The notes under the pieces were generated by a model, which had not been told where the DNA came from, did not search any database, and was given only the letters and a program-made list of their open reading frames with translations. A DNA stretch of 64,000 nt from Caldisphaera lagunensis DSM 15908 (GTDB taxonomy: Archaea; Thermoproteota; Thermoprotei_A; Sulfolobales; Acidilobaceae), in the NCBI RefSeq assembly GCF_000317795.1, contig NC_019791.1, positions 806,001 through 870,000 on the forward strand. The letters are read 5' to 3'. The position numbers and the translations under genes are program-made. How positions within the stretch are numbered: position 1 is the stretch's first letter; every line of letters begins with the position of its first letter. Shown here in pieces: positions 1-64,000 of this stretch.

Positions 1-985
1 TAAAGTTGTGCTCAGGTATCATATATATTCTATTCTGAAAAGCTTTACATTCTTTTGTAAATATGCAATTTTCTTTGCATCCAGTAATTTTTATGCATTC
101 ATTTGTGCATGAGGTTTTACAAACGGGATCTTTTGTCTTGCAACAGCTTCTACCAAATGCCCATAGAAAATCATCTAGTATAAAGGGGTCAATGCCTGAA
201 TATTGGGATACCATTTTATATGCCTGTCTAACTGATAGTCTTAATAAAATATCTTCCCAATCAGAAAATTCAATATTAGCATAAATTTTCTCTCTTGTTG
301 TATCGTCAACATCTACAATACCTAATCTTAAAGCAATTCTCGTTAAATGATTATCTATTGGTAACTCTTTATTGTATGGATCATTAATGCTTAATATAGA
401 TCTTCTTTCCAAAAATTTTGCTAATAAAAAAGCCTTTTTTTCTACAGGATCTTGATATGCCTTAAAAATTTTTAAAATATCGATAAACCCATTTCCGTAG
501 TCCCTTCTTAGATATCCTTTAGATATTGTTATTATATCATAGGGATCGCTAAAGTTTTTCTTAATCTTTATCCCAATATCCTTTAATAGCTCATGTCTTA
601 CTCTAATATCGCTAGGATATATTTTTTTACCTTCTTTATTTTCAATAGTAAGCCATTTGGTTACGGTATCTATATTAATATTTGCTAAATTTTCGGGATA
701 GAAAAATGAAGGATCATCTTTATATTTTAAAATACCTAGCTTATATAATGCATCCGCCCCATGATAAAACTTATTTTCAATAAATCCCTCAAAAGGTTTA
801 TCATGGAATCTTAATCTATGATCTATAGATACCATAACTAAGAAATATAGGAAAACATTTTCTTTTGATTCTGTTAATGGTGGAAAATAATTTTCATCAT
901 CATACATATCAATATTTTTCATTTTTAATGATTTTAATTGTGATCCTAATTTTTCGCAGGATTCTTGATTAATTTTGACTTGCAT
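1..985 (-). CDS. HhH-GPD-like DNA glycosylase family protein with Cys-rich tail (partial)
   Basis: Minus-strand frame that stays open from about 985 to the window edge, so the 3' end is missing (about 328 codons visible). The visible protein is mostly helical. It contains a stretch reading LPIDNHLTRIALRLGIVD and later FILDDFLWAFGRSC, which resembles the C-terminal helices of HhH-GPD glycosylases such as AGOG. It is followed by a tail with about ten cysteines (roughly bases 28-146) that could hold an Fe-S cluster. I cannot name the exact family. The start at ATG 985 is chosen because GGCGA lies 4 nt upstream and a TATA-like TTTAATAA lies about 32 nt upstream. TTG 1012 is an alternative. It is divergent from the small gene at 1058. 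Any repair role is inference. Confidence 0.6.
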   Translation of the reverse strand, partial: MQVKINQESCEKLGSQLKSLKMKNIDMYDDENYFPPLTESKENVFLYFLVMVSIDHRLRFHDKPFEGFIENKFYHGADALYKLGILKYKDDPSFFYPENLANINIDTVTKWLTIENKEGKKIYPSDIRVRHELLKDIGIKIKKNFSDPYDIITISKGYLRRDYGNGFIDILKIFKAYQDPVEKKAFLLAKFLERRSILSINDPYNKELPIDNHLTRIALRLGIVDVDDTTREKIYANIEFSDWEDILLRLSVRQAYKMVSQYSGIDPFILDDFLWAFGRSCCKTKDPVCKTSCTNECIKITGCKENCIFTKECKAFQNRIYMIPEHNF

Positions 986-1057
986 TTTATCGCCTATTTC
1001 ATCTATAATCAAATTAATTATTAAATCCCTGTGCCCTTAATAATATAAGGAGGGAAA

Positions 1058-1333
1058 ATGGCAGAACAATGGTTAATAGATTCTTCAAAAATAATAGAAA
1101 AAGCAAGGAATTTATCTGAAGTAGAGAAAAAGGTTTTCAAATACTTTTTAGAAAGCATTTCAGTAGGTGATTTAAGGGCAATTATGGAATTAGAGAAAAA
1201 AGGAATAAAAGATCCTCGTTCAGTTATTGAGAATTTGATTTTAATGGGCCTAATAGAAAGAGGTAATTATTGTTATAACTTGCCTTATCCATTGAGGGTT
1301 TATATATCTAAGCAAGGTATTCCTGAAATATAA
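1058..1333 (+). CDS. Small winged-helix-like protein
   Basis: 91-residue protein behind a strong GGAGGG site 5 nt before ATG. The sequence is helical and charged (SEVEKKVFKYFLES, then PRSVIENLILMGLIERGN and a short beta-like end). This is the shape of an archaeal winged-helix DNA-binding domain, with a recognition helix near residues 52-65 and a wing after residue 66. It is 20 nt upstream of the nucleoside phosphorylase and probably co-transcribed with it, so it may be a local regulator. The family is not identified with certainty and the regulatory role is inferred from fold and size. Confidence 0.55.
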   Translation: MAEQWLIDSSKIIEKARNLSEVEKKVFKYFLESISVGDLRAIMELEKKGIKDPRSVIENLILMGLIERGNYCYNLPYPLRVYISKQGIPEI

Positions 1334-1353
1334 TTCTTCTAGGGGGTAAGAGG

Positions 1354-2049
1354 ATGAAAAAAGTATATCATTTAGATGCTGATGAGGTCCCAAATAGGGT
1401 CATTATTATGGGAGATCCTCAGAGGGTAATTAATTTATCATTATTATTGGAAAATCCTGTTGAAATAAGCAAAAGTAGAAATTTGTTTATTTATAAGGGT
1501 TATTATAATAATAAGGAAGTTGCCTTAGCATCTCATGGTATAGGTGGTCCCAGCGCAGCAATAGTTATTGAAGAATTAATTAAATTAGGTGCAAATGTTT
1601 TGATTAGATTAGGAACTGTAGGTTCGCTAAAGAAAGAAATTGATGTAGGTGATGTTATAATACCTACAGGTGCTTCATATTGGCATGGTGGTGCAGGGCT
1701 TGGAATGTATTTTAATAATATCTGCCCTCCAACAAATCCAAGCTATGATTTAGTTTATGATTTAATTAAAGAAATTAATAATAACCAAATAAGGTATCAT
1801 GTTGGTTCAATCTTTTCAAGTGATTCATTTTATGCCGAGAAAGATTATATAGATATATTAATAAAATTAAACTTCATAGGAATTGAAATGGAATGCGCGA
1901 CTTTATTTGCAATTTCAAATCTAAGAGGCGTTAAATCTGCATGTTCATTAGTTACAAGCAATAATTTAATAAAAGGTACAAAAGGGGATTATAATGATGT
2001 TGTTAAAAGGATTGCCAAAATAATATTGAATGTCATTACAAGCAATTAA
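1354..2049 (+). CDS. Purine/uridine nucleoside phosphorylase (PNP_UDP_1 family)
   Basis: 231 residues, the normal length for the hexameric NP-I family. Diagnostic segments are the phosphate-binding MGDPQRV near residue 20, SHGIGGPSAAIVIEELI near residue 60, IRLGTVGSL near residue 88 and the ribose-binding IEMECATLF near residue 174. The family splits nucleosides with phosphate into base and ribose (or methylthioribose) 1-phosphate for salvage in the cytoplasm. Crenarchaeal relatives include methylthioadenosine and purine phosphorylases. Substrate preference (MTA, inosine/guanosine or uridine) cannot be read from the sequence. GGGGG lies upstream of the ATG. It follows the winged-helix gene closely. 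Confidence 0.85.
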   Translation: MKKVYHLDADEVPNRVIIMGDPQRVINLSLLLENPVEISKSRNLFIYKGYYNNKEVALASHGIGGPSAAIVIEELIKLGANVLIRLGTVGSLKKEIDVGDVIIPTGASYWHGGAGLGMYFNNICPPTNPSYDLVYDLIKEINNNQIRYHVGSIFSSDSFYAEKDYIDILIKLNFIGIEMECATLFAISNLRGVKSACSLVTSNNLIKGTKGDYNDVVKRIAKIILNVITSN

Positions 2050-2117
2050 TATTTAATATATTTATTATATATAGATAAATATTTTAACTTATACTGTAGC
2101 AAAAATGTGAGGGAGGA

Positions 2118-3293
2118 ATGATGGACAATAAACGCAGAGCATTGATATATACTTCATTAGGGCATTTCCTTAATGATAGCTTTATTATTGTATTTTCCAT
2201 ACTTATAGCATATTACCTAGACATGAAAATATCTGCATCCTATCTTGGGGTTATGGGGGCATTAATTAACATATTATCAGGTTTAATAAGTATGTGGGTA
2301 GGTATAATTGCTGATAGAAGAGGAGTTCATGCAAAATTAATGCTTTTAGGATATGCCTTGATTGGATTATCAATTATTTTATATGCAATATCATTCTTAT
2401 ATATAAAATATGATTTAATATTCATAGCAATTGCATCAATATTTTTAGGAACAGGCTTGTCTTTTTATCATCCTTTAGGCGGGTCAATATTACAACACAC
2501 ATTTGACCCTAGGGATTCACCTAGAGCTCTTGGAATTAATGGTTCTTTTGGCAGTATAGGGAGAGCATTATTTCCGGTTATATTGGTATTCACAATAAAT
2601 TATTTAGGAGGCCCATTAGCTCTTTCTATTATTGGTATTTACACATTTATTATTGGATTTATTGTATTCTATGGATTAAATCCAATAAAAATAGAATATA
2701 AAATAAATAAGGATTCAACCAATAAGGTTTCATTAAGCTCTTATTATTATGTTTTGATACCTTTAGCAATAGTTATATTTATTAGGGCAATGTTTATTTC
2801 AGGTGTACAAACATATGTGCCAACATACTTATCTCATTTACTTAATTCAAAAGAAATAATGAGCATTATTTTAACTGTTTCATATGCAACAGCAATATTT
2901 GGTCAACCGTATTTTGGAAAATTAACTGGAGATATTGGGGGAAGGAAAGTAGTGTTTTTAACAACTATTTTAGCTACATTATTTTATATTGGATTTTTAT
3001 TAATTAAAATTAAAATAATTATGGCTCTTATGTTTGTATTATTTTCACTTTTTGCATTTAGTGGATTCCCTGTTTTATTAGGTTATGTAGGTCAAATAGT
3101 AGATAGAAATGTTTCAGCACAAGCCAATTCGTTGATATGGGGGATTGGTAATACAATAGGAGGTGCTATAGGTATTTTAATAGGGGGGTTATTATTAAAT
3201 AAAATAGGTTTCTATAATGATATGTTAATTTTCGCAATAATAGCTGTAATATCAACGGCTTTATTACCATTAATACCAAGTAAGAGAAAATAA
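2118..3293 (+). CDS. MFS transporter
   Basis: 391 residues with about 12 hydrophobic helices and the family signature after helix 2 (GIIADRRGVHAKLM) and again in the second half (GKLTGDIGGRKVVF). Length and pattern are typical of the major facilitator superfamily. The substrate is unknown. Its place behind the nucleoside phosphorylase makes a nucleoside or base possible, but this is only context. GGGAGG precedes ATG 2118, with ATG 2121 as an alternative. A TATA-rich stretch at about 2052-2080 suggests its own promoter. It converges with the UspA gene, leaving only 2 nt between the stops. Confidence 0.85.
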   Translation: MMDNKRRALIYTSLGHFLNDSFIIVFSILIAYYLDMKISASYLGVMGALINILSGLISMWVGIIADRRGVHAKLMLLGYALIGLSIILYAISFLYIKYDLIFIAIASIFLGTGLSFYHPLGGSILQHTFDPRDSPRALGINGSFGSIGRALFPVILVFTINYLGGPLALSIIGIYTFIIGFIVFYGLNPIKIEYKINKDSTNKVSLSSYYYVLIPLAIVIFIRAMFISGVQTYVPTYLSHLLNSKEIMSIILTVSYATAIFGQPYFGKLTGDIGGRKVVFLTTILATLFYIGFLLIKIKIIMALMFVLFSLFAFSGFPVLLGYVGQIVDRNVSAQANSLIWGIGNTIGGAIGILIGGLLLNKIGFYNDMLIFAIIAVISTALLPLIPSKRK

Positions 3294-3295
3294 AT

Positions 3296-3724
3296 TTATG
3301 GTACAACCAATACATCAGCTTTAGTTGTTTTACCTGCTACCTTGCTAGTTACACTACCCAGAATTAATCTTTCAAATCTTGATAATCTTCTCCTACCTAA
3401 CACTATCAGGTCACAATTATGGGTTTCTGCATAATTTAATATAGCATCTGCAGGGTCTCCAGAAAGAACTTCATATTTAGCATTAAACCCTTCAGACAAT
3501 AATTTATTTGATATTTCAGATAATTTTTTCTTTGTTGAATCAATTATTGCAGCACTGTTAATAACATCAGGACTAACAATTTCTCCAACTATTGCTGATG
3601 CAGGAGGTACAACAGTTATTAAGCATATTTCTGAATTTAGCACTTTGCCTAATTCAACAGCTTTAGATAATGCCCTTTCCCCACCTTCAGAACCATCATA
3701 ACCAACAAGAATCTTTTTATACAA
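3296..3724 (-). CDS. Universal stress protein (UspA family)
   Basis: About 142 residues from TTG 3724: a Rossmann-like core beginning YKKILVGYDGSEGGERAL and ending with the nucleotide-binding LGRRRLSRFERLILGSVTSK. The G-2x-G-9x-G(S/T) ATP-binding pattern is visible. The same frame stays open up to an ATG at 3850, but that extension has no similarity to the family and runs through structured RNA sequence on the other strand. A GAGGTG site ends 5 nt before TTG 3724, so the shorter form is preferred. UspA proteins are cytoplasmic stress-responsive nucleotide binders. The specific role here is unknown. Confidence 0.85.
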   Translation of the reverse strand: MYKKILVGYDGSEGGERALSKAVELGKVLNSEICLITVVPPASAIVGEIVSPDVINSAAIIDSTKKKLSEISNKLLSEGFNAKYEVLSGDPADAILNYAETHNCDLIVLGRRRLSRFERLILGSVTSKVAGKTTKADVLVVP

Positions 3725-3790
3725 ACTTTCACCTCTATTTATAATATGTGATCTAATAATATATAAATGTTTGCAGATAATATTAATTAA

Positions 3791-3849
3791 TGCCCGATGA
3801 AGACCGCTGCAGGCGCGATAGATGAGCTTGGCCTGTGTTACAGAGGGCA
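3791..3849 (+). ncRNA. Possible C/D-box-like small RNA
   Basis: A GC-rich island in AT-rich surroundings, closed by a perfect TGCCC/GGGCA stem (3791-3795 with 3845-3849). Inside the stem are a GATGA C-box core (3796-3800), a D-like CAGA (3841-3844) and an internal GATGA (3821-3825) as C' core. The K-turn G and A positions are kept, but the D box deviates from CTGA and the D'/C' spacing is tight, with guide stretches of about 14-15 nt. This is weaker than the neighbouring RNA at 3872. It could instead be another small structured RNA. Confidence 0.4.
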
Positions 3850-3871
3850 TATTAATGATTAATGGAATATA

Positions 3872-3929
3872 AAGCGGTGATGATGCTGATATCGTCGGAT
3901 AAATGAAGTCAATATCCCCGTCTGAGCTT
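3872..3929 (+). ncRNA. C/D-box guide sRNA
   Basis: Complete archaeal C/D layout. A terminal stem AAGC/GCTT (3872-3875 with 3926-3929) flanks C box GTGATGA (3877-3883). Then come a 12-nt guide (3884-3895), D' box CGGA (3896-3899), a 3-nt spacer, C' box ATGAAGT (3903-3909), a second 12-nt guide (3910-3921) and D box CTGA (3922-3925). Two guides of 12 nt and the short D'-C' spacer match archaeal 2'-O-methylation guides, which act with L7Ae, Nop5 and fibrillarin. The rRNA or tRNA targets were not determined. The 3' end overlaps the stop codon of the convergent alba gene. Confidence 0.72.
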
Positions 3930-4191
3930 ATGCAGTTTTTTCTATAACTATTGTTAAGTAGCTGCTTTTCTTCCCTTTGGTTTTAGACGTACCTATTAAT
4001 GATGAAACTATTTTTAGGCTATCACCTAACCTAGATTTCATAGCTAAATATACTTCAGCAACCTTGCATACATTTTCTCCAACTCCTGTAATTTCTACCT
4101 GCTTTGTTCCTTTATTAAGTTCTAATATAGCCTGTAATGCGTAATCTTCAATAGCTTCCTTTCCCAAATTAATTTTGACTCTTTCTTCCAT
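3928..4191 (-). CDS. Alba-family DNA/RNA-binding chromatin protein
   Basis: 87 residues, the usual Alba size. The pattern matches Alba: KINLGKEAIEDYALQAILELNKG, then the conserved ITGVGENVCKVAEV, a variable loop and a final strand SSYLTIVIEK. It lacks the classical KPVMNYV start and so resembles a divergent Alba paralog. Alba dimers coat DNA and RNA in Crenarchaea. It lies 67 nt downstream of reverse gyrase on the same strand, so the two may be co-transcribed. This would put a DNA-supercoiling enzyme and a nucleoid protein together. Confidence 0.85.
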   Translation of the reverse strand: MEERVKINLGKEAIEDYALQAILELNKGTKQVEITGVGENVCKVAEVYLAMKSRLGDSLKIVSSLIGTSKTKGKKSSYLTIVIEKTA

Positions 4192-4258
4192 TTAATGCAC
4201 CTATCTTTACTTTAACCTTGAGAAATTAAATATATAACTTTTATTTGTCTTTGCAATT

Positions 4259-7200
4259 TTATCTACAATAATTATTCAATCTTTTTACAAATATTTCATT
4301 ATAAACGGAATTAATAAAATCTATTGGGGAAATTTTCTGATTTTCTATCATATCTAATTGCTCTTCTAAAACTCTGCTGCTTTCTTCTGTCAAGAGTTCC
4401 TTAAATATAGAACCCATAAGGTCCTGGTATATCTCAATTCCATTCTTTGTTGGTATCATATATTTTTGCTTTTTACTTTCGATAACATATCCATGTCTTA
4501 TATTTGACTCTATAACTTTTGCATATGTGCTAGGCCTTCCTATGTTTTTCTTCTTCATGAGCATTACTAAGTCACCATTTTTATAAGGCTCTATAAGACT
4601 ACCTTTATAATAAATAACATTATCTACATTAATTTCATATTCAGCATTAGGTTCTTTTTTGATCCAATTTTCAATAATTGGTTTTGATATTAATGTAAAT
4701 CCATCCTTTATTATTGACACGTTGAAATCTTTTTCTATTGTTAATTCACCTAAACTTATTCTTACTACAGCTTTTTCTATTATTGAGGAGGTCATTTGGC
4801 TTGCTAAAAATCTTTCAAATATCATCTGATAAAGTTTGTAATGATACTGAGTCAGTTCTATAGGGACTTTAATAGTTCTTTCTAATATACCTCTCTCCAA
4901 TTCTTGTGCATTTAATGGCCTTGTTGTTCTAATAGCTTCATGTGCTCCTTCCTCACTCCAAGTTCTTGGTTTAAAGTATTGCAATAGATTATTTTTTTGG
5001 AGATATTCTTTTGCTACTTGAATTCCTAATTGAGAAATTCTAATAGAATCAGTTCTATGGTAAGTTATTAAACCTGAATAAAATAGATCTTGCGCTAATT
5101 TCATTGTTATTTGTGCAGTAAAGCCGTATTTTTGACTTGCATCATATATTAATGCATCCGTTGTGTATGGAGGTAATGGATTCATTTCTTCATTATAAAT
5201 CCTTAGAGTTTTTAATTTAATCTTGCTGTTTTTAACAGCGTTTTCAGCTTGCTCTTTATCTTTTGTATAATAATAAATATAGTTTCCACTAGGAAGCTTC
5301 ACCTTTATTTTATATCCAAGCTCTTTCTTGTATTCATTGTATCTATCAATGATCCATCCAAGTACTGGGGTTTGAACTCTTCCAGCTCCTAGCCATAGTT
5401 TGCTGTATTTATTTTGAAGATATTTGCTTGTAGAAAATCCAACCCATCTATCATCTATTCTTCTTGATATTTGTGCATTTACTAAACCTTTATTTAGTTT
5501 CCCAGGATTTCTTAAGGCTTCTAAAACTGCATTTAATGTTACTTCATGGAATGCTGATCTATAAATGTTTTTATTATAGGGTCTTAATGCTAAATATAAA
5601 TCCCATGCAATTTTTTCACCTTCCCTATCTGGATCAGTCATTATCAATATTTGATCAACTTCTGTTGCTAACCTTTTTATTGATTGCAAAATAGATTCAG
5701 ATGTAACGACTATACTTGAACCGCATCTAGGGCATTCATTAGTTTCTTGAGTAAATTGGTAACCACATTTTAAACATCTTTTTATTGAAGTATACAATGG
5801 ACTTATTACAGAATCATTAATTTTTATTCCATAACAGGAATCTGTATTATCATCCACTATCAATTCATATACATGCCCTTTTGATGCTGTTATTGTTAAA
5901 AGATAAACTGTGTTTGTTAGAGGATCTACAGTAGTTGTTTCATAAATATTAAGATTACCTTCCCTCCTCCTAGCAGGTTTACCCCAGAAACTTGATATAG
6001 TCTTTGCCTTAGTAGGGCTTTCAACAATTATTAATTCGCTAACTATATTTACTTTCTTTCCTCCATTTATTTTTCTTGATTCTTCTAATTCTTTTATAAC
6101 TTCATCCAAATTTATGTCTTCAAACTTTACAAAATTTGCTTGACTTATCCATCTCAATTTTTCGCTCATAGATTCAACCAATTCTGGCATCTCATCAATT
6201 ATTATTGATAATCCCTTAGTCATATGACCATAATAAAGCCTGCTAGTTCTTCCACTAGCCTGAAGATAAGTTGGTCCATCAGAAGAATAAAGATATAAAG
6301 CATTTTTTTCGTTTCTTATTACAAATGAGCCTATTTTTATGATATTGCCATCGTTAGGAACATAATTAAGTATTGCATTGTAAACTTTTGGTATCGAATT
6401 ATTTATAACTTCCTTCATCGTCTTCAATATGCCTTTAGCTTCTAATTCTCCTCTAAGTACAGCAGCAACTAATGGAGATTGTTCTCCATACTTAGAAAGA
6501 AAGCTTTCTAAGCTCTTTCTTAGGCTTGAAAATGATTGATCTTTTTCCTCTAAGAACATTACAATTCTTAAAAGTCTCTGAGGAGAAATTAATGCAGTTT
6601 TTAATTCAAGCTTTCTTGCTGGTGTTCCTATGAATATAGCGTATCTTATAATTTCTGGTAAATCAATACCTCTAACAATTGTTCCATATCTGCTTGCTAG
6701 ACCAACAATTACACTTACTTCGTTTCTTTGAAGTTTCTCGATAGCTCTTCTTGAATTTGATATGGCTTGTATGGCATTTATTCCATTTTCTTTAAGCATT
6801 TCTAAAAGAGGCTTTACAGCATTTTTTCCATATGATTGTGAAATAAAAATTATTCCCCCATTACCTAGTTTTTTAACTAATTCAACTGTATCTTTAAATA
6901 CAGAGTTGGAGATCTTATATGTGTCTATAACATTTCTTAAATAATCTGTACCACCACCAATTTCAAATCCTAATAATTCTCTAAATATTAGGTGTTTGAT
7001 ACCTTTTGGCCTACCAGTTGCCGATGCAATAATTAGTTGACCCTTCATTTCTTCATTATTACTCAATAACAGTTTCATTTGTAAATCTGATATTTCCTGT
7101 TCTAATTGCTTTATTTTATCTTCTTTTTTGTTAGATAAGGCTATGCCATAATTCATTTTTTTGTTAACCAACTCGTAAGCTATTTCAACGCTTTCCTGAG

Positions 7201-7888
7201 AATAACCAAGTAAAACCAATACTCTATCTATATTTTTACTGTTTCTCAAAAGGCTATCAACATCGTCCACAACTATTAATCCAAAAGGCGAATATTCTTT
7301 AAGTTTATTGAAATTTTTCATTAAGTATCCAGGAGTTATAATTAATATTTTAAATTCTCCATTATTAATTTTTGTAGTCATTTCCTCTTTTAATTTTTTA
7401 GGCATTGAAGAATAATAAAATGCTATGCCATCATTAAGAAATGCTTTTAATCTCTCGTATGTTTGGGCAACAAGATTTTCGGTTGGCGTTAAATACATAA
7501 TTTTTTTATCAGATCCATTAATGGCCCTGAAGGCGGTATAAACCATTAATAATGTAGATTTTCCAACTCCTGTAGGAGCAACAATGGAAAAACTTTCTGG
7601 ATATAACAGCCTTCTGGCCCAACTTTTTTGTGCACTAGATAAAATATATCCAGTTGTTTTTTCAAAATATTCTTTAAATTCTCTAAAACTATTCTCCAAA
7701 TAATATAGCCAAGAATAACCATAAAGTTTGCCTGATTTTTTGAGCATTTCTCCAATTAAAATCGGATCATTATCCTCTAATTCTGTTTCTAAGCATACTT
7801 TGCATGGTAATCCTTTCTCTAATCTATCTGATGTTATCTCCTTCCCACAATTTGGACATAGATGTCTAAATATTGGATTTAAAGACAT
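4259..7888 (-). CDS. rgy: Reverse gyrase
   Basis: 1209-residue fusion of a helicase-like half and a type IA topoisomerase, the hallmark of hyperthermophiles. It introduces positive supercoils with ATP. In order: an N-terminal zinc finger (CPNCGK...CKVC, residues 11-33), Walker A APTGVGKST near residue 105, a DDVD box near residue 208, a helicase C region with SGRTSRLY near residue 550, the topoisomerase start IVESPTKAKTISSFWG near residue 628, a second zinc finger (CLKCG...CPRCG near residues 708-725), TOPRIM DPDREGEKIAWDL near residue 755, and the active-site tyrosine in SGLITYHRTDSIRIS near residue 965. All catalytic motifs are intact and the length is normal. Confidence 0.98.
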   Translation of the reverse strand: MSLNPIFRHLCPNCGKEITSDRLEKGLPCKVCLETELEDNDPILIGEMLKKSGKLYGYSWLYYLENSFREFKEYFEKTTGYILSSAQKSWARRLLYPESFSIVAPTGVGKSTLLMVYTAFRAINGSDKKIMYLTPTENLVAQTYERLKAFLNDGIAFYYSSMPKKLKEEMTTKINNGEFKILIITPGYLMKNFNKLKEYSPFGLIVVDDVDSLLRNSKNIDRVLVLLGYSQESVEIAYELVNKKMNYGIALSNKKEDKIKQLEQEISDLQMKLLLSNNEEMKGQLIIASATGRPKGIKHLIFRELLGFEIGGGTDYLRNVIDTYKISNSVFKDTVELVKKLGNGGIIFISQSYGKNAVKPLLEMLKENGINAIQAISNSRRAIEKLQRNEVSVIVGLASRYGTIVRGIDLPEIIRYAIFIGTPARKLELKTALISPQRLLRIVMFLEEKDQSFSSLRKSLESFLSKYGEQSPLVAAVLRGELEAKGILKTMKEVINNSIPKVYNAILNYVPNDGNIIKIGSFVIRNEKNALYLYSSDGPTYLQASGRTSRLYYGHMTKGLSIIIDEMPELVESMSEKLRWISQANFVKFEDINLDEVIKELEESRKINGGKKVNIVSELIIVESPTKAKTISSFWGKPARRREGNLNIYETTTVDPLTNTVYLLTITASKGHVYELIVDDNTDSCYGIKINDSVISPLYTSIKRCLKCGYQFTQETNECPRCGSSIVVTSESILQSIKRLATEVDQILIMTDPDREGEKIAWDLYLALRPYNKNIYRSAFHEVTLNAVLEALRNPGKLNKGLVNAQISRRIDDRWVGFSTSKYLQNKYSKLWLGAGRVQTPVLGWIIDRYNEYKKELGYKIKVKLPSGNYIYYYTKDKEQAENAVKNSKIKLKTLRIYNEEMNPLPPYTTDALIYDASQKYGFTAQITMKLAQDLFYSGLITYHRTDSIRISQLGIQVAKEYLQKNNLLQYFKPRTWSEEGAHEAIRTTRPLNAQELERGILERTIKVPIELTQYHYKLYQMIFERFLASQMTSSIIEKAVVRISLGELTIEKDFNVSIIKDGFTLISKPIIENWIKKEPNAEYEINVDNVIYYKGSLIEPYKNGDLVMLMKKKNIGRPSTYAKVIESNIRHGYVIESKKQKYMIPTKNGIEIYQDLMGSIFKELLTEESSRVLEEQLDMIENQKISPIDFINSVYNEIFVKRLNNYCR

Positions 7889-8237
7889 TGGTTTACCGCC
7901 TGAGGGCCATCCTCGTTTAAAATGTGTCTAAACATTCAGAGTTATTAAGCGTTAAGGGTATGTCATCCTAATTTCTTTGTTGTTCAATAGGATTTCCTTA
8001 GCTTGTAATTTCTTAATTTATTTGATTACTTTACGGGCATCTGACTTAAAAATAGATAAAATAATGTTGCATTACTAATAACAGAAAATCTTCATTTGAA
8101 AATGATGATAATGTTACATACTTCATTATATAAAATCCTTTAATTTAGCATGAAACTGACTTTTTAGTTTAATAAAAATTTTTTGTTATTTATTACCTTC
8201 TCAAAAGAAGGTTATAATCTTATAAAAAAATATAAAA
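7889..8237. other. Noncoding stretch between reverse gyrase and solute-binding protein genes
   Basis: 349 bases without a convincing gene. It holds the upstream region of reverse gyrase, which reads leftwards. The part nearest that gene (7889-7960) is less AT-rich and carries short GC-rich patches. The rest is AT-rich spacer and the downstream region of the solute-binding protein gene. A C/D-like pair (ATGATGA near 8100, CTGA near 8155) lacks internal boxes and was not accepted as an RNA gene. Confidence 0.5.
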
Positions 8238-11108
8238 TTAAGGCTTTTCCCACCACCAGAAGAATGATTCTAACCCATTAGTTATTGCTGGATTAGATTG
8301 CCAAGCCAGATTGTTTTGATATGCATTCATGTATGATCCTAGAATCCAGAATTTACTAGGTATCACTACATAAACATATAGATATAGATTTACAGCAGAT
8401 TGTTGGGCATTTTTAATTAAGGCTGAAGCATTGGCCCATCCTTGTTCATCGGCTAGATCTGCCTGTATTATTTCATTGTTTAATTGATTATATTGTTGAG
8501 CTTCCTGCCAAATTAATGCACCTATATATGTGTTATTTGTTTGATTGAATTTTAATGATAGCTGTTCAAGATAATTAACGTCTACTCCATCAGGACCTGC
8601 ATATATCCCACCTTGTTGATATATGAAAGGTAGCCAATACCATGTTACTGGAATTCCATTCCAATCCAAATAATATACTGGCATTGGATTTTCTCCAGGT
8701 ATCATATATGATATTATAGTTGAGAACGGCATGTATAATGGTTGAGCATTTATATTTGGATCCATTTCATGCAATGCTTGTGCCCACATCTCTGCTGCTG
8801 TGAAATCAACAGTATCACCACTTGATACAATAATTGGGAAGTATACTGATATGTTGTAAAATCCAGATTCTTCCATTAATTGTTTTGCATATGTTAAGTT
8901 AAATGTTGGGCAACCTGTTATCTCTGATGGTGGAACTGAATAATCAAGACCAGGTATTTGTATACCGCACCATGGCTGTCCTAGATTCATATGATATTTT
9001 GCATTGCCCAATACATCATTTATGTATTCTGTGTAATTGAATGCATATGCAAATGCCTCTCTAACTAATGGGTTTGCAAAGTAATATGATGGAATATGAT
9101 AAGATGGGTTTATTTGTTTTAGTAAAGGTTCACTTATATTAAAATTAAATGCAAACCACCACTCATTCAATGAAGGCTCAGAATACATTTTTATCTTACC
9201 TTGACTTTGCAATTGCATCAATGTGGGTATATATTGAGTAGGAGTGCTTTTTGGAAAAGTTACTATATCAGCTTGTCCACTAGCTAGCATGTTTATAGCA
9301 GTTGTTGGATCTTTTACCCAATCTACTATAACGGTATCATTAGGCTTTGGGAAGTATGTTATGTTATTGGGCCAGTATGGGTTTGGCTTTAATACAACGC
9401 TTTCTCCAGGTGTAAATGATGCTATATAATATGGTCCAGTAAAACCTGCATTTGATGATGGCCATTGAACTTGTGTATTATAATTACCAGCTATGCATGT
9501 TTGTTGATATTGATAAAATGCTTGAGCTAATTGAGTGAAGTTGTTATCATATAACCCTGTTAAATTTAATCCATCACCTACGCTCTCTAGCCATTTTGCG
9601 TCCATTACATAATCAAATGTTGTCATCATATTGAAGAAAAATGCTGGTGAAACAGGTTGTATTAAATGAAAAGTAACTGTGTTTGTTGCATTATCATAGG
9701 AAACAGAGTCTATTATCTCTTTAGCACCCAAGGAATCATTTGGAGAACTCACTATAAATGTAAACAATGTATAGTTAGGAACGGTGAAGGGTGCCAAATT
9801 TGTTCCAGATCCAGCTGGTATTCCACCAGCACACACTAATGCTCTTATCATACTATACCATACATCATATGCTGTTATAGGATCTCCATTAGATGCCTTT
9901 AAACCAGGTCTTATTTTAAATATGTAAATTGTATAATTTGGTGAAATTGCTCCATATAAATATCTAGCAGTTATGTTTGACCAATTACCAACAGTTGGTA
10001 TGTATTCTGCAAGCATAGGTATAAATTTAGTTGTACTTGATTGATAATACCACAATAATGCACCATAAATGTTGTTTATTATTTCATTACTAACCGTATC
10101 TGGGAATAAATCAGGATCAAATGTAAACGGTCCTCCTGGAACTACTTCAGCATCTACAATTACTCCTTGGTTAGGTATTGCAGATTGTGATGCATATAAG
10201 TTAAATGTTACATTGTTAGAGGTTACTGCTATAGTTTTATATGTAGTGTAATTATAAACCTTCCCATTTGATATATTTTCTGTTACAATGGTTAGGCTAA
10301 CTGAATATAACCCAGGTTGACTATAGGTTACATTAACGGGATTTAACTTTGGTTTCAGATATGTGGTATTACCAGATCCCGTTTTATACACTTGCAAAGC
10401 GTATCCTGTTGCATTTAAAGATGGGATTATTAGTGTAGAACCATTTCCAAAATTCCAAACGTATTCTTTTATGGTTATATTAATTCCTGAAGGAGGTTGT
10501 AAATAACCAGCATTTAATGTTAACTTTTCTCCTTCATTTATTACCGGTCCTATATTAGAAGTTATTACAGGTATTGTAATTAAAGATGCGTAAGTAGAAT
10601 TTAATATGTTTGGCAGCACTAAAATTTCTATTAAATTATTAGATGAACTACCCACAAGTTCTCCATTACTATTATATAAGTTATAGTATACCAAATATTG
10701 ACCTGGATAAATATATGTCAAATTCGCATATTGAGATGTGATTTTTTGCTGATTTCCAGCTCCATCAAATAATATTGCATAATAACCATTTTGTACAGAG
10801 CTTATAGTTATTAATAATGGAGAATTTGTTAATGCAGAATAACTTTCCGGAAGAGGCGGTGATAGCATATTTTGCGTACTTGTTGTTAGACTTGTTGAAG
10901 TAGTTTGAACCGTTGAAGTAGAGGTACTTGTCGTTGAAGTAGTTTGAACCGTTGAAGTACTAGTTGTTGTGCTTTTTGAAGACGGCTTTGCGGGCCCCTT
11001 TTTCATTGATAGCAATACTGCTGTTGATGCTCCTACTACAACTATTATTACTAAAATAATTACTAAAATATTTTTAGATATTGATCTATAATAATTCCCC
11101 CTAAACAT
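8238..11108 (-). CDS. Large ABC-type solute-binding protein with PKD-like domain
   Basis: 956 residues. An N-terminal membrane anchor (ILVIILVIIVVVGAST, about 15-33) is followed by a Ser/Thr-rich linker (about 40-80), as in surface-anchored archaeal binding proteins. Residues about 90-310 are beta-rich and include a PKD-like segment (EYVWNFGNGST, then PGLYSVSLTIV). The C-terminal two thirds match SBP_bac_5 (oligopeptide/sugar-binding) with KIRPGLKASNGDPITAYDVWYSMIRAL and later PLVREAFAYAFN. It probably delivers peptides or oligosaccharides to an ABC permease from outside the cell. No permease or ATPase genes are adjacent. The start is supported by GGTGGG 3 nt before ATG. Confidence 0.85.
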   Translation of the reverse strand: MFRGNYYRSISKNILVIILVIIVVVGASTAVLLSMKKGPAKPSSKSTTTSTSTVQTTSTTSTSTSTVQTTSTSLTTSTQNMLSPPLPESYSALTNSPLLITISSVQNGYYAILFDGAGNQQKITSQYANLTYIYPGQYLVYYNLYNSNGELVGSSSNNLIEILVLPNILNSTYASLITIPVITSNIGPVINEGEKLTLNAGYLQPPSGINITIKEYVWNFGNGSTLIIPSLNATGYALQVYKTGSGNTTYLKPKLNPVNVTYSQPGLYSVSLTIVTENISNGKVYNYTTYKTIAVTSNNVTFNLYASQSAIPNQGVIVDAEVVPGGPFTFDPDLFPDTVSNEIINNIYGALLWYYQSSTTKFIPMLAEYIPTVGNWSNITARYLYGAISPNYTIYIFKIRPGLKASNGDPITAYDVWYSMIRALVCAGGIPAGSGTNLAPFTVPNYTLFTFIVSSPNDSLGAKEIIDSVSYDNATNTVTFHLIQPVSPAFFFNMMTTFDYVMDAKWLESVGDGLNLTGLYDNNFTQLAQAFYQYQQTCIAGNYNTQVQWPSSNAGFTGPYYIASFTPGESVVLKPNPYWPNNITYFPKPNDTVIVDWVKDPTTAINMLASGQADIVTFPKSTPTQYIPTLMQLQSQGKIKMYSEPSLNEWWFAFNFNISEPLLKQINPSYHIPSYYFANPLVREAFAYAFNYTEYINDVLGNAKYHMNLGQPWCGIQIPGLDYSVPPSEITGCPTFNLTYAKQLMEESGFYNISVYFPIIVSSGDTVDFTAAEMWAQALHEMDPNINAQPLYMPFSTIISYMIPGENPMPVYYLDWNGIPVTWYWLPFIYQQGGIYAGPDGVDVNYLEQLSLKFNQTNNTYIGALIWQEAQQYNQLNNEIIQADLADEQGWANASALIKNAQQSAVNLYLYVYVVIPSKFWILGSYMNAYQNNLAWQSNPAITNGLESFFWWWEKP

Positions 11109-11401
11109 ATTCCCACCGTTTAGGTCTAAATATACAAAATTAGTAGAGATATTTAAATTTTTTGCTTAGTTTTGTATATATGAACATAATAGAATTACTT
11201 TATGATAGTTTTATTCTCGATTATTTCATTTGCATTTTATATGTTAAAATATTGTTTCATTTATTTATGGAATATAAAATACCCTTATGATTTTTAGAAC
11301 TACAATTTAGTAGATTAATATTAATAATTAAATATATTAAGGTATTTAATATTAAGATAAATTTTTAATTTTATATTAATAAAGATATCTGGGTGTATGC
11401 T

Positions 11402-13258
11402 TTGGTTTTGAGCAAAAGGTCTTTCACTATTGATGATATCCTTAATTTAACTACTATTAACGAAGTAAAAATATCCTCAAAAGGTAATATTGCGATATCT
11501 TATACAAAACCTGATGTTGACAAAAATAAAAATCTTAACTTTATTCATATAATAATGAATAATATGAAAGAAGCATTTTTGACTAGCGGAAGCGATTCGT
11601 CCCCTAGATGGTCACCTGATGGAGAAAAGATAGCATTTTTAAGTAGAAGGGAAGAGAGTGAAACAACTAAAGGTCAAGGCATTTATTTATATAACTTAAA
11701 TGGAGAACCAAGAAAAATAGCATGGTTCAAAAATGGTGTTATACAACTAGATTGGTTTGATGATAATAATTTAATTGCAATAGTTCCTAATAATGATAAA
11801 TTTTATGATGAAGATAACGATTATTACTATTCAGATAGATTACCATTTTGGAAAGATGATTCAAGTTTAATAGGTAATTATCTTTATACCATTTATTTAA
11901 TAAATATACATTCAGGACATTTAAATGAGATAAAAACAGAAAATAATTATATTTATGCAATAAGTTCATGTAATGGAGCCATATATTATTCAACACCAAT
12001 AGATTTTAGAGACCCCAATAAACAAAAATTGGTCAAAATAAACATAGAGAACAAGGAAGAAAGCATTGTTTTAGAGGCTTTTTCAATAGATTATCTGACT
12101 TGTATTAACAATACTTTATACGCTTTAATGCATAACAATGAAATAGGAATTTCTAGTCATTTAAAACTATATAAAATTGATAATAATGCTATTTGTTTAA
12201 GTTGTAATAAAATTGACAGAAACATTGTATCTATTTTAGGTGAATTCTTAGGTTCCATTGCTTTAATAGTTTATGATATGGGTTATTCTAAAATAATGAT
12301 CTATAAAAATGATGGATTCGAAGAAGTTATTAAAAATGGATACGTTATAGCTGGTAGCTCAAATAATGATAAGTTAGTATATGCATATACAGAACCAATA
12401 AAGGGTCCTGAGGTTTATTTATATGATAGTAAAACCTCTTATCAATTAACCCATTATAACGAATATTTGAATGATGTAAAATTATATGAGCCTAAACATG
12501 AGGTAATTAATGTTAATGGTAAGAGAATCGATGGATGGATTATAATGCCTGAAGGAAGTGATAAAAAGCCTTTAATCTTGTTTATACATGGAGGTCCTAA
12601 GGGATTTTATGGCTACAATTTCTATCCAGAAATGCAATTATTTGCATCAAATAATTATGCAATAGTATATGCAAATCCAACAGGAAGTGATAGTTATGAG
12701 GAAAAATTTGCTGATATAAGAGGAAAATATGGAGAAGAAGATTTCAATGAATTAATGCAATTCCTAAACTATGTTATAAACAATTATAATGTTGATAAAG
12801 AAAGAATGGCCGTTACTGGTATAAGTTATGGAGGTTTCATGACTAATGTATTTATAACAAAAACAAATTTGTTCAAAGCGGCTGTAAGTGAAAATGGAAT
12901 AGCAGATTGGATATCAGATTATTATGCCTCAGATATAGGTTATTGGTTTGATATAGATCAAATAGGTAAAACTCCATTCGATAATTTAGAAGAATATTTG
13001 AAGAAAAGTCCTGTTTATTCAATAAAAAACGTTACAACGCCTCTATTGCTAATACATAGTAACCAAGATTATAGATGTTTTGTTGATCAATCTTTAGCAA
13101 TGCATGTTTCATTACTTATGAACAACAAGGAAAGTAGATTAATCTTATTCACAAAAGGTAGTCATGGACATAGTTCAAAGGCTGAACCAAGGCATAGAAG
13201 GAAAAGATACCAAATCAAACTTGATTTTATTAATGAAAAATTGAAAAATAAATCTTGA
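11402..13258 (+). CDS. S9-family serine peptidase (acylaminoacyl-peptidase-like)
   Basis: About 618 residues: a beta-propeller first part (WSPDGEKIAFLSRR and similar blades, to about residue 350), then an alpha/beta hydrolase. The catalytic triad is visible: Ser in GISYGGF, Asp in SNQDYRCFVDQS and His in GSHGHSS. The oxyanion HGGP is also present. S9 acylaminoacyl peptidases release blocked N-terminal residues or short peptides in the cytoplasm. The start TTG 11402 is chosen because GGGTG lies 6 nt upstream. GTG 11393 overlaps that site. It is divergent from the solute-binding protein across about 290 bases of AT-rich DNA, so a link in peptide use is plausible but not shown. Confidence 0.9.
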   Translation: MVLSKRSFTIDDILNLTTINEVKISSKGNIAISYTKPDVDKNKNLNFIHIIMNNMKEAFLTSGSDSSPRWSPDGEKIAFLSRREESETTKGQGIYLYNLNGEPRKIAWFKNGVIQLDWFDDNNLIAIVPNNDKFYDEDNDYYYSDRLPFWKDDSSLIGNYLYTIYLINIHSGHLNEIKTENNYIYAISSCNGAIYYSTPIDFRDPNKQKLVKINIENKEESIVLEAFSIDYLTCINNTLYALMHNNEIGISSHLKLYKIDNNAICLSCNKIDRNIVSILGEFLGSIALIVYDMGYSKIMIYKNDGFEEVIKNGYVIAGSSNNDKLVYAYTEPIKGPEVYLYDSKTSYQLTHYNEYLNDVKLYEPKHEVINVNGKRIDGWIIMPEGSDKKPLILFIHGGPKGFYGYNFYPEMQLFASNNYAIVYANPTGSDSYEEKFADIRGKYGEEDFNELMQFLNYVINNYNVDKERMAVTGISYGGFMTNVFITKTNLFKAAVSENGIADWISDYYASDIGYWFDIDQIGKTPFDNLEEYLKKSPVYSIKNVTTPLLLIHSNQDYRCFVDQSLAMHVSLLMNNKESRLILFTKGSHGHSSKAEPRHRRKRYQIKLDFINEKLKNKS

Positions 13259-13311
13259 TCTTATGTTAATCTTTTTTATCTTCTGAAATATACTAAAAAC
13301 TTGTGAGCTAG

Positions 13312-14739
13312 ATGGTTAGAATTAACCTTCCTAAAAAAGAAATTAATACATTCTATGCATTTGCTGATAAAGAATTACCAGAAGAATATTGCAGAGGTCT
13401 TTCATGTTTTGTAAATAGAAACGAAAATATGGATTATTGGAATAAAGCTAAGGAACAAAATCCAAGGACATATTGTCTTGGTAAATGCTATTCTTCACCG
13501 TCTTCAACGAATGAAGATCCTAAGCCATTAATAGATATCATTTCTAAAGAGCCTGTTTTGGGAAATTATTTGAAAAATGGCATTTACTCATTAAAAGATT
13601 ATATAAAAATGGGTGGTATGAGCTCATACGAATATGCTATTACTTCTTTAAGCCAAAAAGATGTAATAAATGAAGTAAAGGTTTCATATTTAAGAGGTAG
13701 AGGAGGGGCAGGTTTTCCAACAGGATTAAAATGGGAATCAGCATATAATCAAAAAGAAGAAGAAAGATATTTAATTATAAATGGAGATGAAGGAGATCCT
13801 GGAGCGTTTAGCGATAGATTTTTGATGGAATATTCTCCATATTTAGTTATTGAAGGAGCTCTAATAGCAGCTTATGCTATAAACGCAAAGGAAATCTATT
13901 TCTATATAAGAAGAGAGTATCCAAAAAGCATTTCAAGGATAAAAAACGCTATAATAGAAATTAAAAATTACTTTAATGGTAAAAAAATTCCAAAAATAAA
14001 TGTAGAAATTGGAAAAGGAAGTTATGTAGTTGGAGAAGAAACAGCTTTAATAAATGCTATTATGGGTAGAAGACCTGAACCTAATTCAAGACCTCCTTAT
14101 CCAACTGAAAGAGGTCTTTTTGGCAAGCCTACTGTTGTTAATAATGTTGAAACAATATCAAACATACCATATATTATAAAAAATGGAGGCAAAAAATATT
14201 ATGATCTTGGTTTTTCAAAAAGTAGGGGGACAAAACTAATATCATTAAATTCATTATTTAAAAAACCCGGATTATATGAGGTAGAGTTTGGTATAACATT
14301 GGATGAAATAATAAAGAAAGCGGGGGGTTTAAAAAGAGGTAATTTAAAGGGTCTAATTATAGGAGCACCCTTATCAGGGATCATAACTCCAGAAGAACTA
14401 AATACAAAGCTTGGATATGAGGAATTAAAAGAAATAGGCTCATCTCTAGGACATGGAAATATCATAGCATTCAATGATGAAACAAAAATAGCCGATTTGC
14501 TTTATGAAATATTAGAATTCTCGTCTTATGAATCTTGTGGTAAATGTACTCCTTGTAGGTTAGGGACCAAGAAATTAAAGGATTTAATATCTAAGGGATA
14601 TTTTGAGAAAAATGAATTGAAAGAAGTAAATGATGTATTGTTAGCATTAAAGAATACAAGTCTTTGTGGGTTAGGAATTGGAACGGGAGATGTAGTATTT
14701 TCAATTTTAAATAAATATGGTAATGAGGTGATAAGATGA
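13312..14739 (+). CDS. NuoF-like FMN/Fe-S flavoprotein with short NuoE-like N-terminus
   Basis: 475 residues. Residues about 24-65 carry CRGLSC and CLGKC, a shortened version of the NuoE [2Fe-2S] pattern. The body is NuoF-like: the FMN/NAD glycine loop GRGGAGFPTGLKWE, NGDEGDPGAFSDR, GEETALINAIMGRR with PEPNSRPPYPT, an SLBB region and the N3 [4Fe-4S] motif ESCGKCTPCRLGT with a later Cys in SLCGLG. This is the NAD(P)-reacting electron entry or exit unit of complex I-type and soluble dehydrogenases. Its stop overlaps the next gene by 4 nt (ATGA), so the two products very likely form one complex. Confidence 0.88.
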   Translation: MVRINLPKKEINTFYAFADKELPEEYCRGLSCFVNRNENMDYWNKAKEQNPRTYCLGKCYSSPSSTNEDPKPLIDIISKEPVLGNYLKNGIYSLKDYIKMGGMSSYEYAITSLSQKDVINEVKVSYLRGRGGAGFPTGLKWESAYNQKEEERYLIINGDEGDPGAFSDRFLMEYSPYLVIEGALIAAYAINAKEIYFYIRREYPKSISRIKNAIIEIKNYFNGKKIPKINVEIGKGSYVVGEETALINAIMGRRPEPNSRPPYPTERGLFGKPTVVNNVETISNIPYIIKNGGKKYYDLGFSKSRGTKLISLNSLFKKPGLYEVEFGITLDEIIKKAGGLKRGNLKGLIIGAPLSGIITPEELNTKLGYEELKEIGSSLGHGNIIAFNDETKIADLLYEILEFSSYESCGKCTPCRLGTKKLKDLISKGYFEKNELKEVNDVLLALKNTSLCGLGIGTGDVVFSILNKYGNEVIR

Positions 14740-16733
14740 GGGTTAAAATTAATGGTATTGAATATAATTTTAATAAAAAGATTACTATTTTAAACGCGTT
14801 AAGAGATAATGGAATTGATGTTCCAACACTGTGTTATGATGAAAGACTAAATCCTTATGGTTCTTGTAGGCTTTGCTTAGTCAAAGTTAATGGAAAAGGA
14901 ATAATTACGTCTTGTAATAACTACATAAGCGATGGAATGGAAATAATTACAGATGATCCTGATGTTGAAATGCTAAGAAAAGAAAATTTGAAATTATTAG
15001 CTGAAAATTATCCTATAGGTTATAAAGATAAATATCCTGATAAAAAATTTCACGAATTGCTTAATAAATATGGGCTAGACGGCAATAAAAAGGTTGAAGA
15101 TGAAGGACTTTATGACAAAAGTCATCCTTATATTTATGTAAATATGAACAGATGCGTTAATTGTTATAATTGTGTCAGGGTATGTGAAGATGTGATAGGT
15201 AAGCTCGTTTGGAGGGTTGTTAATAGGGGTTATAATTCTTTAATTGTTGCAGAAGACGATAAATTAGGAAATAGTTCATGTATAAGTTGCAGGAGTTGTA
15301 TTGATGTATGTCCAAGCGGAGCTATAGAAGATTCTTTTGTTATAAATTATGGAAGTCCTAATAAATTTGTTGAATCTTCTTGTATTCTATGCTCAGCAAC
15401 GTGCCCAGTTAATGTCGGTATATCAAATGATAAACCTGTTATGATTAAAGGTGATGAAACAAAGTTAAAATATTCTGCAAATTGTATTGTTGGTAGATAT
15501 CAATGGGAGAATTTATATTATAGCAATGATAGAATTATGGAACCTTTGCTTAAATCAGGAAATAATTGGAAAAGGATAAAATATGAGGAAGCGTTAAACA
15601 TTTTAGCAAATAAGATCCAAGATTCAATAAAAAATTATGGACCAAACAGCGTTGGATTTGTAATAAGTAATAGAATAGCTCTTGAAGAATATTATTTGTT
15701 AAACAAATTAGTAAAAGAATTGATAAAGACTAATAATATATATAGCATAGTTGATCTTAATTATAATAATATAAGAGAATTATATTCAATTATAAAAGAA
15801 GAAAAACCTATAAAATTAAATGATATAGAAAAAATGGGCACAATAATCTCTATTGGTGATGTAGAAAGACATCATCCAGCAATATCATCTATGTTTAGAC
15901 AAGCTTGGTTAAGAGGTAAATCAAATCTTATTGTTATAGATGATATTGATGACTTTAGATCTATTCATGAGCAATCAGATGTTTACTTATATAATGAAAA
16001 GAAAGGTTTAATTAATTTGTTCAGAGCAATTGAAGCAAAATTAATTAAAGAAGGTAAATATGATAAGGATTACCTTAATAAACATGTAAATAATATTAAT
16101 GAGTTTCTTGATAAAATTAAATCTATAAATGTGGAGAAACAATATGAAGATATGGCCAATAATGTATTAAGCTATATAAATAAATTACCCATATCGATTT
16201 TTGTTGAAGTAGAGGAAGAAATGATTAATGAATTAATCAATTTGTATTTAATTTTGAAATCATCATATAGAAATGTTTATATTAATCCTTTAATTAAGGA
16301 TGGAGATGTTCTTGAATCGTTATATATTATTCAAAGAGAAAATGAAAATAAAACACATAAAGAAATAATTGATGAAATAGGAAACCTAAAGGTCTTGATA
16401 ATAATAGGAAACAATTTAGTTACATGGTCAACAAAAAGAGAGGAGTTAATGAAATCATTAGGTAAAATAGAATTTATAGCGGAAATAAGCCCAATAATTG
16501 ATACAACTGCTAGATATTTAGCAAAAATGGTTATCCCTTCATCTACATTTCTAGAAAAAGATGGACATTATTTATCTGAGGACTTTAATTTGAGAAAAGT
16601 TAATAAGGTTATTGAAAGAGAAGGTAAACAAGAATTTGATATTATAAATGACCTAATAATAAGATTAGGAGGGGAAAGACAAGAAAAAAACGAAGCTCTT
16701 AAAAATATAAAGAGTATGTTAAATTTTATCTAA
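14736..16733 (+). CDS. NuoG-like Fe-S/molybdopterin-fold protein lacking the active-site Cys
   Basis: 665 residues. The N-terminal [2Fe-2S] domain has CYDERLNPYGSCRLC and a later Cys. Two [4Fe-4S] clusters follow (CVNCYNCVRVCE and CISCRSCIDVCPSG). A further cluster in CILCSATC opens a MopB-type domain. In formate dehydrogenases the segment after TNN holds the active Cys or Sec. Here it reads TNNIYSIVDLNYNN with no Cys. The C-terminal molybdopterin-dinucleotide domain is missing or very short. This is what NuoG looks like: an electron-wire subunit without its own oxidoreductase chemistry. Together with the upstream flavoprotein it would link ferredoxin or AOR to NAD(P). Confidence 0.82.
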   Translation: MRVKINGIEYNFNKKITILNALRDNGIDVPTLCYDERLNPYGSCRLCLVKVNGKGIITSCNNYISDGMEIITDDPDVEMLRKENLKLLAENYPIGYKDKYPDKKFHELLNKYGLDGNKKVEDEGLYDKSHPYIYVNMNRCVNCYNCVRVCEDVIGKLVWRVVNRGYNSLIVAEDDKLGNSSCISCRSCIDVCPSGAIEDSFVINYGSPNKFVESSCILCSATCPVNVGISNDKPVMIKGDETKLKYSANCIVGRYQWENLYYSNDRIMEPLLKSGNNWKRIKYEEALNILANKIQDSIKNYGPNSVGFVISNRIALEEYYLLNKLVKELIKTNNIYSIVDLNYNNIRELYSIIKEEKPIKLNDIEKMGTIISIGDVERHHPAISSMFRQAWLRGKSNLIVIDDIDDFRSIHEQSDVYLYNEKKGLINLFRAIEAKLIKEGKYDKDYLNKHVNNINEFLDKIKSINVEKQYEDMANNVLSYINKLPISIFVEVEEEMINELINLYLILKSSYRNVYINPLIKDGDVLESLYIIQRENENKTHKEIIDEIGNLKVLIIIGNNLVTWSTKREELMKSLGKIEFIAEISPIIDTTARYLAKMVIPSSTFLEKDGHYLSEDFNLRKVNKVIEREGKQEFDIINDLIIRLGGERQEKNEALKNIKSMLNFI

Positions 16734-16748
16734 TAAATCCCTTAAAAG

Positions 16749-16758
16749 ATATAAATAC
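16749..16758 (+). promoter_or_regulatory. Putative TATA box for the ferredoxin-AOR pair
   Basis: ATATAAATAC lies in the 78-bp gap between the NuoG-like gene and the polyferredoxin gene, with a second TATA-like stretch at about 16773-16780. Either could drive the ferredoxin-AOR unit separately from the upstream pair. Confidence 0.4.
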
Positions 16759-16811
16759 ACAAATAATAAGAGTTATATTTTTTGGAGTACTAAGTAATTA
16801 TGGTGGTTTTA

Positions 16812-17324
16812 TTGGTAAAGATGCTGATGGCAATTCCTGATAGATGTACTGGATGTGGTAGATGCGAAGAAGCCTGTTCGTTTCAGCATTTTAATATAAT
16901 AGATCCATCATTATCGGCAATCCATGTCGTTAGACTTGAAAACGAACCATTAGATGCACCTACCTTTTGTATTGAATGCGGGTTATGTGCTATGCCTGGG
17001 GTTTGTCCTGAAAATGCAATATATAGAGACCCGAACACATTTGCAGTTTTAATAGATAGAAATAAATGTGATGGATGTACAAATTGCATAGTTGTCTGTC
17101 CTTATGGAGTTATTACCTTAGATCATATAGAAAAGAAAGCAGTTAAATGTGATTTATGTGGTGGAGATCCTCAATGTGTTAAGGCATGTCCTGAAAATGC
17201 TTTAGCATATATAGAAGCTAACGATGCAGCATATTATAAAAGGTATTTCTTTGCAGAGCTTCAGAAAAAAGGCATGGTTCCAATAGTTCCTTATCCTTCT
17301 CCAAGAACAAGGGAGGCGATATAA
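16812..17324 (+). CDS. Polyferredoxin electron-transfer subunit of aldehyde oxidoreductase
   Basis: About 170 residues rich in [4Fe-4S] motifs: CTGCGRCEEACSF, CIECGLC with a following CPENA, CDGCTNCIVVCPYG and CDLCGG...CVKACPENA. Four clusters are expected, as in HydN/CooF-type subunits. The gene ends directly at the ATG of the aldehyde:ferredoxin oxidoreductase, so it is its electron-transfer partner. The start is uncertain. TTG 16812 lies 5 nt after GGTGG. ATG 16800 and ATG 16821 are alternatives with poorer ribosome-binding sites. It acts in the cytoplasm. Confidence 0.88.
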   Translation: MVKMLMAIPDRCTGCGRCEEACSFQHFNIIDPSLSAIHVVRLENEPLDAPTFCIECGLCAMPGVCPENAIYRDPNTFAVLIDRNKCDGCTNCIVVCPYGVITLDHIEKKAVKCDLCGGDPQCVKACPENALAYIEANDAAYYKRYFFAELQKKGMVPIVPYPSPRTREAI

Positions 17325-19247
17325 ATGGATGAATGGTATGGTTATACTGGAAGGATTTTGAGGGTTGATTTAACTAAGAAAAAAATCGTTGTCGATGAAC
17401 TCAAAAAAGATTGGCCTAAATTATATATAGGAGGACTTGGTTTCGCTGCTAGATTAATGTGGGATGAGCAAGAACCATTAACAGATCCATTATCTCCAGA
17501 TAATTTATTAATAGCAACAGCAGGCCCAATGACAGGCACCTTAGCTCCAGGAAGCGGTAATATATTCTGGGCTTTTAAATCTCCACAAACTAATTTCTGG
17601 GGAGAAACAAGGTCAGGAGGTAAATTTGGACCATTTTTAAAATTCAGCGGTTTCGATATGATAGTTATTAAAGGAAAATCAGATGAGCCTGTATACTTAT
17701 ATTTAGAAGGAGGTAAGGCAGAGTTAAGAAAAGCTTCTCATCTATGGGGCATGACAGTTCATCAAGCAACAGATACATTAAAGAGAGAAATTGGAGCTAA
17801 AGATGTTTCCATAGCTGCAATTGGTCCAGCTGGAGAAAATTTAGTTAGATATGCATCAATAATGAATGATTATGATAGAGCAGCAGGCAGAAGTGGTGGA
17901 GGTACTGTAATGGGATCAAAGAAATTAAAGGCAATTGTTGCTGCTGGAGGATATGGTGTTAAAGTATATGACCCAGAAAGGTTCCTCTCATTAAGTTATG
18001 AAGCTGAAAATGCTATAATAAATGATCCAAGTAATAGAGCCATGGGTGCACATGGGACTATAGGAGGATTAAAAGGATTAAACGCTATGGGGGGGTTGCC
18101 AACACAAAACTTCAGAACTGGTTATTTTGAGAAGGCAAATAAAATATCGGCTGATTATTTGGAAAATAACTATATGATAAAGAGAAGGGCATGTTATAGT
18201 TGTACAATAGGTTGCAGCAGGTATTCTTATGTTGCAGCAGGAAATTATTCTACTCCACCAAGCGAAGGACCAGAATATGAAACTGCTGATATGGCAGGCG
18301 CAATGCCCATGATTGGAAACATGGAAGCTATAATTAGATATAATTACCTGGCTAATAATTATGGTATGGACACCATTACGTTGGGTCATACAATCTCATG
18401 GGCTATAGAGGCATATGAAATGGGAATGATTACAGATAAAGAAACAGGTGGAATAAAGTTAAAATGGGGAGATGCTGATACATTTTTAGAATTAGTAGAC
18501 ATGATAGCTTACAGAAAGGGCTTCGGTAATTTATTAGCTGAAGGAAGCTATTGGGCTGCTAAAAAAATAGGTAAAGGATCCGAGAATCTTGTAAATCATG
18601 TAAAAGGCTTGGAATTTCCTGCTCATGATCCAAGAGTTGAATCTAAGTTTTTAGCAATACAATATGCTGTAGGTCCTAGAGGAGCCTGCCATGAACATCC
18701 CATATATCCATCTTATGATATGATGGGTGTTGATAGTGGTTTAAGAGAGGTTGGTCTTCCTTGGCCGTTACCAGATAGGCTTGAAGAAGTGGGAGTTAAC
18801 AGAGGAAAAGCGTATAGGGTTATAGCTTTATATGGTGAAGTAATTAATTCCTTAGGTTATTGCAACTTCTATGCAGCTACTACTGAAACTGGTTCATTGT
18901 CGCCAAAAAGGCTGGCTACCCTATATTCATCACTAACAGGTATTGAATTGACACCAATGCAAATATTTGAAGCGGGTGAAAGATCATGGAATTTGAAGAG
19001 GGCATTTAATATTAGAGAAGGATTGGAAAAATCTCATGATATGCTCCCAAAGAGGGTTATAACTCCTATAGAGTCTGGTCCTGCAAAAGGATTAAAAGTA
19101 GAAAAACCAAAAGAGCTTTTAGAAGAATCATATGAAGGATTTGGTTGGGATAAAGAAACAGGTTATATAAAGAAATCAACCCTAGAAAGACTTGGCTTAA
19201 ACGATGTTGCAGAATATTTAGAAAAAATTAAAAAGTTATCAAATTAA
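17325..19247 (+). CDS. aor: Aldehyde:ferredoxin oxidoreductase (tungsten enzyme)
   Basis: 640 residues, normal for the AOR family. It oxidises aldehydes to carboxylic acids at a tungsten bis-pyranopterin centre and reduces ferredoxin. Visible signatures are GEIRSGGK-like GETRSGGKFGPFLKFSGFD near residue 95, the pterin-binding RSGGGTVMGSKKLKAIV near residue 190, the [4Fe-4S] ligands CYSCTIGC near residue 290 with a late Cys in LGYCNFY near residue 513, and GPEYETADMAGAM near residue 318. GGGAGG lies within the end of the preceding gene. A T-rich tract just after the stop (about 19250-19257) may end transcription. The actual aldehyde is not predictable. Confidence 0.96.
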   Translation: MDEWYGYTGRILRVDLTKKKIVVDELKKDWPKLYIGGLGFAARLMWDEQEPLTDPLSPDNLLIATAGPMTGTLAPGSGNIFWAFKSPQTNFWGETRSGGKFGPFLKFSGFDMIVIKGKSDEPVYLYLEGGKAELRKASHLWGMTVHQATDTLKREIGAKDVSIAAIGPAGENLVRYASIMNDYDRAAGRSGGGTVMGSKKLKAIVAAGGYGVKVYDPERFLSLSYEAENAIINDPSNRAMGAHGTIGGLKGLNAMGGLPTQNFRTGYFEKANKISADYLENNYMIKRRACYSCTIGCSRYSYVAAGNYSTPPSEGPEYETADMAGAMPMIGNMEAIIRYNYLANNYGMDTITLGHTISWAIEAYEMGMITDKETGGIKLKWGDADTFLELVDMIAYRKGFGNLLAEGSYWAAKKIGKGSENLVNHVKGLEFPAHDPRVESKFLAIQYAVGPRGACHEHPIYPSYDMMGVDSGLREVGLPWPLPDRLEEVGVNRGKAYRVIALYGEVINSLGYCNFYAATTETGSLSPKRLATLYSSLTGIELTPMQIFEAGERSWNLKRAFNIREGLEKSHDMLPKRVITPIESGPAKGLKVEKPKELLEESYEGFGWDKETGYIKKSTLERLGLNDVAEYLEKIKKLSN

Positions 19248-19288
19248 TCCTTTTTTATTATAGTATATCAATAAAAATTTTTATACTT

Positions 19289-19306
19289 AGAGAACAGTTG
19301 TTCTCT
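19289..19306. promoter_or_regulatory. Inverted repeat (probable operator) before the NCS1 permease
   Basis: AGAGAACAGTTGTTCTCT: perfect 8-bp arms around GT. It directly follows the TATA-like TTTTTATACTT at 19279-19288 and precedes the ribosome-binding GGTGAG at 19311. A bound protein would cover the transcription start. The regulator is unknown. Confidence 0.6.
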
Positions 19307-19319
19307 ATTAGGTGAGAAT

Positions 19320-20639
19320 TTGTCAATAGAATGGAGGGGGGTTGAAAGAGTAGAAAAAGAATCAAGGCATGGTAAACCAATATCAATCTTTATAATATGG
19401 CTTGCATCTAATTTAACAATTGCAGATTTTGCCCTTGGAAGCTTTTTATATGGCCTCCCTTTGCCATGGATAATTTTTATAGTTATATTTTCTAATATAA
19501 TTGCTGGTCTTATAGTTGGACTTTTGTCTTCAATGGGCCCTAAGTTTGGCTTGCCACAAATGATGATATCAGGAACAGTATATGGGAAAAAAATAAATAA
19601 GGTATTTTCTTTTGCACAATGGCTTTCAACTCTTGGTTGGTTCTCTGTTAATGTAATAATAGGTGCTCAAGCACTTGTTGAAATAGTAAAAATACCTTAT
19701 TATGCTTCTCTGTTAATAAATGTTGTAATAATGGCTATTATAGGAATATATGGAATTGATATGTTACATAGTTTTGAAAGAGCCATGTCAATAATACTGG
19801 GTGCTTTATTTCTTTTTTTGATTATTATTTCTTTAGAAAAAATAAATGGAAGTATTATGTTAAATTATAATAAAAATGTAATATTTTCACCTTATTTGGC
19901 AGCAATAGTTTTTGCAGGAGTTTTTTCATACATGGTGTCATGGGCCCCCTATGCTAGTGATTATACCAGATATTTACCAGAAAATACGAGCATGAAAAAA
20001 ATTATATTATATGCTACATTAGGAAGTGCAATAGCTGGAATTTGGACAGAAGTTGCGGGTACAGTAATTTATATAGCATCAGGAAATCCTAGCTTAAATA
20101 TTATGCAAGCAACTTCGCAGGTTATAGGGAAATATTTATCAGTAATAGCATTGATATCTATTGTATTAGGTGGATTATCAGCAAATGCATTAAATCTTTA
20201 TTCCAATTCTTTATCAGCCCAAACATTGAGTTATAAATTTAAAAGGGTTTATGCCGCATTGGCTGGTGCAATTATAGGATTTTTATTAGCATACATAGGA
20301 AGCGTGATAGGGTTTGAAATGTATTATGAGAACTTTCTATTAACGTTAGACTATTGGATTATGCCATGGGCTGGAATTTTAATAGCTTCATTTTTTATAA
20401 GAAAAAGGATTAGATTAGATCCAATAGATAATGATTATAAGCCAATAATATCTTATATAGTAGCATTGCTTATATCTTTGCCATTTATGAATTTAACGTC
20501 TTATGGCTTATCATATGAAGGAATTATTGCTAAAATGCTAGGCGGAGCTGATATAAGTTATTTTGTTTCTTTCTTTGTTTCTATGATTTTATATTTAATT
20601 TTAACAATAGGTAATAGGAAAAAAAGTTTCATTCTCTAA
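19320..20639 (+). CDS. NCS1-family permease (purine/pyrimidine or related)
   Basis: 439 residues with about 12 hydrophobic helices. The N-terminal region (KPISIFIIWLASNLTIADFALGSFLYGLPLPW) matches the nucleobase:cation symporter-1 family start, and WAPYASDYTRYLP near residue 205 is a well-kept NCS1 motif. It probably imports cytosine, purines, allantoin or hydantoins by cation symport. TTG start with GGTGAG 3 nt upstream. The perfect inverted repeat at its promoter suggests tight control, perhaps by substrate. It is not adjacent to matching catabolic genes. Confidence 0.85.
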   Translation: MSIEWRGVERVEKESRHGKPISIFIIWLASNLTIADFALGSFLYGLPLPWIIFIVIFSNIIAGLIVGLLSSMGPKFGLPQMMISGTVYGKKINKVFSFAQWLSTLGWFSVNVIIGAQALVEIVKIPYYASLLINVVIMAIIGIYGIDMLHSFERAMSIILGALFLFLIIISLEKINGSIMLNYNKNVIFSPYLAAIVFAGVFSYMVSWAPYASDYTRYLPENTSMKKIILYATLGSAIAGIWTEVAGTVIYIASGNPSLNIMQATSQVIGKYLSVIALISIVLGGLSANALNLYSNSLSAQTLSYKFKRVYAALAGAIIGFLLAYIGSVIGFEMYYENFLLTLDYWIMPWAGILIASFFIRKRIRLDPIDNDYKPIISYIVALLISLPFMNLTSYGLSYEGIIAKMLGGADISYFVSFFVSMILYLILTIGNRKKSFIL

Positions 20640-21003
20640 AGAAAAATAACTCGCATAAACTAATATTATGAATTATTATAAATTATATAGATTTTAATTT
20701 TTATTATCATATAAGAATAAAACTAATAAATTTTATGAAATTCTTTATATACAATAAAATTTAATTTAATCGCATAACGTTTTATATAAGAATAATTTTT
20801 TAATGCTTTCGTATATTAACTTGGCATTCTAATCCTTTAATTTCTTAAACAATTAATTTAACTCTGAATTTTTTGGCAAAAAATTTGAAACAAAATTAGC
20901 ATTAAGGCATAGTTATATAAACTTATTTAATTTAAAACATTGATGTAAAAGATATTAACGAATAAAAATAAGATTATTTTGTCTCAAAGCAGGCTAGAGA
21001 ATA
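20640..21003. other. AT-rich noncoding stretch
   Basis: 364 bases of very AT-rich DNA with no convincing frame. It holds several TATA-like runs, including ATATAAGAATAA at about 20709 and again at about 20784, and TTATATAAACTT near 20920 as the likely promoter for the MFS gene at 21004. Nothing else was recognised. Confidence 0.5.
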
Positions 21004-22089
21004 ATGAAGAAAGATGAGATACTATTAATTTCATCAATGGCAATAAATGGCATTATATTTGGATCATCTCAATTAGTTAACCCTTTATATCTAAATGAGC
21101 TAGGTTTGAATTCTGCTCAAATTGGTTTTTTAATAACTGGCCAGATGTTAATTGGTTCATTTCTTTCATTGGTTTATGCATCCTTAGGTGATGCTTACGG
21201 AAGAAAGAAATTAGCAATAATAAATAGAGGCATTAGTATATTTGGTTATTTTTTACTATTCCTAAGATTTCCATTTGGCTTATTAATTATAAGTGTTATG
21301 AGTGGGGGAGGATTAATCAGTGCATTAATGGCTGAAAAATCACAAAATCTTGAGAAAAATTATAGCTTGTCCTACTCATTAAATACATTTTTATCAATAT
21401 TTGGTGCAATGCTTCCATTATTTATTAGGTTAAGACTTGTTATTCTATTTAACTTATTCATTCTTTTAACTTCTACAATTTTAATTTCTTTTGTTAAAGA
21501 AGAATATAAAGGATCAGGTAGGGTAGATTTTAGGCTTAAATCAATAAAAAACGTATTAAAATTCTCAATAGAATCATTCGTTGGTCTTGGAGCAGGATTG
21601 ATATTGCCTATCATATCATTATGGTTTTACCTAAAATTTGGTATGACTGCATCTCAGATGAGTCCCATATTTGCTATTTCAAATGGAGTCTTAGCAGTTT
21701 CAACTTTATTTTCACCAAAAATTTCTCAATACTTTGGTAAAGTTAAATCAATAGTTTATACTCATATTATTGGGATTGTGTTGCTAATCTTGCTTCCATT
21801 TTCAAAAAATTTTTATCAAGCATCAATTATTTTTATCGTAAGAAATTCATTTATGAATATGACTGGTCCAATTTTTAGTTCTTTTGTTATGAAATTGATA
21901 CCAAGTGAAGAAAGAGCTAGAGCTCAAAGTTTAATAAATTTTTTAGATTCCATACCAAGATCTGTAGGTCCTTCTATAGGAGGATATTTCTTCTATTTAG
22001 GTTATTTAAATTTACCATTTTTTATAACATCTGTTTTATATTCAATTGCTACAGCTGGATTTTATATTCTTTTTAAAGATATTAAATAG
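21004..22089 (+). CDS. MFS transporter
   Basis: 361 residues with about 11-12 hydrophobic segments. The loop after helix 2 reads SLGDAYGRKKLAIINRG, the MFS signature. The second half starts near IKNVLKFSIESFVGLGAGL. It is similar in plan to the carrier at 38974-40143 (both begin with a PLYL/PIYLK-LGL element). Substrate unknown. It is a single gene with its own upstream region, followed about 75 bp later by the amidino-hydrolase. Confidence 0.85.
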   Translation: MKKDEILLISSMAINGIIFGSSQLVNPLYLNELGLNSAQIGFLITGQMLIGSFLSLVYASLGDAYGRKKLAIINRGISIFGYFLLFLRFPFGLLIISVMSGGGLISALMAEKSQNLEKNYSLSYSLNTFLSIFGAMLPLFIRLRLVILFNLFILLTSTILISFVKEEYKGSGRVDFRLKSIKNVLKFSIESFVGLGAGLILPIISLWFYLKFGMTASQMSPIFAISNGVLAVSTLFSPKISQYFGKVKSIVYTHIIGIVLLILLPFSKNFYQASIIFIVRNSFMNMTGPIFSSFVMKLIPSEERARAQSLINFLDSIPRSVGPSIGGYFFYLGYLNLPFFITSVLYSIATAGFYILFKDIK

Positions 22090-22163
22090 TATTTATAAAA
22101 CCAATCTAAATTTTAGCGCTATTTTAAATATTCCCTAGGCTATTAATGATATTGGAGGGAGGA

Positions 22164-23048
22164 ATGAGGTGCATGATTTATTTAGATTCAGAGGTAGGGA
22201 AATTAAGAGAAATAATGATGCATGTCCCTGGGAAAGAGCTGGAAATCGTAAATGAAAATAATTACCGTAGTTATCTTTTTTCTTCAGTTGTAGATCCAAA
22301 TGAGTTTAAAAAGGAAATAACTGATTTAATAGATTTATATAAAAAAGAAGGGGTAAAAATAAATCTAGTTCAAGATCTTGAGGATAAGCCAAATGGGGTA
22401 TATGCTAGAGATCCATTTTTAATGACTCCAAAGGGAGCAATAATAGCTAATTTTAAATATGATGTAAGGAGGGGAGAAGAAAAAGTATACGAAGAATATT
22501 TAAATAAACTAAATGTGCCAATAGTTAAGAAAATGCAAAATAATGAAATATTTGAAGGTGGAAATGCATTAATATTAAGGAAAGATGTAGCTCTTGTAGG
22601 AATAGGAGAAAGAAATAATAAGAGCGGAGTTGAATCCTTCATTTCTTTACTGAGAGATATGGGATTTAATAATATATTTGTAATACAAACACCTATCGCT
22701 AGGATCCATATTGATGAATATGTATCTCAAATAAACGAAGATACAATTATTACAATAAGGCAAATGTTTCCATGGGATGTAGCCAATGAACTTAAAAATT
22801 TGGGATTTAACATAATAACTGTAGAATATTCTGATATCTCTACCAACTTAAAAACAAAGTTATGTTTAAATACTGTAGCTTTAGAGCCAAATAAAATATT
22901 AATTGGGGAGGGATGCGATCCTATTAGAAAAGTTTTAGAAGAAAATGCTGTTGATGTTTTGGAAATTAAAATAGATGAGATAGTTAAAGGAGGAGGAGGT
23001 ATACACTGCGTTACAGGTCAAATAAAAAGAGATCTAATTTCTAATTGA
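22164..23048 (+). CDS. Amidinotransferase/deiminase superfamily protein
   Basis: About 294 residues of the guanidino-group modifying superfamily (arginine deiminase, dimethylarginine hydrolase, agmatine deiminase). The catalytic set is visible: FEGGNAL (Glu and Gly-Gly near residue 130), a His in ARIHIDEYVS near residue 178 and the nucleophilic Cys in GGGGIHCVTG near residue 284. ARDPF near residue 84 is also typical. It hydrolyses or transfers the amidino group of an arginine-like substrate. Which one cannot be settled, because the C-terminal signature is closer to agmatine deiminase than to classical ADI. GGAGG lies before ATG 22164. ATG 22173 is an alternative. Confidence 0.75.
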   Translation: MRCMIYLDSEVGKLREIMMHVPGKELEIVNENNYRSYLFSSVVDPNEFKKEITDLIDLYKKEGVKINLVQDLEDKPNGVYARDPFLMTPKGAIIANFKYDVRRGEEKVYEEYLNKLNVPIVKKMQNNEIFEGGNALILRKDVALVGIGERNNKSGVESFISLLRDMGFNNIFVIQTPIARIHIDEYVSQINEDTIITIRQMFPWDVANELKNLGFNIITVEYSDISTNLKTKLCLNTVALEPNKILIGEGCDPIRKVLEENAVDVLEIKIDEIVKGGGGIHCVTGQIKRDLISN

Positions 23049-23119
23049 TAATTATTATGAATAACTGTATACTATAACGTATATAATCTCTTTTTAATAA
23101 TTTATAAATTGGTGTTAAT

Positions 23120-24838
23120 ATGGTTAAAATTACAGGTGGTGAATTAATTAAAAGAATCCTTGTTAATGAGGGAGTTAAGTATGTTTTTGGTGTACCTGGA
23201 GATCAATTATATCCATTATTAGATGCTTTTTATAATGATGATAAAATAAAATTCATAACATTTCATCATGAGGCTGCCGCTGCCCATGCTGCTGATGGTT
23301 ATGCCAGAATAACAAACATGCCAGGTGTTGTTATTGCAACTGTTGGTCCAGGAGCTGCAAATCTTATAGGTGGAGTATATCCAGCCTTTGCTGAAGGAAT
23401 ACCTATGATCATAATTACAGCACAAAATCAATCATGGAAATCCTATCCAGATCATGGCTCAATGCAAGCATTAGATCAAATAAATCTATTAAAGCCAATA
23501 ACAAAATGGAATGCATATATTTCCCATTGGAACAGGATTCCAGAATTATTACAATGGGCATTTAGAAAAGCCTTAACTGGAAGACCAGGACCTGTTCACT
23601 TGGATGTAGCAGTAGATGTTTTATATCAAACTGGAGATGAAAATGATGTTTATTTGTTAAAGCCTGAAAATTATAGATCAATAAGGGGTCCTGCAGGGGA
23701 TCCAAATTTGATTGATGAGGCAGCTAGGATTTTAGCTAAAGCAAAAATGCCATTAATACATTTGGGAGGAGGTGTATTAAGATCAAATGCAACAGAAGAA
23801 GCTATTAAATTGATAGATTATTTGAAAGCAATTGTAACTACATCAATAGGAGGAAGGGGAAGCATACCAGAAGATTATCCTTCTTTATTATTGCCATCAT
23901 TACCAGGCGCTTTGGCTGCACAATCGGAGGCAGATGTTGCGTTAATAGCTGGATCAAGATTGGGCGATCTTGATTATTGGGGTAAACCTCCAGCATGGGG
24001 TGACTTTAGGCAACAAAAAACGATCCATATTGATATAACTGGAGATGATATCGGATTAAACAGACCTGTTGATATAGGTATTGTAGGAGACTTAAAGGTG
24101 GTTCTATCACAATTATTAGATGCAGTAAAAAAGTATACCTCGCCTAAAAAAGAATATCCTGAAAAATTGGCTGAATATAAAAAGTCAGAAATTGAGTATT
24201 TGAAAGGTATGGAAGATTTATCCTATTCCAATTCAATACCAATTCACCCATTAAGAGTTGTTAGAGAAGTAAGAGAATTCTTCCCAAAGGACTCAATTTC
24301 AGTAATAGATGGAGGTAACACAACAGTATGGGCCTCGTATTTAAATAAAATATATGTTCCTAGAACTTACTTGAGTTCCGCTAGTGGTGATTCTGGTCAT
24401 TTAGGCTCAGGGATATCTTATGGAATAGCTGCAAAGCTCGCAAATCCAGATAAACAAGTTTATGTGATTACCGGTGATGGTGCTTTTGGATTTCACATAG
24501 CTGAACTAGAGACTGTTTGTAGAGAAAATCTAAAGATAACTTTTATTGTACTTAATGATAGTTCATGGGGTATGATTAAATCAGGTCAAACACTATATTA
24601 CAGTAAAAGATATGTTGGCGTTGAATTTTCTGATATTAGATATGATTTAATAGCAGAGGCTATGGGATGCCATGGAGAATATGTTACAAGACCTGAAGAG
24701 ATAAGAAAGGCCTTAGAAAGATCTATTAGTTATGAAAAATCATCAGTAATAAATGTTGTTATTGATAAAAATGCAATACCTCCTCACTTTGAAATATTAG
24801 CTGGTATATGGCTTGAAGGAGTGGAAATCCCCTCATAG
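23120..24838 (+). CDS. Thiamine-diphosphate enzyme (acetolactate synthase/pyruvate oxidase-like)
   Basis: 572 residues with the three domains of the ALS/POX family. The N-terminal pyrimidine domain has the activating Glu in HHEAAAAHAADGYAR (near residue 52) and GVPGDQLYPLLDAF. The central domain has GGGVLRSN. The C-terminal domain has the ThDP-binding GDGAFGFHIAELETVCRENL and NDSSWGMIKSG. Both cofactor motifs are complete. Members decarboxylate 2-keto acids. No regulatory subunit gene is next to it, so a catabolic role or a non-branched-chain substrate is possible. It is 10 nt upstream of the Fe-alcohol dehydrogenase, so the aldehyde product could be reduced there. Confidence 0.85.
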   Translation: MVKITGGELIKRILVNEGVKYVFGVPGDQLYPLLDAFYNDDKIKFITFHHEAAAAHAADGYARITNMPGVVIATVGPGAANLIGGVYPAFAEGIPMIIITAQNQSWKSYPDHGSMQALDQINLLKPITKWNAYISHWNRIPELLQWAFRKALTGRPGPVHLDVAVDVLYQTGDENDVYLLKPENYRSIRGPAGDPNLIDEAARILAKAKMPLIHLGGGVLRSNATEEAIKLIDYLKAIVTTSIGGRGSIPEDYPSLLLPSLPGALAAQSEADVALIAGSRLGDLDYWGKPPAWGDFRQQKTIHIDITGDDIGLNRPVDIGIVGDLKVVLSQLLDAVKKYTSPKKEYPEKLAEYKKSEIEYLKGMEDLSYSNSIPIHPLRVVREVREFFPKDSISVIDGGNTTVWASYLNKIYVPRTYLSSASGDSGHLGSGISYGIAAKLANPDKQVYVITGDGAFGFHIAELETVCRENLKITFIVLNDSSWGMIKSGQTLYYSKRYVGVEFSDIRYDLIAEAMGCHGEYVTRPEEIRKALERSISYEKSSVINVVIDKNAIPPHFEILAGIWLEGVEIPS

Positions 24839-24848
24839 GTGTTAGATC

Positions 24849-26012
24849 ATGGTAATATTTTCTATGCCGAGGAGAATTGCTTATAATGTAAATGCATCAG
24901 AAGAATTATTAAATTTGTCCACAATGTTAAATTTAAAGAATTTTTTAATAGTAACAGATAAAATTATTGAAAAAACAGACTCATTTGTTAGTCTTGTTAA
25001 TGAGCTAACTAAGAATGGTATTAATATAAAAGTATATTCAGAAATAATTCCCGAGCCAAATATTGATATTGTAAACAAGATTATTGAATCTATGGGAGGC
25101 TATGTTCCTGATTTGATAGTTTCCATAGGTGGGGGTAGCGTAATAGATGTTTCAAAAATACTGAGAGCTAAAATTCTTAGGCCTGATATAAATAGCCAAG
25201 ACATTTCTCCCTTTTTATCTTTAAATATAGAAAATAAAAAACCATTGCTTGTTGTAATACCTACTACATCTGGAACAGGGAGCGATGCAAGCTTTGCTTA
25301 TGTATTAAAAATTAAGGAAAATAATAATGAAATAAAATACGCTTCTGGAAACTATGAGTTGGTTCCGTATGAAAGTATATTAGATATTACTTTTTTAAAG
25401 ACTCTCCCAAAAAAGCAACTTATAATAACTGCTATAGATGGTTTAGCAAATGATTTAGAAGGGATTGTAGCTATAAACTCGAATCCATTAACTGAAGGTC
25501 TAGCAATTCAATCTGCTAGAATGTTTTTTAAATATTTACCTGATGCAGTTATGACGCGTAGTGATGAATCCCTTGCTAATCTTCATTTAGCTGCAACATT
25601 ATCAGGTATTGCTTTTTCAAATTCTGGGGTTGGGCTTGTTCATGCTATAGCCCACCCATTAGGATCATTATTTGATATACCCCATGGAATGGCAGTTTCA
25701 ATAATAATGCCATATGTTATTGAATATAATTATAAAAGCGACTTTGCAAGATCAAAATATGATGAGATAAAAATTGTATTAGAAAAAATAGATGGATTTC
25801 AAGAAAGGAATAATTTAAAAGATCATTTAATAGATTTATATAATAAAATTGGTCAACCTTTGAGGTTAAGAGATATTGGTATTGATAAAAATAATTATAT
25901 GAGAAAAATTGAAGAAATTACAGAACTCGCATTAAGAGACCCTGATTTAGCATTTAATCCAATAACTCCTAGTTTTGAGGAAATAAAAGAATTATTAAGC
26001 AAAATATATTGA
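24849..26012 (+). CDS. Iron-containing alcohol dehydrogenase
   Basis: 387 residues, typical of family III alcohol dehydrogenases. The NAD(P)-binding IVSIGGGSVIDVSK lies near residue 90, TTSGTGSDAS near residue 140, and metal ligands in AIDGLANDLEG and VHAIAHPLGSLFDIPHG (near residues 195-280). It interconverts aldehydes or ketones and alcohols with NAD(P)H in the cytoplasm. AGGTG lies 6 nt before ATG 24849. ATG 24864 is a possible inner start. It probably shares a transcript with the upstream ThDP enzyme, consistent with a decarboxylase-then-reductase pair. The substrate is unknown. Confidence 0.9.
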   Translation: MVIFSMPRRIAYNVNASEELLNLSTMLNLKNFLIVTDKIIEKTDSFVSLVNELTKNGINIKVYSEIIPEPNIDIVNKIIESMGGYVPDLIVSIGGGSVIDVSKILRAKILRPDINSQDISPFLSLNIENKKPLLVVIPTTSGTGSDASFAYVLKIKENNNEIKYASGNYELVPYESILDITFLKTLPKKQLIITAIDGLANDLEGIVAINSNPLTEGLAIQSARMFFKYLPDAVMTRSDESLANLHLAATLSGIAFSNSGVGLVHAIAHPLGSLFDIPHGMAVSIIMPYVIEYNYKSDFARSKYDEIKIVLEKIDGFQERNNLKDHLIDLYNKIGQPLRLRDIGIDKNNYMRKIEEITELALRDPDLAFNPITPSFEEIKELLSKIY

Positions 26013-26013
26013 T

Positions 26014-26436
26014 TTATTTAGAAGCTTCTTGTGCTGATTTAACTAATTCAACTGCAGCAGATGGAAATCTCATAACAGTAGCCATAGATCCTTTTTCTAA
26101 TTTCAATTTTCCTTGCAAAATTGCAGTAACAGGGTTAAGTTCACCGGTAAGTATTTTCATCCAATCATTGTATTCTGCAGTTAAAACAAAATCAGCATTA
26201 CCTTTGCTTGCATCATCATAAAATTCAATTCCCCTACATTGACCTTCAAACAGGTCTGCCTTAATTCCAATAGTCCCGCTTGGATATTTTTTCTGTAAAT
26301 CTTCTGGCAATTTTATAACTTTAAACATCAATGGCCATTTCCATCCCTTAGCTGCATTTTTATAGTTATTATTTTCATTTATTTTTTTACAGAATATCTC
26401 AGACCATTCTTTACTAGGAAATTCTACATTTCCCAC
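26014..26436 (-). CDS. SCP-2 sterol-transfer family protein
   Basis: About 140 residues with the SCP2 fold pattern: a central strand set (GTIGIKADLFEGQCRGIEF), then FVLTAEYNDWMKILTGELNPVTAILQGKLKLEKGSM, the conserved end of lipid-binding SCP2 domains. It probably binds fatty acyl chains or lipids. The role in archaea is unknown. Start GTG 26436 is preferred because GGTGA lies exactly 5 nt upstream. GTG 26445 overlaps that site. Its stop lies next to the stop of the convergent alcohol dehydrogenase (1 nt apart). Confidence 0.85.
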   Translation of the reverse strand: MGNVEFPSKEWSEIFCKKINENNNYKNAAKGWKWPLMFKVIKLPEDLQKKYPSGTIGIKADLFEGQCRGIEFYDDASKGNADFVLTAEYNDWMKILTGELNPVTAILQGKLKLEKGSMATVMRFPSAAVELVKSAQEASK

Positions 26437-26565
26437 TTTTGTCACCCAATATTTAATATGCTTTCTTAGCTATAAAACCTTTTTTTAATTTAATTAAAAA
26501 TTAAATAAAACATTATACATGATAGCTATTTGAATTGAATTTTTAATGTAAATTACAATGTTAAA

Positions 26566-26583
26566 AACCTAATATATTAGGTT
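26566..26583. promoter_or_regulatory. Palindromic operator CCTAA-N4-TTAGG before YwiC-like gene
   Basis: AACCTAATATATTAGGTT is a perfect 18-bp palindrome just upstream of a TATA-like CATATTTAC. Its centre is about 52 nt before ATG 26627. The half-sites and spacing match the element at 28015-28030 before the NO reductase. Confidence 0.7.
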
Positions 26584-26626
26584 AAACCATATTTACATTA
26601 CCTATTTTTTGTAATATTGTGGGATC

Positions 26627-27367
26627 ATGGAAAAGAGACCTATGGCGCATGGTTTAATGTCTTCTATGATACTTTCCTTAGCATTAGCTATAGGACTAGC
26701 AAGAAAAATATCCATATTTGTTCCATTAGTGTTAATAAATGGAATTATAGATATATATGCATTTAATTATTTAAGATTAAAAGTTACCAAATTAAATTTA
26801 AAAGATTTAATATTGTTAGTTATACTGTTTATACCTTACATAATTATGTTAAAGCTAAACAATTTTTATTTAATTATGCCAATTTCTTTATTAATATTAT
26901 ATTTAATATTTTCTTTTAAGAAAAAATTTGTTTTATCTAACATAATAGGGAGTACATTTATTGCCTCTTTATCTCTAATATGGCTCTTAATGATATCAAA
27001 TATAAATGTAGAACAATTTTTAATAATTTTGTCATGGATAATTTTTACACTAACTCTCTCAGTTATTGTGGAATATAAACTTCCTTTTAGAAAGATTGAT
27101 AAGGTAAGTACGATAGGATATCCATTGATTATAATATCTCTTGGAATCGCTATAACTTATCTATTAGGTTATTATGATCTAATTTTACTATACACTTTTC
27201 CTATATCAGCGCTAATATTATCTGGGGAAAAATTAAGGAATGTAAAAGAAATAAAGAAAATAGGGAAAATTGGAATGTATTCAAGCCTATCGTTTATTTT
27301 AATAGGGATTATGTTATATAATTTGTTCTTAACACCAATAAATCTCAACATCATCTTCATCAATTAA
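26627..27367 (+). CDS. Multispanning membrane protein, possibly YwiC-like
   Basis: 246 residues, almost entirely hydrophobic, about 8 membrane helices. The N-terminus RPMAHGLMSS recalls the P-x-EHGA opening of YwiC-like proteins, but the match is weak and the family name is tentative. Function unknown. It carries the same operator as the NO reductase gene and lies next to the regulator that separates them, so it probably takes part in NO or nitrogen-oxide handling or in assembly of the reductase. Its 3' end overlaps the 3' end of the convergent regulator gene by 39 bp. Confidence 0.55.
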   Translation: MEKRPMAHGLMSSMILSLALAIGLARKISIFVPLVLINGIIDIYAFNYLRLKVTKLNLKDLILLVILFIPYIIMLKLNNFYLIMPISLLILYLIFSFKKKFVLSNIIGSTFIASLSLIWLLMISNINVEQFLIILSWIIFTLTLSVIVEYKLPFRKIDKVSTIGYPLIIISLGIAITYLLGYYDLILLYTFPISALILSGEKLRNVKEIKKIGKIGMYSSLSFILIGIMLYNLFLTPINLNIIFIN

Positions 27368-27961
27368 ACCTTGGTCTAAAAAATAACTTGTCAATATTTT
27401 TTCTAATCCTTTTCTTAATACATCCTCTAATGATGACGGTTTTACATTAAGGGAATTAGCAACTTCAGTTAAAGTAGCTTTTCTATCTTTACAAAAATAT
27501 CCCATTTTATATGCTGTTAATACTGCTCTTATTTGTTTCTGACTTAAATCTGTGTTTTTAGGCCTTTCTTTACTAATGATTTCTACTCTTAATCCACTTT
27601 CTTTGAATTTTTCTATAGCCTCGTTTAGCTGATTGCTTTTTGCCAATACAGTATAAGTTATGCTGTTATTGCTATCGGGCTCAGCAGAAAGGATCAATAG
27701 ATTTACCAATGACATTAATTTACATGCGCTACAGCTCTTAGCTGTTACTAGTATTGTGTATTCATTTAATTCAAATACATTTTTAAATCCCTTTAATGTT
27801 TCTTTTTCTATAGGCTTTTCAAACTTTATAATGTGTACACTTTCATCAATTCCTGGTTTTACCTTTAAATGCTTAAATCTTAATCCTTTTTCATAAATTT
27901 CATTTGTTACTTCGCAATCATCTCTATAAATTTTAATTTTTGCCTTTGTTAAGTATACCAA
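27329..27961 (-). CDS. HTH_10 (bacterio-opsin activator-type) transcription regulator
   Basis: About 210 residues. The C-terminal 60 are the HTH_10 domain: LSQKQIRAVLTAYKMGYFCKDRKATLTEVANSLNV and VLRKGLEKIL. The N-terminal part is a small alpha/beta sensor region with a Cys pair in KSCSACKLM (near residue 78) and two other Cys, which could sense a redox or NO signal. The start TTG 27961 is chosen because GGTGAT lies 4 nt upstream. GTG 27970 and TTG 27973 are alternatives. It is divergent from the NO reductase, with the CCTAA-N4-TTAGG element between them, and is the obvious candidate to bind it. Confidence 0.85.
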   Translation of the reverse strand: MVYLTKAKIKIYRDDCEVTNEIYEKGLRFKHLKVKPGIDESVHIIKFEKPIEKETLKGFKNVFELNEYTILVTAKSCSACKLMSLVNLLILSAEPDSNNSITYTVLAKSNQLNEAIEKFKESGLRVEIISKERPKNTDLSQKQIRAVLTAYKMGYFCKDRKATLTEVANSLNVKPSSLEDVLRKGLEKILTSYFLDQGLIDEDDVEIYWC

Positions 27962-28014
27962 TTTGATCACCAAAATAATTAAGCGAGAAAGGGCTAATAA
28001 TTTATATTGAAAAT

Positions 28015-28030
28015 TCCTAAAAGATTAGGA
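28015..28030. promoter_or_regulatory. Operator TCCTAA-N4-TTAGGA between regulator and NO reductase
   Basis: TCCTAAAAGATTAGGA, 6-bp arms around a 4-bp spacer, directly upstream of the TATA-like TTTAATCTATATAG. The centre is about 54 nt before ATG 28077 and about 60 nt before the divergent regulator start, so it could control both genes. Confidence 0.7.
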
Positions 28031-28076
28031 TTTAATCTATATAGATAAAAATTATTATTACAACTTGGTGAGCCAA

Positions 28077-30260
28077 ATGCAAAATAATAGTACAAGGTTA
28101 GTGTTGATTGCAGTAATATTTGTGTTCATATTTGCATTTGCTCTTTATGCATATACATTTAGAAATTTCCCACCAGTACCTAACGAGGTTATAACTCAAA
28201 ATGGAACTGTTCTATTTACAAAACAGCAAATAATTATGGGGAAGTATTATTTCCAAAAATATGGATTAATGGATTATGGAAGCATTGAAGGAATGGGTGC
28301 ATATTTTGGTACTGACTTTACTGGATATACTCTAAGATTAATGCAAGATTCTATAGCAAAACAGACTTACTTGGATCCAGTATCTCAAAACAACATGCCC
28401 TCATCATATAATGCAACAGAATTAAATGAGATAAAAGACTATTTAGACCCAACGTATTATAAACAAAATAATACCATAGTAGTTAGCAATCAATTTGGTA
28501 ATGCATATTATTATGCTATTAATTACTATTCTATTTATTTAGGTCCAAATTCTTCACAATATAGATTAAAACCAGATTTGATAACAAATAAAACGGTAAT
28601 TCAAGATTTAACCGCTTATTTCACATGGTCTGCATTAATATCTATGATGGGATATACTAATGGATTTCCTTATACAATTGGTTTAACATCTCCAACAAAT
28701 AACGCATATTTTTCTACCTTTGCAATGGTTGGGGCTATTTTTGCTGTTGGCATACCTCTTATAGTATATATAATTAGGGAATTATTATCACATTGGAATG
28801 ATCCAGTTGTAAAAGTTGATCTTCCAAAGCCAAATAAAGATCAGAAATTGGCACTTTGGGTTATGCTTATTGCTGCTATAGGCTCAGGGGTCCAAGGATT
28901 ATTAGGTGCTTATGTTATGCATTTATATTCAACGCCGAATTTATATGGATTAGATTTGCTCTCTCTCTTACCATTTAATGTAGCAAGGGCTCTTCATATT
29001 TGGCTTGCAATATATTGGATTTCATTAACCTGGGTTATGTTTTCTCTATTTGTTTTACCTTATTTTGGCTTAAAGATATCTAGAAAAACAATGATAATTA
29101 TAATAGCTCTAGGAATATTTACTGCTCTCGGTTCCCTACTGGGAGTTTGGGCAAGTTATTTACAACTAATACCTTCACCTTGGTGGTTTATATTTGGTGC
29201 AGAAGGAAGAGATGTTATCGAGGTAGGATCATTCTGGCTTATCCTAATTACTGCCCTATTGCTATATGTTTCATATCTTTTCTATAAGGCATCTAAAATA
29301 ACTGTTGATCTATTAAAACCATTTTCAAAAGTTTTATCATATTTACTTCTTGGTGATGCAATAGGTATATTTATTGGTGCATTACCTATAGTAAAACCAT
29401 GGCCATATTTCACTGAGGATGAATTTTTCAGATGGATATTTGTTCATGCCAATGTTGAAGGTTTCTGGCCTGGAATAGTTATAGCTGTTTTAACGTTGCT
29501 TTTGGTTTTGCAAGGTCTAATTCCAGCTGGTCTTGCAAAAGTTGTTGTAACGATAGATGCAGTTACAGAAATATTAACTGGAATGATTGGTACTGCACAT
29601 CATTATTATTGGACAGGATTTCCAGTTGTTTGGATGTACATAGGTGCTATCCTTAGCGTGTTAGAGGCAATACCATTAGGAATGGCCATGGCATATGTAA
29701 TATTAGCAGCCAGAAGAAATAAGGGAAATGCATTAAATCAATTCCAAAAGACCTTAATTACTTTTGTTTTAGCGGCAGGAATAGGAGGTAGTGTTGGAGT
29801 AACAGTTTTTGGGGCAGGTTTGATAAATGCACCTATAATTAATTACTTTACTCATGATCTACAATTTACCATGGCACATGCTCATTTAGCATTTCCATTG
29901 GCATATGGATTGCCAACCATATTAATGTGGGTAGTCGCATATACATTGTCAGGCGGATTTAATGAGAGAGATTTAAAGTATTTATCGATAGCATCAATAG
30001 TATATACTGTTGGCTTTTATTTACAGGCGTTGATCTCATTATTACCATTAGGTATATTACAATGGATTTATGAATTAAAATATGGATTTTGGTATATAAA
30101 AACATTAACTACTCCAAACGGTCATATTGGCTTCTGGAATTTACAAATAGTTCAAAACCTAATTTGGTTAAGAATGATAGGCGATTTAACAGCTGCTTCC
30201 GCTATAGCTATAGTTATATTGCTTATGTTGATAAGATTTCCAAAAGCAATAAAATCATAG
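28077..30260 (+). CDS. norZ: Quinol-dependent nitric oxide reductase (qNOR)
   Basis: About 727 residues, about 14 membrane helices. It starts with one helix and a soluble extracytoplasmic domain carrying FTKQQIIMGKYYFQKYGLMDYGSIEGMGAYFGTDFT-type sequence, the NorC-like quinol domain without a haem-c motif, as in qNOR. The catalytic NorB part keeps the haem and Fe_B histidines in ALHIWLAIYWIS, FVHANVEGFWPG, GTAHHYYWTGFP and MAHAHLAFPLAYG. It reduces 2 NO to N2O using membrane quinols, as detoxification or respiration. Start ATG 28077: GGTGAG lies 4 nt upstream. An earlier TTG and GTG overlap that site. Confidence 0.92.
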   Translation: MQNNSTRLVLIAVIFVFIFAFALYAYTFRNFPPVPNEVITQNGTVLFTKQQIIMGKYYFQKYGLMDYGSIEGMGAYFGTDFTGYTLRLMQDSIAKQTYLDPVSQNNMPSSYNATELNEIKDYLDPTYYKQNNTIVVSNQFGNAYYYAINYYSIYLGPNSSQYRLKPDLITNKTVIQDLTAYFTWSALISMMGYTNGFPYTIGLTSPTNNAYFSTFAMVGAIFAVGIPLIVYIIRELLSHWNDPVVKVDLPKPNKDQKLALWVMLIAAIGSGVQGLLGAYVMHLYSTPNLYGLDLLSLLPFNVARALHIWLAIYWISLTWVMFSLFVLPYFGLKISRKTMIIIIALGIFTALGSLLGVWASYLQLIPSPWWFIFGAEGRDVIEVGSFWLILITALLLYVSYLFYKASKITVDLLKPFSKVLSYLLLGDAIGIFIGALPIVKPWPYFTEDEFFRWIFVHANVEGFWPGIVIAVLTLLLVLQGLIPAGLAKVVVTIDAVTEILTGMIGTAHHYYWTGFPVVWMYIGAILSVLEAIPLGMAMAYVILAARRNKGNALNQFQKTLITFVLAAGIGGSVGVTVFGAGLINAPIINYFTHDLQFTMAHAHLAFPLAYGLPTILMWVVAYTLSGGFNERDLKYLSIASIVYTVGFYLQALISLLPLGILQWIYELKYGFWYIKTLTTPNGHIGFWNLQIVQNLIWLRMIGDLTAASAIAIVILLMLIRFPKAIKS

Positions 30261-30305
30261 ATCTGATAAATCCCTTAATAAAAAATAAAAATTTTATTTT
30301 TTAAT

Positions 30306-30830
30306 TTAAGGTAATACAACTCCTATTGCTCCAGTAAATGCTAAAACTAAAAATAGGAATCCATCAATTGCTGAACAATATCCTGCTATTTTAGCATATA
30401 CTGCTTTTCCAGTATATCCGTGAAGAGATAGAAAAACTGTTACTGGAACTAAGAGATACAATATTATTGTTATGAATATTAGATGAAGGTAAGCTGTATA
30501 TGTTGCAAACCCAAAGAATAATATTCCAGTAAACCATAATGCATGTTGAATAACATAAAGATTTGTTCCCCCTAATATTAAAGCTATTGATATCATCCAT
30601 AAAAGTAACACAAATGCAGCAGCAACTGTAGCATCAAATACTGCTCTATCTTCTATAACGAAAGATAAGGCTAGAGTTTCCATTAATGCACCGCTTAGGA
30701 TCACTATACCAAAATCCTTTGGATTTATTTTGTTCCCACCAATTCCTATATTAACAAAACCTATTATTAAAGTCATAACTCCTGCTTCCCAAAAAAGAGT
30801 ATTCATAGCTGTATTTGCTAATGCACCCAC
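30306..30830 (-). CDS. Six-helix membrane protein of unknown function
   Basis: 174 residues with about six evenly spaced membrane helices and short loops (for example ILSGALMETLALSFVIEDRA and HALWFTGILFFGFATYTAYLH). The layout recalls small channels such as the AmiS/UreI or acetate-uptake families, but I see no signature of either. It converges on the NO reductase with 45 bp between stops. A 20-bp palindrome lies about 40 nt upstream of its start, suggesting specific control. Confidence 0.6.
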   Translation of the reverse strand: MGALANTAMNTLFWEAGVMTLIIGFVNIGIGGNKINPKDFGIVILSGALMETLALSFVIEDRAVFDATVAAAFVLLLWMISIALILGGTNLYVIQHALWFTGILFFGFATYTAYLHLIFITIILYLLVPVTVFLSLHGYTGKAVYAKIAGYCSAIDGFLFLVLAFTGAIGVVLP

Positions 30831-30859
30831 CTATGTCTCACCATGATTTATTAAAAATA

Positions 30860-30879
30860 AGTAATATTTAAATATTACT
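30860..30879. promoter_or_regulatory. Perfect 20-bp palindrome upstream of six-helix protein
   Basis: AGTAATATTTAAATATTACT, centred about 40 nt before the minus-strand start at 30830, probably overlapping the TATA/BRE region. It is AT-only apart from the outer G and C, so chance is not excluded, but perfect symmetry over 20 bp and its position suggest an operator. Confidence 0.45.
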
Positions 30880-31067
30880 ATATCAAAAATATATAACATA
30901 AATCCCACTAATATTAGATCAAAAATAAATAACTAAGATTATTAAGTGTAGAAATTTTCCAAAATTTCATGCTAATAGATTTTAATTTTTGTAGTAAAAT
31001 AATAATGTTTGAAATTTAAACAAAAATTTATATTTTTAATCATATGTATAAGATATGGTGCACAAAT

Positions 31068-31607
31068 ATGAATAAAGAAAAATTATCTGGAATTCTTATC
31101 TTTTTAGGTGTTTCCCAATTTTTATTATTTATGATTGTATCAGAGGCACTATATCCTGGATATAGTGTTTCCAAAAACTATATAAGTGATTTAGGTGTAG
31201 GCTCTACTGCCTATATTTTTAATACATCTATTATAATCATGGGTTTACTATTGATAATATCTAGCTTTTTTTTGAAAAATAAGATTTTGCAAGTTTTCTT
31301 AATTTTATCTGGAATTGGAGCTGCGGGTGTTGGAATATTTCCTGAAACCTCTCCATATCATTTGCATACTTTAATGTCACTTGTAGTTTTCCTTTTTTCG
31401 TCCCTTTCTTCATATGTTGCTTTTACTTATAGATCAAATAAAAATTACCTTTGGCCAATAATGGGCTCAATAGGGTTAATTTCTTTAATTTTATATATAT
31501 TAAAAATTTATGGGCCAATAGATTATGGGGGAATGGAAAGATTAATTGTTTATCCCAATCTGATATGGGCTTTAGGCTTTTCAGGTTTTTTAATGAGTAG
31601 TAAATAA
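31068..31607 (+). CDS. DUF998-family membrane protein
   Basis: About 179 residues, six helices. Typical DUF998 elements are ALYPGYSVSKNYISDLGVGSTAYIFN near residue 25 and GVGIFPETSPYHLHTLMSLVVF near residue 92. Function unknown; the family is widespread in archaea. ATG 31068 is preferred over ATG 31044 because the TATA-like ATTTATATTT at 31026-31035 places the transcript start after 31044, and GGTG at 31057 would serve ATG 31068. Confidence 0.8.
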   Translation: MNKEKLSGILIFLGVSQFLLFMIVSEALYPGYSVSKNYISDLGVGSTAYIFNTSIIIMGLLLIISSFFLKNKILQVFLILSGIGAAGVGIFPETSPYHLHTLMSLVVFLFSSLSSYVAFTYRSNKNYLWPIMGSIGLISLILYILKIYGPIDYGGMERLIVYPNLIWALGFSGFLMSSK

Positions 31608-31664
31608 TAAAAAACTATCTATTTATAATCTTTCTTCTTTATTTAAAATCTGAGGTAAATTTAA

Positions 31665-32150
31665 ATGCCCAATGCAAGGAGGTTATTTACTATAGGTATA
31701 GTAATAATAGCAGTTGCAATTATCTTGTTGTTTTTGGTATCACCATATGTATTGCAATATACATTTTCTAATTCAATAAGAGAAGCCCAAAGACAAATTA
31801 ATTCGACTGTTTATTTATTGTTACCAAATCAAAGTTTAAGCATTGAGATTTCATCAGGAAAAATATTAGTTTATAATGCAACAAATCCCTTGAAGTTGTT
31901 ACTGAATAACCAAACCTTAGCTCAAGCTGGATATAACGGAACGTGGATTGCCCCATCTACGACTAATGGAACAATTAGTTTGATTAATAATTATACAAAC
32001 CAATTAAAAATAGGTTATGCTGTTGTAGGAATAATTCTATGGCCTTCCTATTTATCAATAATTCTAGGATTTTTACTTGGCTTAGTGGGTATTGTAGTTA
32101 TAGCTTATGCAACGCTGGTATCTTTAAGAAATAGAGCAAAACAGAAATAA
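31665..32150 (+). CDS. Two-helix membrane protein with extracytoplasmic domain
   Basis: 161 residues: one N-terminal helix (about 8-32), a 90-residue polar segment with several N-x-S/T sequons (NST, NQS, NAT, NQT, NGT) that could be glycosylated, a C-terminal helix pair (about 120-150) and a basic tail. It was not matched to a named family. It follows the DUF998 gene by 57 bp on the same strand and could be co-transcribed. Function unknown. Confidence 0.6.
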   Translation: MPNARRLFTIGIVIIAVAIILLFLVSPYVLQYTFSNSIREAQRQINSTVYLLLPNQSLSIEISSGKILVYNATNPLKLLLNNQTLAQAGYNGTWIAPSTTNGTISLINNYTNQLKIGYAVVGIILWPSYLSIILGFLLGLVGIVVIAYATLVSLRNRAKQK

Positions 32151-32174
32151 CTTTTTTAAATTTTGAATTTAAAA

Positions 32175-32648
32175 TTAAATTTTAGATAATTTTATGAAAA
32201 AATAAATAGATAAAATTAGTTGTGATATAATCAGTATATGCATTGTTGTGCAATAAATACAAATTGATCTAATTTTATATATTTCTAAATAAATTAAATA
32301 TGGTACAAATAAGAATCCTATTATTGACCAAATTAATTCTCCAATTATTGAATATTTAATTAACACTAGTAGGGAAAAGATTAAACCTATGCTAAAATAG
32401 ATCATTGCTAATATGTCTAAATTTTCTTTAATAACGATATTTCCTATTTTTATTTGCAGTGAAGAATAGGAACTCTTTAAAACTTTTAAACAATCTAATG
32501 AAATGCTTGTTTGAGATAGGTTTCCAGAAAAATAGCAGGCAGGAGGGGAACTATTAGCTTTATAAACATAATAAAAAGATATTGAAGATGTAATGATACC
32601 AATGATAGATATTAAAAAGAATATTAAAAAAACTTTATTCTTTTCCAC
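32175..32648 (-). CDS. Vitamin K epoxide reductase (VKOR) family protein
   Basis: 157 residues, four to five helices. VKOR features are the loop cysteine in SLDCLKVLKSSYSSL (near residue 53) and the active CxxC in ICIYCTTMHILI (near residue 133), with a further Cys in the first loop. VKOR homologs re-oxidise disulfide-forming thioredoxin-like proteins using quinones at the membrane. Hyperthermophilic Crenarchaea make many disulfides, which fits. GTG start with GGGGGAG 4 nt upstream. A large imperfect palindrome lies about 50 nt upstream. Confidence 0.82.
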   Translation of the reverse strand: MEKNKVFLIFFLISIIGIITSSISFYYVYKANSSPPACYFSGNLSQTSISLDCLKVLKSSYSSLQIKIGNIVIKENLDILAMIYFSIGLIFSLLVLIKYSIIGELIWSIIGFLFVPYLIYLEIYKIRSICIYCTTMHILIISQLILSIYFFIKLSKI

Positions 32649-32684
32649 TTTACTCCCCCTTCTCAGAATTATATTAATAGTATT

Positions 32685-32712
32685 TAAAAGTCTCTATATA
32701 TAGAGATTTTTA
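32685..32712. promoter_or_regulatory. Imperfect 28-bp palindrome at the VKOR promoter
   Basis: A perfect 16-bp core TCTCTATATATAGAGA (32691-32706) extends outward for 6 more bp on each side with one mismatched pair. It includes the probable TATA box and is centred about 50 nt before the VKOR start, so a bound protein would block transcription. Confidence 0.5.
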
Positions 32713-32809
32713 TAATTAGGAAATCTATAATAATTAATGGTTTAGATTTCCTTTTTTATCTTAGTTTTATATTTAATTAAGTTTCAAAAAATTTAGTGGT
32801 GAAGTCTCT

Positions 32810-33544
32810 TTAATTTATGATTCTTGTACCAACATCTTCACCTATTAATGCATTAAACAATTTTTTCCCAGATAATATTCTTATATTTGATGATTTTGAA
32901 TTAAATGCCTTATTAATTTTACTTATAATACCTCCTGTAACATCAAATTGTGCCCTATTGATTATAGTTATTTTATAATTCTTGTTTACTTCTTTTATTA
33001 GATTTCCTTTTTCGTCTAATATTCCTTCCACATCTGTTGCAAAAAATAAACAATCAGAATTTATTATATTTGATATCTCTACTGATAAATCATCACCACT
33101 AATTATTTTGCCTTCATTATCAAAAATCGCATCTCCATAAGTAACCGGGATTAAACCATTATTCAAATCTCTTATAATTGGCATATAATTGCAATTTTTC
33201 GCATTATTTGTATTGCAGATTGTGTGAGCAGGATGTAACGATGCTGGTATACCCGAATTAACAAGTAATTTTATTACTGCCAAGGCCAATGTTAACATAG
33301 ACTCTTGTATTTCAGAAGTTGCTACCTTATCAATAATTGATTTGTTTTTCTTAATCCTCTCGACCTCATAATGTCCGAAACTACCCCCACCATGAACTAA
33401 TACTATCTTAGAGTCATATTTATTATGAAATCTCGCTATTTGATCTATTACATCATTTAAAGATTCCCAATTTACTGTATGCGGATTTGATTTATCAGTT
33501 ATTAAGCTTCCTCCAAGTTTTATAACAACTTTATTGCAGCCCAA
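32810..33544 (-). CDS. ipk: Isopentenyl phosphate kinase
   Basis: About 244 residues of the amino-acid-kinase fold. VVIKLGGSLITDKSNPHTVN is at the start, and VLVHGGGSFGHYEV near residue 52 carries the IPK-specific His. GDDLSVEISNIINSD and FATDVEGILDEKGNLI lie in the ATP-binding half. IPK phosphorylates isopentenyl phosphate to the diphosphate, the last step of the archaeal mevalonate route. TTG 33544 is preferred (GGGG 6 nt upstream). TTG 33556 is an alternative. It follows the GHMP-like gene and memo on the same strand, the conserved archaeal isoprenoid neighbourhood. Confidence 0.92.
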   Translation of the reverse strand: MGCNKVVIKLGGSLITDKSNPHTVNWESLNDVIDQIARFHNKYDSKIVLVHGGGSFGHYEVERIKKNKSIIDKVATSEIQESMLTLALAVIKLLVNSGIPASLHPAHTICNTNNAKNCNYMPIIRDLNNGLIPVTYGDAIFDNEGKIISGDDLSVEISNIINSDCLFFATDVEGILDEKGNLIKEVNKNYKITIINRAQFDVTGGIISKINKAFNSKSSNIRILSGKKLFNALIGEDVGTRIIN

Positions 33545-33680
33545 TCTTTTCCCCAAAAAATAGGTAATGGTTATTTTGTTTTATTTTTTGCGTTAAATTC
33601 TGTTATTCATAAATTCCTCATTAATCTGATTTGCAAGAAAAGATTTCCTTAGGTATCTATAATTTCTTCATAATTTTAAT

Positions 33681-33700
33681 TCTATTTTATATAAAATAGA
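33681..33700. promoter_or_regulatory. Perfect 20-bp palindrome in the GHMP-ipk gap
   Basis: TCTATTTTATATAAAATAGA in the 201-bp space between the GHMP-like gene and ipk. It could be an operator for a separate ipk promoter or a hairpin after the GHMP gene. No T-run follows on the minus strand, so a terminator is less likely. Confidence 0.4.
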
Positions 33701-33745
33701 TATAATACCAATAATTTAGAAAACTAGTATATGGCTAGAAATAAG

Positions 33746-34519
33746 TTAGAAATTTTCTATACATATTTTTTCTGCAGTGTTTGGAAGTCCTGGTACATAA
33801 AAGCAATTATCTGATGTCTTTAAATCCCAAACTATTTGTGATAGAGAATCTGTTATAATCCTGAATTTATTAAAGACCTTATTAAAGTTATTTAATTCTC
33901 TTATATTAATTGAAGCTTCCAACACTGATATTCCCATTAAGTGTATTATAGCTCCATAGACATCATTTCCCAGCATTTCTTTAGTTAATCTTTGCCTTAA
34001 AGTAATTACTTTATCAAATTTTATCGGGAAGATTGTTTTAATTAGGGTTGAATTTTCTTCATCATTTCTATACACAACTGTGTTACCTGTTATAGATGAA
34101 TACCTTAATGAATCTAGCACTGCTGCCCATGAAGGATCTTGTATATTGTCTGTTATCCTTGAGAGTTCAATGATTTCCTCTTCGCTTAACGTTTCATTAT
34201 TATATTTTCCCAGTGCATAAAGAAGCAATGATGTTGTAACTGAATATAAACCAGAATATGTAGAATCCTTAAAATCATTCTCAAGTTTAATATTTGCACA
34301 TAATCTTTCATCAAGTCCATTGTTAAGTTTAATCCAGAAATTTTTAATATATTCATTTAGTTCATTTGGAAAATTTTCTAAATAAACAAGAGGTGAATTG
34401 CATTTATTTATGTTAATATTTAATGTAACTTCTTTTATTGGAACTGCTATATATGGATTAGATGATTCAGGAATAGGGAATCCCAATAATATTGCTGAAG
34501 AGTATGATTTTAGCTTCAT
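33746..34519 (-). CDS. Divergent GHMP-kinase homolog in the mevalonate-kinase position
   Basis: About 257 residues, shorter than usual mevalonate kinases (about 310). SYSSAILLGFPIPESSNPYIAVPIKEVTLNI parallels the GHMP opening APGKVILFGEH...AIAVAI, but the GEH is gone. SGLYSVTTSLLLYALGKY stands where the ATP-binding P-x3-GLGSSAA loop should be. The C-terminal glycine-rich motif is absent. DPSWAAVLDSLRYSS may retain the helix with the catalytic Asp. It lies between memo and ipk, where mevalonate kinase is usually found. It is therefore a very divergent kinase or a non-catalytic relic with a new role. Start ATG 34519 is chosen because GATGAT lies upstream; ATG 34531 is possible. Confidence 0.55.
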   Translation of the reverse strand: MKLKSYSSAILLGFPIPESSNPYIAVPIKEVTLNININKCNSPLVYLENFPNELNEYIKNFWIKLNNGLDERLCANIKLENDFKDSTYSGLYSVTTSLLLYALGKYNNETLSEEEIIELSRITDNIQDPSWAAVLDSLRYSSITGNTVVYRNDEENSTLIKTIFPIKFDKVITLRQRLTKEMLGNDVYGAIIHLMGISVLEASINIRELNNFNKVFNKFRIITDSLSQIVWDLKTSDNCFYVPGLPNTAEKICIENF

Positions 34520-34569
34520 TTTAATCATCATATTTTATGTTAATTCTATAATTTAAAAACTAGATGGTC

Positions 34570-35424
34570 TTATGTTTTAAAAAATCTAGCAGATGCATAG
34601 CCAACAACCCAATCCTTTTCTCCAGTTATATCTCCTGAAGTAGCATGCTTTAAGATCTCTGCTTTTGAATTTAACTTTTTACTTAAATGAATTAATGCCC
34701 CTACAGGGCCTGGACCACACATGGTTATATTGTTTTCATCCAATACCTTAAATAAACCTTCTGTATCAAGGCTTTCAATTTTCTTTAATGCTATTTCGTC
34801 TTTCTTATATGTTATATCATAGGGCTCGTAATGATTCATATCGCTGCTTGCTATATATATTAAATCTACACCATTTTCTGTAATAATCCTATAAAGGGCA
34901 TTTGCTAAGTCTAAGGAAACTTCATAATTCTGTAATTTTATGACTATAGGAACAATTTTTATGTCTTTAAATATGTATTGCAAAAATGGAATTTGAACTT
35001 CTACTGAATGCTCATATATATGTGCCTCTTCATCAAATGTAAAATATTTTGAATATGAAACTAATAGTTTAGAAATTTCGCTATCAACTTCAACCTCTCC
35101 TAAAGGGGTTTCCCAAATTCCTTCTTTCCATACTGATGCGTTTTCTCCTAATCCTGTATGATTTGGTCCAGCTATTATAAATACCTTGGGTTTCCCCTCT
35201 TTAGAAATATTGAAATAGCTATGAGCAGCTATTGGTCCACTATAAATATAACCTGCGTGTGGAACCATGTATCCTATACTTTCTTTTTTTCTTTCCCTTT
35301 CAGCATTTGGTAGCATACCAGGACCTAGTTTGTGTAAATAACTGCTTTCTATTGATTTTATCAGATCATCTTTTTTTGATGGATAAAATGAACCTGCATG
35401 TGCAGGCATCCTTTTTATTGCCAA
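34570..35424 (-). CDS. MEMO1-family protein
   Basis: 284 residues, full length for the family. Typical features are MPAHAGSFYP at the start, MVPHAGYIYSGPIAAHSYF near residue 53, IAGPNHTGLG near residue 83, the EHSVEVQIPFLQYIF block near residue 138 and ASSDMNHYEPYD near residue 200. The conserved His and Cys residues (also MCGPGPVGALIH) are those linked to metal binding in relatives. The biochemical role in archaea is not established. In Crenarchaea it is regularly found with mevalonate-pathway genes, as here. TTG start with GGTGA 5 nt upstream. Confidence 0.92.
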   Translation of the reverse strand: MAIKRMPAHAGSFYPSKKDDLIKSIESSYLHKLGPGMLPNAERERKKESIGYMVPHAGYIYSGPIAAHSYFNISKEGKPKVFIIAGPNHTGLGENASVWKEGIWETPLGEVEVDSEISKLLVSYSKYFTFDEEAHIYEHSVEVQIPFLQYIFKDIKIVPIVIKLQNYEVSLDLANALYRIITENGVDLIYIASSDMNHYEPYDITYKKDEIALKKIESLDTEGLFKVLDENNITMCGPGPVGALIHLSKKLNSKAEILKHATSGDITGEKDWVVGYASARFFKT

Positions 35425-35455
35425 TTATATCACCATATTTATAATAATTGTTGAC

Positions 35456-35510
35456 AAACTTTTATTATCTTTTCTATTCAATATATTCAACTTAAGAATT
35501 TATATTTTAT
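35456..35510 (+). repeat. Direct repeat copy A upstream of thioredoxin-fold gene
   Basis: The first 25 bases (AAACTTTTATTATCTTTTCT then ATTCA) are identical to those at 37913-37937, and the next 30 differ at six positions. The two copies are 2457 bp apart and each lies 40-95 bp upstream of a plus-strand gene. Confidence 0.75.
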
Positions 35511-35602
35511 AATAATTAACCAAAGTGATAATAAGATAGGAAATCATTTTATATATACAACTTATTATAAGTATTTGATTTAATTATATTAGCGGTGTTT
35601 TT

Positions 35603-37564
35603 ATGAATAAGCTAAAAAATGAAAAAAGTCAGTATTTAAGGGATTCATCAAATCAACCAGTAAACTGGTATCCTTGGGGTAGAGAAGCATTTGAATTAGC
35701 GAAAAAAGAAAACAAACCGATTTTAGTTGATGTTGGAGCATCATGGTGTCATTGGTGCCATGTCATGGATGAACAGAATTATAATAATGAGGAAATCGCA
35801 AAGATCATAAATGATAATTTTATTGCAATAAAAGTTGATAGGGATGAAATGCCTAGTGTTGATAGGAAACTTCAAATAGCAATTTCATCTTTATTTGGGC
35901 AAGGTGGATGGCCTTTAACTGTTTTCATGACCCCTGATAAAAGGGTATTTTATGGTGGTACATATTTCCCTCCAGAAGACTCATTTAACATGATAGGATT
36001 TAAGAAGGTTTTATTAGAAATAATTAGATTATGGAAAGAAGAAAAGGATAAAATAATAAATAATTCATTAAGCTTAGTATTTGGAAATCAGAATAATATA
36101 GAAGAAGGAAAATTAAATTCTGGTTTTATTGATCAAATAAATAATTACATTTACACATCATACGATTTAAATTATGGTGGAATTGATTCTGATATTAAGT
36201 TTCCTCATCCAACTGTTGATATCTACATGTTATCACAATATTATAGAAAGAGAAATAATGATGGAAAGAAATATTTAGATGCAGTAACATTGACGTTAAA
36301 GCAAATGTTTTATGGTGGTATATTCGATCAAGTTTCAGGAGGATTTCATAGGTATTCAACTGATAGATACTGGAAGGTACCACATTTTGAAAAACTGTCT
36401 ATAGACAATGCAGAAATTTTAATTGATTATTATAATGCATATATCTTAACTAAAGATGATGAAATTTATGATGCTTTAATGATGATAACAAATTTTATAT
36501 TAAATGAATTGAAAATTGATGATGGATTTGCAAACAGTATTGATGCAGATTCTGAAGGTATTGAAGGAAAATACTATACATATAGCGAAGAGGAGTTTAA
36601 AGATGCTTTAGATGATCTTTTCGATATTTCAGTAAAAATATTTGATTTTTATAATTTACCTGAAATTGAAGGTAGAAAGGTCTTATCAAGAAAAATGGGA
36701 ATTGATGAATTATCTCATTTATTAAATTCTAGGGAAAAAGCGTGGAATATATTAAATGAGATAAGAAAACGTTTAAAGAACTATAAAACATCTTGGAAAA
36801 AACCATTAAGAGATGAAAATTTATACACTTATCAAAATGCAAGAGTTGCTGAAGCTTTGTTGATAACAAGCCCAATAACGAATAAAGGGATTGATGAATC
36901 TTTATCTGTTATTAAAAAGCTTAGGAAATCAGGTAGGAGAATTAATGATGATAATGAAAAAATAATTGATGATATTTCATCATCTCTATCAGCATGTTTA
37001 ACAGCATATGAGGTTGTTGGAGATCAATCTTATCTTTATGATGCTCTATCTTTATTTAATGAACTGATGGAGTATAAAAGCGATGTTGGGTTTAAGGAAA
37101 AGAGAGGGAAGAAAAGTAATGATGAGGAAAACATGATATACTTTTCAGATTCACCAAATGAATCACCAAATTCAATAGCAATAAAGGCTTGGCTAAAACT
37201 ATATCAATCTGGTAGAGCAGAAATTGACGAAAAAATGATTAAGACATTACCATCTATTATAGAAAGGGAACCAGTATTTCATGCAGGCCTTTCATTAAGT
37301 ATTGAATCATTAATAAATGGAATTGCTCACATCGTTATTATAGATGAAAAAGATGGTAGAGCTGAAAAGCTCCATAAGGCTTCATTGCTCACCTACTATC
37401 CTTTAAAATTTGTTGAAGTTATAAGTGATGATAGAAGGGATGAGTTACCCTCATATATAAAACAAATGATAAATTATGGTAATCGTTCAAGGATTTATGT
37501 ATGTAAAGGAAAGACTTGTAGCATGCCAATATATAATGAAAATGATTTAAAAAATATTTTGTAA
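35603..37564 (+). CDS. Thioredoxin-domain protein of the YyaL/SSP411 (DUF255) family
   Basis: 653 residues. The N-terminal thioredoxin-like domain has WYPWGREAFELAKKENKPIL and the CxxC motif in ASWCHWCHVMDE (near residue 50), then GGWPLTVFMTPDKRVFYGGTYFPPE. The rest is an (alpha/alpha)6 barrel of N-acylglucosamine-epimerase type with GGIFDQVSGGFHRYSTDRYWKVPHFEK and DADSEGIEGKYYTYS. This is the typical full-length arrangement. The biochemical role of the family is unclear; a redox or sugar-related role is suggested by the domains. GGTG precedes ATG. It is flanked by the 55-bp direct repeats. Confidence 0.9.
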   Translation: MNKLKNEKSQYLRDSSNQPVNWYPWGREAFELAKKENKPILVDVGASWCHWCHVMDEQNYNNEEIAKIINDNFIAIKVDRDEMPSVDRKLQIAISSLFGQGGWPLTVFMTPDKRVFYGGTYFPPEDSFNMIGFKKVLLEIIRLWKEEKDKIINNSLSLVFGNQNNIEEGKLNSGFIDQINNYIYTSYDLNYGGIDSDIKFPHPTVDIYMLSQYYRKRNNDGKKYLDAVTLTLKQMFYGGIFDQVSGGFHRYSTDRYWKVPHFEKLSIDNAEILIDYYNAYILTKDDEIYDALMMITNFILNELKIDDGFANSIDADSEGIEGKYYTYSEEEFKDALDDLFDISVKIFDFYNLPEIEGRKVLSRKMGIDELSHLLNSREKAWNILNEIRKRLKNYKTSWKKPLRDENLYTYQNARVAEALLITSPITNKGIDESLSVIKKLRKSGRRINDDNEKIIDDISSSLSACLTAYEVVGDQSYLYDALSLFNELMEYKSDVGFKEKRGKKSNDEENMIYFSDSPNESPNSIAIKAWLKLYQSGRAEIDEKMIKTLPSIIEREPVFHAGLSLSIESLINGIAHIVIIDEKDGRAEKLHKASLLTYYPLKFVEVISDDRRDELPSYIKQMINYGNRSRIYVCKGKTCSMPIYNENDLKNIL

Positions 37565-37912
37565 TTTTTTAGATTATATTACGATAATAGTGATAAAGAA
37601 TGAATTAGTATTTTGATGATCATACAATTATTAACAACATGAATAACAACAAAATAGCAATAAACAAAATACCCAATTGGTTTCCAAGTTATAATTTGAG
37701 GGATTACGTTAACGGGTTGTAGGCATTTAATGAGTAGATTATTAAAGTTTAAGAATAAATCCAACATAGTAAAAATTACCTAATTGTTTTATATACACTT
37801 AGATATTCAGTAACTCTATTGTTTTAAGCATATCAGATAAGGACCTAAATAATCTCTCAATCTCAAATGCAGTATTATAGCAGATGTTTTTTATTTCTAT
37901 AATAATTTTAAA
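37565..37912 (-). other. Gene-poor stretch with possible decayed coding fragments
   Basis: About 350 bases. On the minus strand, one open piece of 38 codons (about 37790-37906) reads like protein (FEIERLFRSLSDMLKTIELL) and ends in a stop. A 62-codon frame (37579-37767) in another phase reads GYFVYCYFVVIHVVNN. Neither has a good ribosome-binding site, and I cannot assign a family. They could be remains of a transposase or other gene. The repeat copy at 37913 borders this stretch. Confidence 0.35.
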
Positions 37913-37967
37913 AAACTTTTATTATCTTTTCTATTCATGATTTTTAACTTAAAAATTTATATTCTAT
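37913..37967 (+). repeat. Direct repeat copy B upstream of aldo-keto reductase
   Basis: Second copy of the 55-bp element at 35456-35510 (25 identical bases, then 24 of 30). It ends about 42 bp before the start at 38009 and probably includes that gene's promoter (AAATTTATATTC). Confidence 0.75.
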
Positions 37968-38008
37968 CTTAAATTTATCCTTAATTTTTTCCAAAATGGG
38001 AATCAATA

Positions 38009-38968
38009 ATGAAATATAGAAAATTAAAAAGTATAAACAAAGAAGTATCGGAGATTGGTATTGGACTTTGGAGCCTAGTCTCTTATGAATGGGGCGGAGT
38101 TGTTAATAATGAGGAAATTTTAACATATGCTTATGAAAAAGGCATAAACTTTTTTGATACTGCCGATATATATGGTAAAGGAGAAGGAGAAAGATTATTA
38201 GGTAATGTTTTTAAAAATAATCGAGAAGAAATAGTTATCTTAACTAAGATTGGTTATGATCTAAAAACAAATAGAAGGAGGTTTGATCTAAATTATTTAA
38301 AAGATGCTATTGATAATTCATTGAATAGATTAAATACATCTTATATTGATATATTAATGCTTCATAATCCAACAATGGAAATAATAAAAAACAATGAAAT
38401 TTTTGAATTTATGAATGATTTGAAAGAGGAAGGAAAAATATTATCATATGGTATTTCTTTAGGTCCAACTTTAGGCTGGGAAGAAGAGGGATATAAATCA
38501 ATAGAAATGGGGTATCATAGTTTAGAACATATTTATAACATTATCGAGAGATATCCTGGAGAAAAGTTTCTTAGATTTAATAATATTGATCACTTTATTA
38601 GAGTACCTCATGCTAGCGATGTTCTAAATGATATGAAATGGCCTCTTAAATTTGATAGTAAATTACATAGAAAATTCAAGGATATGAAATGGATTGAAGA
38701 AGCCTTAAAGGGTGCAGAAATATTGCAAAAAAAGATTAACAGGTTTAAGTTGCATGAAATAGCAATATTGTATGTTTTGTCAAACAAAAACGTTTCATCA
38801 GTTTTACCTAATATAACTTCTAAGGATGAGATCGATATTTATTCAAGAATAATAGATAATAATATGGAGTTAAATGAAAATGAGTTACAGACTATAGATG
38901 ATGTATATAATACCTATTTTAAAAAATTAAATGAGGAAAGTATTGATGAAACAAAAATGTATAAATAG
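38009..38968 (+). CDS. Aldo/keto reductase
   Basis: 319 residues. The AKR catalytic tetrad is visible: Asp and Tyr in FFDTADIYGKGEGERLLG (near residues 50-57), Lys in ILTKIGYD near residue 82 and His in LMLHNPTM near residue 116. It reduces aldehydes and ketones with NADPH. The second half contains a relatively long insert (residues about 170-215) compared with the short canonical barrel, and the usual C-terminal NADP-binding loop is diverged. The substrate is unknown. Its upstream sequence copies that of the thioredoxin-fold gene. Confidence 0.88.
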   Translation: MKYRKLKSINKEVSEIGIGLWSLVSYEWGGVVNNEEILTYAYEKGINFFDTADIYGKGEGERLLGNVFKNNREEIVILTKIGYDLKTNRRRFDLNYLKDAIDNSLNRLNTSYIDILMLHNPTMEIIKNNEIFEFMNDLKEEGKILSYGISLGPTLGWEEEGYKSIEMGYHSLEHIYNIIERYPGEKFLRFNNIDHFIRVPHASDVLNDMKWPLKFDSKLHRKFKDMKWIEEALKGAEILQKKINRFKLHEIAILYVLSNKNVSSVLPNITSKDEIDIYSRIIDNNMELNENELQTIDDVYNTYFKKLNEESIDETKMYK

Positions 38969-38973
38969 AATTT

Positions 38974-40143
38974 TTATTTAACTCTATTATGATAGTAATA
39001 GAATATAGCCAAATCATAAATAATTTTTATGAATCCTCCGGAAAATAATGGAAATGTAAAGAGGCTATATCCTAATGCTATTCCATCAATTGGGGATCCT
39101 GCTAATGATGCTAGGCTTCTAAATGTATTTGATATTGCATTAAAAGAAACCCTATATTCTTTTTTAAATATTTCTACTATGAATGCTTGTCTTGTTGGTA
39201 CATCCATCTGGGAAGTACTCTGCCTTAAAAGCAAAAATAGCACGCTTAACCAAAAAGATGGGAAAACTGGTATCATTATCAAGAAAAAGTTGGAAATCAA
39301 ATGAGTTATTACCATCGTTCTTAAATTACCTAATTTTTCAGCTATTAATGGAGCCAATAATATAGACATAGCAGTAATTATGTTTACTGCCATAAATAAT
39401 GGACCCAATATTTTAAGCGAAACATTATATCTTAAATTAAACCAATAAGCAATAATTGATTGTAGGATAAAGCCTCCACCTAAGGCATCTAATGAAAACA
39501 ATGTAGTTATAAGATATAGATCTTTTTTTGCATTTTTATCAAATTTTTTTATTGGTATTCTTAATGAGGGTTCTTCTTTGAAGTTAAGCATAGAATAATT
39601 AATAAGCATAACAAGTCCTCCTATTCCATATATTAAGTAAAATATCTTAAATGAAAACAATGATTCTCCAAGATAAGAAGGAATGGATGAGGTTAATGAT
39701 CCTAAAGAAGATAACGCGTATCCTAAGAAATTATAAATTCCATATGCTCTATTTATGAAATTCTTATTAACTAATTCAGGTAGAATTCCAGTTTCTATTG
39801 ATTGGAACGGACCTGTTTCAGTTCCTGATGTACTAATATTTCCTAAAAATAAGGCTATAAAAATTATGTAAAGTTGAGTAGAAAAAAATATCATAAATCC
39901 TGCTATGGAAAAAAGCAGACTTATTATCATTAAATAAGTTTTTATGTTTATTTTATTTCTAAACCAGGTTAATATGAGGTTAGTAACTACATTACCCAAT
40001 ACTATTATAAATATTGATATACCTATTAAAAATGGCGTTAGTCCTAGATATTTTAAATATATAGGCGTTATAATTGCTATTATTCCTGATAAGAATACCC
40101 TTAATGATTTACTTATCAAAATTCTTGCAAATCCTGAATTCAT
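38974..40143 (-). CDS. MFS transporter
   Basis: About 389 residues with about 12 hydrophobic helices. It opens FARILISKSLRVFLSGIIAIITPIYLKYLGLTP, similar to the carrier at 21004. It lacks a sharp DRxGRR motif (WFRNKINIKTYL instead), so it belongs to a divergent archaeal MFS group. Substrate unknown. ATG 40143 is preferred, with GTG 40152 just upstream as an alternative. It converges with the aldo-keto reductase, 5 nt between stops. Confidence 0.8.
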   Translation of the reverse strand: MNSGFARILISKSLRVFLSGIIAIITPIYLKYLGLTPFLIGISIFIIVLGNVVTNLILTWFRNKINIKTYLMIISLLFSIAGFMIFFSTQLYIIFIALFLGNISTSGTETGPFQSIETGILPELVNKNFINRAYGIYNFLGYALSSLGSLTSSIPSYLGESLFSFKIFYLIYGIGGLVMLINYSMLNFKEEPSLRIPIKKFDKNAKKDLYLITTLFSLDALGGGFILQSIIAYWFNLRYNVSLKILGPLFMAVNIITAMSILLAPLIAEKLGNLRTMVITHLISNFFLIMIPVFPSFWLSVLFLLLRQSTSQMDVPTRQAFIVEIFKKEYRVSFNAISNTFRSLASLAGSPIDGIALGYSLFTFPLFSGGFIKIIYDLAIFYYYHNRVK

Positions 40144-40377
40144 ATAAACCACAATTAAAATCCTTACAAAGAATAATAAATATTTTAACTTTATGGGAGT
40201 TTCTTCCTAATGGGGGAAAGTCAGTTTATTTCCAAAAGAGCAAAGGTAGTTTAATTCAACATAAGGTAATACTTAAATTTATTATACATTTATATAAATA
40301 GGAAATTTCTTAAATAAATTTTGATATTTATTAAAGCTTAAAAGTCTGAAAAAATATAGATCATTTGGTGAGTAAAA

Positions 40378-40647
40378 ATGACCATAAAAGTTTGGATAGA
40401 ACCAAGGGAAAATTGCATAGCAGATATGGTTTGCGTTAGTCTATGCCCTGATGTATTTCAGATGAATGAAATCGATGGAAAGGCAGAAATAGTGAATAAA
40501 TGGAGACCTGATCCAGATAAAAAGGAACAAGGAACAAGGAGCGAGGGAACAGTTCCTGATGAATTGCAAGATTGTGTAGATGCAGCATCTCAGAGTTGCC
40601 CAACTCAAATAATACACTATAGCAAAGACGGCCAACAGATGCATTAA
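40378..40647 (+). CDS. Single-cluster ferredoxin with Asp ligand (Pyrococcus type)
   Basis: 89 residues. The cluster motif is CIADMVCVSLCPDVFQM: the second ligand of the usual C-x2-C-x2-C-x3-C is Asp, as in the Pyrococcus furiosus ferredoxin. The later CVDAASQSCP gives the fourth ligand plus a Cys that in Pyrococcus forms a disulfide. Between the halves is an extra polar stretch of about 20 residues (DPDKKEQGTRSEGTVP). It probably serves AOR and other oxidoreductases as a soluble electron carrier. GGTGAG lies 5 nt before ATG. A TATA-like TTTATATAAATA lies near 40290. Confidence 0.93.
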   Translation: MTIKVWIEPRENCIADMVCVSLCPDVFQMNEIDGKAEIVNKWRPDPDKKEQGTRSEGTVPDELQDCVDAASQSCPTQIIHYSKDGQQMH

Positions 40648-40650
40648 AAA

Positions 40651-42129
40651 TTAACTATTTTGCAATGGAATTTTTTGCTGCTGAGATAATTTTTCTTGGC
40701 TAGATATTCCTTGTAATTGTTTACTTGGTCTAATTAAGGAAACTATCATTGCCACTATTAGTAATCCAAATGATATGTGATATGCAAATGATTGTGCTGA
40801 TAAATAAATATTAGCTGTTGATACGTCTAATTTTGAATTGATTGTACCAACAAACAATTGATATACTATATAAGATGGCAATCTGGCAGCGACTGCAGAT
40901 AAAGCAACTGCGAAGCTTAATATCATACCTGTGTTTCTAAATGTAGATAAAACTCCTGAGGCTGCGCCATACTTGCCTTTAGGTGCTCCAGACATTACTG
41001 CACTTGTATTTGATGGCCAGAATAGTCCTCCTCCTATACCAAAAATTGCTTCTGTTAAAGCTATATACCAAAGAGGTGTAGAGGAATTCATAAAGCTAAG
41101 CATTAATATAGCAATAGCTTGGAAACCAAGTCCTATCGTGCTTATTAATCTTGATCCGTATTTATCGCTAAGTCTACCTCCAAAAGGTCCTATTATAGCA
41201 TTAACTAATGCCATAGGTATTATCAAATAAGATGCTGTCAAAACATTTAAACCATATATACCTTCTAGATAGAAGAGAAGCAAGAAGTTAACAGCAAATA
41301 ATGCAAGGCTTTGTATTGTTGCGGTAAAAGTTGAAGCACTAAACATTCTATTTCCAAAGAAAAGCTTTAAATCAATTATTGGATCTTTGGCAAATCTCGT
41401 TTCCCAAACTAAAAAGAATATAAATGGAAATGGTGACAATATAAACGAAATAATTGTTGATATATCATGCCATCCATATAAAAGCCCATTTGTTACCCCT
41501 AATTGTATTAAAAGGATTCCTAATGTAAAAGCTATCGCAGCAGGTACATCAAAGGATTCTTTAATGTTGTTTGCCTTCGTTTCTTTTAATGTCTTCCAAG
41601 CCCAAAGAGTGCCAAATATACCTATTGGTACATTTATTAAAAATATCCATCTCCAAGTAGTAAAGGTAATTATAAACCCTCCTAAAACAATACCTAAAAT
41701 ATTCCCCGTAGCCCATACTATTGAGTTAACTCCAAATGCCTTGCCTCTCTCATTAGGTGGAAAAGCTATAGATATTATTGCCAATGAATTTGCTATCATC
41801 ATAGCTGAACCAATACCTTCAATAGCTCTAAATATAACTAATTGAATTCCATTCATAGACAATGCAGCAAATAAAGATCCTATAGTAAAGACAACAAATC
41901 CTAAGTTATATATTCTTTTTCTTCCATACATATCTCCCATTCTGCCTAAGCTTAAAACTAAGCTAGTGCTTGCGAGCAAATAACCAATAACTATCCATAC
42001 TATTGTTACGTAATCTGCATGAAGATCTTCTGTTATAGGCACTAATGCCAAAAGAACAACAGTGCTATCTATTGCTGACATAAATGACCCAACACTCGTA
42101 ACAGAGAGCGCCTTCCATTTATATTCCAT
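40651..42129 (-). CDS. MFS transporter, 14-helix DHA2 (EmrB/QacA) type
   Basis: 492 residues with 14 predicted helices. DHA2 marks are SVGSFMSAIDSTVVLLALVPI in helix 1, GRMGDMYGRKRIYNLG after helix 2, GIGSAMMIANSLAIIS in helix 4 and GGLFWPSNTSAVMSGAP in the second half. These proton antiporters export drugs, dyes or metabolites. The substrate here is unknown. GGGGGA lies before ATG. It converges with the ferredoxin gene, with 3 nt between the stops. Confidence 0.9.
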   Translation of the reverse strand: MEYKWKALSVTSVGSFMSAIDSTVVLLALVPITEDLHADYVTIVWIVIGYLLASTSLVLSLGRMGDMYGRKRIYNLGFVVFTIGSLFAALSMNGIQLVIFRAIEGIGSAMMIANSLAIISIAFPPNERGKAFGVNSIVWATGNILGIVLGGFIITFTTWRWIFLINVPIGIFGTLWAWKTLKETKANNIKESFDVPAAIAFTLGILLIQLGVTNGLLYGWHDISTIISFILSPFPFIFFLVWETRFAKDPIIDLKLFFGNRMFSASTFTATIQSLALFAVNFLLLFYLEGIYGLNVLTASYLIIPMALVNAIIGPFGGRLSDKYGSRLISTIGLGFQAIAILMLSFMNSSTPLWYIALTEAIFGIGGGLFWPSNTSAVMSGAPKGKYGAASGVLSTFRNTGMILSFAVALSAVAARLPSYIVYQLFVGTINSKLDVSTANIYLSAQSFAYHISFGLLIVAMIVSLIRPSKQLQGISSQEKLSQQQKIPLQNS

Positions 42130-42238
42130 AGTATCCCCCTTGATAGTTGTTAATTCTTTAGGCTATATATCTTTTTTGTATATAAAATAAATTTATTGAA
42201 ATTATTAAAAATTATTATTAAAAATTTTTTATTTATAG

Positions 42239-42748
42239 TTAAATATTAACTATTGATTGGAGTATATTTTCATATTTTTCTTTATTGCAATAATATGTAT
42301 TATTTTCATATTGAGACATCTCTCTTATTAATTTCTCTTTTGTAGTATCATCAATTATAAATTCTGCATATGAAAACACTACTGTATTCTCTTCTTGTAT
42401 ATGAGAATCTAATATAGATGTTAAATCATTTAAAATATTTTTAGTATCATTAAAATTTCTTTTATTTATGTTTAACTCTAATTGAGATTCCAAGTTTTCA
42501 ATAATCCTATGCTCATCTATCATTTTGTTAGCCAATGAAGCCTCATCACCACCTTTATTTATTAAATAAGGAAATATGAATATTTCTTCCTTTTTGTGAT
42601 GGCAATTACCTACAAACTCTTTTAATATTTTCAAAAGGCTATTTAATTTGTTTAGATCTTCATTATTAATATCATAATTTTTTATGAAAGAGTTTACTCT
42701 TGAAATAAAATCATGTTCATCTTGAAGTTCGATGGTTACTGCAATCAC
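42239..42748 (-). CDS. Hemerythrin-like (HHE) protein
   Basis: 169 residues forming a four-helix bundle. Probable di-iron ligands are His in LQDEHDF, HHKKEEIFIFPYL (H-x3-E), DEHRIIENLE and HIQEENTVVFSY, the full HHE set. Such proteins bind O2 or NO or repair Fe-S centres. The window also encodes an NO reductase, so NO binding or repair is plausible but not shown. GTG start with GGAGAG 4 nt upstream. It is single and divergent from the tRNA gene. Confidence 0.88.
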   Translation of the reverse strand: MIAVTIELQDEHDFISRVNSFIKNYDINNEDLNKLNSLLKILKEFVGNCHHKKEEIFIFPYLINKGGDEASLANKMIDEHRIIENLESQLELNINKRNFNDTKNILNDLTSILDSHIQEENTVVFSYAEFIIDDTTKEKLIREMSQYENNTYYCNKEKYENILQSIVNI

Positions 42749-42811
42749 TATTCTCTCCTCTTGATATTTATATTGTGAAAGGTATTAACCATTTATTTGT
42801 AAAAAAGAAAT

Positions 42812-42820
42812 GATTTTAAA
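42812..42820 (+). promoter_or_regulatory. TATA box of tRNA-Val
   Basis: GATTTTAAA about 30 nt before the mature 5' end of the tRNA, the usual position of an archaeal TATA box. Confidence 0.45.
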
Positions 42821-42845
42821 GGGGTAGCATTCAATTAAAACATGA

Positions 42846-42920
42846 GGGCCCGTAGTCTAGTTTGGTTAGGACGCCGCCCTGACGCGGCGGAGGTCGCCGG
42901 TTCAAGTCCGGCCGGGCCCA
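42846..42920 (+). tRNA. tRNA-Val(GAC)
   Basis: A full cloverleaf of 75 nt in a GC-rich island: acceptor stem GGGCCCG/CGGGCCC, D arm GTCTAGTTTGGTTAGGAC, anticodon stem CCGCC/GGCGG with loop CTGACGC (anticodon GAC, valine), T arm GCCGG TTCAAGT CCGGC and discriminator A. No intron. CCA is not encoded, since ACCT follows, so it is added by the CCA enzyme. The anticodon and all four stems pair without mismatch. Confidence 0.97.
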
Positions 42921-42957
42921 CCTTTCAGTTTTATTATTTTAAAAATTTTTTAAAATA

Positions 42958-43416
42958 TTAAAAAGCATTATGATGAAAATCTTGTTTTAATGCTCTATCA
43001 TTTCCTTTTGATATTTCATTTATTATCATTTCAATTTCATAATGATTTATATTAAATGTTTTCAAGATAGTTTTAAATATTAGTCTAACAGAGTCTTCCG
43101 ATAATATTTTTAATGATTCGTTGTAAGCTAAATAAGGATTAGAAATAAGGATTTCTACATAGTTTTTACCATATTTAGAATAAAAATGTGAATCTAATAC
43201 CATTCTCAATCCTATACATAGTCTATTTATTTCATTATATATCATATTTACTATATCTTCAGAACTTTTAATATTTTGATTTCTTGTGATAGATAAAAAA
43301 TAGTTTATGGGAGATCCCTTTTTATCATTACCATATTGATTATAGATTTTGAAAGGCAATTTCGGTATAATGTTTATGAATACTATTTTTATCACCGGAA
43401 TCTTAATAATCTTCAT
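42958..43416 (-). CDS. Hypothetical protein
   Basis: Up to 152 residues, mixed alpha/beta start then a helical body (SSEDIVNMIYNEINRLCIGLRMVLD; ILSEDSVRLIFKTILKTF). No family recognised. The first 13 residues (MKIIKIPVIKIVF) run through a perfect GGTGA ribosome-binding site. 5 nt after that site the in-frame codon is ATA, not a normal start. ATG 43416 could instead be used leaderless, since a TATA-like GGTATAAG lies about 20-25 nt upstream. It lies just downstream (convergent) of tRNA-Val. Codon use looks like that of its neighbours. Confidence 0.5.
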   Translation of the reverse strand: MKIIKIPVIKIVFINIIPKLPFKIYNQYGNDKKGSPINYFLSITRNQNIKSSEDIVNMIYNEINRLCIGLRMVLDSHFYSKYGKNYVEILISNPYLAYNESLKILSEDSVRLIFKTILKTFNINHYEIEMIINEISKGNDRALKQDFHHNAF

Positions 43417-43428
43417 TGGTTTTATTCT

Positions 43429-43443
43429 TATACCTTAGGTATA
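43429..43443. promoter_or_regulatory. Inverted repeat TATACC-TTA-GGTATA
   Basis: 6-bp arms around a 3-bp spacer in the divergent space between the hypothetical gene (minus) and the PurM-like gene (plus). It overlaps the probable TATA box of the minus-strand gene. Candidate operator. Confidence 0.4.
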
Positions 43444-43571
43444 CTTTTTTTACATAAAAGGTGTTGGATTATGCAATAATACACAAAAATTTGCAATAAA
43501 AATTATAAATATAAAACTTTAATAACTTGCTTGTTACTACTGATAAGGGTAATAATTATAGGGTGTTTGCT

Positions 43572-44651
43572 TTGATCTCAAATAAAATAATTGGAAAAGT
43601 TAATAGAAAATTGTTTGAAGATACAATATATCCTAACTTAGGGGTAAAAAGTTCCGATGTAAAGGTTGGTCCGCAATTTGGAGTTGATTTCGGAGTATTA
43701 AGGGTTGGAGATAAAGATTTGATAATTGAGGTAGATCCAGTTTATATAGTTCCGGAATATGGTTGGAAGAAAAGTTCATGGTTCGCAGTTCATATATTAG
43801 CAAGTGATGTAGCTGTTTCAGGCATACCTCCAAAATATTTGTTTATTGATCTAAACCTACCTATGAAGATGACAGATGATGAATTTAAGGAAATGTGGCT
43901 AAACATTCATAATGAATGTTTAAAATTAGGGATTTCAATAGTTGCAGGACATACAGGAAGGTATGAAGGAATTGATTATCCAATGATAGGTGGTGCCACT
44001 TTAATAGGGATAACAGATAAAGATAATTATGTTTCCCCTGCTATGGCAGAACCTGGAGACTTAATTTTAATGACAAAAGGGCCAGCAATAGAGACTGCAG
44101 GAATTTTAGCTTCTTTATTTCCTCAAGTATTAGAAAAGGACTATGGGAAGGAATTTGCATTAAATGCCCAAAACATATTTTGGCTTCAATCAGTTGTTGA
44201 CGATGCTTTAACATTATCTAAGCTTGGATTAAGGAAGGGGGTAAAGGCTATGCATGATGCAACAGAATATGGAGTTTGGGGAGCATTAAATGATATTGCA
44301 GAGGCAAGCAATATAAGAATTGATGTTTATAAGGATAAATTATTTATAAGAGAGGATGTTTCAAAGGTTTTAGATTCATTTTCTAGATTTACTAATCTAA
44401 AAATCGATCCATACGCATCAATAAGTGAAGGCACATTAATTGCTGCTATTAGCAAAGATATGAAAGATGAGGCAATCAATTTATTAAAAGAAAGAGGTAT
44501 TGAAGCACAAATAATAGGTGAAGCAAAAGAAGGGAGGGGGGTATATTTAATTGATGGTAATGAAAAAGAAATAAAACAGCCAGAAAAAGATGATTTTTGG
44601 CCAATATTCTATAAGACGTTAGAATTAGTTAAGGGTGGAAAATATGAATAA
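43572..44651 (+). CDS. PurM/HypE-like (AIR synthase-related) ATP-dependent enzyme
   Basis: About 360 residues of the PurM superfamily (PurM, ThiL, HypE, SelD). Visible are VGPQFGVDFGVLRVG near residue 33, the SDVAVSGIPPKYLFIDLNLP block near residue 78, VAGHTGRYEGIDYPMIGGATLIG near residue 118 and HDATEYGVWGALNDIAEAS near residue 230. The closest plan is the crenarchaeal HypE-like group. No hydrogenase genes are present in the window. It overlaps thiD-thiN by 8 nt, so a thiamine-related role is possible. TTG 43572 is chosen because GGGTG lies 6 nt upstream and TATA at about 43503-43512 would start the transcript after TTG 43527. Confidence 0.78.
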   Translation: MISNKIIGKVNRKLFEDTIYPNLGVKSSDVKVGPQFGVDFGVLRVGDKDLIIEVDPVYIVPEYGWKKSSWFAVHILASDVAVSGIPPKYLFIDLNLPMKMTDDEFKEMWLNIHNECLKLGISIVAGHTGRYEGIDYPMIGGATLIGITDKDNYVSPAMAEPGDLILMTKGPAIETAGILASLFPQVLEKDYGKEFALNAQNIFWLQSVVDDALTLSKLGLRKGVKAMHDATEYGVWGALNDIAEASNIRIDVYKDKLFIREDVSKVLDSFSRFTNLKIDPYASISEGTLIAAISKDMKDEAINLLKERGIEAQIIGEAKEGRGVYLIDGNEKEIKQPEKDDFWPIFYKTLELVKGGKYE

Positions 44652-46026
44652 GTACAAACAAATTCCAGTTGCTTTAACTATAGCAGGAAGTGATAGTGGT
44701 GGAGGAGCTGGAATAGCAGCAGATCTTAAAACATTCGCTTCTTTAGGTGTTCATGGTACTGTTGCTATAACAAGTGTTACAGCACAAAATACATATGAAG
44801 TTACTGGAATTTACGATGTAACTCCAGATATGGTTAGAAAACAGATAGAAGCTGTGTATAATGATTTTGGAATAGATGCAGCAAAAACAGGAATGTTAAG
44901 CAATGCTCTAATAGTTGAAGAAGTTGCAAACACTCTAAAATCATATGATTTTCCTTTGGTAATAGATCCTGTTATGGTTTCAAAGAGTTGTGCTCCTTTG
45001 CTTAGGGAAGATGCAGTAAATATATTAATAAAAAAATTAATACCAAGAGCTACAGTAATTACCCCTAATATACCAGAAGCAGAAAAAATCACTAATATGA
45101 AAATACTTAATTTAGATGATGCAAGAAAGGCTGCAAAAATAATTGTAGAAGAATTCGGAGCAAAGGCTGCAATAGTAAAAGGAGGTCATATGAAGGGGGA
45201 GGAATCAATAGATGTTTTGTATTATAATGGAGAATTTAGAGAATTTGTAGGAAAGAGAATAAATACAAAGAGTGATCATGGAACAGGTTGCTCGTTTTCT
45301 GCATCAATAACAGCTAATTTGGCTAAAGGTTATGGAATAGTTGAATCAATAAAGATTGCTAAAGAATTAATAAGCAACGCTATATTTTATGGATTACCAT
45401 TAGGTAAAGGCCATGGTCCAGTAAATCCAATATCATATATGGAAATACCTTATCATAAATATATGGTATATATTGAAATGAAAAACGCATTGAAATTATT
45501 GGATGAAAAACAAGAGCTCATTGCAAAACTAATTCCAGAAATATCAACAAATTTAGCTATGGCTTTACCAAGGTTTTATGCTAGAAGTATAGATGACGTT
45601 ATTGCAGTTCCTGGAAGAATCAGAAAATTTAAAGATAAATTAATATTTGCAAAAGAACCTGAATTTGGGGCTAGTGATCATGTTGCCAGGGCTTTACTAA
45701 AGTTTATGGATTATTTCCCAGAATATAGATCTGCAGCAAATATTGCTTATAATGATGATATTAAAAGAATAATTGAAAAATTAAACTTTTCATATTCATA
45801 TTATGATAGAAAATATGAACCGAAAGATGTGAAAGAGAAGGAAGGAGGATCAATGCAATGGGGAATAGAATTTGCTATTAAAAACATGAGTATTAAAAAC
45901 ATGAGTAATCCATTAGATATAATAATAGATTATGGTGATTTTGGAAAGGAACCTGGAGCAATTATATTTGGAAAAACTGCAAATGAAGTTGTTGGAAAAA
46001 TGATAAAGATTGCCGAATTATTATGA
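44644..46026 (+). CDS. thiDN: Bifunctional HMP(-P) kinase / thiamine-phosphate synthase (ThiD-ThiN)
   Basis: 460 residues. Residues 1-265 are ThiD: ALTIAGSDSGGGAGIAADLKTFASLGVHG at the start, VIDPVMVSKSC near residue 100 and the anion hole DHGTGCSFSASITANLA near residue 215. Residues about 280-460 are ThiN: ISTNLAMALPRFYARSIDDVIAVPGRI and FGASDHVARALLKFMD. Together they phosphorylate hydroxymethylpyrimidine and couple it with the thiazole phosphate to give thiamine phosphate. ThiL (53715) would finish the cofactor. GGGTGG lies 5 nt before ATG 44644. GTG 44635 is less likely. Confidence 0.95.
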   Translation: MNKYKQIPVALTIAGSDSGGGAGIAADLKTFASLGVHGTVAITSVTAQNTYEVTGIYDVTPDMVRKQIEAVYNDFGIDAAKTGMLSNALIVEEVANTLKSYDFPLVIDPVMVSKSCAPLLREDAVNILIKKLIPRATVITPNIPEAEKITNMKILNLDDARKAAKIIVEEFGAKAAIVKGGHMKGEESIDVLYYNGEFREFVGKRINTKSDHGTGCSFSASITANLAKGYGIVESIKIAKELISNAIFYGLPLGKGHGPVNPISYMEIPYHKYMVYIEMKNALKLLDEKQELIAKLIPEISTNLAMALPRFYARSIDDVIAVPGRIRKFKDKLIFAKEPEFGASDHVARALLKFMDYFPEYRSAANIAYNDDIKRIIEKLNFSYSYYDRKYEPKDVKEKEGGSMQWGIEFAIKNMSIKNMSNPLDIIIDYGDFGKEPGAIIFGKTANEVVGKMIKIAELL

Positions 46027-46743
46027 CTACTTTTTCTTCTTTCCAGTTCTTCTTGCAGCTATATGGCCAACTTTTCTACCAGGTGGGGTATTTCTAGCAA
46101 CTGTTGTGGGTCTGCCTTCATGTTGATGCGAACCACCACCAAATGGATGAGATGCAACATTCATTGCAACCCCTCTTACTGTTGGGAATTTAGTTGCCTT
46201 TGCCTTTGATTTATAATAAGAAGCGCTAGCCTTTAACAATGGTTTTTCGATTCTCCCTGCACCAGCAGGAATGCCTATGGTTGCTCTGCAATTTCCATCT
46301 AATTCCTTTTCAACTTTACTTGGAAGTCTTATTCTAACTTTATCCCCACTTTTTCCTAAAACCAACGCATAGCTTCCAGCTTGTCTTGCTAATTTTCCTC
46401 CATCTCCTGGCCTTAGTTCAACATTAAAAACATATGTTCCTTCAGGTATTTTGTTTAATGGTAATATGTTTCCAAAATTGGGTTCAGCATTTTCTCCTAT
46501 CTGGATTTCTTGACCAACATATGCTCCTTCTGCCGCAGGAACAAAGAATTCCTTTCCAGATTCAGTTATAACATAAGCTAATGGCACATATCTACCTGGA
46601 TCATGGACTAAATCCTTTATTATACCCTTCTCTGTTTTACCATCATTGGGCAAGTATTTTCCAGGGCTAACATGTATAAATCCTGGATTTCTGAACTGCG
46701 AACCTCCTCTGCCAGCCCTTTGCTGCCTTAAACTTTTTCCCAT
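46027..46743 (-). CDS. rpl2: 50S ribosomal protein L2
   Basis: About 238 residues, archaeal L2 size: GKSLRQQRAGRGGSQFRNPG at the start, the IPEGTYVFNVELRPGDGGKLARQAGSYA block in the middle, and the peptidyl-transferase loop GVAMNVASHPFGGGSHQHEGRP with a Lys-rich tail. It is part of the large-subunit core near the catalytic centre. AGGTG lies just before ATG 46743. Unusually, it is not inside a large ribosomal operon here. It is the last gene after cedA1-cedA-cedB, with only 16 nt between. Confidence 0.97.
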   Translation of the reverse strand: MGKSLRQQRAGRGGSQFRNPGFIHVSPGKYLPNDGKTEKGIIKDLVHDPGRYVPLAYVITESGKEFFVPAAEGAYVGQEIQIGENAEPNFGNILPLNKIPEGTYVFNVELRPGDGGKLARQAGSYALVLGKSGDKVRIRLPSKVEKELDGNCRATIGIPAGAGRIEKPLLKASASYYKSKAKATKFPTVRGVAMNVASHPFGGGSHQHEGRPTTVARNTPPGRKVGHIAARRTGKKKK

Positions 46744-46759
46744 TTTTCGCACCTATTTT

Positions 46760-48253
46760 TTAGCTATTTTCTCCTTTTTTAAGCAATTTGTTAAAGTCTA
46801 TAACCTTTACGGTTTTTTCACGATTATTCTCTATTTTAAGAATCATGTGACCAACAGGTAGTTCTTTTAATATGTCAGCATTTTCAATTCCAATTTGCTG
46901 TGATATATCAACGTAATAGTTCGTAAAACCTCCAAATATAACTTTAACTCCCGTATTATCTATTATATTCTTGCCTACATCGCTTGGTATTTGAGTTGCG
47001 TAAATCGTATAAAGTCCCTTACTTCTACCCTCCCTCATAGCAAATTCTAAATGAAAGTATGAATTGTTAACAATTCTCCACGTTTCATCAATAATCAATA
47101 CCAATGGTGTGGAAAAACCTTCTTCACTTGCCTGTAAGGCAAGAGATGATATTAACAAGGAGGCATATACATTCCTTGTTTCGTTAGGCATCTTAGATAA
47201 ATTGTATACCATTAATCCCTTCTTTTCCATATGGCCTTCACATAAATTAATTTTACCCCCTTCACCAGTTTTCATAGAGCTTTCAATTAATTTATTTGCT
47301 AAGCCATTCATCCTAGGAATTTTAACGCAATCATTTATGCCCGGTTCTATATAAAAATCAGCGTTTTTTCTTAATAGAGAGGATAGATCTCCTTTAGGAT
47401 CTATGACAATTATAGATTGAGGATTTTTCGTAATGGATGAAATTAGTGAAAGTTGCATAGCAATTCCTGCTAATAAAACTGTTTTTCCTCTTCCAGTTGG
47501 ACCAAAGATACCTATATGATGTTTAAAATGGTCAGGCCATGATAATAAAACTGTTTTTCCATGTTCATCATATTCTTCTCCAATAACAATCCCTTCGTAT
47601 TCCCCTATATCATCAGCAGAAGTTATAGCAAAAGATGTGGATTCATCAATAGTATCCATTGGATTAGTAATAGATAAAATCTCTTCTATATTTGAAATCC
47701 TCCTTGTTTTTATTTGGGCCTCAGCTTCAACTAGACTCCTAAAAGATTCTGCATATAATTCTGAATCCCTGTCATCTTTATCAATCCAAACTATAAATCC
47801 AAAACTACCTATGTATGGCACTCCTATTCTTGCAACTTCTTTATATAAATCCTCCAAAAATCTTAATCTCTCCCTATATTTTGTTTGATTTGTTGTAGAA
47901 AAACTTAAGTCAGCCTTTTTCATTTCTTCATCAATAAGTTTTAATAATGAGCTTTTATTAACGTTATACATATTTGAAATAAATGAGACGCTTAGCCTTG
48001 ATGATCTGGCAATTCTTATTAATCTCTTAGGTAAATCTTCACCTCCTCTGGGAAGGTTATCTGATATATATGCAATACCAGCATACTTTTTCCCATTGAT
48101 TTCATATTCAATAACCTCGCCCTTCTTTTTTGGTTTTATTTTTAAAGGTAATGCAAGATCAGTTCCAGATCTCATATTTTTTAATATTAAAAATATTGAA
48201 ACAAATGCTATAATACCTATTATAAAATCAAAAATTTGAAAGGGGGTAAGCAT
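46760..48253 (-). CDS. cedB: CedB-like HerA/VirB4-type ATPase
   Basis: 497 residues. An N-terminal membrane helix (about 7-27) is followed by a soluble region and a HerA/VirB4 ATPase core: HHIGIFGPTGRGKTVLLAG with the Walker A (near residue 240), IIVIDPKGDLSSLL, Walker B LVLIIDETWRIV near residue 390 and DNTGVKVIFGG near residue 440. Helix plus HerA core matches CedB of the crenarchaeal DNA-import system, which drives uptake of chromosomal DNA from partner cells. It starts in a TAATG overlap with cedA. The assignment rests on fold and neighbours. Confidence 0.8.
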   Translation of the reverse strand: MLTPFQIFDFIIGIIAFVSIFLILKNMRSGTDLALPLKIKPKKKGEVIEYEINGKKYAGIAYISDNLPRGGEDLPKRLIRIARSSRLSVSFISNMYNVNKSSLLKLIDEEMKKADLSFSTTNQTKYRERLRFLEDLYKEVARIGVPYIGSFGFIVWIDKDDRDSELYAESFRSLVEAEAQIKTRRISNIEEILSITNPMDTIDESTSFAITSADDIGEYEGIVIGEEYDEHGKTVLLSWPDHFKHHIGIFGPTGRGKTVLLAGIAMQLSLISSITKNPQSIIVIDPKGDLSSLLRKNADFYIEPGINDCVKIPRMNGLANKLIESSMKTGEGGKINLCEGHMEKKGLMVYNLSKMPNETRNVYASLLISSLALQASEEGFSTPLVLIIDETWRIVNNSYFHLEFAMREGRSKGLYTIYATQIPSDVGKNIIDNTGVKVIFGGFTNYYVDISQQIGIENADILKELPVGHMILKIENNREKTVKVIDFNKLLKKGENS

Positions 48254-49623
48254 TATATCACTCTTGGTATAATACCTCTCCTGCCTCCTAGCAACCTTGC
48301 TAAACCATACGTTATTGATATAAGCAAGGAAAAGTACATCAAAGGAACGGTAATATAATAAAGAAGCAAATATTCTAAAATTGATGGGGTTAATATATTT
48401 TCTAGTCCTAAATAATTATTTGCATAATCTATATATTTAACGTTTATTTGAGAAACATTGCAATTATTTATGGTAAATATTAAATAAGAATTGCTTTGAT
48501 TGTTTGGCACAAATTTATAATAATATCCCTTCAAATTATAAAAATTCCATTCTCCAAAATATTCTACGAAATTTATATGGGTTAAGTTTGAAACACAACC
48601 ATTTAATGCTCTTATTTCTACATATCCCCCATTACCATAAATGTATACCTTATTACCTAAAATATATGAGCTATAATTCCCATTAACCTCAAATGCTAAT
48701 GTATAGTTTTCATTTTCATATAAAATGTTGTTTGTATATAAATTAAAACCCTGATTGTTAAAAGTTAAATTATATGGATAAAATGGGTATGGATATAGTT
48801 TAAACGCTACTCCATCTATTACAGAGAAAATATAAGATGGAACTTCGCTGGGTAATGGTATCTCATCTCCATAATATGGGCTAACTATTTCACCATTATT
48901 ATCTGTTTTATATAATGCTATCTGTTGATATGAATTGTTATATGTATAAACATAAATTAATGAATTTTTAATAGCATTACCTCTATATGTTGCTTTAGCA
49001 TTAACAAACGTTAATCCTAAACTCATTGCTTGTCCATTTAAATTTACACCGGCTGATTCTGCAATATTTGTTGTAAAAACGGGTAAAAGCTGTAATCCAA
49101 TGCTAAAAACTAATATAAATGATATGAACCAAGCTCCAGCATCTCTTGCAATTCTAAAAGGTATTGAATATAAAACGATTCCAAACATTAGTAAGGTTTG
49201 GCCTAAAGAATTTACTATAAAATATATCCCCCAAAGACCCGCTAAGAAAATTATTTCTGCAGTTAAAGCGTCATTAATTGGTGAAACTAATGATCTTATC
49301 TGGGAGGCCAAAGGAATTTTGCTTGATACTGCAAGTATTTCCAATAAGAAGGCTTTTATTGTTATACTCAAAGAGATCGCATTTGAATACCATAAGTTAA
49401 AGTATCCCCATGATCCTCCTAATGAATTTGCTAAGTTATTTATATAGTTATAAATAAAATATATTGATATTATAATTATAAACGATAAAATTGAATCTTT
49501 TATAAGTGAAGAACCCCATTTTTTAAGGCCTTTAATAGGTATTGGTAAAGCTATTATTAAGACACCTATATAAAAAGTTAGAAGAGATAAATTTATTGCT
49601 AATAAATAATAAAAATAATCCAT
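48253..49623 (-). CDS. cedA: CedA-like DNA-import channel protein with pilin-like N-terminus
   Basis: About 456 residues. Numbering is from the upstream TTG at 49632. Helices lie at about 8-30, 48-66, 85-105, 125-155 and 165-187 and one near the C-terminus (about 425-447), with a long polar, beta-like, Tyr/Asn-rich segment (about 190-415) that is probably outside the cell. This segment makes it longer than the small CedA of Sulfolobus. Residues about 29-48 (PIPIKGLKKWGSSLIKDSI) are nearly the same as the loop of the neighbouring small two-helix protein. CedA is the VirB6-like membrane channel of the Ced system. Start ATG 49623: AGGTTGAT lies 5 nt upstream. Confidence 0.72.
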   Translation of the reverse strand: MDYFYYLLAINLSLLTFYIGVLIIALPIPIKGLKKWGSSLIKDSILSFIIIISIYFIYNYINNLANSLGGSWGYFNLWYSNAISLSITIKAFLLEILAVSSKIPLASQIRSLVSPINDALTAEIIFLAGLWGIYFIVNSLGQTLLMFGIVLYSIPFRIARDAGAWFISFILVFSIGLQLLPVFTTNIAESAGVNLNGQAMSLGLTFVNAKATYRGNAIKNSLIYVYTYNNSYQQIALYKTDNNGEIVSPYYGDEIPLPSEVPSYIFSVIDGVAFKLYPYPFYPYNLTFNNQGFNLYTNNILYENENYTLAFEVNGNYSSYILGNKVYIYGNGGYVEIRALNGCVSNLTHINFVEYFGEWNFYNLKGYYYKFVPNNQSNSYLIFTINNCNVSQINVKYIDYANNYLGLENILTPSILEYLLLYYITVPLMYFSLLISITYGLARLLGGRRGIIPRVI

Positions 49624-49628
49624 TTTTA

Positions 49629-49868
49629 TCAACCTGTTATTAAATTAACGACGTAAACAATGAAACTAAACAAAGAAGATCCAATTGCAAGCCAAAAAGC
49701 TGCCCATATAGAATCCTCTATTAAACTTGAACCTAATCTCTTTAATTTGTTTATTGGTATTGGAGACCCCCTAATGGTCCATCCAACACTCCATGTTAAT
49801 AAGAAAAGTGCCCAAGCTAATGCGGTAATTCTTTCCGTAATTTGTTGGACAAATGTGATAATATCCAT
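49629..49868 (-). CDS. cedA1: CedA1-like two-helix pilin
   Basis: 79 residues: two membrane helices (about 14-32 and 52-72) joined by a short basic loop with SPIPINKLKRLGSSLIEDSI. This is the shape of CedA1, a VirB2-like subunit that forms the import pilus. GGTGAT lies 3 nt before ATG 49868, and an ATG at 49892 is less likely. It is the first gene of the cedA1-cedA-cedB unit. The stop is 5 nt before the CedA start. No separate CedA2 gene was seen next to it. Confidence 0.7.
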   Translation of the reverse strand: MDIITFVQQITERITALAWALFLLTWSVGWTIRGSPIPINKLKRLGSSLIEDSIWAAFWLAIGSSLFSFIVYVVNLITG

Positions 49869-49971
49869 AGTATCACCATTGACTATAAGCATATAAAAAA
49901 CTCTCCCTGAATCAAAACTAAAAGATAAAATTTAATAAGATTTAAAAAATTAAATTATTGTGGTGAACAGT

Positions 49972-50850
49972 TTGGTTTATGAAAGAGATTTTATAGGTTA
50001 TGGAGAAAATCATTTAGATTTTAAATGGCCAGGTAATAAGAGGTTAGCAGTAAACCTTGTTTTCAATTATGAATGCGGATCTGAGCATTCATATAATGTA
50101 GATGGCATAGTAGAATCAGTTGGAGAGTTTCCTCCAATAGATATAAAAGAGAGAGATGTTGGGTTGGAAAGCGTTTATGAATATGGAACCAGGGTTGCTA
50201 TTTGGAGGATTTTGAAAGTATTAAATGATTATAATGTTAAGGCTTCCTTCTTTGCGGTTGCTCACACATTGGAATTAAATCCTATAGCTGCAAAGGCAAT
50301 TGTTAATCAAGGTCATGAAATAGTAGATCATGGATTAAGATGGTTCGAAAATTATAGGCTAAGTTATGATGAAGAAAAAAGACAAATAGAGAAATCTGTA
50401 GAAATAATAGAAAAAATTACCGGATATAAACCAAAAGGATTTTACGCAAGGGAACCTAGCGTGAATACGATAGATATTGTTAAAGATCTTGGTTTTATGT
50501 ATGATTCTGATGCATATAATGATGATTTGCCATATTATTATAAAGGGTTTCTAATAATACCCTATACTCCTGATGTTAACGATTTTCACTTCTTATATCC
50601 AATGAATAGGTTTAGTACAGCTGAAGAATTTTTCTCATATGCAAAAGACGCATTTGATCAACTTTATGAAGAATCTAAATATGAGCCTAAAATGATGAGC
50701 ATTGGTATGCATGTTAGGATAATAGGCAGACCTGGTAGGATTAAAGCTTTAAAAGATTTCTTAAATTATATAAAATCCTTTGATGTTTGGATAGCTAAAA
50801 GGGAAGAAATTGCTGAATTTTGGCTAAATAATTTTAAATTAAATAAATAA
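49972..50850 (+). CDS. Polysaccharide deacetylase (CE4/PuuE-like)
   Basis: About 292 residues. A NodB-type barrel: AVNLVFNYECGSEHS near residue 28 (Glu where many CE4 have Asp), ASFFAVAHTLELNP near residue 90 and the metal-binding H-x3-H-type HEIVDHGLRW near residue 110, then GFYAREPSVNTIDIVKDLGFMYDSD and late SIGMHVRIIGRP. This matches the PuuE/allantoinase-like deacetylases that act on cyclic amides as well as those acting on sugars, so the substrate is open. TTG 49972 lies 5 nt after GGTGA. It is divergent from the ced genes. Confidence 0.82.
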   Translation: MVYERDFIGYGENHLDFKWPGNKRLAVNLVFNYECGSEHSYNVDGIVESVGEFPPIDIKERDVGLESVYEYGTRVAIWRILKVLNDYNVKASFFAVAHTLELNPIAAKAIVNQGHEIVDHGLRWFENYRLSYDEEKRQIEKSVEIIEKITGYKPKGFYAREPSVNTIDIVKDLGFMYDSDAYNDDLPYYYKGFLIIPYTPDVNDFHFLYPMNRFSTAEEFFSYAKDAFDQLYEESKYEPKMMSIGMHVRIIGRPGRIKALKDFLNYIKSFDVWIAKREEIAEFWLNNFKLNK

Positions 50851-51206
50851 AAATTGAAAAGAGAAACTTTTTATTTTTAGATAATATCATGCGATAAATT
50901 TAATTAAAATTATTTGTAGAGCTTTATTTGCATAAATTATGCTAACAATTCCTTCTGTTATCCTTGCTATGGTAGATCAAAGTTAAAAAGTAAAGGTAAA
51001 AGAGTAAGATCATTGTATAATTTAGCATAGTTTTTAAGTTTTTGTTATCCATTTTTTTACAGGAATTTGAAGTTTCTCTATTTCAATCTGAAAAGATTTA
51101 GAAATTTCATTATAATTTTAACAAAAATAAAAGCTAAGAAGGGATAGTATTAAAGGTATAAACAAGTAATCCATTAATAAATATTGATTAAAAATGCCTT
51201 TATTAA
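50851..51206. other. AT-rich stretch with a possible broken small gene
   Basis: 356 bases with no intact gene of note. On the minus strand, 51034-51174 is a 47-codon frame that starts with ATG and a hydrophobic stretch (DYLFIPLILSLLSFYFC), hits one TAA, and continues in the same frame as a charged tail (FQIEIEKLQIPVKKW). It may be the remnant of a small membrane protein. The rest is AT-rich spacer. Confidence 0.3.
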
Positions 51207-52124
51207 TTAGGCAGGTAAATATATTGGATTACTAAGAGTCGAAACTCTCTTTTCTTTTTCTAGAATATTTCTTATAAACTTAGGTACATTAAACATATGG
51301 GCATGTGATTCGTTATCATAGTATCTATTTTTACCTTCAGCCATTTTATTGATCATGTTATCTACATCTAAGTTTTTAACATTTTCAACATTAATGTCAT
51401 TTGATGCTATTACAAAACCCCAAATTCCTTCAAAACTCCTTATGTAAGAATAATAAGAAGTGGCATATTTAAACACACTCTTAATTGTATTAAATATTAC
51501 TGCATGTACTGTTGGTGTTAAAACTGGACTGGTTGATTGGGTAACAAAAATTCCATTCTTTTCCAACTTATTTACTATTTTGTTATAAAATTCTCTTGTG
51601 TAAAGTCTAACTGCCGGCCCTGCTTCTTCTGGGTCAACTAAATCTGAGATTATTACATCAAATTTTTCATCAGTATTATCTATATAATGTTCTGCATCGT
51701 CTATAATGACCTTCACTTTGCTATTATAAAATGAATATTGATGCCATTCAGGCAAATACTTTTTACAAACCTCAACCACTTGATCATCTATATCTACCAT
51801 AATTACTTTTTCAACTGACTTAAATCTCAATGCCTCTCTTGCTGTTGCCCCTTCTCCACCACCTAAAATTAATACCTTTTTTGGATTACCATTTAATATC
51901 ATTGCTGGATGGACTAATGATTCGTGATAGACAAATTCATCATACAAGGAAGATTGAATTTTTCCGTCTATAACTAAGGCCTTACCTAAATCAACATAAT
52001 CTACTATTATCCATTTCTGAAATTTTGACTGACCAAATGCATAAACTTTGTTAACAGCATGCATATGAGCAGTTCCTGGGGTACTCCATTCAATAATCCA
52101 ATGCCATGGATAATTTGTTGACAT
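51207..52124 (-). CDS. speE: Spermidine synthase (polyamine aminopropyltransferase)
   Basis: About 305 residues. The AdoMet-like fold shows KKVLILGGGEGATAREALRF near residue 85 (dcAdoMet-binding), VIMVDIDDQVVEVCKKYLP near residue 110, DDAEHYIDNTDEKFDVIISDLVDPEEAGPAVRLYTREFYN near residue 150 (catalytic DD and D-x-x-DP) and FVTQSTSPV. An N-terminal beta-part has WIIEWSTPGTAHMHAVNKVYAFGQS. It transfers aminopropyl groups to make spermidine or related polyamines, which stabilise nucleic acids in thermophiles. ATG 52124 and GTG 52133 are both possible starts. Confidence 0.93.
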   Translation of the reverse strand: MSTNYPWHWIIEWSTPGTAHMHAVNKVYAFGQSKFQKWIIVDYVDLGKALVIDGKIQSSLYDEFVYHESLVHPAMILNGNPKKVLILGGGEGATAREALRFKSVEKVIMVDIDDQVVEVCKKYLPEWHQYSFYNSKVKVIIDDAEHYIDNTDEKFDVIISDLVDPEEAGPAVRLYTREFYNKIVNKLEKNGIFVTQSTSPVLTPTVHAVIFNTIKSVFKYATSYYSYIRSFEGIWGFVIASNDINVENVKNLDVDNMINKMAEGKNRYYDNESHAHMFNVPKFIRNILEKEKRVSTLSNPIYLPA

Positions 52125-52133
52125 ACCTCTCAC

Positions 52134-52349
52134 TCAATTAAGATAACTAGGTTTAGAAATAAAAGTTTTCTGAGATTCAATTAAAGTAAGTAGAAAGCCT
52201 TGCTGGTCGGGATTAATGCCCACTTATGCCTTCAATTATGGAAACAAATGTATAGACACATTAAGATATATGGTAGTAGAGGAGCAATTTGAAACAGAAT
52301 TGAGCTAACCGGAAGGTTAGTCGTATCGATGGGGGGATCCCTTGGAGGG
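52134..52349. other. Structured, less AT-rich spacer between S8e and speE; possible ncRNA
   Basis: 216 bases with several hairpins: GCTAACC-GGAA-GGTTAGT (52304-52321), CAATT...AATTG just before it, GGG...CCC near 52210 and GGGATCCC near 52334. The right part is more GC-rich than the spacer average. It might be a structured RNA on either strand. Plus-strand frames with coding character (GINAHLCLQLWKQMYRHIKIY) are broken by stops, so a decayed gene is an alternative. No family recognised. Confidence 0.35.
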
Positions 52350-52733
52350 TCAGTCTATAAGAACTGCATTAACTATACCGTCTTGACCTGGTCTTGATGT
52401 TACCCTTGCTTTTCCATCACTTGTTTGTATAATTGCTCCTTTTGTTATTATATTTCTTTTTGCATATTCTCTATTTGATGGAGTTGACAGAACATTTAAT
52501 ATCTTAGTTACCTTTGCTTTTCCATTTTTGTCAGTAACTATTGCCTTGGAAACTTTCCTTAGAGATACTTTAGCATTACCTCCCATAACTCTTTTTATTA
52601 CTTTCTCATCGTTTTCTTGTAAAACGACTGGAACAAAAATCTCTCCCATAGCATATCTTCTTTTCCTCTTATGAATTAAATGCCTCAATCCACCACTAGG
52701 TTTTTTTATGTCTCTATATTGGTAAACTCCCAT
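52350..52733 (-). CDS. rps8e: 30S ribosomal protein S8e
   Basis: 127 residues. Typical archaeal/eukaryal S8e features: MGVYQYRDIKKPSGGLRHLIHKRKRRYAMG at the start, VRVMGGN-like RVMGGNAKVSLRKVSKAIV in the middle and RNIITKGAIIQTSDGKARVTSRPGQDGIVNAVLI at the end. Small-subunit component. It is transcribed alone with its own upstream region of about 120 bp. A short structured stretch follows. Confidence 0.97.
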   Translation of the reverse strand: MGVYQYRDIKKPSGGLRHLIHKRKRRYAMGEIFVPVVLQENDEKVIKRVMGGNAKVSLRKVSKAIVTDKNGKAKVTKILNVLSTPSNREYAKRNIITKGAIIQTSDGKARVTSRPGQDGIVNAVLID

Positions 52734-52857
52734 TCTTTACCACCGAAAGCCTCGCGATTCATTGGTAAGAATATAAGCTTATAAACTTTAATTTTTGTTG
52801 ATGTTTGTATTATAATGATTGCATTTTAAATTAAGTCTCCATTTATATTTTTATTAA

Positions 52858-53727
52858 TTATTTACATTCTCTATAAAATAGGTTATATAATAAATAATCA
52901 ACTTTATCTTTATCAAAATATTTCATTAAGATTCTTTTAGCATTTTCTTTCGCTTCATCCAAGCTCAATTCCATAGAATTTCTACCTATTATCCATAAAA
53001 GGCTATCTAAATGAATTTGAGGTATGTTGCTTAATTGAGAAACCTTATCCCATGCTTCTATAGCAATTTTAGGTTTTTTGAGTATCTCTTTATATGAGTT
53101 GCTTTCAATAATTCCGCTTGTATATGAAATGCATGATATTCTGACATCTATTGGCATAGGTATAACGATATTCAATGGTCTTAGTTCTCCTCTATTTTTT
53201 ATAGCATAATAAGACATTTTTATTGAAAATGTTATTGTTTTCTTCCATTCTTTACTATTTAAGGATTTTGCAATTTCTTCCAATATTTTATTGGGTTTTT
53301 CTAATACAACTTCTGGTCTTTCTAAAATTTCTAACAATATATCTCTAGATCCTTTAACTACTTTTTCAATCCTCTTTATCTTTGCAGCTCTTCCAATAAT
53401 TGATCCTTTGCAATCATTAATGAAATTTATTACGTTATTTATCGACTCTTCAAAATTTTTTGGTATATCTTTAGCAGACAAATATTCAGAAAAACATTTC
53501 CACCAATCTTCACCTTTCATTGTTAATTTATAACTTATTAGGGAAACAAGTAAGGAATAAATTGTTGCATAATTTTTTCCCACTTTTTCTTTAAGCTTTT
53601 GAATATAATCAAATTGAGGGTCTAATTTTTCTTCTAAAATTAAGACATTGTCTAACCCGAAGTTTTTTATTGAATCTGAAACTTTAATTAACCTCTCATT
53701 ATTTATATTCAATTTTACCACAACCAT
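52858..53727 (-). CDS. Archaeal 8-oxoguanine DNA glycosylase (AGOG)
   Basis: 289 residues. AGOG-type helix-hairpin-helix protein: the GSIIGRAAKIKRIEKVV hairpin region, TFSIKMSYYAIKNRG, IVIPMPIDVRISCISYTSGII with the likely catalytic Asp near residue 206 and IPQIHLDSLLWIIGR near residue 250. It removes 8-oxoguanine from DNA and cuts the strand (N-glycosylase/lyase), important at high temperature. The start ATG overlaps the end of the thiL-like gene by 13 nt. TTG 53712 is an alternative. The first partial gene of the window has a similar closing helix. Confidence 0.85.
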   Translation of the reverse strand: MVVVKLNINNERLIKVSDSIKNFGLDNVLILEEKLDPQFDYIQKLKEKVGKNYATIYSLLVSLISYKLTMKGEDWWKCFSEYLSAKDIPKNFEESINNVINFINDCKGSIIGRAAKIKRIEKVVKGSRDILLEILERPEVVLEKPNKILEEIAKSLNSKEWKKTITFSIKMSYYAIKNRGELRPLNIVIPMPIDVRISCISYTSGIIESNSYKEILKKPKIAIEAWDKVSQLSNIPQIHLDSLLWIIGRNSMELSLDEAKENAKRILMKYFDKDKVDYLLYNLFYRECK

Positions 53728-54608
53728 CCAAAATTATTTACTTTTTTGTTATTATAATAAACCCCATAACCTTCATCTATTTTCCCTACAACGAAGCACC
53801 TTATGTTTAAATTTGAGCATTCTTCTAAAAAATAGTCTAAATTTTCTTCACTAACAGTAGCAGCAAAATTATAGTCTTCCCAGCTATATAATGCTTCCTC
53901 TTCGTGAATATAGTTATTAAGTAATGGATCTATTTCTATTGAATCAAGTAAAATTTTAACTCTACTTGATTCTGATATATTGTATAAGGTTGACATCCAT
54001 CCATCGCTATTGTCCGAAGAAGATGTTGCATATTTATATATAGGAATATAAGCATTTATTTGAAAATCTGGTGTTATTGTTTTATTTAATATATTTTTAT
54101 CGATTTCATTAATATTTATTTTATTTTCTAATAACTTTTGGGCTAATGAACCATAACCTAAATAACCTATTTGTATTAGGTAATCTCCTTTTTTTGCTCC
54201 ACTTCTTTTTACATATTTTTTATTTTCCATTTTCCCTATAAAAACTACATCTATCCACGAATCATTTATTGATTTATTGCTATCTCCTTTTAAAACAATG
54301 CTTTTTAAATATTCTGATGCTTTACCAATACCTAATGATACTGATTTTAAAACATTTTCATCAGTTGCTCCTACACTATAAGATAATGCGATTGGTTTTC
54401 CTCCAGATACAATAACATCGCTTGCAGACGCCAAAGCTGCTTTAAACGACCAATCTTCATATGTCATCCATGGTAATTTGCTTCTCGACGATGCATATCC
54501 ATCTATGTTAATTAAAAAATCTTCTAAAGGACATGCATCATAATCTTTGCACCATTCGTTTTTGCTATTTTTCATGACTTCATTAATTAGTTTTTGCCAA
54601 TCTTCCAG
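53715..54608 (-). CDS. thiL: Thiamine-monophosphate kinase-like protein (ThiL)
   Basis: About 297 residues of the PurM superfamily with the ThiL layout: LINIDGYASSRSKLPWMTYEDWSFKAALASASDVIVSGGKPIALSYSVGA, then IVLKGDSNKS and RSGAKKGDYLIQIGYLG and SSDNSDGWMSTLYNISESSRV. It phosphorylates thiamine phosphate to ThDP, completing the pathway of ThiD-ThiN. The first codon is uncertain. A good GGGGA site is followed, 6 nt later, by CTG 54608 in frame. The first ATG (54575) is 42 nt from that site. TATA-like sequence at about 54637-54650 fits a transcript with the GGGGA near its 5' end. Confidence 0.78.
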   Translation of the reverse strand: MEDWQKLINEVMKNSKNEWCKDYDACPLEDFLINIDGYASSRSKLPWMTYEDWSFKAALASASDVIVSGGKPIALSYSVGATDENVLKSVSLGIGKASEYLKSIVLKGDSNKSINDSWIDVVFIGKMENKKYVKRSGAKKGDYLIQIGYLGYGSLAQKLLENKININEIDKNILNKTITPDFQINAYIPIYKYATSSSDNSDGWMSTLYNISESSRVKILLDSIEIDPLLNNYIHEEEALYSWEDYNFAATVSEENLDYFLEECSNLNIRCFVVGKIDEGYGVYYNNKKVNNFGWLW

Positions 54609-54711
54609 TTTTTATCCCCTGTTAAAAGAAAATGTTTTTAAATTTAAAAAATCAATATTCAATAAAATATATTAGCAAGGATTAATAACGTAAAAGCGTA
54701 GGGGAATAAAA

Positions 54712-55359
54712 ACGAAAAATCTGCCAATTCATATAGGAATTATACCTGATGGGAACAGAAGGTGGGCGAAAAGAAATGGAATGGATTATTTTACTGCATA
54801 CAAGAATGGGTTTGATAATTTAAAAAGGATATTAGACAATATAATTGATTATGGAATTTATAACGCATCTGTTTATGTTTTAAGTTATGAAAATTGCATA
54901 AAAAGGAGTAAAGAAGAATTAAATTTTCTTTTCGAGTTATCTAAAGAAGGTTTTTCATATATTAGACAAAATAAGAAATTAAATGAAAATGATATTGCTG
55001 TTAAGGTAATTGGGGATACAAGTATAACACCTGAATTTGTTCAAAATGAAATTCAAAAAACTGAAGAAGAAACAAAGAATAGAAAAAATGGATTTTTAAA
55101 TTTAGCGTATTGTTATTCTGGAGAATGGGAAATTAATTTGCTAAAGAAAGGAGAAACAAATTTGCCATCTTTAAACATGAAACCAATCGATTTAGTAATT
55201 AGAACTGGAGGAGTTAGGAGAATAAGTGGTTTCTTTCCATTATTAGTAAGTTATGCAGAATTATATTTTACAAATATGTTATGGCCTGATTTTAATGAAA
55301 ATGAATTAAAAAAGGCATTAAAATGGTTTTCTTTACAACAAAGAAACTTTGGGAAATAA
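54712..55359 (+). CDS. uppS: Cis-prenyltransferase (undecaprenyl/polyprenyl diphosphate synthase)
   Basis: About 215 residues. The catalytic motif HIGIIPDGNRRWAKRNG (54730-54780) precedes the first in-frame ATG (54781), so translation must start before it. Further motifs are VYVLSYENCIKRSKEEL, YCYSGEWEI, PIDLVIRTGGVRRISGFFPLLVSYAELYF and MLWPDFNENEL. Between an in-frame stop at 54691 and the motif there is no ATG, GTG or TTG. The AGGGGA site points to ACG 54712 (6 nt), with ATA 54706 and CTG 54721 as alternatives. It makes the long polyprenyl carrier lipid for glycosylation. Archaeal length is within range. Confidence 0.85.
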   Translation, partial: TKNLPIHIGIIPDGNRRWAKRNGMDYFTAYKNGFDNLKRILDNIIDYGIYNASVYVLSYENCIKRSKEELNFLFELSKEGFSYIRQNKKLNENDIAVKVIGDTSITPEFVQNEIQKTEEETKNRKNGFLNLAYCYSGEWEINLLKKGETNLPSLNMKPIDLVIRTGGVRRISGFFPLLVSYAELYFTNMLWPDFNENELKKALKWFSLQQRNFGK

Positions 55360-55458
55360 TGGGAAAATCTCATATCAAGACAATGGATTTAATTAGTATG
55401 TCTTAAGGCATAAAAGAATATATATTAAAAGTTTAAATATTAAAATCTTATAGAATTT

Positions 55459-56472
55459 ATGGTAGAAATGAAAATATTATATGCATCATCAAGTGTTGGA
55501 TTGGGCCACATAACAAGGGATTATCATATAAAAAAGAGGCTTAATGGAGAGGTAATTTGGCTAACAGCCGGAAATGCTTTAAAATATATTAAAGAGAAAG
55601 GAGAAAATTTTGAAGAGGTTTCTAATAAACTTCTAAGCTTGGGAGATTATATAGAGAAAATGATAAAAAATTGTAAAGTAAGAATTAGCATATCAAACTC
55701 GTATCAATTGTATAAAGCCGTTAAGCATAATTCAGAACTAATAAAAAAAGAAATAAATTTTAATGATTATGATTTAATAATTGCTGATGAATTTTGGGAA
55801 TTTATGTTTATTAATATTCCAAAAGAAAGATCAGTATTTTTAACCGATTTTACGAAAGTAACCATGAATAATAGCTATATTGAAAAATTAATTATACCAA
55901 GGCTGAATTCAGGTTTAATTAGTAGAATAAATGAAAAATTTGCTTTAAAAATTAATTTAAGCTTATGGGATAAAGATGATAACTTCATCAATCTAGGACC
56001 TGTATTTACAGATAATTATTTGGAAAACGATTATAAAGAAAATGATAACATTCTTATCAATGTAGGAGGTACAAACGCTGCTTTAAAAATTGCTGAAAAA
56101 ATTAAAGATAAGCTTAATGATAAATATGATGTAAAAATAATTGGTTCTTCAAAATATTTTAATCCTGACCCCAAAAAAACAATAAAGGAAGCTGGTATTT
56201 TAATAAGTTTATCAGGCTATGGAAGTATAATCGAGTCTAATCTGTTTAAGAAAAGAACAATATTTTTATACATAGAAAATCATTTTGAGCACATAGAAAA
56301 TGCAAATATTATAAAGGGTAGAAAAGGTTTTAGAGTATATCCTTGTAATGAAATTCTAAATATAAACATAAAAAATGAAATTGAAAAATTGAAAAAAGAA
56401 GAAGTTGATAGTCTAAAATTAAACGATTCAACAAATATGGTTGTAGAAGAAATTGAAAAATTGATCAGATAA
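55459..56472 (+). CDS. GT-B glycosyltransferase (MurG/GT28-like)
   Basis: 337 residues. An N-terminal MurG-like opening (ILYASSSVGLGHITRDYHIKKRL), a central DYDLIIADEFWEFMF region, then a second domain with ILINVGGTNAALKIAEKI and the nucleotide-sugar segment SLSGYGSIIESNLFKKRTIFLYIENHFEHIENANII. This is the donor-binding end of GT28 enzymes. It probably transfers a sugar from UDP-sugar to a lipid or protein acceptor. It follows the polyprenyl diphosphate synthase by about 100 bp on the same strand, so lipid-linked sugar assembly is a reasonable guess. Confidence 0.78.
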   Translation: MVEMKILYASSSVGLGHITRDYHIKKRLNGEVIWLTAGNALKYIKEKGENFEEVSNKLLSLGDYIEKMIKNCKVRISISNSYQLYKAVKHNSELIKKEINFNDYDLIIADEFWEFMFINIPKERSVFLTDFTKVTMNNSYIEKLIIPRLNSGLISRINEKFALKINLSLWDKDDNFINLGPVFTDNYLENDYKENDNILINVGGTNAALKIAEKIKDKLNDKYDVKIIGSSKYFNPDPKKTIKEAGILISLSGYGSIIESNLFKKRTIFLYIENHFEHIENANIIKGRKGFRVYPCNEILNINIKNEIEKLKKEEVDSLKLNDSTNMVVEEIEKLIR

Positions 56473-56547
56473 ATTTGAAATGTTATTAATATTTTTTGTA
56501 TGCAAAAATATTATTCTCGTTCAATTACTCAAGATTGGTGAGGCATT

Positions 56548-57462
56548 TTGGGAATAACAGAAGAAAGTTTAACGGGCATATTTTATGAGTTAATAAAAAC
56601 CGCTTCTACAAGCATACCAGCTGATGTATATGAAGGATTAAAGACAGCATATGAAAAGGAAACAAATTTAGCAGCTAAAAGACAACTAGAGGCTATATTG
56701 CAAGATATAGAAATAGCATGTAATAAAAAGGTACCAATATGCCAGGATACAGGAACACCATACTTCTTTATAGAAATGGGGGAGAATTTCCCAATTAGAG
56801 CAGGTATTTCAAAGATTGCTGCTCAAGCATTAAGAAAAGTAACTAAGGATGGTTATTTAAGGCCTAATGCAGTTGATCCATTTTATAAAAAGAATAGCGG
56901 CGATAATACAGGAAGGTATATACCATGGATGCACTTTGATATAGTAGAAGGAGATGATCTAAAAGTTTGGTTTATGACCAAGGGAGGAGGTAGTGAATTT
57001 CCGTCGACATTAATAATGAGCGAACCTATAGAAGGATTTGACAAGCTCAAAAGGGGAGTAATAGATACAATTGTTAAATTTGGGCCATTACCTTGTCCCC
57101 CATTGATTGTGGGAATTTCTATAGCAGCAGGAGGTGATATAGCAATGACATTAGCTAAAAAATCATTATTAAGGCCTATTGGAGAGAGGAACCCTGATCC
57201 AAATCTAGCTAAAATGGAAGTAGATTTATTAAATGAAATAAATAAACTTGAATTAGGGCCTCATGGATTTGGAGGCCAATTGACGGCTTTAGATGTAAAA
57301 ATAGATTATGCATATAGACATCCGGCATCATTTGCTATTGGCATTGTTACAAGCTGTTGGGCAACGAGAAGATCTTCAGCAATAATTCATAGTGATGGTT
57401 CTTGGGAAATGACTAGCAAACACATTTCATATAATGGAACAGGTTGTGTTATTGTGAGGTGA
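56548..57462 (+). CDS. fumA: Fumarate hydratase class I, alpha subunit
   Basis: 304 residues. Class I features are KVPICQDTGTPYFFIEMG near residue 58 (first Fe-S Cys), VGISIAAGGDIAMTLAKKSLLRP, a later Cys in VTSCWATRR and CHRHPAS-like YAYRHPASFAIGIVTSC, plus LPCPPLIVGI. It adds water to fumarate to give malate using a [4Fe-4S] cluster. TTG start with GGTGAGG 5 nt upstream. The beta subunit follows with 5 nt between. Confidence 0.95.
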   Translation: MGITEESLTGIFYELIKTASTSIPADVYEGLKTAYEKETNLAAKRQLEAILQDIEIACNKKVPICQDTGTPYFFIEMGENFPIRAGISKIAAQALRKVTKDGYLRPNAVDPFYKKNSGDNTGRYIPWMHFDIVEGDDLKVWFMTKGGGSEFPSTLIMSEPIEGFDKLKRGVIDTIVKFGPLPCPPLIVGISIAAGGDIAMTLAKKSLLRPIGERNPDPNLAKMEVDLLNEINKLELGPHGFGGQLTALDVKIDYAYRHPASFAIGIVTSCWATRRSSAIIHSDGSWEMTSKHISYNGTGCVIVR

Positions 57463-57467
57463 GGCAT

Positions 57468-58085
57468 ATGGTAAATGAATATCATTTAAAAACTCCTTTG
57501 AGTGATGATATAATAAATAAGTTAAACATTGGTGATATAGTTTATATTAGTGGTATAATGGTAACTGCAAGAGACGAAGCTCATGAAATGGCCTTAGAAT
57601 TGTTAGATAAAGGAGAAAAACTACCATTAGATTTAAAAGGTTTGGTTTTATATCATTGTGGTCCTGTTGCAATTAAAAAGGATAATAAATGGAGTATTGT
57701 TGCTGCAGGTCCAACAACAAGTATGAGAATGGAAAGTGTTGAATATAAATTTATTGAAAAAACAGGTATAAAGATGGTTGTTGGAAAAGGTGGGATGGGA
57801 AAGAAGACTGCTGATGCTATGAAGAAATACAATGCTGTTTATGCAGTTTTTACAGGAGGAGCGGGTGCATTAGCAGCAGAAAGAATTAAGGAAGTTAAAG
57901 ATGTTTACTGGCTTGACAAATTAGGAATTCCAGAGGCTATGTGGGTGTTTAGAGTAGAAGAATTTGGACCATTAATTATAACGATAGATAATAAGGGAAA
58001 CAACTATTATGAAAGAAGGCTTAAGGAAGTTGCAAACAATGCTGAAAAAATAAAGGATGAACTGATGCAATATAAGTGGACTTAA
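57468..58085 (+). CDS. fumB: Fumarate hydratase class I, beta subunit
   Basis: About 205 residues. The beta domain shows LKTPLSDDIINKLNIGDIVYISGIMVTARDEAHEMA, LYHCGPVAIKKDNKWSIVAAGPTTSMRMES, KMVVGKGGMGKKTADAMKKYNAVYAVFTGGAGALAA and GIPEAMWVFRVEEFGPLIITID, all standard. It pairs with the alpha subunit to form class I fumarase or the related tartrate dehydratase. Fumarase is more likely for a TCA-type cycle. ATG 57468 is chosen because GGTGAGG lies 3 nt upstream. Earlier in-frame codons fall inside the alpha gene. Confidence 0.95.
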   Translation: MVNEYHLKTPLSDDIINKLNIGDIVYISGIMVTARDEAHEMALELLDKGEKLPLDLKGLVLYHCGPVAIKKDNKWSIVAAGPTTSMRMESVEYKFIEKTGIKMVVGKGGMGKKTADAMKKYNAVYAVFTGGAGALAAERIKEVKDVYWLDKLGIPEAMWVFRVEEFGPLIITIDNKGNNYYERRLKEVANNAEKIKDELMQYKWT

Positions 58086-58202
58086 TCCAAAATTTTTTAA
58101 ACCCCTATAACTCCATGTATCTTTTTAGAGATTAAAAATGGAGATAAAAAGACATTACCAACAAAAATGTGTTACATCAAATCTTAATGACTAGGTGGTG
58201 CT

Positions 58203-59810
58203 ATGTTCATTTCTTTAATTCAAACTGTTATAATTGTAGCTATCTCTCTCATGGTTTCATATTTATTAAGCATGCCTATTTCATATTTTATAAAATATGA
58301 AAAAGATTTACCAAATACTAAATTAAATAAAATTGAAAATTTTATATTTAAAACTCTTGGAATTAATAAGGAAAATTCTATGAATTATAAAGAATATTTG
58401 TTATCGTTGTTATCATTAAATATAATATTTATTGTTTTTGATACAGTATTTTTAATGTTCCAAAATCATTTATCCTTTATAGGCCCTAATTATAAAGGAA
58501 TTAATTTTGACTTAGCATTTAATACTGCAGTGTCATTTGTTACTAATACAAATCTTCAGCATTATATTGGTGAAACATCATTATCCCTAACATCTCAAAT
58601 GCTTGTTATAATTACTACAATGTTTATTGGACCATCAACAGGTTTAGCTACATCATTCGCATTTATTAGAGGATTTATAAGAAGAGGTAAGCATTTAGGT
58701 AACTTTTATGTTGATTTCATGAGGTCTTTAATATTCCTTATTCTACCTTTATCAATAATATCAGCAATTTTATTAATTTTCATGGGTGTTCCGCAAAACC
58801 TTAACCCTTTTTATGAAATTAATTCATTTTCTCATCAGATAATTTATTCAGGTCCTGTAGCTTCATTGGAAAGCATAAAATTTTTAGGAAATAACGGAGG
58901 AGGTTTTTTTGGCTCAAATTCAGCAAACATACTTGAGAATCCATCAAATTTAAGTAATTATTTTGAAATGTTCCTTATGCTAATTTTTCCATTATCAATT
59001 CCTCTTGCATTTGGAAGAATTTTAGGGAAGAAAAGAGGATACACGCTTTTAGCAACAATATTGATAAGTATGATCATAACAATACTTATAGCAGAAATTA
59101 TAAAACCTGTTGGAATTGTAAGTTATCGTTTTGGTAATTATTCCGCTGTTCTCTTCAATACATTTTCAATGTTAACAAATACAGGAGCTGTTGATACATC
59201 ACTAGCAGCTATGTCTTATAGTGCTATTATTGCTTTTTTGTTCTCAATGTTTATTCAATCAATACCAGGCGCAATAGGAGTAGGATTTATGTACCTTATC
59301 GTATATGTTTTGCTTACATTGTTCATATTAGGATTAATGGTAGGTAAAATGCCTGAATTTATTGGTATGAAGATAAGTCCAAGAGATGTTAAGCTTTCTG
59401 TAATGGTTTTCCTAACGCATCCTCTGATAATTTTGATACCTACAGCTCTAGCTTTGACAATGGGTTATGCATACCACATTTTTGGTTCAATAAATTCCTA
59501 TACTTATACTGAAGTTTTATATGAATTTACATCAGCTGCTGCTAATAATGGATCTTCATATTTAGGAAACATAGGAAACACAATTTTCTTTAATATATCA
59601 ACAGCTATTGTGATGCTTTTAGGAAGATATTTGCCCATTGGCTTAATGCTTGCAATATCTCAATCATTTGCCATGAAAGAGAGAAAGAGGGGTCCTGAAC
59701 CATTACCTACAGAAGGTCTTCTATTTTTGGCTGTATTGATCTTTATGATTTTCTTGTTGGTAATATTAACATTCATTCCATTTGTGATAATAGGCCCATT
59801 ATCGTGGTGA
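58203..59810 (+). CDS. kdpA: Potassium-transporting ATPase subunit A
   Basis: 535 residues, about 10 membrane helices. All four selectivity-filter loops are recognisable: TNTNLQHY, the second in FLGNNGGGFFGSNSANILENP, the third in MLTNTGAVDTS and the fourth in SAAANNGSSY. KdpA is the K+-binding, channel-like subunit of the high-affinity Kdp pump. AGGTGGT before ATG. It starts the operon kdpA-kdpB-kdpC. Confidence 0.97.
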   Translation: MFISLIQTVIIVAISLMVSYLLSMPISYFIKYEKDLPNTKLNKIENFIFKTLGINKENSMNYKEYLLSLLSLNIIFIVFDTVFLMFQNHLSFIGPNYKGINFDLAFNTAVSFVTNTNLQHYIGETSLSLTSQMLVIITTMFIGPSTGLATSFAFIRGFIRRGKHLGNFYVDFMRSLIFLILPLSIISAILLIFMGVPQNLNPFYEINSFSHQIIYSGPVASLESIKFLGNNGGGFFGSNSANILENPSNLSNYFEMFLMLIFPLSIPLAFGRILGKKRGYTLLATILISMIITILIAEIIKPVGIVSYRFGNYSAVLFNTFSMLTNTGAVDTSLAAMSYSAIIAFLFSMFIQSIPGAIGVGFMYLIVYVLLTLFILGLMVGKMPEFIGMKISPRDVKLSVMVFLTHPLIILIPTALALTMGYAYHIFGSINSYTYTEVLYEFTSAAANNGSSYLGNIGNTIFFNISTAIVMLLGRYLPIGLMLAISQSFAMKERKRGPEPLPTEGLLFLAVLIFMIFLLVILTFIPFVIIGPLSW

Positions 59811-59815
59811 TTTAA

Positions 59816-61933
59816 TTGAGTGAAACAACTAGGTACCATGAAAAATATAATTTGAAGAAAATATTTATTGATTCCATATTAAAGTTAAATCCTGTATATT
59901 TAGCAAAAAATAACCCAGTTATGTTTGTAGTTGTTTTGGGATTCATAGTTACTTTGCTTATGATCGTGTTACCAAATCAAATTCCAGCTAATCAAATAAA
60001 CTTTTATATAGCAGTTTCTTTAACATTGTTTTTTGCAGCATGGTTTTCAACATTTTCAGAAGCGTTTTCAGAATATGAAGCAAAGGCAAGGGTTGATTCA
60101 TTAAAAATTTTTGAAAAAGAAATAATTGCCCATAAGCTTGTTAACGATCATTATGTCGATGTTAAATCTAACAATCTTAAGCCAGGGGAGAGAATTTTAG
60201 TTAAAAAAGGAGAGATAATTCCTATCGATGGTTTTATTATTGACGGATCTTCATATATTGATGAATCAATGATAACAGGGGAATCGGAACCTGTCTTTAA
60301 GAATAAGGGTGATCACGTCATAGGAGGAACTAAAGTTATTGAGGGAGAATTAAAAATAGAGATAACTGCTGAAAGAGGCAGAAGTTTTATTGATAAGATG
60401 ATTTCCTTAGTTTCTCAAGCAAAAAGACCTAAATCACAAAGTGAGATTTCATTAAATATTTTATTGTCTGGCTTATCGTTAATATTTTTAATTGTAACAG
60501 CAACACTTTATTATATTTTAAAGTCATTGGGATATAGTTATGTTAATATAGCCCTAATAATTGCATTACTGGTAGCATTAATGCCAACAACCATTGGTGG
60601 ATTGTTACCTGCTATTGGTATTTCTGGTATATCAAGATTAACAAGAGATAATATAATAGCAAAGTCAGGAAAAGCGATCGAGGCTGCTAGCGATGCCGAT
60701 GTTATTCTCTTAGATAAAACTGGTACTATAACAGAAGGAAATAGGGCAGCAGTAGAATTTATTCCCCTAGACAATTTTGATGTAAATTGTGTTGCTGTAG
60801 CATCTTATTTGGCCTCATTTAATGATAACACAAGAGAAGGGAGATCTATAATTGATTTGATAGAAAGTATGAAAATAAGGATACCAAACGAAATAATAGA
60901 TGTTGCTTTAATGTCTAAACCCATTGAATTTAATATAAATACAAGATATTCTGGTATAGAGATATCACGACCTAATAAATTATTAGATTATATAAAAAAG
61001 GATAAGACATGCCTTAAATTAGTTGAAATTATAGAAGAATATGGAAATAAAAATGAAGAAATAAAAATATTAAAAGGGGCTGTTGATTCCTTAATCAAAA
61101 ACGTTAAAAATGTGAAGAAGGAAGTTATAGATAAAATAGTAGAAGATGTTGGGAAAAAAGGAGAAACACCATTGCTTTTAATTATTAATGAAAAAGCTAT
61201 GGGTATAATTGTGTTAAAAGATAGATTAAAACCTGGTATAAAGAACGTTATATCTGATTTAAAGATAATGGGAATAACCCCAATAATGGTTACGGGCGAT
61301 AATCCACTAACAGCGAAGGTAATTGCTACAGAGGCTGGTATTGATAATGTTATTTCTCAGGCAAAACCTGTAGATAAGCTAAATAAAGTTCATGATGAGC
61401 AGAATAAAGGACATGTTGTCATAGCAATGGGAGATGGTACAAATGACGCCCCAGCTTTAGCTAAGGCTGACGTAGGAGTTGCTATGAATTCTGGAACAAG
61501 AGCTGCTAAAGAGGCAGCTAATATGATCGATTTAGATTCAAATCCATCGAGGGTTGTAAAAATAATAGAACTTAGTAAACAATTGTTAGTAACTAGAGGG
61601 GCAATAACAACGTTTAGTATAGCTAATGATATTTCAAAATATTTTACAATTTTACCAATGATATTAATATTAGGAAACCCAAAAATTGGTTATTTAAACA
61701 TTTTGCATTTAACTACACCTCAAACAGCAATATTAGCAACAATGATATTCAACGCTATAATAATTCCTTCATTGATTCCATTAGCTTTAAGAGGCGTTAA
61801 ATATAAACCAGAATCTCCTAGGAAGACGTTTATTAGGAACTTTTTGATTTATGGCATTGGAGGTGCATTGCTTCCATTTGCTGCAATAAAATTGATTGAT
61901 ATTATATTAGCTATTTTAATGGGTGTTAAGTAA
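59816..61933 (+). CDS. kdpB: Potassium-transporting ATPase subunit B
   Basis: 705 residues, a P-type ATPase. TGES actuator loop in DESMITGESEP near residue 160, phosphorylation motif LLDKTGTITEGN near residue 300, GDNPLTAKVIA and hinge GDGTNDAPALAKADVGVAMNSGT near residue 540, KdpB-specific SKYFTILP near residue 605. The nucleotide domain has about 30 additional charged residues (about 385-415) compared with the bacterial enzyme. It hydrolyses ATP to drive K+ uptake. TTG start, with GGTGAT 5 nt upstream. The stop overlaps kdpC by 1 nt. Confidence 0.97.
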   Translation: MSETTRYHEKYNLKKIFIDSILKLNPVYLAKNNPVMFVVVLGFIVTLLMIVLPNQIPANQINFYIAVSLTLFFAAWFSTFSEAFSEYEAKARVDSLKIFEKEIIAHKLVNDHYVDVKSNNLKPGERILVKKGEIIPIDGFIIDGSSYIDESMITGESEPVFKNKGDHVIGGTKVIEGELKIEITAERGRSFIDKMISLVSQAKRPKSQSEISLNILLSGLSLIFLIVTATLYYILKSLGYSYVNIALIIALLVALMPTTIGGLLPAIGISGISRLTRDNIIAKSGKAIEAASDADVILLDKTGTITEGNRAAVEFIPLDNFDVNCVAVASYLASFNDNTREGRSIIDLIESMKIRIPNEIIDVALMSKPIEFNINTRYSGIEISRPNKLLDYIKKDKTCLKLVEIIEEYGNKNEEIKILKGAVDSLIKNVKNVKKEVIDKIVEDVGKKGETPLLLIINEKAMGIIVLKDRLKPGIKNVISDLKIMGITPIMVTGDNPLTAKVIATEAGIDNVISQAKPVDKLNKVHDEQNKGHVVIAMGDGTNDAPALAKADVGVAMNSGTRAAKEAANMIDLDSNPSRVVKIIELSKQLLVTRGAITTFSIANDISKYFTILPMILILGNPKIGYLNILHLTTPQTAILATMIFNAIIIPSLIPLALRGVKYKPESPRKTFIRNFLIYGIGGALLPFAAIKLIDIILAILMGVK

Positions 61934-62409
61934 TGAATGTTAGACAATATTTATTGATTCCATTAGCTATATTTGTATTTTCTATATTGATACTGGGATT
62001 TGTTTACCCATTGATGTTAAATGGAATAGGCTTAATTGCTAAAAATAATGCGGAAGGAAGCTTAATAATAATTAATGGAACTATAATAGGATCTTATTTG
62101 ATAGCAGGGAAAATAAATAATAGTGCGTTCTTTTGGGCTAATTATAATAATTCTTTTGTATCAGGATATGATCCTTATATAACGGTTAATCAAGCTTTAA
62201 GCCAAGTAAATAGGATAAGCAATTCAACTGGAATTTCTAAACAATTTTTAATAAATATAATATATGAAAATTCTGAGCAAATAGAGGAGCAAGATCTTTT
62301 TATATTCTCTCCAGGACAAAGAGTTGTTAATGTAATGGAGTTGAATGCAATATTGATAAGAAAATATCCTAATATATATGATAAATATTTGAAATTAAAT
62401 TCAAAATAA
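61933..62409 (+). CDS. kdpC: Potassium-transporting ATPase subunit C
   Basis: 158 residues. One N-terminal membrane helix (about 6-28, with LILGFVYPLML) and a soluble part with the KdpC elements GSYLIAGKINNSAFFWAN, SGYDPYITVNQALSQVNRIS and NVMELNAILIRKYP. It stabilises the KdpABC complex. It begins inside the kdpB stop. No kdpDE regulators follow, so control must be different. Confidence 0.92.
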   Translation: MNVRQYLLIPLAIFVFSILILGFVYPLMLNGIGLIAKNNAEGSLIIINGTIIGSYLIAGKINNSAFFWANYNNSFVSGYDPYITVNQALSQVNRISNSTGISKQFLINIIYENSEQIEEQDLFIFSPGQRVVNVMELNAILIRKYPNIYDKYLKLNSK

Positions 62410-62474
62410 TTCTTTATATAAATAATACATTTTTAAATTAACATTTAAAATTGTTTTTAACATTAATTATCTAG

Positions 62475-62564
62475 GTGGTAAAAATCAGCATATTAGACAT
62501 AATATTCATAGTATTTTTATTAGTATCAGGAGGGGTGTTATTCAGGTCCCTTTTAAAATCGTAA
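62475..62564 (+). CDS. Possible KdpF-like small membrane peptide
   Basis: 29 codons with one hydrophobic helix (LDIIFIVFLLVSGGVLF) and a basic end (RSLLKS), the size and layout of KdpF. It lies 65 nt after kdpC. CTAGGTGGT before it is the same ribosome-binding site as in front of kdpA. The exact start is unclear: GTG 62475 overlaps the site, and the codon at the normal distance is ATC 62484. KdpF normally precedes kdpA, so this order would be new. The call rests on size, hydrophobicity and location. Confidence 0.45.
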   Translation: MVKISILDIIFIVFLLVSGGVLFRSLLKS

Positions 62565-62752
62565 CTTATATTTATATTCAAGGATTCGTATCTTTTAATA
62601 ATAACAAACTTCTTGAGAACTTATAAACAAAAAGAAATTAAATAGCTAACTAAGAAAAATATTCTAATGCATCTCTACTAAAATATTGATATAAATTGAT
62701 TAGTTTTAAAATTTATAAATTAATAAAATTATAATTTTATTTATTTATTAAA

Positions 62753-63850
62753 TTATTTTTTATTGATATTTAATATTTTCTCTAATTTATCTCTAATATA
62801 TTGTTGTGAAACATCTTTAATATTTTCTAGATGATTTGCCATGTTAATGCTTTTTTCATATACTAGGAGAGAAATTATTTCATCATTTGATAATCCTCTT
62901 GATTGTAAATAAAACAATACATCATCGCTGACCCTATATTGCGCTGATCTATGAGTTGCAGAAATTACATCCCCAGTTTCTATTTTCATCATAGGCATTG
63001 TATATGCCTTAGCAGCATCTCCTAAGATTAAGGCTTCTACTAAAAATTTAGACTTGCTTTTTTTAGCATCATATGTTATTACTGCAGTACCTCTAACAGA
63101 TGATAAAGAGGAGTCAAATGCAAAGCCAAGACCTGAAATATCGCTATCAGAGTTCTTACCAACTTGAATTGTATCAATTATATTATCAACCCTAGTGTTT
63201 TTATATGAGAAAGATAATGAGTTATGTTTTAAAATTGAGTTTTCAAATAGCACAGCTTTTTCTTCTATTCTATTCATAGATGTAGGTGTTGAAAATGTAA
63301 GGGAATTCATAGAAGAGGAATCATATAAGGCTTTCCTTATTAAATATACAGTAGGATATTTAATGTCTGGATTTAATAATAATGCAACATTTGATTTTGA
63401 TTTTCTATGTGCATTTATCTCGACAGCGGTTGAGCCTGGAGATTTTCTTTCATCATATAAAATAAGAGAAACATCTGCGCCTTCCTTTATATTTATTATT
63501 AAGTGTTGTGAAACCCAGCTCTCGCTTTCACTATTGCAAAAAGATATTTTATATATACCAGAATCTAAGGTAATTTCATTAATTTCTTTTAAATAATAAA
63601 AATGATATCCTGCAATCTTACTTTCTTCAGGCATTATTAGCTTAGGTTCATATGTCCTATTGGTATTTCCACATTTACCAACTATATAATCAAATTTTCC
63701 TTCAGGAATCTTAAAAGTTGCTTCGCTTTGATTTTTCAATATCTTTTCATATTGATTCCAATCAGTATAATATTTTGTTGTTGGTGAGTCCCCTATATCT
63801 TGCCATTTAATTTTATTTAATTTATTGATGTCTACAGTTATTGAACTCAA
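62753..63850 (-). CDS. sufD: SufD/SufB-family Fe-S assembly protein
   Basis: About 365 residues. Beta-helical SufD core: GKNSDSDISGLGFAFDSSLSSVRG with later ATHRSAQYRVSDDVLFYLQSRGLSNDEI, the family C-terminal signature. It is a scaffold partner of SufBCD for building Fe-S clusters, needed for the many Fe-S proteins in this window. It is slightly short and diverged for SufD. TTG 63850 is preferred (GGTGAT 4 nt upstream). GTG 63859 overlaps the sufB stop. Confidence 0.85.
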   Translation of the reverse strand: MSSITVDINKLNKIKWQDIGDSPTTKYYTDWNQYEKILKNQSEATFKIPEGKFDYIVGKCGNTNRTYEPKLIMPEESKIAGYHFYYLKEINEITLDSGIYKISFCNSESESWVSQHLIINIKEGADVSLILYDERKSPGSTAVEINAHRKSKSNVALLLNPDIKYPTVYLIRKALYDSSSMNSLTFSTPTSMNRIEEKAVLFENSILKHNSLSFSYKNTRVDNIIDTIQVGKNSDSDISGLGFAFDSSLSSVRGTAVITYDAKKSKSKFLVEALILGDAAKAYTMPMMKIETGDVISATHRSAQYRVSDDVLFYLQSRGLSNDEIISLLVYEKSINMANHLENIKDVSQQYIRDKLEKILNINKK

Positions 63851-63855
63851 TATAA

Positions 63856-64000
63856 TCACCCTACGCTTCCGAATTCGCTGAACTCCATTCCTATGACTCT
63901 TGTTAATATGCTAACTGTTTCTAATGGCAAGCTTTTTAATACATCCCTTATAAATCCATTTACTATTAATGCCTTAGCTTCCCCTTCTCTAATCCCTCTA
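63856..64000 (-). CDS. sufB: SufB Fe-S assembly scaffold (C-terminal part)
   Basis: Minus-strand frame open from the window edge to a TGA at 63856-63858. About 48 residues are visible: RGIREGEAKALIVNGFIRDVLKSLP and later SILTRVIGMEFSEF. The opening matches the C-terminal RGI/GL-x-EEEA-x-x-L-x-x-GF of SufB. The main body lies outside the window. The stop is 5 nt before the sufD start, so the two genes form an operon. Confidence 0.8.
   Translation of the reverse strand, partial: RGIREGEAKALIVNGFIRDVLKSLPLETVSILTRVIGMEFSEFGSVG

Follow-up and report, generated by a model that had tools for sequence, protein, structure and literature searches.

The stretch of DNA analysed here (the window, 64,000 nucleotides) comes from the genome of the heat-loving archaeon Caldisphaera lagunensis DSM 15908, which consists of one contig of 1,546,846 bases. 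It contains three consecutive genes on the reverse strand that form a chromosomal Ced system for DNA import, which is a domesticated machine resembling type IV secretion. The first gene, cedA1 (49629 to 49868), encodes the Ced pilin, a protein of 79 amino acids with two helices, and the loop SPIPINKLKRLGSSLIEDSI occupies residues 35-54 (49707 to 49766). The second gene (48253 to 49623) encodes a CedA/VirB6-like channel protein of 456 amino acids, and the third (46760 to 48253) a CedB-like ATPase of the HerA/VirB4 type with an N-terminal hydrophobic stretch. The most plausible start of cedA1 is at 49868; it was preferred over an open reading frame of 87 amino acids that begins upstream, because the related sequences begin at the methionine of 49868. 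The most plausible start of the channel protein is the ATG at 49623. The initial annotation described both genes and both loops, each between two helices, and all of these are present; the channel loop LPIPIKGLKKWGSSLIKDSI, however, had been placed at residues 29-48 by counting from an upstream TTG, and it corresponds to residues 26-45 (49489 to 49548) when counted from the ATG.

The 79-residue protein scored 121.9 bits against the NCBIfam model NF041797 (CedA1), above the curated cut-off of 100. It matches the A. pernix pilin (PDB 8dfu; Beltran et al. 2023) closely over 77 residues (phmmer E 1.4e-29), and the same structure is the top Foldseek match of its predicted fold (E 3.4e-6, TM 0.71). 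The two share the predicted hairpin and no meaningful difference was found between them. By sequence and model the protein is thus a CedA1 pilin, which may form an extracellular pilus in the host. The 456-residue protein matches NF041796 (CedA) with an E-value of 1.1e-34 and 120.2 bits; since this is under the cut-off of 330 bits we call it CedA-like, although it is a homologue at the same position of the locus. It also shows the broader marks of a CedA protein: it adjoins cedA1, has several transmembrane helices and matches a broad CedA profile along its length, and its AlphaFold model has a pLDDT of 91.3. The ATPase has a Pfam DUF87 match over the cut-off (1.3e-8); against NF041017 (CedB) it reaches 1.8e-14 and 53.3 bits, under the cut-off of 700 bits, and is therefore named CedB-like. 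A CedD-like ATPase is encoded elsewhere in the same genome (1258385-1259371; 241.6 bits against a cut-off of 600). According to work cited in PMC9905601, CedA, CedA1 and CedA2 make up a membrane complex, and PMC11868833 describes the Ced system as having no known VirB3, VirB8 or outer-membrane parts.

The CedA-like protein begins with a hairpin (residues 1-70; 49414 to 49623), followed by further helices, a beta-rich domain that is predicted to be extracellular (residues ~200-412; 48388 to 49026, from secondary structure and profile coverage) and a last transmembrane helix. The CedA of Sulfolobaceae (NF041796, ~260 aa) is homologous over the first ~190 residues, including the pilin-like hairpin, and over the last helix, whereas the window protein carries an additional ectodomain of ~210 residues, found also in most relatives outside Sulfolobaceae. 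The short CedA proteins (~260 aa) cover only positions 1-200 and 409-461 of the profile, lacking the ectodomain and keeping the last transmembrane helix. The model of CedE, a CedA paralogue of Saccharolobus islandicus, matches the window CedA at 2.5e-24 (under its cut-off) and the pilin at 4.8e-9; CedE is shorter and is reported as an extra copy specific to Saccharolobus (PMC11868833). The ectodomain weakly resembles transthyretin-like domains and the beta-sandwich domains of pilins, and a Foldseek search with the full CedA model returned beta-sandwich proteins for this domain, none of them below 0.001. Positively charged residues are concentrated in the hairpin loop (mean K/R 2.8), in residues 153-164 (2.0) and in the C-terminal tail (3.0), with almost no D/E. 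Following the positive-inside rule and the secondary structure, these three segments would be cytoplasmic and the ectodomain outside, giving five membrane crossings.

The pilin and the front of CedA resemble each other far more than chance would allow. A single-pair BLASTP alignment of the two window proteins gives an E-value of 1e-7 over 36 residues, and in their loops 14 of 20 residues are identical. The CedA1 family model matches the CedA N-terminus at 2.1e-5. Profiles built from alignments of 46 CedA1 and 67 CedA proteins align with hhalign over 66 columns (probability 97.4, E 1.2e-11), spanning almost the whole pilin and the first ~70 residues of CedA, and when the CedA profile was searched against all PDB sequences the best match was the CedA1 pilin (9.3e-10). 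The predicted folds agree as well: the AlphaFold helices lie at residues 3-34 and 40-78 in the pilin and at 2-25 and 31-67 in CedA, the same helix-loop-helix. Nor is the shared segment a loop common to membrane proteins at large: in a set of 5,336 open reading frames, the CedA1 model matched no unrelated protein at E <= 10, only CedA1 and CedA proteins. Neither of the two outcomes that the initial annotation named as refuting its idea, a match in unrelated two-helix proteins or differing folds of the hairpins, was thus observed. The proposal of the initial annotation that a homologue of the pilus subunit is built into the channel protein is therefore borne out by the profile alignment of residues 1-70 and by the common hairpin. 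The homology itself is already known: it was reported by Beltran et al. in 2023 (PMC9905601, Discussion), and is not developed in the available sections of Wu et al. 2025 (PMC11868833).

This arrangement extends far beyond C. lagunensis. A match to the CedA1 family was found in 177 of the 229 genomes of the host's class, and mostly there are exactly two, the pilin and the N-terminus of CedA. With 71 additional loci, retrieved at roughly one per genus, the window makes up a set of 72. In 71 of these, including the window, cedA adjoins cedA1; in the exception (locus L063 of genome G118) CedA is encoded elsewhere in the genome. The hairpin is present in the CedA of all 70 aligned pairs. Over the 20 loop residues these pairs share from 5 to 14 identities (mean 8.3), the highest value being that of the window; its pair is the extreme of a feature that runs through the whole family and is not special to the window. 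Judged by these comparisons of sequence, the CedA1 pilin has an ancient paralogue in the front of CedA, and nearly every relative with a Ced system has kept it. Two CedA1 loci (L121 and L188) come from records entitled Nitratiruptor sp. and Euryarchaeota archaeon, for which binning errors are our guess.

Outside the class, three genomes of the same phylum encode CedA-like proteins of ~280 aa, each next to a small, hydrophobic protein with two helices. In one of them (L206, 4126-5429) the two proteins of the pair match at E 1e-6 and both read F-x-PGVSR, unlike the Ced loops; in the second (L205) the CedA-like protein matches the CedA1 model at 3.2e-4; in the third (L207) BLASTP found no match between the pilin and its CedA-like neighbour. 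The three pairs look Ted-like, and a search of the PDB for TedC matches of these proteins gave none. Right after the CedA-like gene, L207 has a membrane protein of 1174 aa (2129-5653) with a hairpin-like beginning, LPVP..., and L205 one of 1365 aa (672-4769) that also begins hairpin-like, LPILQFRRWG; the CedA hairpin model gives the latter a score of 0.0079. Within the window CedA, a second loop, LYSIPFRIARDAGAWFIS (49117-49182, residues ~148-169), has a motif G-x6-P ... R-x-A-G-A-x-F-I like that of the hairpin loop. The comparison of the two loop profiles, made after the second loop had been noticed, scored 19.8 over 23 columns, a value reached by one of 900 column shuffles, with an HHalign probability of 13.5%; this loop is tentatively regarded as an internal repeat of the hairpin loop. 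Because of the resemblances in L206 and L205 and of this repeat, which scores above 899 of the 900 shuffles, one could imagine that captured pilin hairpins are the core around which VirB6-type channels are built, with an N-terminal docking hairpin that tracks the pilin loop in each lineage and a weaker second repeat at residues ~148-169, a generalisation that we hold to be decidedly unlikely.

The pattern of conservation in the 70 pairs (numbered below by columns of the hairpin alignment, marked col) shows what the paralogue has retained. G14, P21 and P23 (col) are invariant in both the CedA1 and CedA families, K28, K/R29 and D37 (col) are nearly so, and where the pilin has G31 (col), CedA has G or A; in the numbering of the pilin itself, P36, P38, G46, E51 and D52 are invariant. 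Nine positions invariant in the pilin are not kept in CedA: W4, F7, W11, W15, R/K18, G19, E36, G48 and F52 (col), that is, three Trp, two Phe, two Gly, R/K and E. As read from these alignments, CedA preserves the loop (P-x-P, K-K/R, G/A, D), whereas the helix signature of the pilin, whose residues would be those that pack one pilin against another, is gone. This bears on the idea, put forward in the initial annotation, that the CedA hairpin serves as the base of the pilus or as its first subunit, the hairpins forming a base ring continuous with the CedA1 lattice. Such a ring could draw on the homology over nearly the whole pilin, on the common predicted hairpin and on the proposal that in R388 the VirB6 pentamer is the platform for five-fold growth of the pilus (PMC9259494). 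However, the lost helix signature argues against an interchangeable first subunit, the first helix of the CedA hairpin falls ~8 residues short of that of the pilin, and the hairpin is joined in one chain to the rest of the channel. In R388, moreover, the assembly site is placed atop the VirB6 dome and not at the N-terminal helices, whose helix-1 signal is assigned to pilin recruitment (PMC9259494), and a recent review describes the platform model as still untested (PMC12857230). We therefore consider the base ring unlikely. An N-terminus in which the pilin loop persists between helices that no longer bear the pilin signature accords better with recruitment of the pilin than with incorporation as a first subunit.

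A direct link between the pilin and the hairpin was also sought in their variation. Distances among CedA1 proteins correlate with those of the CedA hairpin when the rest of CedA is controlled for (partial r 0.30), but the correlation is not specific to the hairpin, two other CedA segments being higher (up to 0.37) and several close. The partial Mantel signal (p 0.001 against random permutation) was accordingly dropped as evidence of co-evolution, since it did not exceed that of other segments of CedA. Loop identity within genomes exceeds that between genomes with p 0.007 without control for family and 0.087 with it. By loop BLOSUM score, cognate pairs resemble each other slightly more than do pairs shuffled within families (p 0.002), a result that is weak because eight tests were run, and the second helix shows no excess likeness of cognate pairs over such shuffles. 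Taken together, these tests are negative or weak and do not establish a contact between CedA1 and the hairpin. The lack of excess co-evolution in the distance test is what plain common descent would give, with the loop kept as a good insertion or turn signal and no present link between pilin and channel; the suggestion by Beltran et al. (PMC9905601) of a shared export pathway, and of the evolution of one protein from the other, points the same way. Both proteins nevertheless preserve the loop letters across ~70 genera, a degree of conservation beyond what a generic turn would require, and the CedA1 model matches no unrelated two-helix protein among the 5,336 open reading frames, so that this explanation appears very unlikely.

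A further point of comparison is the VirB6 protein of R388 (TrwI), likened to CedA by the literature and not by alignment, whose N-proximal membrane helices are the proposed site of pilin recruitment. The 50 top co-evolving pairs between VirB2 and VirB6 all fall on VirB6 transmembrane helix 1, and mutants of this helix lower conjugation (PMC9259494). Only the two N-proximal helices of VirB6 span the membrane (PMC12857230), and the CedA hairpin may correspond to them by position. A VirB2-VirB6 similarity is also reported by Beltran et al., where the published profile link to VirB6 concerns Pcal_0766, which is TedA (PMC9905601); VirB6 was absent from the listed Foldseek matches of our CedA model and from the PDB matches of the CedA profile. 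By this analogy a role in docking and recruitment is plausible and closer to the known behaviour of VirB6 and VirB2 than a first subunit. We propose that the CedA hairpin is a fixed docking site for CedA1, a reading to which we assign a probability of roughly 0.5. The hairpin would be a degenerate, non-polymerising pilin that stays permanently in the membrane, with its positively charged loop facing the cytoplasm near the ATPase. Its helices could offer CedA1 a pilin-like docking surface, from which the docked subunit would then be extracted and added to the pilus.

The same loop could instead be common to both proteins for the sake of one cytoplasmic partner, the CedB or CedD ATPase, which would move pilins and gate the channel without any need for contact between CedA and CedA1. 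It is mainly the basic loop, predicted to be cytoplasmic, that is kept while the helix faces have diverged, the CedB-like ATPase gene directly follows cedA in the window, and an open reading frame of similar size, a putative ATPase, occupies the same place in the sampled members of the host's family. In an assembled pilus, however, the loop would be out of reach of the ATPase, and we hold this explanation to be improbable.

The docking reading touches the question of how conjugative pili join the membrane channel. To the published homology this analysis adds that the pilin copy occurs almost throughout the class, and that in CedA the loop has survived but the helix signature has not. This pattern of loop kept and helix lost separates docking from polymerisation as testable ideas, and a channel protein with a recognisable copy of its pilin offers a clear place to mutate.

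Follow-up and report, generated by a model that had tools for sequence, protein, structure and literature searches.

By 2021, elongation and termination were the only stages at which non-canonical translation events had been demonstrated in archaea (PMC8211752), and the initiation factor aIF1 is known to favour discrimination against non-canonical start codons (PMC8211752, PMC6237735). Ribosome profiling of Methanosarcina mazei has pointed to CTG starts at a level of 5% among unannotated small ORFs (PMC11456600). In an experiment comparing all 64 codons, ATT was about 0.3% as efficient as ATG (cited in PMC10666635), and with so inefficient a codon strong Shine-Dalgarno (SD) sequences would matter. 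Editing of ACG to AUG is known from chloroplasts (PMC9845219). In the open-licence literature that we searched, no prior report of conserved natural near-cognate starts was found for Caldisphaera, Acidilobus or archaea generally.

Here we analysed a window of 64,000 nucleotides from the hot-spring archaeon Caldisphaera lagunensis DSM 15908 (G000; single contig of 1,546,846 bp), in which uppS and a thiL-like gene are divergent and share one spacer of about 103 nt. Comparison with relatives makes it very likely (probability about 0.88) that uppS begins at ACG and the thiL-like gene at CTG, and that a small set of genes in this lineage shares genuine, conserved near-cognate initiation. Initiation itself is inferred, without peptide, ribosome-profiling or transcript-end data. 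Both codons are one base from AUG and neither is GUG or UUG.

Genomes compared

The Caldisphaera genomes compared were G001, G003 and G004, with G002 as a further relative. A second genus of the same family (g10), which we take to be probably Acidilobus, was represented by G013, G022 and G030, with G022 being a complete genome of 1,496,453 bp. Judged by coordinates, G022 and G030 share the divergent layout of uppS and thiL.

The uppS gene lacks a standard start codon ahead of its catalytic motif

The features of the uppS start region are listed below in window coordinates.

54664..54673, plus strand: TATA-like element AAAATATATT upstream of uppS; a similar A/T-rich element is seen in congeners
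54691..54693, plus strand: in-frame TAA 5' of uppS, from re-reading of the sequence
54700..54705, plus strand: uppS Shine-Dalgarno AGGGGA, with GGGG 7 nt before ACG (6 nt after AGGGGA)
54712..54714, plus strand: proposed start codon ACG, SD-spaced; ACG also in G001, G004, G013, G022 and G030
54712..55359, plus strand: uppS (cis-prenyl/polyprenyl diphosphate synthase), ACG to stop; TIGR00055 166.9 bits, above cutoff; PF01255 178.9 bits
54730..54756, plus strand: codons of the catalytic HIGIIPDGN, 5' of the first ATG; from translation, aligned in relatives
54781..54783, plus strand: first in-frame ATG, within the conserved region, from re-reading of the sequence

Membership of the UppS family is met by model scores above cutoff together with the HxGxxPDGNRR motif (TIGR00055, PF01255). 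In the C. lagunensis frame there is no ATG, GTG or TTG from the upstream TAA through HIGIIPDGN, and a start at the ATG at 54781 would lose the catalytic motif. The sequence-only reading had stated that this motif precedes the first ATG with no standard start after the upstream stop, which held to the base, and that AGGGGA is followed 6 nt later by ACG, which also held. If the TATA-like element is used, it is possible that the uppS mRNA begins close to the in-frame TAA with a short leader that keeps the SD; this predicted 5' end is inferred from the archaeal TATA-to-start distance, which is a matter of general knowledge.

The 3' end of the C. lagunensis 16S rRNA is GGATCACCTCC. Among its genes read from a first ATG, the distance from GGGG to the start peaks at 5-9 nt with a mode of 7, and that from GGTG peaks at 5-7 nt. 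The uppS ACG and the thiL CTG both lie at the modal GGGG spacing.

Conservation of the uppS start in relatives

The uppS start region of C. lagunensis (AGGGGAATAAAAACG) is identical in G001 and G004 with the remaining spacer divergent, so that GGGG, 7 nt and ACG are common to three Caldisphaera genomes. In the second genus, GGTG stands 7 nt before ACG in G022 (GGTGCGTCCCAACG) and G030 (GGTGCAACGTCACG), while G013 (GGGGCTTAGAAAACG) has GGGG 8 nt before ACG with a TAG one codon upstream (TAG-AAA-ACG). The open stretch of uppS is free of standard starts in all six of these genomes. G003 (GGTGGGGGAAGAGATATA) carries GGGGG 7 nt before ATA, and has an in-frame TTG upstream without SD. The start column is thus occupied by ACG or ATA in relatives, and no orthologue shows a standard start there. 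In this genome of 30% GC, ACG represents 6% of threonine codons and CTG 1.6% of leucine codons; given this rarity, their retention in congeners is not what codon bias predicts.

The thiL-like gene and its CTG

The thiL features, all on the minus strand, are as follows.

53715..54608, minus strand: thiL-like gene (thiamine-monophosphate kinase), CTG to stop; AIRS domain PF00586 30.0 bits, above cutoff
54573..54575, minus strand: first in-frame ATG, 33 nt (11 codons) 3' of CTG
54606..54608, minus strand: proposed start codon CTG; CTG in G001 and G004
54612..54614, minus strand: in-frame TAA two codons 5' of CTG (TAA-AAA-CTG)
54615..54620, minus strand: thiL Shine-Dalgarno AGGGGA (GGGG at 54619-54616, 7 nt, CTG); SD also in relatives

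TIGR01379 is the best-scoring family for this gene, although membership is not met (111.4 bits against a curated cutoff of 184.15 bits) and the gene is therefore named thiL-like. No ATG, GTG or TTG is present from the upstream TAA to the proposed CTG in C. lagunensis. This absence is less decisive than for uppS, with an ATG only 11 codons downstream. GGGG is found 7 nt before CTG in both C. lagunensis and G004, where it forms part of GGGGG, and in G001 GGTGG is followed by CTG. In G003 (GGAGGTAATATG) the SD is GGAGG and an ATG occupies the CTG column, which marks this column as the thiL start. The G022 orthologue has an ordinary TTG start.

As for the remaining claims of the sequence-only reading, GGGGA followed 6 nt later by CTG held (GGGG is exactly 7 nt before CTG), and so did the placing of both sites within one spacer of 100 bp. 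The distance of 42 nt to the first thiL ATG was slightly off, being 33 nt from CTG and about 40 nt from the SD. The suggestion that near-cognate start codons are used is supported by the relatives and by the screens described below, with initiation itself inferred.

Genome-wide screens

Two screens were carried out. In the homology screen, all open frames of C. lagunensis were compared with those from 900 kb of G022, and the search was restricted to genes, from C. lagunensis or G022, in which conserved coding sequence begins before any standard start. With the SD correctly spaced, 15 of 28 codons were near-cognate, as against 22 of 131 under shifts of -3, 3, 6, 9 and 12 nt (P = 1e-4 by Fisher's test). 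The second screen relied on coding potential in C. lagunensis alone, without homology, and gave 12 of 20 at the correct spacing as compared to 20 of 91 in the shifted controls (3/20, 4/18, 4/18, 2/17 and 7/18 at 3, 6, 9, 12 and 15 nt). Both uppS and thiL were recovered blind by this second screen. The counts include known false positives and the score cutoffs were fixed after earlier output had been seen, and the P value is therefore a guide and not exact. A plain codon-spectrum test, applied to every homologous gene, showed no more than weak excesses (ACG in C. lagunensis; ATA and ACG in G022), since such rare cases are diluted by the background; limiting the test to genes without a standard start resolved the signal.

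About eight further C. lagunensis genes and several genes of the second genus carry an SD-positioned ACG, ATT, ATA, CTG or ATC. In three further genes tested, orthologues hold ATG, GTG or TTG at the near-cognate column. The candidates are given below.

G000:28887, minus strand: SPOUT-like methyltransferase (PF04252); ACG in G000, G001, G004 and G013; ATG in G003, same column
G000:1385539, minus strand: DUF1614 protein; ATT in G000, G001 and G004; ATG in G002; GTG in G003
G000:367778, minus strand: binding-protein-dependent permease; ATT in G000; ATA in G001, G002, G003, G013 and G022
G000:684011, plus strand: nucleotidyl transferase; ATT in G000 and G004; ATA possible in G013, which also has upstream GTG codons
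G000:776554, plus strand: aldehyde dehydrogenase; ACG in G000; TTG in G004; ATG in G001
G000:256250: EamA transporter, ATT; screen match, no congener comparison
G000:705274: NUDIX protein, ACG; screen match, no congener comparison
G000:713959: ATA candidate; screen match, no congener comparison
G022: DRG-type GTPase, ATC where the G000 alignment (103409) has ATG; no congener comparison
G022: TusA-like ATA, DUF1464 ACG and one CTG case; screen matches, no congener comparison

In the permease, G001 has a TGA two codons 5' of ATA (TGA-ATT-ATA), and C. lagunensis has an in-frame GTG upstream that overlaps the SD.

Among near-cognate cases led by GGTG, 11 of 12 are spaced at 7 nt, as compared to about 25% of ATG, TTG and GTG genes in G000 and G022 (binomial P about 3e-6), for which 6 nt is the commonest spacing. 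A preference of near-cognate starts for 7 nt is possible, and we treat it as a lead only, because the 12 cases were picked by eye from the screens and because several GGTG leaders hold an in-frame upstream stop inside GGTGA, which biases them to the +4 and +7 positions.

Rejected candidates and side observations

Several hits were set aside, and the count of about eight genes excludes G000:155558, 1435458 and 1314448. The GNAT frame at G000:155558-156163 (plus strand) begins inside the conserved region of its family after a TGA, which indicates a frameshift, a recoding site or a fragment. The match at G000:1314448 (AAG) was left out. Protein-gene introns are known in archaea, including a crenarchaeal cbf5 intron, and the Cbf5-like frames without a start at G000:405718 (plus strand) and G022:186971 (minus strand) are consistent with the second exon of such a gene.

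The ATT of the metallophosphoesterase gene at G000:1435458 is not clean evidence, as its leader is conserved at the DNA level in four species, seemingly for another reason. This gene has 31 codons without a standard start. The conserved leader lies at G000:1435410-1435490 (L253 about 1455-1535) in four Caldisphaera genomes and contains the C/D-box-like motifs GATGAGG, CTGA, GGTGGTGA and CTGAGG. It could possibly represent a C/D-box-like sRNA overlapping the gene start; no Rfam match was obtained in this leader at the gathering score. In the window itself, a weak Rfam match to the HPnc0260 antisense RNA (42885-43018, minus strand) overlaps a tRNA gene on the opposite strand and is probably spurious.

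Initiation machinery

An unusual initiator tRNA was sought in C. lagunensis, and the one present is of the ordinary kind: it has A1-U72, and its anticodon stem carries GGG/CCC. The factor aIF1 is present and normal-looking (the search detected it in 42 of 45 genomes), and its gene is apparently read from ATG in G000 and G022. In other archaea aIF1 favours standard starts, and the presence of an ordinary aIF1 here is a point against our main reading. The machinery that we could see offers no explanation for a relaxed start rule; by inference, ordinary tolerance of one mismatch together with a strong SD would suffice.

Right after the aIF1 gene, a frame at G000:1127394 (plus strand) reads ATT-Ala-Gly-Tyr-Pro where the aligned G022 frame reads Met-Ala-Gly-Tyr-Pro, with an SD in neither. 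A leaderless ATT start is one possibility for this frame.

Interpretation

The codons, their spacing and conservation, the missing standard starts and the orthologous ATG, GTG or TTG at matching columns are established by direct comparison. In the mechanism that we propose, a strong SD at 7-nt spacing would set the ACG or CTG in the ribosomal P site, where the normal initiator Met-tRNA(CAU) would be accepted despite one mismatch, and UppS and ThiL would both probably begin with methionine. The set would amount to about 1% of genes in Caldisphaera and the neighbouring genus (probably Acidilobus), using ACG, ATT, ATA, CTG and ATC. The weaker efficiency of these codons would probably hold expression low, and would be tolerated because the SD is strong. 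Initiation, methionine as the first residue and reduced expression are inferences. A bolder reading, which we consider slightly less likely than not, is a lineage-wide relaxed start rule, in which about 1% of genes, some conserved since the genera split, begin at ACG, AUU, AUA, CUG or AUC, in most cases with the SD at a distance of exactly 7 nt, and in which low protein output is permanently set by this means.

Among the alternatives, the one that survives best is that translation of thiL begins at the ATG further downstream (54575), with CTG being merely a leucine codon in an untranslated or accidentally open stretch, and that some other genes are likewise read from standard codons inside the frame. 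In its favour, no catalytic role is known for the first 11 residues of ThiL, an ATG start would keep most of the enzyme, and the coding score from CTG to ATG is barely positive (0.2). However, in G003 the CTG column is taken by the ATG of GGAGGTAAT-ATG, three synonymous changes are among the differences between G000 and G004 over these 11 codons, the SD is not properly spaced for the downstream ATG, and the first ATG of uppS comes only after the catalytic motif. We therefore consider this alternative unlikely.

It is less likely still that a standard start further upstream is joined to these frames through splicing of an intron, frameshifting or readthrough of a stop. Archaeal protein-gene introns do exist, and exon-like ORFs occur at G000:405718 and G022:186971. 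However, stops lie one to two codons before the start in G013 uppS, G000 thiL and the G001 permease, and the upstream sequence is poorly conserved, yet a correctly spaced SD is kept.

Sequencing error or pseudogene decay might be suspected as each case is one base from ATG, but is practically ruled out, since these codons are shared between genomes that were assembled separately and that belong to several species in two genera, with frames intact and enzymes conserved. The sequence-only reading would have been refuted by relatives with ATG and a local sequencing error here; the opposite was found for uppS, where ACG recurs in five relatives. For thiL, CTG recurs in two relatives, and the single ATG, in G003, sits in the same column behind an SD. 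RNA editing that creates AUG or UUG ahead of translation (by a C-to-U change in ACG and CTG), with ACG-to-AUG editing in chloroplasts as a precedent (PMC9845219), can be all but dismissed, as it leaves the conserved ATT starts unexplained and ATA would require a different edit.

Near-cognate initiation at uppS, thiL and the small gene set remains our preferred reading. The finding is broader than the sequence-only reading had suggested: a multi-gene near-cognate set, conserved across two archaeal genera or more, which comparison supports well but for which direct evidence of initiation is lacking. If true, initiation joins elongation and termination among archaeal non-canonical events, and these genes provide natural substrates for testing start-codon choice by aIF1 and aIF2. 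UppS would also be an example of the real proteins that archaeal gene finders limited to ATG, GTG and TTG cut short or overlook.

Comparison with known systems

Studies of start discrimination by aIF1 in Sulfolobus and Pyrococcus (PMC6237735, PMC8211752) concern the machinery that would set the use of such codons. They are biochemical, and name no natural conserved near-cognate-start genes in the sections bearing on it. Bacterial infC (IF3) with its AUU, together with other rare bacterial AUU and CUG starts, resembles the present cases in that an SD precedes a near-cognate start that is conserved. However, infC is an autoregulated initiation-factor gene, whereas the archaeal set consists of about ten unrelated genes with ACG, ATT, ATA or CTG, for which no regulatory link has been shown. 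Chloroplast non-AUG starts (PMC9845219) are similarly conserved in evolution in particular genes, but belong to an organelle in which some ACG codons are edited to AUG; the archaeal ATT and ATA exclude C-to-U editing as a general answer. The CTG small ORFs of Methanosarcina mazei (PMC11456600) share with our cases the proposal of near-cognate initiation in an archaeon. Those are unannotated small ORFs with CTG only, supported by ribosome data, whereas the genes described here encode conserved metabolic enzymes, use five codon types and are supported by comparative sequence.
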